Source: Verrucomicrobiota bacterium (GTDB lineage Bacteria; Verrucomicrobiota; Verrucomicrobiae; Limisphaerales; UBA11358). Taken from it: DNA of 21,193 nt. Positions 1 to 21,193 of the stretch are shown here, in pieces. Position numbers and translations under genes: made by a program. Below the pieces are notes generated by a model. The model did not search any database. It had not been told where the DNA came from and worked only from the letters and a program-made list of their open reading frames with translations. Where the stretch lies: positions 1-21,193 of the forward strand of contig JACZKP010000146.1 of assembly GCA_014860005.1 (NCBI GenBank). Direction: 5' to 3'. The stretch's first letter is position 1. The number at the start of each line of letters is the position of its first letter.

Positions 1-103
1 GCGCGCGAGCCACACTTCGCCATACGCGCCGCCACGCGTGCCGGATCATGAGTTGCTCCGCCGCATCGGCCGCGGCGCGTATGGCGAAGTGTGGCTCGCG
101 CGC
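1..103. repeat. Perfect 32-bp inverted repeat at the window's left edge
   Basis: Positions 1-32 are the exact reverse complement of positions 72-103, with a 39-base spacer. The right arm encodes the kinase glycine-loop segment (GRGAYGEVWLAR), so it is ordinary coding sequence. The left arm is its mirror copy placed exactly at the sequence end. This could be a real hairpin, but a fold-back or chimeric end from amplification or assembly is at least as likely, because one arm is conserved coding sequence and the other starts at base 1. Confidence 0.9.
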
Positions 104-3100
104 AGCGTCACCGGCGCGTTCCGCGCGGTGAAGATTGTCCACCGCCAGTCCTTCGACCATGAGCGCCCCTTCGAGCGCGAGTTCGAGGGCATCCTGAAAT
201 TCGAGCCGGTCTCCCGCACACACGACAGCCAGGTGGACATCCTCCACGTGGGCCGCGGTGACGATTGCTTTTACTACTTGATGGAACTGGCCGACGACCA
301 AGCCACTGGCGGCCAGATCAATCCGGACAACTACACGCCGCGCACGCTCAAGAGCGACTTGCTCTTCCACGGGCGGCTGCCGTTCGAGGAGTGCGTCCGC
401 ATCGGCGTGGCACTGGCGACCGCGCTCGAAAGTCTGCACGGCAACGGCCTCGTCCACCGCGACGTGAAACCGTCGAACATCATATTCGTCAATGGCGTGC
501 CCAAGCTGGCCGACATCGGATTGGTGACCGGCGTGGACGCCACGCGTTCGTATGTGGGCACGGAAGGCTTCGCCGCGCCGGAAGGAGCCGGCACGCCACA
601 AGCCGACCTCTACAGCCTGGGCAAAGTCCTCCATGAAGCCGCCACCGGCAAGGACCGCCAGGAATTTCCCGAGTTGCCCACGCAGTTGCGCGAACTGCCC
701 GACCGGGACGGATTGATGGAACTCAACGCCGTCATCGCCCGCGCCTGCCGGCATGACCCGAAGGACCGCTATGCTTCGGCGACGGCGATGCGCGCCGATC
801 TGGAATTGCTCCAGAGCGGCAAGTCGCTGGCGCGCTTGCACCGCACGGAGAAGCGGCTGCGGTTCGTGCAACGGGCGGGAGCGGTGGTGACGGCCATCGC
901 TGCGTTGATCGCCGCCGGCTGGCTCTGGCAAACGCGGCAGACCCACAAACTCCAGGAACTCGCCACCGAAAAAGCCGCGCTGGCGGACGAAAACCGCGAG
1001 CGCATCGTCCGGTTGGATATTGCCACCGGAGTAGAACTGCTGGATGAAGGCGACCTCGCCGGGTCACTGCTCTGGTTTGCAGATGCCTTGTCGTTGGTGA
1101 AAAGCAATGCCGCCGCCGAATCCATTCAGCGGATTCGCATTCAACAAGTGTTGAATCAGATGCCCCGCCTTCTCCAAGTGAAGGCGGAAACCTCTGGCGT
1201 GTTGTCGAGCGCTTTCAGTCCGGACGGACGGCGAGCCGCGATCGGAACCCGGGACGGTTTGTTGCGCGCGTGGGACATTGAGTCAGGTAAGGACCTTTGG
1301 AAACCGATCGAGATTGGTGAGCCGCTATTCCAGGTTCGCTTCACGCCGGATGGACGATACCTCCTGGCCAGTTCGTCTCCACCACAGGGTAATCCCGTTG
1401 CATACCCACCTGCCCACAGCTTGATGCCGGCAGCCAGCGACTTCAAGCCGGAGAAAGATCGCTACTTTTGGTACGGACCAAAACCGATCAAAACGCTTGC
1501 CGCGGTGATCGAGGTGGAAGCCGGGCATCCGGTTTTTCCATCGTTGACCAATCTTGTGCGCGCCGATTTCAGTCCGGATGGCCGTTATCTCGCAGTTGCG
1601 GACACGACGCACATTATTCGTGTGCTCAATGTCACCAACGGGGCCAGTGTCATCGAGCTGCCTGGACATACCGAGGATATCAGCATGTTTTCCTTCAGTG
1701 GCGACGCCAGCTGGTTGGCATCAGCTAGTTGGGATTGCTTCACGCGGTTTTGGCGTCTGCCCTCCGGGAAGTCGCCGGGCGAGCCAAAGAAACTACCGGT
1801 GCCACACGTCCGCGCCGTAATGAGTCATGATGGCCGTCGTGCGCTGCTGGGAACCGTCAAGGTGATCCGTTGGGACAAGAAAGTCTCGACGGTGCGGACG
1901 ATGAGCAACCAAACCGGAGATTATATTTCGCCACCGACCGAATTCCCAGGCCAGGTGCATGCGCTCGCATTCGACAAGTCCGAAAAGCGGCTGCTGGTCA
2001 GCGGCGAGGAGTATTTTGTCCGCGTCCTCGATTCGGACACCCATGCGGAGATTTTGCCTCCGTTGAGAATGAACGGTGTGGCGCGAAGCTGCGCCTTCCA
2101 TCCGGACGGCCGCAGCGTGGCCATTGGCAGTGAAGACGGAACGGCCCGCATCTGGAGTCTGGAAACCGGAGAACTGCTTTTCCCGCCTTTTCATCACACT
2201 GGCTGGCTCGAATCCGGTCAGTTCAGCCCCGACGGCGACCGGCTGCTCACAACCAGTGACGATGGAACCGCACGGCTGTGGGAATTGCAACTCGCTGCGG
2301 AAGCCGGGCCATCAATGCGCTTCGACAGCGATTTTGTCAAATTAGACCCACGTGATTTCGTATTACAATTGGGTTCAAGCGAGCAAAGAAGGAAGTTTGT
2401 GATCGGTCTCGCGGATGGAACCGTGCGTTTGATTGATGGCCCTCAATTGAAGCAAATCCACAAGCTCGTGCCCGAAGACAATGACGGCGTGCCACGCTGG
2501 TCGCAGCTTGACAACACCGAAACACAGGTCGCTGCCAACCGCGTTCCGGCTGAATACCGGATGGGGCGCGAAACCGGCGAAACAGGCAAATCAGAAGCGA
2601 TTGATCTGTGGCGAATCGAAGGAGAAAGCATCCGGCATCTCGTGCTGCCTCACCCAGCCCCGGTCAATATCCTGACGTTCTCTCATGGTGGAGAAACGCT
2701 CGTGACCTGGGGTTCTGACAGCAAAATTCGAATCTGGAAAACTGCCGATGGCAGTCTGCAACGGACTTTTCCCTTGCCCGAAGGATATTCGGCTGACGGC
2801 GGTTTAAGTCCGGGTGCGCGACTCGGCTTTTTTCGGCACCGGGAGGGCTTTGATCAACTGTTCGATATTGCCTCCGGCCAGCCGCTCGGCGAGCGCGTTC
2901 GAACTTCCATCCTCGGGATGTCCTTTGATCCCGCCGGGGAACGGTTTGCCACGGTGGGCGCCGACCAAAGTGGCCGGATCTGGAGTGCCCTGACCGGCAA
3001 GCCGCTGACGCCGCCCTTCAAGCATGGCGGAATCTTGACGGGAGGTGATTTCAGTCCTGACGGCACGCGTTTCGTGACGGTCGGTCTTTCGCCCGTAGCG

Positions 3101-3526
3101 AAAATTTGGGACGCAAAGACCGGAGAAATGCTCCTGTCACCCATGAACATTGGCCACAAACCCATGCGAACAGCCTCGTGGAGCCTAGATAGCCGTTTCA
3201 TTGTCGCTCGTAGCGACGACAATCTCGTTCGGGTCTGGGATGCCGCCACCGCCGAACCGGTCACTCCGTTGCTCCCTCATAAAAGTTACATCCGCGCTGC
3301 GTTTATGGGCGCGAACAACCGACTGGGCACGTTCAGCGACCCGAATGTCCTGCGGACCTGGGATCTTACCGAAACCAAACTGAAGACGGACGTCATCGTG
3401 GATTATGCGAAACTGGTGTCCGGCCGGGAACTCAACCCGGGCGGCGTGCTGCGGCCGCTGAAGGCGGATGAACTGGAGCGGCTACATCGCTCGTTGCTGG
3501 CCCGCGCGCCGCAGTTGTTCCAATGA
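38..3526 (+). CDS. Membrane-anchored Ser/Thr protein kinase with C-terminal WD40 propeller
   Basis: This is a Hanks-type Ser/Thr kinase of 1162 residues. The kinase domain spans about residues 5-260: glycine loop IGRGAYGEVWLA at 10-21, ATP lysine K32 in AVKIV, catalytic HRDVKPSN at 140-147, a DFG-equivalent that reads DIG at 159-161, APE at 180-182, and DLYSLG at 190-195. A single membrane helix lies at about 279-297, followed by a charged, coiled-coil-like segment to about 345. From about 380 to 1110 there are WD40 repeats, recognisable from recurrent FSPDGR...IWD blocks such as GSEDGTARIWSLETGE near residue 697; this is enough for roughly two propellers. The topology predicts a cytoplasmic kinase and an extracytoplasmic propeller, a layout common in Planctomycetes and Verrucomicrobia. 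The GTG at 38 is only the first in-frame start; the frame is open to base 2, and the left edge is an inverted repeat, so the true N-terminus may be missing. The substrate is unknown. Confidence 0.9.
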   Translation: MPDHELLRRIGRGAYGEVWLARSVTGAFRAVKIVHRQSFDHERPFEREFEGILKFEPVSRTHDSQVDILHVGRGDDCFYYLMELADDQATGGQINPDNYTPRTLKSDLLFHGRLPFEECVRIGVALATALESLHGNGLVHRDVKPSNIIFVNGVPKLADIGLVTGVDATRSYVGTEGFAAPEGAGTPQADLYSLGKVLHEAATGKDRQEFPELPTQLRELPDRDGLMELNAVIARACRHDPKDRYASATAMRADLELLQSGKSLARLHRTEKRLRFVQRAGAVVTAIAALIAAGWLWQTRQTHKLQELATEKAALADENRERIVRLDIATGVELLDEGDLAGSLLWFADALSLVKSNAAAESIQRIRIQQVLNQMPRLLQVKAETSGVLSSAFSPDGRRAAIGTRDGLLRAWDIESGKDLWKPIEIGEPLFQVRFTPDGRYLLASSSPPQGNPVAYPPAHSLMPAASDFKPEKDRYFWYGPKPIKTLAAVIEVEAGHPVFPSLTNLVRADFSPDGRYLAVADTTHIIRVLNVTNGASVIELPGHTEDISMFSFSGDASWLASASWDCFTRFWRLPSGKSPGEPKKLPVPHVRAVMSHDGRRALLGTVKVIRWDKKVSTVRTMSNQTGDYISPPTEFPGQVHALAFDKSEKRLLVSGEEYFVRVLDSDTHAEILPPLRMNGVARSCAFHPDGRSVAIGSEDGTARIWSLETGELLFPPFHHTGWLESGQFSPDGDRLLTTSDDGTARLWELQLAAEAGPSMRFDSDFVKLDPRDFVLQLGSSEQRRKFVIGLADGTVRLIDGPQLKQIHKLVPEDNDGVPRWSQLDNTETQVAANRVPAEYRMGRETGETGKSEAIDLWRIEGESIRHLVLPHPAPVNILTFSHGGETLVTWGSDSKIRIWKTADGSLQRTFPLPEGYSADGGLSPGARLGFFRHREGFDQLFDIASGQPLGERVRTSILGMSFDPAGERFATVGADQSGRIWSALTGKPLTPPFKHGGILTGGDFSPDGTRFVTVGLSPVAKIWDAKTGEMLLSPMNIGHKPMRTASWSLDSRFIVARSDDNLVRVWDAATAEPVTPLLPHKSYIRAAFMGANNRLGTFSDPNVLRTWDLTETKLKTDVIVDYAKLVSGRELNPGGVLRPLKADELERLHRSLLARAPQLFQ

Positions 3527-3648
3527 TTCCGGGAGTGCCAGGAGCGCTCTTCTCATCCGGGCCGCCTGCAACTCCGCGCCTTGGAGCCGGCTGAAAAGAT
3601 TCTTCTATTCGTTGTAAGGTTCCCATCTCACCACCGGTTTAACCCTGT

Positions 3649-4752
3649 ATGAAAACAAACCTCAGCAGTCTCATATCCATGATTGGCGCAGCGCTGCTTG
3701 CCAGCGCCCCCGTCAACGCTCAAACCTACACCGTTAACACCATCAACCCGCCGGCCGGCACGTATGCCTGCGTCGGCCAGGGGCTGAATAACTCCGGCCA
3801 GGTGGTTGGCTACACCACCATCCAGGTCGGCACCGGCAAGAAATCGACCATCGTCCGCGGCCCCGCGTTTATTTGGGAGAACGGCCAATCCGCCAGCTTG
3901 CCGCCCTTGAGCGGTGAAAGTTCAGCCGAAGCGACCGGGATCAGTGATACGGGTCTGGCCATCGGGGGACGTTATCTTTCCGAGGAAGGCCGCGCGACCT
4001 GGTGGGAGAATACGTCCAGCGGTTATCAGCCGCGCGACTGGAACGATCTCCTGCCTCCGGGAAGCGGCGTCACGTTGCTGCGGGCTGACTCGATCTCGCA
4101 CGATGGCCAATACGTCAGTTTTCAGGCGGATATTGGCGTGGGCGAACTTCGGGATATCGTTGCGCAGATTCAACTGGACGCCGCCGGACAATGGCCGGTG
4201 GAAATAATCGCTTTCTGGGACGTCACCTCCGTATGGGGTGTCACGGCCATTCACCACGATGGCGCCGGTCTGGTCCGAGCCGCGGGGTTGACAGGACCGG
4301 ACATGGATACTCCCGAGGCTTTTCGCTGGTTAAAAGCACCAGACGGTAGTACTGAGTTCACCGACCTCCACTCCTACATGGACAGCGATACGGGAGCCTG
4401 GGCCATCAACGGTTTCGGAGAGGTCGCTGGTGATCGGCGCAATTCGTCGGGGCGTCGCGCCGTTTGCTGGCATCAAGACGGCACCATGCAGGACATCGGC
4501 ACGCTGGGCGGCACGTATTCCACGGCCAACTCGATCAACGATGGCGGCATGATTGTCGGCTGGGCCTCAACGAAGGGTAAGGGCAAGAATGACGGACCGG
4601 TTCGCGCATTTCTTTGGGATGGGGCCGTGATGGTGGACTTGAACACGCGGATTGCATCAAGCCTGGTCCTGACGCAGGCTCGGCGAATCAACAACGCCGG
4701 ACAGATCCTCGCGCGGAGTGGCAGCACTTCGGTCCTGCTCACCCCGCAGTAA
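3649..4752 (+). CDS. Secreted HAF-repeat protein
   Basis: This 367-residue protein starts with a classical signal peptide (MKTNLSSLISMIGAALLASA) with likely cleavage after VNA at residue 24. The mature part carries several HAF-type repeats, each an asparagine/glycine turn followed by a small hydrophobic strand: GLNNSGQVVGY (45-55), GISDTGLAIGGRY (97-109), AINGFGEVAGD (252-262), SINDGGMIVGW (295-305) and RINNAGQILAR (346-356). DIGTLGGTYSTA at 282-293 is the hallmark sequence of the HAF family. These proteins are exported and their function is unknown. There is no C-terminal PEP-CTERM anchor: the protein ends in VLLTPQ. The start is set by the signal peptide, and no clear Shine-Dalgarno sequence precedes it. 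It appears monocistronic, being followed by a hairpin terminator. Confidence 0.85.
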   Translation: MKTNLSSLISMIGAALLASAPVNAQTYTVNTINPPAGTYACVGQGLNNSGQVVGYTTIQVGTGKKSTIVRGPAFIWENGQSASLPPLSGESSAEATGISDTGLAIGGRYLSEEGRATWWENTSSGYQPRDWNDLLPPGSGVTLLRADSISHDGQYVSFQADIGVGELRDIVAQIQLDAAGQWPVEIIAFWDVTSVWGVTAIHHDGAGLVRAAGLTGPDMDTPEAFRWLKAPDGSTEFTDLHSYMDSDTGAWAINGFGEVAGDRRNSSGRRAVCWHQDGTMQDIGTLGGTYSTANSINDGGMIVGWASTKGKGKNDGPVRAFLWDGAVMVDLNTRIASSLVLTQARRINNAGQILARSGSTSVLLTPQ

Positions 4753-4779
4753 GTTACGGCGCGGAGAACATTTCTGGAC

Positions 4780-4810
4780 GAGGGGCGGCTGCGGCCGCCC
4801 CTCTTCGTTT
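4780..4810 (+). terminator. Hairpin terminator after the HAF-repeat gene
   Basis: A perfect 10-bp stem, GAGGGGCGGC (4780-4789) with GCCGCCCCTC (4794-4803), closes a TGCG tetraloop and is followed by TTCGTTT. It sits 28 bases after the HAF gene stop. The T-tract is interrupted, so termination may be imperfect, but stem strength and position fit an intrinsic terminator. Confidence 0.75.
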
Positions 4811-4935
4811 CCAAGCAGTTCCTATGGGTCGGCAGCGGAGCGCTTGGCTTTTTTGGCCTTCCGGGGAACACGCGTGCTAACACCCCGGCAAGTTTCGCTG
4901 GCCAAAGTGGGTGGATCGCGTTTATTCATAGCCGC

Positions 4936-5550
4936 ATGAAAAACTTCGTTTTGGCGACAATGATGATTCTGGGGCTGGCAATGGGCTGTTCCACTTCCGG
5001 GCCGCGCCCGGGTACCAAGTCACTTTTCAATGGCCGCGATCTGACCGGCTGGGTGGTGATGCACGGCGGCGAGTGGACGGTGGAAGAGGGCGTCCTGGTG
5101 GGGCGCAATGGCCGCGATTGGACCACGAACCCCGAAGTCAGCGGCTCCTGGTTGCGCAGCGAACGTGACTACGGGGATTTCATCCTGGAATTCGAATACG
5201 CCATTGAAGGCAACAGCGGCGTGTTCCTGCGCTCCGGCCTGGACCGCAATCCGGCCTTCACCGGTTACGAAATGCAAATCGTTTCCGATCATGGACGGCC
5301 GCCCACCAAGGGTTCAGCCGGCGGTCTCTATGACGTGGTGGCCGCAAGCCGGAACATGTCGCGCCCGGCGGGAGAGTGGAATCAGGTGCGCATCTGCTAC
5401 GAAGGCGAGCGGGTGCAGATCGTTTGGAATGGGGAACTGGTGCTGGATTACCAGGAGGCTAATCGCTCACGGCGCGGTTATATCGGGCTGCAAAATCATG
5501 ATGACCGCTCGGTCGTGAAGTTCCGCAACTTGCGCATCACCGAGCTTTAG
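4936..5550 (+). CDS. DUF1080 (3-keto-disaccharide hydrolase type) lipoprotein
   Basis: This 204-residue lipoprotein has a lipobox LAMGC with the acylated Cys at residue 18. From residue 29 it matches the DUF1080 / 3-keto-disaccharide hydrolase fold, a LamG-like jelly roll. Visible family motifs are SLFNGRDLTGW (29-39), WTVEEGVLVG (47-56), YGDFILEFEYAIEGNSGVFLRS (79-100), GYEMQIVSDHG (110-120), GLYDVVA (130-136), AGEWNQVRI (145-153), GYIGLQNHDD (181-190) and KFRNLRITEL (195-204). Family members are abundant in Verrucomicrobia and Planctomycetes, and some hydrolyse 3-keto-glycosides. The substrate here cannot be read from sequence. No Shine-Dalgarno is seen; the start is chosen for the lipoprotein signal. 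The gene overlaps the 3' end of ribH, on the other strand, by 14 bases, with no room for a terminator between them. Confidence 0.88.
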   Translation: MKNFVLATMMILGLAMGCSTSGPRPGTKSLFNGRDLTGWVVMHGGEWTVEEGVLVGRNGRDWTTNPEVSGSWLRSERDYGDFILEFEYAIEGNSGVFLRSGLDRNPAFTGYEMQIVSDHGRPPTKGSAGGLYDVVAASRNMSRPAGEWNQVRICYEGERVQIVWNGELVLDYQEANRSRRGYIGLQNHDDRSVVKFRNLRITEL

Positions 5551-6013
5551 CCAATCCAGCCATCACGCGCGCCATCGCCAGCGCCGTCTGCGCCGCTTCG
5601 CGACCCCGGTTGTGTTTGCGGCCCAGGCAGCGAACCTTCGCGTGTTCTTCCTTCTCGAAGACGAACACGCCATGAATCACGGGCAGCCGGTGCTGGACTT
5701 GAATCTGCGCCAGCGCGTGCGTCACGCCCCAGCCAATGTGTTGCGCGTGGCTCGTCTGGCCTTGGAAGATGACGCCAAGACATACGATCGCCGAGGGTCG
5801 AGGGTCGAGGGTCGCGAGTTGGGCGGCTACTGCCGGGATTTCAAATGCCCCCGGCACGCGCACGACTTGGATGCTTTTCACGCCCGCTCGTTTAAGTTCG
5901 GCCTTCGCTGCGCGCAACATCGCGTCCACGTACTTGGCGTTATAGCTCGACGCGGCAATCGCGAATGTCCCGTGGGCAGTCCCGCGCCTGCGATTCTGTA
6001 TTGGTGTCAGCAT
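5537..6013 (-). CDS. ribH: 6,7-dimethyl-8-ribityllumazine synthase
   Basis: RibH condenses 5-amino-6-ribitylaminouracil with 3,4-dihydroxy-2-butanone 4-phosphate, the penultimate step of riboflavin synthesis. The protein is 158 residues, the usual length. Landmarks are the substrate-loop SSYNAKYVD (22-30), VPGAFEIP (53-60), LGVIFQGQTSH (79-89, with the active-site His at 89), PVIHGVFVFEKEEHA (111-125), and the phosphate-binding basic stretch in KHNRGREAA (133-141). GVFVFEKEEHA stands where most homologues read GVLTxxxxEQA. The start codon lies 9 bases after hicA, without a clear ribosome site, so expression probably depends on the upstream genes. Residues 67-74 are encoded by a 7-bp tandem repeat. 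The second riboflavin gene, ribBA, is upstream in the same run. Confidence 0.93.
   Translation of the reverse strand: MLTPIQNRRRGTAHGTFAIAASSYNAKYVDAMLRAAKAELKRAGVKSIQVVRVPGAFEIPAVAAQLATLDPRPSAIVCLGVIFQGQTSHAQHIGWGVTHALAQIQVQHRLPVIHGVFVFEKEEHAKVRCLGRKHNRGREAAQTALAMARVMAGLAKAR
5792..5814. repeat. 7-bp tandem repeat inside ribH
   Basis: Three exact head-to-tail copies of CGAGGGT (5792-5812) plus two further matching bases lie inside the ribH coding sequence. They encode ATLDPRPS (residues 67-74), just before the strand leading to the active-site His. Because the unit is 7 bases, only copy changes in multiples of three keep the frame. Confidence 0.9.
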
Positions 6014-6022
6014 GGATTTAAC

Positions 6023-6256
6023 TTAACGGCACCTGGCCAATAACTGGAAGTATTCGTCCCGGGAAATCCCCGCAGTTTTCAGATTGTTGCGGATGATGAA
6101 AACGGGAACTTCGGCATACGTTGGAATCACGACGGGCCGTATCACGCCTGGTTTCACGTAGGAACGATGGCTGCCTTCCTGTCGCGCAAATTGATAACCA
6201 GCCGCCAGGAAAACCCGCTCCAAAGTTTTCCAATCAACTGGCGCGAGCCTGGGCAT
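6023..6256 (-). CDS. hicA: HicA-type mRNA interferase toxin
   Basis: This 77-residue protein has the small dsRNA-binding-like fold of HicA toxins. The N-terminal helix WKTLERVFLAAGY (9-21) leads to RQEGSHRSYVKPG (25-37), which holds the catalytic His at 30. Then come a strand VVIPTYAEVP (42-51) and the C-terminal helix ending NLKTAGISRDEYFQLL, matching the family pattern of a conserved GI(S)xxE/DF. HicA cleaves translated mRNAs and is neutralised by HicB. It starts 6 bases downstream of hicB and ends 9 bases before ribH. The gene order, antitoxin first and toxin second, is the reverse of the E. coli locus but is found in other hicBA loci. Confidence 0.85.
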   Translation of the reverse strand: MPRLAPVDWKTLERVFLAAGYQFARQEGSHRSYVKPGVIRPVVIPTYAEVPVFIIRNNLKTAGISRDEYFQLLARCR

Positions 6257-6262
6257 GAGTCG

Positions 6263-6532
6263 TCAAGCAGCTACCGGTGCGGAGTGACGCTCAAAACAGA
6301 CCCACTCCGGACTTTGCCAGCGGTCCCCGTCAGATTCGTAACCTGCGTCCTCCAATACGCCGGCCAAAGTGCCGTGTTGTTCAGCAGTCTTCAGGAATAG
6401 GTTTACCGCTTCATCCAAGGCCGTTCGTGCCGCTTGTGGCGTTGCGCCGCTGCTGGCCACATCCAGCGGCATCGCGTGCGCAATGTACTGCCGGCCCTCG
6501 CGCCAGATTTGCACAGTGTAATCAATTTCCAT
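6263..6532 (-). CDS. hicB: HicB-type antitoxin
   Basis: This 89-residue partner of hicA matches the HicB/UPF0150 partial RNase H fold: a strand YTVQIWREGRQYIAHAMPL (5-23), the loop SSGATPQAARTALDEAVNLFL (27-47) equivalent to the usual S.G.T.eEA...l.ea, and a C-terminal tail ending WQSPEWVCFERHSAPVAA. There is no recognisable C-terminal DNA-binding domain (HTH or ribbon-helix-helix), so autoregulation may be weak or provided from outside. It begins 61 bases after the ribBA stop and leads straight into hicA. That gap is the only place for a dedicated promoter; no convincing -35/-10 pair was recognised. Confidence 0.8.
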   Translation of the reverse strand: MEIDYTVQIWREGRQYIAHAMPLDVASSGATPQAARTALDEAVNLFLKTAEQHGTLAGVLEDAGYESDGDRWQSPEWVCFERHSAPVAA

Positions 6533-6593
6533 AACGTGTAGAAACTAGTGCCCCCATCGGCCAGAAGCGAATCGTAAATCGCAAATCATAAAT

Positions 6594-7790
6594 TCACAGC
6601 AGATGTCCCATCTTCTCCCGCTTGGCTTTCAGGTAGCGCGCATTGTGCGGATTGGGTTTCACCTTGATCGGCACTTGCTCGATGATTTCCAAGCCGTAGC
6701 CCTCCAGCCCAACGATCTTTTTCGGGTTGTTCGTGAGCAGCCTTATTTTGCGCAGACCGAGGTCCGTCAGGATTTGCGCGCCCAGACCGTATTCCCGCAG
6801 ATCCATGCCGTAGCCGAGTTTTTGGTTTGCTTCCACCGTGTCGAATCCCTGCTCCTGCAATTTGTAAGCCTTGATCTTTGGCGCCAGCCCGATGCCGCGG
6901 CCCTCCTGCCGCATGTAAACAATCACGCCGCGTCCGGCCTCCGCCACCTGCCGCATCGCTTGATGCAGTTGCGGCCCGCAATCGCAGCGCCGCGAACCGA
7001 ACACGTCACCGGTCAGGCATTCGCTGTGGACGCGCACCAGCACGCCGGTCTTGCCGGCCACTTCGCCAAAAACGAGCGCGAGGTGATGCTGGTCGTCGAG
7101 CTTCGAGCGGTAAAGATACAGGTCAAACTCCCCGTAATCCGTCGGCATCTTCACCGCTTCGACGCGTTCCACGAGTTTCTCGCGCGTGCGGCGATGCTGG
7201 ATCAGGTCCGCCATCGTGCAAAGCTTCAGCCGATGCCGCTTCGCGAACTTTAACAACTCCGGCAGCCGCGCCATCGTCCCGTCATCATTCATGATCTCAC
7301 AGATCACACCGATGGGCCGGCAGCCGGCGAGCACGGTCAAATCCACCGCCGCTTCCGTGTGGCCGGCGCGCTGCAACACGCCGCCGGCCTTGGCGCGCAA
7401 CGGGAAGACGTGTCCCGGTTGCACCAGGTCATCCGGCACGGCAGTTGGCGACGCCATCAACTCGATGGTCCTCGCGCGGTCGGCGGCGCTGATGCCGGTG
7501 CTGATGCCGCGCGCCGCATCCACGCTCACCTGGAAATCCGTGGTGAACACCTCGCGGTTCTCCTTCACCATCCGGCCGATGCCGAGTTGCTGAAGCCGTT
7601 CGTTCGTGGTCGGCACACAGATCAGTCCGCGCCCGTGTTTCGCCATGAAATTGATCGCCGCCGACGTCACGTGCTGCCCGGCCATGATGAGGTCGCCCTC
7701 GTTCTCGCGATCCGCGTCGTCCACCACGATGACCATTTTCCCGCCGCGAATGTCCGCGATGACCGACTCGATGTTGTCGAACTTCTTCAT
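6594..7790 (-). CDS. ribBA: Bifunctional 3,4-dihydroxy-2-butanone 4-phosphate synthase / GTP cyclohydrolase II
   Basis: RibBA opens both branches of riboflavin synthesis: the RibB half makes DHBP from ribulose 5-phosphate, and the RibA half opens GTP. The 398-residue protein shows the RibB domain at about 1-200 with the acidic loop DDADRENEGDLIMA (24-37), HGRGLICVP (52-60) and GHTEAAVDL (143-151). The RibA domain at about 208-398 has zinc ligands in SECLTGDVFGSRRCDCG (C258, C269, C271), catalytic VYMRQEGRGIGL (291-302) and LLTNNPKK (351-358). The ATG at 7790 gives the normal N-terminus; a longer in-frame start would run back into larC. The start lies 4 bases after the larC stop, with GGAAAG about 8 bases upstream. 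No FMN riboswitch fits between larC and ribBA. Confidence 0.95.
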   Translation of the reverse strand: MKKFDNIESVIADIRGGKMVIVVDDADRENEGDLIMAGQHVTSAAINFMAKHGRGLICVPTTNERLQQLGIGRMVKENREVFTTDFQVSVDAARGISTGISAADRARTIELMASPTAVPDDLVQPGHVFPLRAKAGGVLQRAGHTEAAVDLTVLAGCRPIGVICEIMNDDGTMARLPELLKFAKRHRLKLCTMADLIQHRRTREKLVERVEAVKMPTDYGEFDLYLYRSKLDDQHHLALVFGEVAGKTGVLVRVHSECLTGDVFGSRRCDCGPQLHQAMRQVAEAGRGVIVYMRQEGRGIGLAPKIKAYKLQEQGFDTVEANQKLGYGMDLREYGLGAQILTDLGLRKIRLLTNNPKKIVGLEGYGLEIIEQVPIKVKPNPHNARYLKAKREKMGHLL

Positions 7791-7794
7791 GACT

Positions 7795-9201
7795 TCACTT
7801 TCCAATCCCCTTTGCCGCCGCCGCGTAAATTTGCCGGAGCGAAACTTTCTTTTGCGTCGCCAGTTTCCGGCACGACTCGTACTCCGGCGCGGCTTGAACG
7901 GTTTCTCCATTCAATGTGCCTAGCTTCACGCTGACGTTGCCGAACTTCGTTTTCACCGTCTTGAACTCACGCCGCAGTTTGCGCCGCTCCGCCATCGTTC
8001 GCCGCACCCCAAACGCGCTCGTCTCGCGCAGAATCATCTCGCTGAATTTGTCTGCTTCGCCCTCGGCGCACAACACCGTGAGTAGAACGCCGGGCCGGTT
8101 CTTCTTCATTTGGATGGGCGTGTGAAACACATCCAGCGCGCCTGCCGCAAGTGCGCGTTCGACAAAATCGCCCAGCACTTCACCACTGATGTCGTCGAGA
8201 TTGGTTTCGAGGACCGCAATGCGATCCGTTTCCCAATCGAGGCTGCGTAGGACAGGCGTCGCGCCTGTCTCTAATTTTGATCTTCCGCTTGAGCGGGAGT
8301 TTGAGACAAGCGCGACGCCTGTCCTACCCAACACCGCCCGCAACACATTCGGCCGCGTTTTGTTCTCGCGCGTGCCCAATCCAAAACCAATTTTTCCCGC
8401 CACGATCCCGCTCATCGGCCCGAACTCTTCGACCAACTCCGCCAGCAAGGCCGCGCCGGTGGGCGTGACGAGTTCATGTGGCTCGTCGCATTGCGTCACG
8501 CCGATGCCGCGAGCGCCGAGAATGGCCAGCGTCGCCGGAGCGGGAATGGGAAAACGGCCATGCGCGCAGCTCACCCAGCCCACCCCTTCCGTCACCGGTG
8601 CCGCCAGCACGCGCGGTTTGCCTAGCAATTCCAAACCAATGCACCCACCCACAATGTCCACGATGGAGTCCACCGCGCCGACCTCGTGGAAATGCACTTT
8701 GGCCGGCGGCATTCCGTGGATCTTGCCTTCCGCCTCAGCGATGCGCTGAAACACGGCGACCGCTTTCTTCTTCACCCACGGCGACAGTTTGCTCTTGCCG
8801 ATCAACTTCTTGATCTCGGCAAAGTTCCGACTGTCGTCGTGGTGATGTTCGTGCTCGTGCTCGTGCTCGTGCTGGCCGTGCGAATGTTCGTGCCCGCCGT
8901 GTTCGTGCAAGTGTTGATGACAACCTTCGCCCCCGTCGCAACGCTCGTGCTCAGGCGCGGGATAGTGGTGCGGGTGATGCTGGTCGTGATCGTGTTCGTG
9001 TTCATGCGCGAGATGCACGTCAAACTTCACTCCCGCGATGCCCTGGCGTTCCTGCCGTCCGATATGCAGGTGATAGCCATCCAGCTTGAGCTTCGCGAGT
9101 TCACGCTCCAGCTTGTGCGCGTCCACGCCCAGATCAATCAACGCGCCAATGAACATGTCGCCGCTGATGCCACTAAAGATGTCGAGGTAGAGTGTTTTCA
9201 T
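7795..9201 (-). CDS. larC: Nickel-pincer cofactor biosynthesis protein LarC (nickel chelatase)
   Basis: LarC inserts nickel into the thiocarboxylated nucleotide to complete the nickel-pincer (NPN) cofactor of lactate-racemase-type enzymes. The 468-residue protein is one continuous frame, unlike the frameshifted larC1/larC2 of Lactobacillus. Landmarks are MKTLYLDIFSGISGDMFIGA (1-20), KVHFHEVGAVDSIVDI (168-183), VTPTGAALL (245-253), LETNLDDISGE (331-341) and KKNRPGVLLTVL (366-377). Residues 64-121 form a His-rich loop with dozens of His and acidic residues, presumably nickel-binding. Residues 293-319 come from an in-frame palindromic repeat inserted exactly at the junction of the N- and C-terminal halves. 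The ATG at 9201 is preferred because it yields the family N-terminus; a GTG at 9213 adds four residues. No larA-like racemase is present in the window. Confidence 0.93.
   Translation of the reverse strand: MKTLYLDIFSGISGDMFIGALIDLGVDAHKLERELAKLKLDGYHLHIGRQERQGIAGVKFDVHLAHEHEHDHDQHHPHHYPAPEHERCDGGEGCHQHLHEHGGHEHSHGQHEHEHEHEHHHDDSRNFAEIKKLIGKSKLSPWVKKKAVAVFQRIAEAEGKIHGMPPAKVHFHEVGAVDSIVDIVGGCIGLELLGKPRVLAAPVTEGVGWVSCAHGRFPIPAPATLAILGARGIGVTQCDEPHELVTPTGAALLAELVEEFGPMSGIVAGKIGFGLGTRENKTRPNVLRAVLGRTGVALVSNSRSSGRSKLETGATPVLRSLDWETDRIAVLETNLDDISGEVLGDFVERALAAGALDVFHTPIQMKKNRPGVLLTVLCAEGEADKFSEMILRETSAFGVRRTMAERRKLRREFKTVKTKFGNVSVKLGTLNGETVQAAPEYESCRKLATQKKVSLRQIYAAAAKGIGK
8247..8327. repeat. 81-bp palindromic element inserted in frame in larC
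   Basis: Arms 8247-8271 and 8303-8327 are 25 bp each and complementary with one mismatch. The 31-base centre contains a second small palindrome, CCGCTTGAGCGG. Total length is 81 bp, exactly 27 codons, with no stop in the larC frame. It encodes RTGVALVSNSRS then SGRSKLETGATPVL between the conserved blocks NVLRAVLG and LDWETDRIAVLE. Normal LarC proteins pass directly from one block to the other, so this looks like a mobile or repetitive palindrome tolerated inside a protein. Confidence 0.85.
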
Positions 9202-9214
9202 TTCAACTGACACT

Positions 9215-9288
9215 TAATCGTAATCTTGCTCTTAACCACCGGATTGATTCGTGTTTTGCCAGAGGGATTAAGAGTAAGATTGTGATGA
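9215..9288. repeat. Imperfect inverted repeat between larB and larC
   Basis: The arm at 9218-9237 (TCGTAATCTTGCTCTTAACC) pairs with 9265-9285 over about 16 of 20 positions. The repeat fills nearly all of the larB-larC gap. Transcribed, it would form a long stem-loop between the two cistrons, but it lacks a T-tract. It may be an interspersed repeat, an RNA stabiliser or an attenuator. Confidence 0.6.
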
Positions 9289-9291
9289 GGG

Positions 9292-10050
9292 CTAAGAACC
9301 AAGCGCCAGCACATTGATCTGGCTCGCCGCGTAACCCGCGCCAAATCCGTTGTCAATGTTCACCACCGTCACGCCGCTGCCGCAACTGTTCAACATGCCG
9401 AGCAGCGCCGCCACGCCGCCAAAACTTGCCCCGTAACCCACGCTCGTCGGCACGGCAATGACCGGCTTGCTCACCAGTCCTGCGACGACACTGGGCAATG
9501 CGCCTTCCATGCCCGCCACCACCACCAGCACATTCGCGCGCTGGATCGTTTCCAGACGCGACAAAATGCGATGCAATCCCGCCACGCCCGCGTCGGCGAT
9601 GCGCTCCACGCGGTTGCCCATGATCTCCGCCGTCACCGCCGCCTCTTCCGCAATTGGCAGATCGCTCGTGCCTGCGCAAATCACGGCAATCGTACCGGCC
9701 CGCTTTGGCAGCGGGTTTTTCTCAATGGTCACGCAGCGCGCGAGTTCATGATGCACCGCATATTTGAATTTCTTCCGCAACGCGCGCGCATGTTCCCTGG
9801 CAATTCGCGTGACCAGCACACGTTGCTCGTGCTCCACGAGCTTTGCAGCAATTCCGACCACCTGTGCCGGCGTCTTGCCTGCGCCGAAGATGACTTCGGG
9901 AAATCCCTTCCGTAGCGCGCGATGCGTGTCCACCTGCGCAAAGCCAAGGTCAGCCATGGGTGCGGCTTGAAAAGCGCGCAACACCTGGTCGCGCCCGATT
10001 CCGCCCGCGCGGAATTGTTCCAACAGTTCAATGGCTTTGGCGGTTGTCAC
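9292..10050 (-). CDS. larB: Pyridinium-3,5-biscarboxylic acid mononucleotide synthase LarB
   Basis: LarB carboxylates and hydrolyses nicotinate adenine dinucleotide, the first step to the nickel-pincer cofactor. The protein (252 residues from this start) has the N-terminal segment DLGFAQVDTHRALRKGFPEV (34-53) and FGAGKTPAQ (55-63). The C-terminal half is PurE-like, with AGTSDLPIAEEAA (126-138), GMEGALPSVVAGL (180-192), PTSVGYGASFGG (201-212), and the family signature NSCGSGVTVVNIDNGFGAGY (221-240). The latter includes Cys223, which corresponds to the reactive Cys of characterised LarB. The start is uncertain: GTG at 10050 is chosen, but an in-frame GTG at 10086 is also possible, and neither has a ribosome site. 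larC follows 90 bases downstream. Confidence 0.92.
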   Translation of the reverse strand: MTTAKAIELLEQFRAGGIGRDQVLRAFQAAPMADLGFAQVDTHRALRKGFPEVIFGAGKTPAQVVGIAAKLVEHEQRVLVTRIAREHARALRKKFKYAVHHELARCVTIEKNPLPKRAGTIAVICAGTSDLPIAEEAAVTAEIMGNRVERIADAGVAGLHRILSRLETIQRANVLVVVAGMEGALPSVVAGLVSKPVIAVPTSVGYGASFGGVAALLGMLNSCGSGVTVVNIDNGFGAGYAASQINVLALGS

Positions 10051-10086
10051 GGCGGCGACGATGCCACAGGTGTTGCGCAGGGTCAC

Positions 10087-10257
10087 GCGGGAAAAGTCAA
10101 AAGCCGAATAGAGGAGGTTACCACGTGACAGACTGGTGCCTGAGATCAGTGTGTAGCCCAGACGTGAGAAGGCGGTATTTGTGGGAGTATCTTCCCGTTT
10201 CCTCCGACTGGTTGCCTCGGCAACTTCTCAAGCGGGCTCCACGGTTTCCACCGCGTC
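10087..10257 (-). other. Unassigned leader upstream of larB
   Basis: These 171 bases separate the AI-2E permease stop from larB. Read on the minus strand they contain short hairpins: GGTGGAAACC near 10246-10255, GTTGCCGAGGCAAC (10213-10226), and GGGA/TCCC around 10184-10199. No known riboswitch class was recognised and no good terminator is present. The region may hold a larB promoter or a leader RNA. Confidence 0.35.
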
Positions 10258-11247
10258 TCAGGGAGTCGCGGCGGGAGGAGCGGGGGCGTGCTCCAATTTG
10301 TTCCGTGAAGCCTCCACTTTCAGATAATGCAGCACTACCGGGGCGAGGATCATGCCCGGAATGCCCATCAATTTCTCGCCAACCACCAGGCCAATCAACG
10401 TGAGCCACATCGGATTCTTGATGCGGTCGCCGATGATTTTGCTGTTCAGGAAGTACTCCAGCTTGTGGATGACCACCAGGAAGATCAGCGCGACCAGGGC
10501 CATTCGCGGCGAGATCGTGAAGGCCACGCCGATAATGAGCGTGTTGCTCATCAGATTTCCAATGATGGGCAGCAGCCCGCACAGGAACGTCAGCATGATG
10601 AGCACTGTGGTGTAGGGGAAATCGTTCCAGACCAGGAACACGGCCGTCAGCGCCGTGTTGATCGCGGAAATGATGATCTGCGCCCCGATCACCCGCGCAA
10701 AACTGCCGTAGAAGGTCTTGAAGCGAATCACCAGTTCGCGCACGACCGTCGAGTAGAGATTGTCTTTGACGGCATCGGGATCGTCGTCAGCCTCCCAGCG
10801 GGCATTGATGAACAGGCTGATGGCGATGACGACACCGATGATGAGCATGGCGATCTGCAGCACCGTCTCGCGCGCGTAGCGGCCCACGTTGGCGAATTCT
10901 TCCTTCACCTCACCCACCGCCAGGGTCTTGAGGCTGGCGTAGTCGGTAAACGGCAGTTCGATGCCTCGCTGCTCCGCGTAACCCACCACCGCCGGAATCG
11001 TTTCGGCCGCGATCTCGGGCAACGCCACATAGGCCTGTTTGGAAAAATAAATCAGCCCCCACGCGGCGGATACCACGACGATCAAATAAAGAATGATGCC
11101 CAGTACTTTGCTGCGTCCGAAGCTCAGGAGGTTGAGCGCGAAATAGCCAAAGAAGGCCGTCAACACCAGCGTGGCCACGTGCAGCCAGCCGACCAGAATC
11201 AGCAGGACCGCCATGATCACGTAGGAAATGCGGGCGGATCTGGTCAT
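10258..11247 (-). CDS. AI-2E family (PerM/TqsA-like) permease
   Basis: This 329-residue integral membrane protein belongs to the AI-2E/UPF0118 family. Hydrophobic spans are visible at the N-terminus (YVIMAVLLILVGWL, then LVLTAFFGYFALNLL), then VLGIILYLIVVVSAAWGLIYF. A large soluble domain follows, then a second group beginning VLQIAMLIIGVVIAISLFI. The family C-terminal block includes PYTTVLIMLTFLCGLLPIIGN, GVAFTISPRMALVALIFLVVIH, LNSKIIGDRIKNPMWLTLIG and GIPGMILAPVVLHYL. Members export varied small molecules or ions; the substrate cannot be inferred here. The ATG at 11247 is preferred; a TTG at 11286, preceded by AGAGAG, would add 13 residues. It lies 106 bases downstream of glyQS in the same direction. 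Confidence 0.88.
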   Translation of the reverse strand: MTRSARISYVIMAVLLILVGWLHVATLVLTAFFGYFALNLLSFGRSKVLGIILYLIVVVSAAWGLIYFSKQAYVALPEIAAETIPAVVGYAEQRGIELPFTDYASLKTLAVGEVKEEFANVGRYARETVLQIAMLIIGVVIAISLFINARWEADDDPDAVKDNLYSTVVRELVIRFKTFYGSFARVIGAQIIISAINTALTAVFLVWNDFPYTTVLIMLTFLCGLLPIIGNLMSNTLIIGVAFTISPRMALVALIFLVVIHKLEYFLNSKIIGDRIKNPMWLTLIGLVVGEKLMGIPGMILAPVVLHYLKVEASRNKLEHAPAPPAATP

Positions 11248-11353
11248 GGAAAGCCGAACCGCCGAATGTCGGAAGTCCAACTGCAACTCTCTGCACCGCG
11301 TGTTCCCATCGCGCGGGCCCTCATGGGATGATGAATGTTCACCTGATTCCCGA

Positions 11354-13360
<2,007 letters not shown>

Positions 13361-13583
13361 AGGGCGGGGAGTGTTCGGGAAGCGTCCGGTGATGTCAAGG
13401 GAGCGGCGGCAGGGAGCGGCGGCGGGGCAGCCCGGTCGTGCGCGCCGAACTCCGAGCGCCGGAATCCGCCTCCGGCCGGTTGGTGGCGGTGAACAACTTT
13501 TTCGTATTTGCGATTGAAAAAAGCTGTGTGCGTCCTACCGTTTGGTAGTTCCTCATCCTTTTTCATAGGTAGGGAGCTGTAGT
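13361..13583. other. Gene-free region upstream of glyQS
   Basis: No supported gene lies here. On the minus strand it is the leader of glyQS and can be read as a frame starting ATGAAAAAGGATGAGG near 13567, but that frame is low-complexity and runs on past the glyQS start in another phase. On the plus strand CTACC (13535-13539) can pair either with GGTAG (13544-13548) or, as CCTACC, with GGTAGG (13568-13573). These are mutually exclusive hairpins just ahead of the strong hairpin at 13584. No promoter was recognised with confidence. Confidence 0.4.
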
Positions 13584-13620
13584 AAAAGGGGCGGCAACGG
13601 AGCTCGTGCCGCCCCTTTTT
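13584..13620. terminator. Strong, potentially bidirectional hairpin terminator
   Basis: AAAAGGGGCGGCA (13584-13596) pairs perfectly with TGCCGCCCCTTTT (13607-13619) around a 10-base loop. T-tracts follow on both strands, so it can end transcription either way. It lies between divergent glyQS and mqnA and does not follow any supported gene. Either an unseen small transcript ends here, or it works as an attenuator or insulator. Confidence 0.75.
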
Positions 13621-13711
13621 CACTTCCTTGCGGCCTTTCGTATGTTCGCCGTCAAACTGCGCATTCCACCTTTGCCCGTTAAGCCGGAACGATGCGGTTG
13701 ACACGCCAGCA

Positions 13712-13844
13712 GGTGGCGGCGACGCCTCGTCGCCACGGGGTGAACGCGACGCCCCCGTCGCGGCGGCAACCTCATCAGGTTGTGCCGGGGAAGTGATCGA
13801 GGCGACGAGGCATCGCCACCACATTCAGGCGACGGGGCGTTGCC
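13712..13844. repeat. Cluster of four REP-like palindromes
   Basis: Four related GC-rich palindromic units of about 16 bp lie here. They are GCGACGCCTCGTCGC (13719-13733), GCGACGCCCCCGTCGC (13747-13762), GGCGACGAGGCATCGCC (13801-13817) and GCGACGGGGCGTTGC (13829-13843). The first and third are also inverted copies of each other, with GGTGGCG/CGCCACC extensions. A small ACCTCATCAGGT palindrome lies in the middle. The pattern, GCGACG-N(3-4)-CGTCGC, resembles bacterial REP elements and sits in the mqnA upstream region. Confidence 0.7.
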
Positions 13845-13939
13845 TCTACTCTCCCGCCGACCGCGTGAATTCGGTTAAGGCAATACTGGCTACTGGTTGC
13901 GGGCTTGGCTTGGAGTTGGTCCGGGCTTAAGCTGGGCTG

Positions 13940-14866
13940 GTGAACGAAGGGCAGACCAACCAAGACCAACCACTCCCGAAGGAGAATTCTGATCCATCGC
14001 CCAAGCTGCGCTTGGCGCCCCCCGAATCCGCAGCGGAAATCGCGCGCCGCGTTGAACGCGAGCAACGCGCGGCCAACCGGGATCGCGAAAGCGGTCTGGA
14101 GCAATCCCTCGCGCCGTTCCGGGTTGGCACAGTGCAGGCGCTCAACACCGTGCCGCTCACCCGTGGATTGGAGGAGGAAGTCATCTTTGCCACGCCGGCC
14201 AAGCTGGCGGAACTGCTGCGACGCGACGAACTGGACGCCGCGCTGGTCAGCGTGGTGGAAGTGCTGTTGAACGACCGCTACGATATTCTGGACGGAATCG
14301 CCATCGCCTCCTTGGGCGAAGTGAAGAGCGTTCTGCTGGCGCACCGTGGACCGCTGGAGGAAGCGCGGGAGATTTTCTGCGACCCGGCCTCGCTCACCAG
14401 TCGGCGGCTGCTGGAGGTGCTGCTGGCCGAACGCGGGTTAAAGCCGGAGTTCAAGCCCCTGCCCGATTACAACTTCGCCGCCGCGCCGGATTATCTGATG
14501 TTGATCGGCGATCGCGCGCTGGACTTTGCGCTCAATCCGCACGGGCACGAAATCTGGGATTTAGGTGCGGCGTGGTACGAACTCACCGGCCTGCCGTTCG
14601 TGTATGCGGTGTGGGCGTTGCGTCGTGGGGTCGAAAACCGCGCACTGCGCCAGCAACTGCGCGAGGCGAAAGACTTCGGCCTGGACACCCTCGATTCCAT
14701 CATCCGCAACCGGACCGAATACACGGAGGAATTCCGCAAGGATTACCTGAGTTGGCACATTCATTACCACCTCGGCACGGATGAGAAGCGCGGACTGGCC
14801 CGATTCATGGAACTGCTGCGCAAACACGGCATCGGCCCGGTTTACGAACCGCGGTTTGTGTTTTGA
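13940..14866 (+). CDS. mqnA: Chorismate dehydratase (futalosine menaquinone pathway)
   Basis: MqnA dehydrates chorismate to 3-[(1-carboxyvinyl)oxy]benzoate, the entry step of the futalosine route to menaquinone. The periplasmic-binding-protein-like fold begins at residue 60 with FRVGTVQALNTVPLTRGLE. It continues with LDAALVSVVEVLLNDRY, IASLGEVKSVLLAHRGPLEEA, the signature DPASLTSRRLLEVLLAE, PDYLMLIGDRAL, and a C-terminal WYELTGLPFVYAVWALRRGVE block. The 308-residue protein has about 60 extra N-terminal residues, charged and low-complexity (rich in E, R, P, A). The only plausible full-length start is GTG at 13940; a TTG at 14012 would shorten the extension. The gene converges on the FG-GAP gene with a 13-base gap. 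No other mqn gene is in the window. Confidence 0.87.
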   Translation: MNEGQTNQDQPLPKENSDPSPKLRLAPPESAAEIARRVEREQRAANRDRESGLEQSLAPFRVGTVQALNTVPLTRGLEEEVIFATPAKLAELLRRDELDAALVSVVEVLLNDRYDILDGIAIASLGEVKSVLLAHRGPLEEAREIFCDPASLTSRRLLEVLLAERGLKPEFKPLPDYNFAAAPDYLMLIGDRALDFALNPHGHEIWDLGAAWYELTGLPFVYAVWALRRGVENRALRQQLREAKDFGLDTLDSIIRNRTEYTEEFRKDYLSWHIHYHLGTDEKRGLARFMELLRKHGIGPVYEPRFVF

Positions 14867-14879
14867 TGGGATCGTTACT

Positions 14880-16205
14880 TCACTGCCCGCCCACCGGCTT
14901 CGGCTGCGCGGCTTCCCATTCGGCCTGGTTGACCTTGCGGGCCTCGTGGCGCAGGTAGAACGTGCCCTTCTTGTTGCCGACGACCACGTCGGGATAATTC
15001 GGATTGCTCACCGGTTTCGCCACGATCTGCGTGCCCACGCCGGAATCGTCATCAATCAGATGCGGAATAAACTCGGCAGTGTGGCCCGGACCACGCACGA
15101 GCTTGAACCAATACAGCACCGCCGGGCTGTTGCGGTCGGGATCACCCGTCCGCCCATGCGACCAGTAGCGTTTGCCCGTTACAATGTCCAGCAGCCCGTC
15201 GTTGTCCATGTCCACCAGGTCAATGGCGTGCAGTTCGCAAAAACAGACGCCGTATTTGTTCAGGATGCGCTTCTGCTCGATGGGCATGATCTCGTGCTGC
15301 TTGAAAGTGATGTTGCCGCCGGTGCGAACCTGCTCATACCAAACCAAGCCGAAACCGTGCGCGGCAAAACTCGTGATGATGTCGTTCAGTCCGTCGCCGT
15401 TCACGTCGTAGGCGTACATTTGCGCGCCGCCGTGCGAGTTCGCGTTGAAGGCAAATTCATGGAATTTCCAGACGGGATCGCCAGCCAGCGATTCCGGTTG
15501 TTCCCACCAACCTTCTTTCTCAATCAAATCCATCCGTCCATTGCCATTGACGTCGCCCACGCCCAGTCCGTGCGCGAAGCGGCCAATCTTGCGATCCGGC
15601 GTGATGGCGCGGAACGGCCAGGGTTTGGTGGGATCGCTCCAGTCGGGTTCGGCGAAACCGTAACGTCCGCCGGTGGCGCAGACCAACTCCGGCTTTCCGT
15701 CGCCGGTGATGTCCGTGAACGTGGGCGACTCGTTGTCCGTGACTTTGAATACGACGTGTTTGGCCCAGTGGCCAGGAGCGCCCTTGGGGTTCTGATACCA
15801 CGCGGTTTCCTGGCCGGGAAAACCGATGATGAGAATGTCGTTCCAACCGTCCTTGTTGAAATCATGCACGAAGGCAAAGAAATTGTCCGAGTATTTGTTG
15901 TTCACCCCCAGCGCGCCTTCGAAGCCGGCGATGGTTTCCTCGCTGCCATCATCCTTCTTCAACTGGAACGTCGCCTTGGCTGGATAGTATTCGTGGCGTT
16001 TGGTGAAATCCGGCCCTTCATACCAATACGGACCGGAAATGATGTCCGGCTTGCCATCGCGATTGAGGTCGCCAAAGGTCGCGCCCTCCGACCAGAATTT
16101 GTCACTGAGCTGCTGTCGCTTGAAAGTGTGGACGAGATAATCCTTGGCTGAAGAAATCAGGCTGCCAAATAGCAGCACGGCCAGAACGAGGGGTGCTTTG
16201 ATCAT
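14880..16205 (-). CDS. Secreted FG-GAP/VCBS-repeat protein
   Basis: This 441-residue protein has a short signal peptide (MIKAPLVLAVLLFGSLISSA, residues 1-20). It carries six FG-GAP-type calcium-binding loops of the form DxNxDGxxD: DLNRDGKPD (46-54), DFNKDGWND (115-123), DITGDGKPE (165-173), DVNGNGRMD (218-226), DVNGDGLND (267-275) and DMDNDGLLD (332-340). These predict an extracellular beta-propeller, as in integrin-like and VCBS proteins common in Planctomycetes and Verrucomicrobia; the ligand is unknown. The ATG overlaps the TGA of the upstream protease gene (ATGA), so the two are translationally coupled and probably act in the same export or surface process. Confidence 0.87.
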   Translation of the reverse strand: MIKAPLVLAVLLFGSLISSAKDYLVHTFKRQQLSDKFWSEGATFGDLNRDGKPDIISGPYWYEGPDFTKRHEYYPAKATFQLKKDDGSEETIAGFEGALGVNNKYSDNFFAFVHDFNKDGWNDILIIGFPGQETAWYQNPKGAPGHWAKHVVFKVTDNESPTFTDITGDGKPELVCATGGRYGFAEPDWSDPTKPWPFRAITPDRKIGRFAHGLGVGDVNGNGRMDLIEKEGWWEQPESLAGDPVWKFHEFAFNANSHGGAQMYAYDVNGDGLNDIITSFAAHGFGLVWYEQVRTGGNITFKQHEIMPIEQKRILNKYGVCFCELHAIDLVDMDNDGLLDIVTGKRYWSHGRTGDPDRNSPAVLYWFKLVRGPGHTAEFIPHLIDDDSGVGTQIVAKPVSNPNYPDVVVGNKKGTFYLRHEARKVNQAEWEAAQPKPVGGQ

Positions 16206-17077
16206 GGCCCATGTCTGGCAGAATCCGGCGGCGCCGTCAAGCGCGATGCTGCATTTGCTGCCGGCGTGGATTCAATCCAGACGGCGTCGTTCATGTAGGC
16301 TTGCGCGTAAGCGTACGGCATGAATCCATCGCGCCCGCCGCGGTTCGTGTTGCGAAAAATGAACACGCCGCCGCCGGCTTGTTCCGGGTCGTCGCGATAG
16401 CCGACCAAGAGAATGCTGTGGCCGTCGAACACCTCCTCGGGCGGACACATTTGCAGTACGTCGCTTTTCCAAACTTCGCGCTGCGGCCAGCGCAAACCGC
16501 CGCCCACGGGCCAGCCTTGCTGCAGCGTGCGCTTGAGGGCGAGGAATTCTTCACCGCTCAAGCCAGTCTTCACGTTCCAACGCTTGATCCAGTGCAACTG
16601 AAGTTCCAGCGCGAGCCGAGCCTTGGCAGCTCCCAGCACTTCCGCTTCAGGTGTTTTCGTGGCGTCGAATTCCGGTTGGTAAGGCATTTGGATTTCGGTG
16701 CAGATTCCGTGCGCGGCAAACCCGCGCCACATGTCCGAGAAGAATCCCCCATCGCGGTTTCCGCGCCGCGTCTGGTTGGACGCCCAGTTCAGGAATTCCA
16801 CGCTCAACCGTTCGCCGCGATTCTGCCGGCGGGCCACCGCGAATTCCAACGCCCCCGCAATCGTGAACACGGAACACGTCGGACGGCTGCCCTGATTGCG
16901 CGGCGCCAAACCCCATTGCTCAAACTGCGGCCGCAAATCCGTGGCGGCGGGAAGCTCGGCGGACACAGGCACACTGACTGGAGTTGCATCATTCGCCGTT
17001 GCGGTGCCAGGGAAGAGACTGAGGCAGGACAACACTGATACGAGGCAGAAACGAATCTGACACGGCTTGGCTTGCAT
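16202..17077 (-). CDS. Exported papain-like (C1 family) cysteine protease
   Basis: This 291-residue protein has an N-terminal signal (RFCLVSVLSCLSLF, with likely cleavage near ATA at residues 26-28). It then shows a C1-type catalytic core: oxyanion Gln62 and nucleophile Cys68 in NQGSRPTCSVFTIAGALE, His220 in DGHSILLVGYRDD, and Asn243 in FRNTNRGG. The usual GSCWAF motif is replaced by RPTCSVFT, but the triad is complete. There is no obvious long propeptide, and the chain ends soon after the catalytic core. The ATG at 17077 is chosen because it has AGGAG 9 bases upstream and starts a signal peptide; an upstream in-frame GTG at 17161 would bury that signal. It is coupled by a 4-base overlap to the FG-GAP protein. 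Substrate unknown. Confidence 0.85.
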   Translation of the reverse strand: MQAKPCQIRFCLVSVLSCLSLFPGTATANDATPVSVPVSAELPAATDLRPQFEQWGLAPRNQGSRPTCSVFTIAGALEFAVARRQNRGERLSVEFLNWASNQTRRGNRDGGFFSDMWRGFAAHGICTEIQMPYQPEFDATKTPEAEVLGAAKARLALELQLHWIKRWNVKTGLSGEEFLALKRTLQQGWPVGGGLRWPQREVWKSDVLQMCPPEEVFDGHSILLVGYRDDPEQAGGGVFIFRNTNRGGRDGFMPYAYAQAYMNDAVWIESTPAANAASRLTAPPDSARHGP

Positions 17078-17086
17078 GGAAGGAGA

Positions 17087-17091
17087 CTCCT
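17087..17091 (-). promoter_or_regulatory. Ribosome binding site of the C1 protease gene
   Basis: AGGAG on the minus strand sits 9 bases before the ATG at 17077. It is one of the few clear Shine-Dalgarno motifs in the window and decides the start. It lies in the palindrome AGGAGTCTCCT. Confidence 0.65.
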
Positions 17092-17204
17092 GTAATCGGA
17101 CTGGCGTTTGAAGTAAAAACTGAGCGAGAAGTGCGCGCGACGCTTCCGCTGATCCACTCACCGTAGGCGCAATTCAGTTTTGCCGCGGAAGCCGTCGTCA
17201 TCGC

Positions 17205-17885
17205 TCAGGCGGTCTGCCGTTTGCGTTGAAACCAAAGGGCGATCCAGGCGCAGAATACCCCGCATCCCAACCCGACGACGGCGCCGATCACGACCCCCAG
17301 CGCGATGTTCAAGGGTTTGTTGGGCTTTGCTGGACGGAGGCTCGGTTGGGCCTGATCCACTAGTTGAACGCGCAGGCCGCCGGTGCTGGAGGCGGCTTGG
17401 CTGGCATACGCCCGGACGACCGCGTTGGCGAGTTCCGCAGCCTCCGTCCGGTCCTCGCTGTACGCACGCACCTCAATGAGGGAGGTGTTGCGCACCGGAC
17501 TCGCGTCCAGGCGTGCCTTCAACAACAGCACGGTTTCGGAGCTTTTCAATCTACCGCCTTCACCCAAGTACCGCCTCCCCCACTGGTCATTGAGGTCCAA
17601 CGCTTCAACGGCTTTTCCGAGGATCAAATCTGACAGCAGGATTTCAGCCTCGGTCTGTACGAGATACGGATCGTAGGGATGCGGCGGCAGATTGGTCGTC
17701 GCCGTGCCCGGATCGCCGTTCAGCACCCGCTCCACTTTGATTCGGGCTGTGCTCGCGAAGGTCTCCGGCAGGATAAACGTGACCAACGTGGCCGTGATAA
17801 CGACCAGGAAGAAGACCGCCAGGAACACCGGCAGAAAAATCCCCAGCGCAATGACTGGATGTTTGAAACTCAATTCTGCACTCAT
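17205..17885 (-). CDS. Wzz-type polysaccharide chain-length / co-polymerase protein
   Basis: This 226-residue inner-membrane protein has two membrane helices: about 13-38 (ALGIFLPVFLAVFFLVVITA...) and 192-217 (LNIALGVVIGAVVGLGCGVF...). They flank a periplasmic domain with the Wzz pattern: a beta segment STARIKVERV (45-54), QTEAEILLSDLILGKAVEAL (77-96), RNTSLIEVRAYSEDRTEAAELANAV (132-156), and the proline-rich PSLRPAKPNKP (181-191) before TM2. The fused cytoplasmic tyrosine kinase found in many such proteins is absent; the chain ends nine residues after TM2. It probably regulates exopolysaccharide or O-antigen length. No polysaccharide gene neighbours it, so its pathway is unclear. Confidence 0.78.
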   Translation of the reverse strand: MSAELSFKHPVIALGIFLPVFLAVFFLVVITATLVTFILPETFASTARIKVERVLNGDPGTATTNLPPHPYDPYLVQTEAEILLSDLILGKAVEALDLNDQWGRRYLGEGGRLKSSETVLLLKARLDASPVRNTSLIEVRAYSEDRTEAAELANAVVRAYASQAASSTGGLRVQLVDQAQPSLRPAKPNKPLNIALGVVIGAVVGLGCGVFCAWIALWFQRKRQTA

Positions 17886-17996
17886 GGGTCATTCACTGGT
17901 TTGCGGCGTGTTGCTGAAAACCGACGCGCCGCAATGATTCCACGTGCGCAGCCTGATGCAGGTTTGCATGAAACTGAAATAAAAATTTCCAGGCGG

Positions 17997-18560
17997 TTAT
18001 TCCGGCTGCGAGTGCTTCGATACCGGATCGTTTGCGCGGGAATAAGTATCCATCGCTCCGCCTTTAGGTTTCCAATCTGGTCGAAGTCTGACGTCGCGCT
18101 GACCGGCTAACTCACCGGGCCGGCTGGGAGGCGCAGCATCGGTCGCGGGGTGCATCTCCCACCAGCATTGCCCGCAGTGGTTGTGCTGATGGTCAATGAC
18201 GAATCCAGCCCGCTTGAGCATCGGCCCAATCCAGCCGAGGCAGTGATCACAATAATCGTGGTGCTGCTGAAGCTGGTTGCGAATCAGGAAGCCTTTCGAG
18301 GGGCAATCGTGCATATCAATGCGAAACACCGACTCGGTGGCCGTGGTGGAGTGAGTGCCGCCTTCCTGGTTCAGGGTGTGTCCCCAATACTCCGCCATGC
18401 CGGCAATCCCTTTCTGCCGGATCACCTCGACCGCGTGGCTCTGCGAATCCTGGTGAATGGCCACGTCCCAATACTCGCGCAGGAATGGCGCGCCGCCCTC
18501 AGCTTCCAGCCAGGCAAAGGTCCATTCGTAATGGCCGTTGAAATCATAAACCCCGATCAT
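17997..18560 (-). CDS. Cys-rich paralogue A, function unknown
   Basis: I do not recognise this 187-residue protein with confidence. It contains RQKGIAGMAEYWG (48-60), then Cys86, Cys104-x2-Cys107 (HDYCDHC) and a terminal HxHxHCGQC cluster (124-132), followed by a low-complexity tail from about 137. The same skeleton occurs in the adjacent upstream gene, including an identical C-x17-C-x2-C spacing, so the two are paralogues. The Cys/His pattern suggests metal binding or thiol chemistry. The layout is faintly reminiscent of the L-2-amino-thiazoline-4-carboxylate hydrolase-like family, but that is a guess. Its ATG overlaps the TGA of the upstream gene (ATGA), implying coupled translation and perhaps a heteromer. 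There is no signal peptide or membrane segment. Confidence 0.75.
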   Translation of the reverse strand: MIGVYDFNGHYEWTFAWLEAEGGAPFLREYWDVAIHQDSQSHAVEVIRQKGIAGMAEYWGHTLNQEGGTHSTTATESVFRIDMHDCPSKGFLIRNQLQQHHDYCDHCLGWIGPMLKRAGFVIDHQHNHCGQCWWEMHPATDAAPPSRPGELAGQRDVRLRPDWKPKGGAMDTYSRANDPVSKHSQPE

Positions 18561-19054
18561 CCGACCTCCTCGATTTGCGTCAGGTCCTGTGCGGGTGTGG
18601 AATCATTTCGCGGGGCAAACGTCTGACAACAACTGCCATTGCCACCAGCGATTCGGACCGTGAAGCCAGCCGGACGGGCCATGGCCTCGCTCACGAAGTA
18701 ACAATGCTGACAAAAACCGGGCGCAATTTGACGGCGGTGCTCCCGCAGGTGACGGATAGCCGGACAAACCTTTACGTTCAGCGTGACCGCGCCGGGTGAC
18801 TCGGTCACCTCCACTTCCGCACCGGGTTCGGCCGCGAAGAACGCGCGCCAGTAGGCCGCCACTCCCGCCAGACCGCGTTCCTTCCAGCTTGTGGAAACTG
18901 GTGCGAAGTACGTCGTCCCAAGGTCGGTCCAATACCGGCGCAGGCCCGCCAGGCCGAGGCGGTCTTGAATGAAGCGGAAGGTGGCGTTGATGGCAAAATA
19001 GAAGTCCGCCGCGCCTTGGGGTTTGCGGTCGCGATACGGAAGCGGCGAATGCAT
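18557..19054 (-). CDS. Cys-rich paralogue B, function unknown
   Basis: This 165-residue protein is paralogous to its downstream neighbour. Shared features in order are WKERGLAGVAAYWRAFF (57-73), Cys97, Cys115-x2-Cys118 (FCQHC), a G-F-V block (GFTVRIAGGNG, 130-140) and a Cys pair at 142-143. The N-terminal part FYFAINATFRFIQDRLG is not obviously shared. The start at 19054 (MHSPLPYRDR) is preferred; the frame is open further upstream to 19360, but that part consists of repeat-derived low-complexity sequence. It sits first in a two-gene unit. Cytoplasmic by appearance. Possible role: a thiol- or metal-dependent enzyme or small-molecule binder; no pathway is evident from neighbours. Confidence 0.72.
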   Translation of the reverse strand: MHSPLPYRDRKPQGAADFYFAINATFRFIQDRLGLAGLRRYWTDLGTTYFAPVSTSWKERGLAGVAAYWRAFFAAEPGAEVEVTESPGAVTLNVKVCPAIRHLREHRRQIAPGFCQHCYFVSEAMARPAGFTVRIAGGNGSCCQTFAPRNDSTPAQDLTQIEEVG

Positions 19055-19459
19055 GACTTCAGACGTTACGCAAAGCCCGGGCGCGCAGCAATGCGTTTGC
19101 CGGAGCGCGGAGATGTCTGGCTGGGGGACAGCTTGGCAATTGGCAAGCGGTGCTGAAGTCACCGCAGACGCCGGGCGAGGTCTGGACGGCTTGGTGCCGC
19201 GCGAAGCGTTTGGAGTGCGTGCGCGTTTACCGCCGCTCTTTGGCAGGCGCGATGGGGATGAACTGGCGGCTGGGTCATGAGTGGGCTGTCGGAAAGCGGT
19301 GCTGAAGACACCGCACAAACGTTCCCCGCCACCCACGGCCTTCTTGGTTTCCCGCCCCAACCACGTCCTGACGGTGATGAGCCATTTGCTGGGGCGCGGT
19401 TTGCGCTTTCCGCCCGACGCGACGTTGATCTCGCGGGATCATGACTCATTTCTGGATAG
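19055..19459. other. Repeat-rich region without a supported gene
   Basis: Frames on both strands are open but low-complexity (rich in R, P, S, A) and look like translated non-coding DNA. The region holds two copies of a small hairpin repeat (19145-19166 and 19293-19316). It is probably the leader region of the paralogue pair plus interspersed repeats. Confidence 0.5.
19145..19316. repeat. Two copies of a 22-bp hairpin repeat
   Basis: AAGCGGTGCTGAAGTCACCG at 19145-19164 and AAGCGGTGCTGAAGACACCG at 19294-19313 differ at one base and lie about 150 bp apart. Each can fold as GCGGTG/CACCGC around a 7-base loop. These look like members of a dispersed repeat family. Confidence 0.7.
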
Positions 19460-19680
19460 ATGGTGCCCTCGGTCGCGCGCTACCGGGCAAATCCCGCCGT
19501 GTTTGCGCGGACCATCTCGAACCTCGTTGTTGAAGTGGTACGCGACGGCATCGTCAATCCCAAGGAACACCGGATGATGGCGGAATTGGTGTCCGGTCAG
19601 ACCCTCGGATAAGCGGTGGCAATGGCGCAAACGCTCCAGCCGGCACAGGTTCAACTGGTTCAGCATGTCAGGACTGCCCG
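19460..19680 (+). pseudogene. Possible decayed small gene with an in-frame stop
   Basis: A 50-codon frame starts at ATG 19460 and stops at TAA 19610-19612. It encodes a protein-like sequence with PAVFARTISNLVVEVVRDGI then VNPKEHRMMAELVSGQTLG. The same frame continues directly past the stop with AVAMAQTLQPAQVQLVQHVR before losing coding character. This may be a genuine 50-residue protein or a remnant of a longer gene interrupted by a stop. I recognise no family, and no ribosome site is evident. Confidence 0.3.
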
Positions 19681-19835
19681 CTGCCCTTCGCCGGGGAAAT
19701 TAACCCGGCTTGCGCAACTGGACCCGGGTTCTGACTTGTTGCGCGGGGCGGACGGAGGGAAACGACGTTCGGCGCGATCACACTCTCAAGCTAAGCGACT
19801 CTCGCTCCGCGCCAATCCTCTCCAATCCTTTGGTG

Positions 19836-20123
19836 TTAGGGATTGCGCCTCCGTGTAGCAAGTGTAGCCACGCCAAAGCATACTCCGCCAGCGACAATCA
19901 CAAGGAAACTCTGAACAGCCAAACGACTGGTGTCGATAGCAACTCCGTGTACATAACTCCTCTCACGGGCGCTTGGGGGTGCGAAGATCAGTGCGTAGCC
20001 GGCGGGATTGCGAACTTGCCTGATGCCCTGCGTCTGAAAAGTGTAAACCCAAGGTGGGAATAGCAAATTGATGATAAGCGCAATGCCCGCGAGCGATAGA
20101 GTAATTGTCTGACTCTTGTTCAT
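19836..20123 (-). CDS. Small two-helix membrane protein, function unknown
   Basis: This protein of 95 residues has two predicted membrane helices: about 6-26 (ITLSLAGIALIINLLFPPWV) and about 69-89 (AVQSFLVIVAGGVCFGVATL). They flank a 40-residue loop with NPAGYALIFAPPS. The chain ends in RRRNP, suggesting a positive cytoplasmic tail. An ATG six bases upstream (20129) is an alternative start. The stop TAA lies inside CCCTAAC, and the start lies about 20 bases after the GTTAGGG edge of an attC-like palindrome, the compact spacing seen in integron gene cassettes. No partner gene is evident. Confidence 0.7.
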   Translation of the reverse strand: MNKSQTITLSLAGIALIINLLFPPWVYTFQTQGIRQVRNPAGYALIFAPPSARERSYVHGVAIDTSRLAVQSFLVIVAGGVCFGVATLATRRRNP

Positions 20124-20139
20124 ATGCATTTGGGACGAT

Positions 20140-20272
20140 GCCCTAACGAACGATCACCGATGAGCGCCGGAGGCAAGGCCACGATATTCAAAGGACTCTT
20201 GATAAGCCCACAATCCTTCGACTGGCAAGGCGGGGCGCTCATTAGGTGCATCTGATTGGGCTGGTCTGTTAG
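20140..20272 (-). other. attC-like imperfect palindrome 1
   Basis: ATGAGCGCC (20160-20168) pairs perfectly with GGCGCTCAT (20234-20242). Outside it, CACC (20155-20158) pairs with GGTG (20245-20248) and GAT with ATC. The outer ends CTAAC (20143-20147) and GTTAG (20268-20272) are also complementary, and GCCC (20140-20143) can instead pair with GGGC (20258-20261). This nested arrangement with bulges and unpaired spacers, about 130 bp long, is what integron attC sites look like. The stop codon of the gene at 20269-20805 lies within the GTTAG edge. Confidence 0.5.
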
Positions 20273-20805
20273 CTTGACATTTCCGCGTCCATCGCCTGAA
20301 CGAGTTCAGAAGTTGAAATGCCATGTTGGTCAAGTGCCACTGTCATAAGGGCGGGGCGATCAAGAAAGCGACTCCGTATTTGCTTGATGGACTTCTTGTG
20401 GCGCATGGGAAGCACCCTCGGAAGAAGAAACGCACCGACAACGTGTAGTGTGATCGCCGTGGCCCAACCCTGCATAAAACAAAGGATCGAAAAGGATACC
20501 AACGATGTCACGACACCGAGCCAAGAATAGATCATGAGATGAGGATGTGTGAGGAACGACATGATCAATGTGGTCGTCTCATTCTCGGTCTCGGATTCTC
20601 CCTTCAGGGCCAAGTAACGTTTGACAATGCTTTCAGCAGCGCAAAGAAGGCTGTAAGCCCGTTGGAGACTTGCGGCGTGAAATGCGTAGAACGCCCATGG
20701 CCATATTGCGAAGTCGCTCGGCCATGCTGCGCGATGCTCTGTTAGGACGAAGTAGGCGGCGAGTACCGCAATCTGGCCAATAATTGTTATGATGAGTGCT
20801 GGCAC
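20269..20805 (-). CDS. Putative membrane protein, function unknown
   Basis: This 178-residue protein starts at GTG 20805 (the frame is closed by a stop six codons upstream). It has a hydrophobic N-terminal helix (PALIITIIGQIAVLAAYFVL, 2-21), a possible second near 37-58, and two adjacent helices at about 94-114 (YSWLGVVTSLVSFSILCFMQG) and 116-134. A soluble C-terminal tail of about 40 residues follows (KQIRSRFLDRPALMTVALDQ then HGISTSELVQAMDAE). I recognise no family. Its G+C, near 50% by eye, is lower than the housekeeping genes of the window. It is flanked on both sides by attC-like palindromes, consistent with acquired cassette DNA. Confidence 0.65.
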   Translation of the reverse strand: MPALIITIIGQIAVLAAYFVLTEHRAAWPSDFAIWPWAFYAFHAASLQRAYSLLCAAESIVKRYLALKGESETENETTTLIMSFLTHPHLMIYSWLGVVTSLVSFSILCFMQGWATAITLHVVGAFLLPRVLPMRHKKSIKQIRSRFLDRPALMTVALDQHGISTSELVQAMDAEMSS

Positions 20806-21112
20806 TTCTGAATCCGTTGATCACTCGCTACCTGTCGTCGGATGCCCACGACAGAGGTCAGCGAAGCGCGCCGGGCACAACGGTTGAGCGCACGGAGGGC
20901 GAACGATGAATCCTGAAACTCTGAGCGCAAAAGCGGGGCGCACGTTCGCTGCGCCGATCTGGTTGGGCCTTTTGTTCGTCGCGGCGTCCGGGACCTTCAA
21001 TTCTGCGTCCATTTGGAGTCTCCAAAACAAGGTCAAGGCCCTCGAAGGTAAACTAGTGTAGTGTAACAGTTAAAGCTTTACAATACGGCTGAGAGATGTC
21101 AACCTCAGCGGC
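20806..21112. other. Intergenic stretch with attC-like site and possible IS end
   Basis: No supported gene lies here. A minus-strand frame at 20821-21036 runs through the palindrome at 20875-20968 and has no protein-like character. The stretch from about 21050 (GTAAACTAGTGTAGTGTAAC) to the ATG at 21113 is AT-richer and could contain the terminal inverted repeat of the IS630-like element, but the other end is outside the window. Confidence 0.45.
20875..20968. other. attC-like imperfect palindrome 2
   Basis: The layout matches an integron attC. Outer box GCACAAC (20875-20881) pairs 6/7 with GTTGGGC (20962-20968), a perfect GTTRRRY core. Unpaired spacers of 6 and 7 bases follow (20882-20887, 20955-20961). 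Then GCGCA (20888-20892) pairs with TGCGC (20950-20954). Six extrahelical bases on one side precede GCGAACG (20899-20905), which pairs with CGTTCGC (20943-20949); the terminal loop is 37 bases. On the minus strand the 5' box reads GCCCAAC, a perfect RYYYAAC. Orientation is therefore ambiguous, but the minus orientation agrees with the neighbouring genes. Confidence 0.55.
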
Positions 21113-21193
21113 ATGTGGGAATCTGCCGATTCACTTCCTTTAACCGACGAGCAGAAGCATCAACTGGAGAAGTGGGTTGCGGCTCCGTCGACT
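21113..21193 (+). CDS. IS630-family transposase, N-terminal fragment cut by window edge
   Basis: An open frame runs from ATG 21113 to the last base of the window (27 codons) and reads MWESADSLPLTDEQKHQLEK followed by WVAAPST. The LTxEQxxxLExWVxxPST pattern is the start of the N-terminal DNA-binding region of IS630-type transposases. The frame is closed by a stop 42 bases upstream, so this is the real N-terminus rather than an internal fragment. The rest of the element lies beyond the window. Confidence is limited by the short length. Confidence 0.55.
   Translation, partial: MWESADSLPLTDEQKHQLEKWVAAPST

Follow-up and report, generated by a model that had tools for sequence, protein, structure and literature searches.

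An in-frame palindrome in a verrucomicrobial larC gene is very probably a REPIN

The larC gene in a 21,193-nt stretch of DNA from a Verrucomicrobiota bacterium (the whole stretch analyzed is called the window here) contains an 81-bp palindrome that stays open in the larC reading frame. What kind of element is this, and how did it come to lie inside a coding sequence? A preliminary description of the locus likened it to the palindromic elements of Rickettsia. We found two GTAG-tagged hairpins in its arms, an in-frame position within a hypervariable linker at a domain junction, and copies at the same site in two relatives, in one of which the arm also flanks a RAYT-like domain. On these observations, the larC palindrome is very probably a REPIN: two inverted GTAG-REP units, presumably moved by a RAYT (REP-associated tyrosine transposase), inserted in the LarC1/LarC2 linker with the frame kept, and probably translated and tolerated. 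The features are collected in Table 1.

Table 1. Positions of larC, the element and its parts (window coordinates), and of RAYT-like domains in two relatives, G001 and G002
Feature	Position	Strand	Details
larC (nickel pincer cofactor biosynthesis, Ni_insertion family)	7795..9213	-	Pfam PF01969, 469 bits; start GTG 9213 (472 codons) or ATG 9201
Very probable REPIN, head-head dimer of two GTAG-REP units	8247..8327	-	Repeat finder, translation, folding
REP unit 1	8247..8271	+	GTAG tag 8247-8250; loop 8259-8261; tail 8270-8271; stem 8251-8258 pairs with 8262-8269
REP unit 2, inverted	8303..8327	-	Tag 8327-8324; loop 8315-8313; stem 8323-8316 pairs with 8312-8305; single mismatch versus unit 1
Spacer, 31 nt	8272..8302	-	Inner mini-hairpin CCGCTCAAGCGG
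PF01797 domain	G001:C22:36161-36385		Between perfect arms at 35723 and 36520
L137	G001:C22:34500-38000		RAYT-like domain in helicase, DEAD and Helicase_C_2 matches either side
L140	G001:C148:18500-22500		RAYT-like domain in dnaE, between finger and HHH_6 domains
L150	G002:C323:6000-8600		RAYT-like domain in UDPGP-like gene

A repeat finder recovered the two 25-bp arms with one mismatch, just as first described, and they can be extended to 31 nt at 90% identity. Each arm forms its own hairpin, with a GTAG foot, an 8-bp stem, and a 3-nt loop, within the range for GTAG-REPs (stems of 5 to 13 bp and loops of 2 to 20 nt). The units are inverted with their tags outward, and the spacer between them falls within the usual 20 to 100 nt. 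Unit 1 matches the arm of a dispersed family exactly, and unit 2 differs from it by one change of the G-T/C-A type. We folded the larC strand of 8244-8330 as RNA and obtained -60.7 kcal/mol (z -10.5); none of 200 shuffles was as good. The predicted larC translation across the element is (G)RTGVALVSNSRSSGRSKLETGATPVL(R), residues 296 to 323, with 297 to 322 whole and 296 and 323 partial. Thus, the length of 27 codons and the open frame noted earlier hold, and the ends lie inside codons rather than on codon borders.

Three of the six frames across the element are free of stops. Two of these are on the strand opposite larC; the opposite strand was first noted as open, and it was suggested that the element may be adapted to survive in either orientation. 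That part is unsupported, because the number of open frames in short dimers of this family ranges from 1 to 4 of 6 and because the TAG within GTAG always closes one phase in three. We found no further copy of the arm in the window. An Rfam scan of the window gave one match, unrelated to the larC palindrome: RF02820 (Vibrio RNA AS9; 59 bits) at 7587-7690, in the gene adjoining larC, where it likely reflects a conserved coding stretch. Elsewhere in the window are another GC-rich cluster of REP-like palindromes (13704-13846), probably intergenic, and, right at the edge of the record (1-103), a perfect inverted repeat whose 32-bp arms stand 39 nt apart; this repeat could be an assembly artifact.

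The preliminary description proposed a search of relatives for the arm, and copies were indeed present. Of 50 verrucomicrobial genomes, 16 contain an exact match to the 14-base arm end and 34 contain none. Counts were 88 in G001, 79 in G002, and 38 each in G004 and G007, with few or none elsewhere; the same string read backwards gave 3 matches in all. G001 and G002 are the two genomes whose larC carries the element. Both are draft MAGs, and it is from relatives, not from the window's own genome, that the dispersal and the RAYT bracket are known. The IS200-like transposase domain PF01797 is present in 11 of 12 genomes. Among 20 stretches around PF01797 matches, one (in G001) has perfect arms on both sides, pointing outward, and two more have GTGG variants of the arm on both sides. 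The same arm on both sides of the domain ties the family to a RAYT-like protein, in relative G001 only. This bracketed domain lies inside another gene, and its activity is only predicted. Counting this one (in L137), whole REP-bracketed RAYT-like domains were seen in open frame inside other genes at three loci (L137, L140, and L150). In G002, a RAYT-like gene stands directly before larC (L147:1309-1767, G002:C316), and partial matches to it stand just before larC in two other loci (L068:3892-4029 and L079:5798-5992).

These features bear on whether the palindrome is instead a true Rickettsia-type element, or another protein-coding MITE, unrelated to REP and RAYT. Rickettsia does have in-frame palindromes with a similar effect, according to the available part of a review (PMC10969869), and both the window element and the in-gene short dimers described below are palindromes in frame in protein-coding genes. 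However, GTAG tags, two hairpins, head-head dimers, and an arm around a RAYT-like domain define the GTAG-REP group in what is available of PMC3733652. We regard a Rickettsia-type or other MITE origin as the least probable of the readings considered here. The comparison drawn in the preliminary description is therefore partly supported: it appears right in kind, as an analogy to a repeated palindrome in frame inside a gene, and wrong in family, since the tags, the dimer, and the RAYT link are those of a REPIN. The observation behind it stands.

Why might the insert be tolerated at this place? The site is where LarC1 joins LarC2. Alignment with the solved C-terminal domain (6bwo) begins at residue 330, and alignment to the full-length LarC structure (12bi) stops at 258 and resumes at 266. 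The blocks on either side had been thought contiguous in other LarC proteins. Instead, relatives have a hypervariable linker: the segment between RPNVLRAVLG and DWETD was hypervariable both among the best 120 of 8,000 LarC homologues scored and among the 120 homologues listed for the linker region. With a mean pLDDT of 59, the AlphaFold model is too poor to be of use beyond its agreement with a flexible, disordered linker.

As anticipated, LarC orthologues with and without the insert both exist. A REP-type linker occurs in 37 of 262 LarC rows (proteins of at least 400 residues plus loci); three of the 37 have a DNA basis, namely the window, L001 (from G001), and L003 (from G002), and the others are proteins. 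L001 and L003 have palindromes of 87 and 81 bp at the same larC site, so the segment is not one that orthologues share without nucleotide palindromy, an outcome that the preliminary description had set against its own reading. The mini-hairpin CCGCTCAAGCGG also lies within both of their spacers. The three LarC proteins are 71 to 76% identical, yet one arm is identical in all three at 25 of 25 bases.

Among the matches listed, all REP-type LarC linkers are read in one phase, RTGVAPVS...ETGATPVL. This favors one old insertion, and larC itself is thus no proof of recent mobility. The single phase would also fit a peptide selected as a linker, with the palindrome a by-product of its codons. Against such selection, other genes read the same DNA in other phases, close LarC relatives have unrelated linkers, and the identity of the arm at this level of protein divergence exceeds what a peptide would need. 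We consider a selected peptide very improbable and continue with the REPIN reading.

To follow the linker through descent, we built a LarC tree with the linker cut out from 91 hand-chosen rows of the 262 (37 REP, 46 P rows, and 8 loci without). The REP or other state needs 12 changes on this tree, and its starred branches alone force 8. None of 500 label shuffles was as low (mean, 29.1), which indicates that the REP label is also clustered by descent. Supported sisters with unlike linkers include P0026 (REP) and P0025, P0013 (REP) and P0051, and P0028 plus L001 (both REP) and P0040. A FastTree of all 262 rows gave 22 changes; we prefer the smaller tree, which is better supported. The count of 12 is blind to gain versus loss, and one old insertion with many losses or replacements fits at least as well as repeated insertion; both fit. 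No clean empty larC site or target duplication is readable, because the linker differs in every relative. In P0169, a 424-residue LarC known as a protein sequence, the linker is GRTGVAPVLRHL; it looks like a REPIN dimer collapsed by a central deletion into the double-foot form.

We also read the linkers that are not of REP type. From 80 larC loci we obtained 69 linkers, 32 of them non-REP with at least 45 nt. These 32 had a mean self-match of 0.426 at lag 7 and 0.433 at lag 14, whereas the remaining lags between 4 and 13 gave 0.23 to 0.32. Of the 32, 20 beat codon shuffles at p <= 0.01. The peaks at lags 7 and 14 indicate that many larC linkers consist of 7-bp units in tandem, among them GTCCAAA and CTCAACC. 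The array AAAGTCCAAAGTCCAAAGTC, with at most one mismatch, was found in 18 of 28 genomes (6 matches in all for the backwards control). It was most frequent in G033, with 40 overlapping matches, whose own larC (L042) carries it. Between heptamer-rich genomes and a hand-labelled SKVQ-type larC linker, we found a weak link (23 of 28 genomes, p 0.02). Some larC genes have short linkers at the REPIN site. A search of the literature on heptamer repeats in these phyla, outside subscription journals and preprints, returned nothing on this element family or larC.

REPs are named for their extragenic position. In G001 and G002 we took all 120 elements with exact arms, comprising 75 short dimers (at most 100 bp), 23 long dimers, and 22 single units. 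An element with at least 150 bp on both sides was counted as in a gene if it lay in an open frame of at least 250 codons extending at least 40 codons to each side. By this test, 61 of 71 short dimers were in genes, as were 2 of 22 long dimers and 5 of 15 single units. For arbitrary DNA, the figure was 184 of 220 overlapping windows in 20 stretches that we chose at round coordinates on larger contigs, or 17 of 20 when each stretch counted once. An earlier control, with windows near larC from G001, G002, and the window, gave 556 of 900. The short dimers would look enriched against the 556/900 control but not against the 184/220 control; a preference for genes is unproven, and we make no claim of enrichment. 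Short dimers are not depleted in genes. The mostly extragenic placement that the name implies, and that structural definitions of REPs do not, was thus not seen, and the window copy itself is in larC. The long dimers with exact arms (128 to 170 bp) are nearly absent from long open frames, perhaps due to stops in the spacer.

The 61 in-gene short dimers occupy 59 frames. Pfam was run on 56, and 51 matched at E <= 0.001 (one below the curated cutoff); the remaining three comprise two larC genes and one frame paralogous to a scanned one. Named from their Pfam families, the hosts include mutS (two inserts), dnaE, uvrA, uvrB, uvrC, uvrD, ligA, valS, gatB, Glu/Gln-tRNA synthetase, ispG (GcpE), gcvP, and purL-like genes. 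The first base of the element falls in codon phase 0 in 34 cases and in phase 1 in the other 27. Phase 2, which would put TAG in frame, is excluded by the way the open-frame test is built. In other phases in other genes, the arm DNA is read as VGQASRLS, DRRDACPT, or RQARRLSY. Only 11 of the 61 have lengths divisible by three, so keeping the frame takes junction bases in addition to the element. We therefore rejected whole-codon length as a family trait or adaptation, since 50 of the 61 depart from it.

G001 and G002 have inserts at the same site in five genes: NADH-quinone oxidoreductase/Mrp-type antiporter, larC, valS, gatB, and Glu/Gln-tRNA synthetase. U32 peptidase and alpha-2-macroglobulin were candidates that we dropped, as their inserts are at different places. 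Across the five pairs, 237 of 250 arm bases are identical. Spacers of equal length are identical at 30 of 39, 17 of 29, 22 of 28, and 10 of 21 positions, and fourfold-degenerate sites in the five genes at 0.49 to 0.65. The spacers have diverged about as the genes have, whereas the arms have scarcely changed. Two causes could account for this: rewriting of the arms from other copies, or constraint on them as DNA. Within the arms, a count over 1,200 stem pairs gave 4 paired double changes, 1 broken double change, and 44 one-sided changes.

Such conserved arms raise the question of whether the palindrome works for larC, as an mRNA hairpin at the domain boundary that slows translation or (de)stabilizes the message. 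The fold (z -10.5), the identity of same-site arms against that of fourfold-degenerate sites, and the four arm pairs that changed on both sides and still pair are what such a hairpin might leave. However, the arms are near-identical in unrelated genes too, so the cause is not specific to larC. Moreover, the hairpin is absent from several close LarC relatives, the site in other larC genes holds short linkers or 7-bp repeats without structure, and compensation is sparse, with 4 paired double changes against 44 one-sided ones. A role for the hairpin in larC is improbable, and we return to the REPIN as a tolerated insert.

We compared the gatB and Glu/Gln-tRNA synthetase sites of G001 and G002 with those of ten other genomes. 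At the gatB site, the REP family recurs in G007, where the spacer is related; a second GTAG palindrome, GTAGCAGCCGACGTGAGTCGGCT, occupies the site in G003 and G033, and G004 has a decayed one. Linkers of other kinds are present in G052, G006, and G054, and G055 has no insert (G005 is uncovered here, and the G051 row is unaligned). The palindrome GTAGCAGCCGACGTGAGTCGGCT is dispersed too: 23 of 28 genomes have it, with a maximum of 94 copies, and the backwards control gave none. At the synthetase site, G051, G033, and G052 have 7-bp arrays, G054 has a short linker, and the insert is absent in G003, G004, G005, and G055 (the G006 piece ends short of the site). G007 there has a dimer with a variant stem common to both arms. 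This variant has 14 copies in G007 and occurs once each in 2 of 11 other genomes searched, so both arms match the stock of their own genome. In a check for target-site duplication, the empty sites of the two genes reached no base-by-base alignment.

Tolerance alone can explain such recurrent sites, if lineages fill a few permissive places with their own repeats. The concerted arms at diverged sites suggest an added process of rewriting. A bolder possibility, which we offer tentatively and rather doubt, is that housekeeping genes in these Verrucomicrobiota have recurrent docks at domain boundaries, where whole cassettes (REPINs of this family, REPINs of a second GTAG family, or 7-bp tandem arrays) would be actively exchanged by RAYT insertion and by gene conversion that rewrites both arms together, each genome tending to use its own current stock. 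If so, translated REPINs would be a continuing source of interdomain linkers and not rare surviving accidents.

For larC, we propose the following course. A REPIN, a non-autonomous element presumably moved as single-stranded DNA by a RAYT, would have entered the stretch that codes for the LarC1/LarC2 linker by transposition. With the frame kept and no stop in that phase, about 27 extra residues would be translated. The insert may have survived through a linker tolerant of changes in length and sequence, by tolerance rather than benefit. Later it would have been inherited in some lineages and lost and replaced in others, with its arms probably kept up by exchange with other genomic copies.

Intragenic GTAG REPs are already published; what is new is a REPIN class that is not depleted in genes and that lies at sites common to unrelated repeats. 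That such elements lie in genes about as often as arbitrary DNA does, core genes for replication, repair, and translation included, means that selfish DNA can routinely supply protein segments in a group of free-living bacteria. The recurrent sites with unrelated repeats amount to natural replicate experiments on insertion-tolerant loops of essential enzymes, and the same-site pairs, with diverged spacers and near-identical arms, make the upkeep of REP arms directly testable. Searches of the literature on intragenic REPs and REPINs, outside subscription journals and preprints, gave nothing on this family or larC, and one on Larb/larC gave nothing useful.

The comparisons that follow hold for the available parts of the sources. 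GTAG-REPs are described as having a GTAG tag, a short stem-loop, inverted dimers, 20- to 100-nt spacers, and RAYT association (Di Nocera 2013, PMC3733652), and the family found here shares the tag, stem-loop, head-head dimer, and RAYT association. Intragenic REPs are known from the same work, most for GTAG in the verrucomicrobium O. terrae, including uvrA and DNA ligase, and flexible linkers are proposed there as the cause of tolerance. In contrast to those REPs, which are mostly intergenic, the short dimers in G001 and G002 are not depleted in genes, and their sites hold other repeats in other species; that part of PMC3733652 mentions neither larC nor this arm. Our elements resemble REPINs in that the unit is an inverted, hairpin-forming pair of REPs (Bertels and Rainey 2011, PMC3116915). 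In P. fluorescens SBW25, however, of 1,067 occurrences only 14 16-mers overlap genes (PMC3116915), whereas 61 of 71 short doublets in G001 and G002 are in long frames. In-frame REP insertions are described in tnpA-REP genes of subclass 2.4, along with a double-foot REP that can arise via central deletion of a dimer (PMC6006769). Our REPs are likewise in frame, and the LarC linker of P0169 suggests the double-foot form, but the hosts are larC and other housekeeping genes instead of a transposase. Finally, the Rickettsia palindromic elements are likewise scattered through unrelated genes as in-frame palindromes that are, or could be, translated (PMC10969869). The Rickettsia elements are about 150 bp long and belong to other sequence families, with no RAYT link described in the available part of that review; it is by anatomy and the RAYT link, not by sequence comparison, that we set the two apart.
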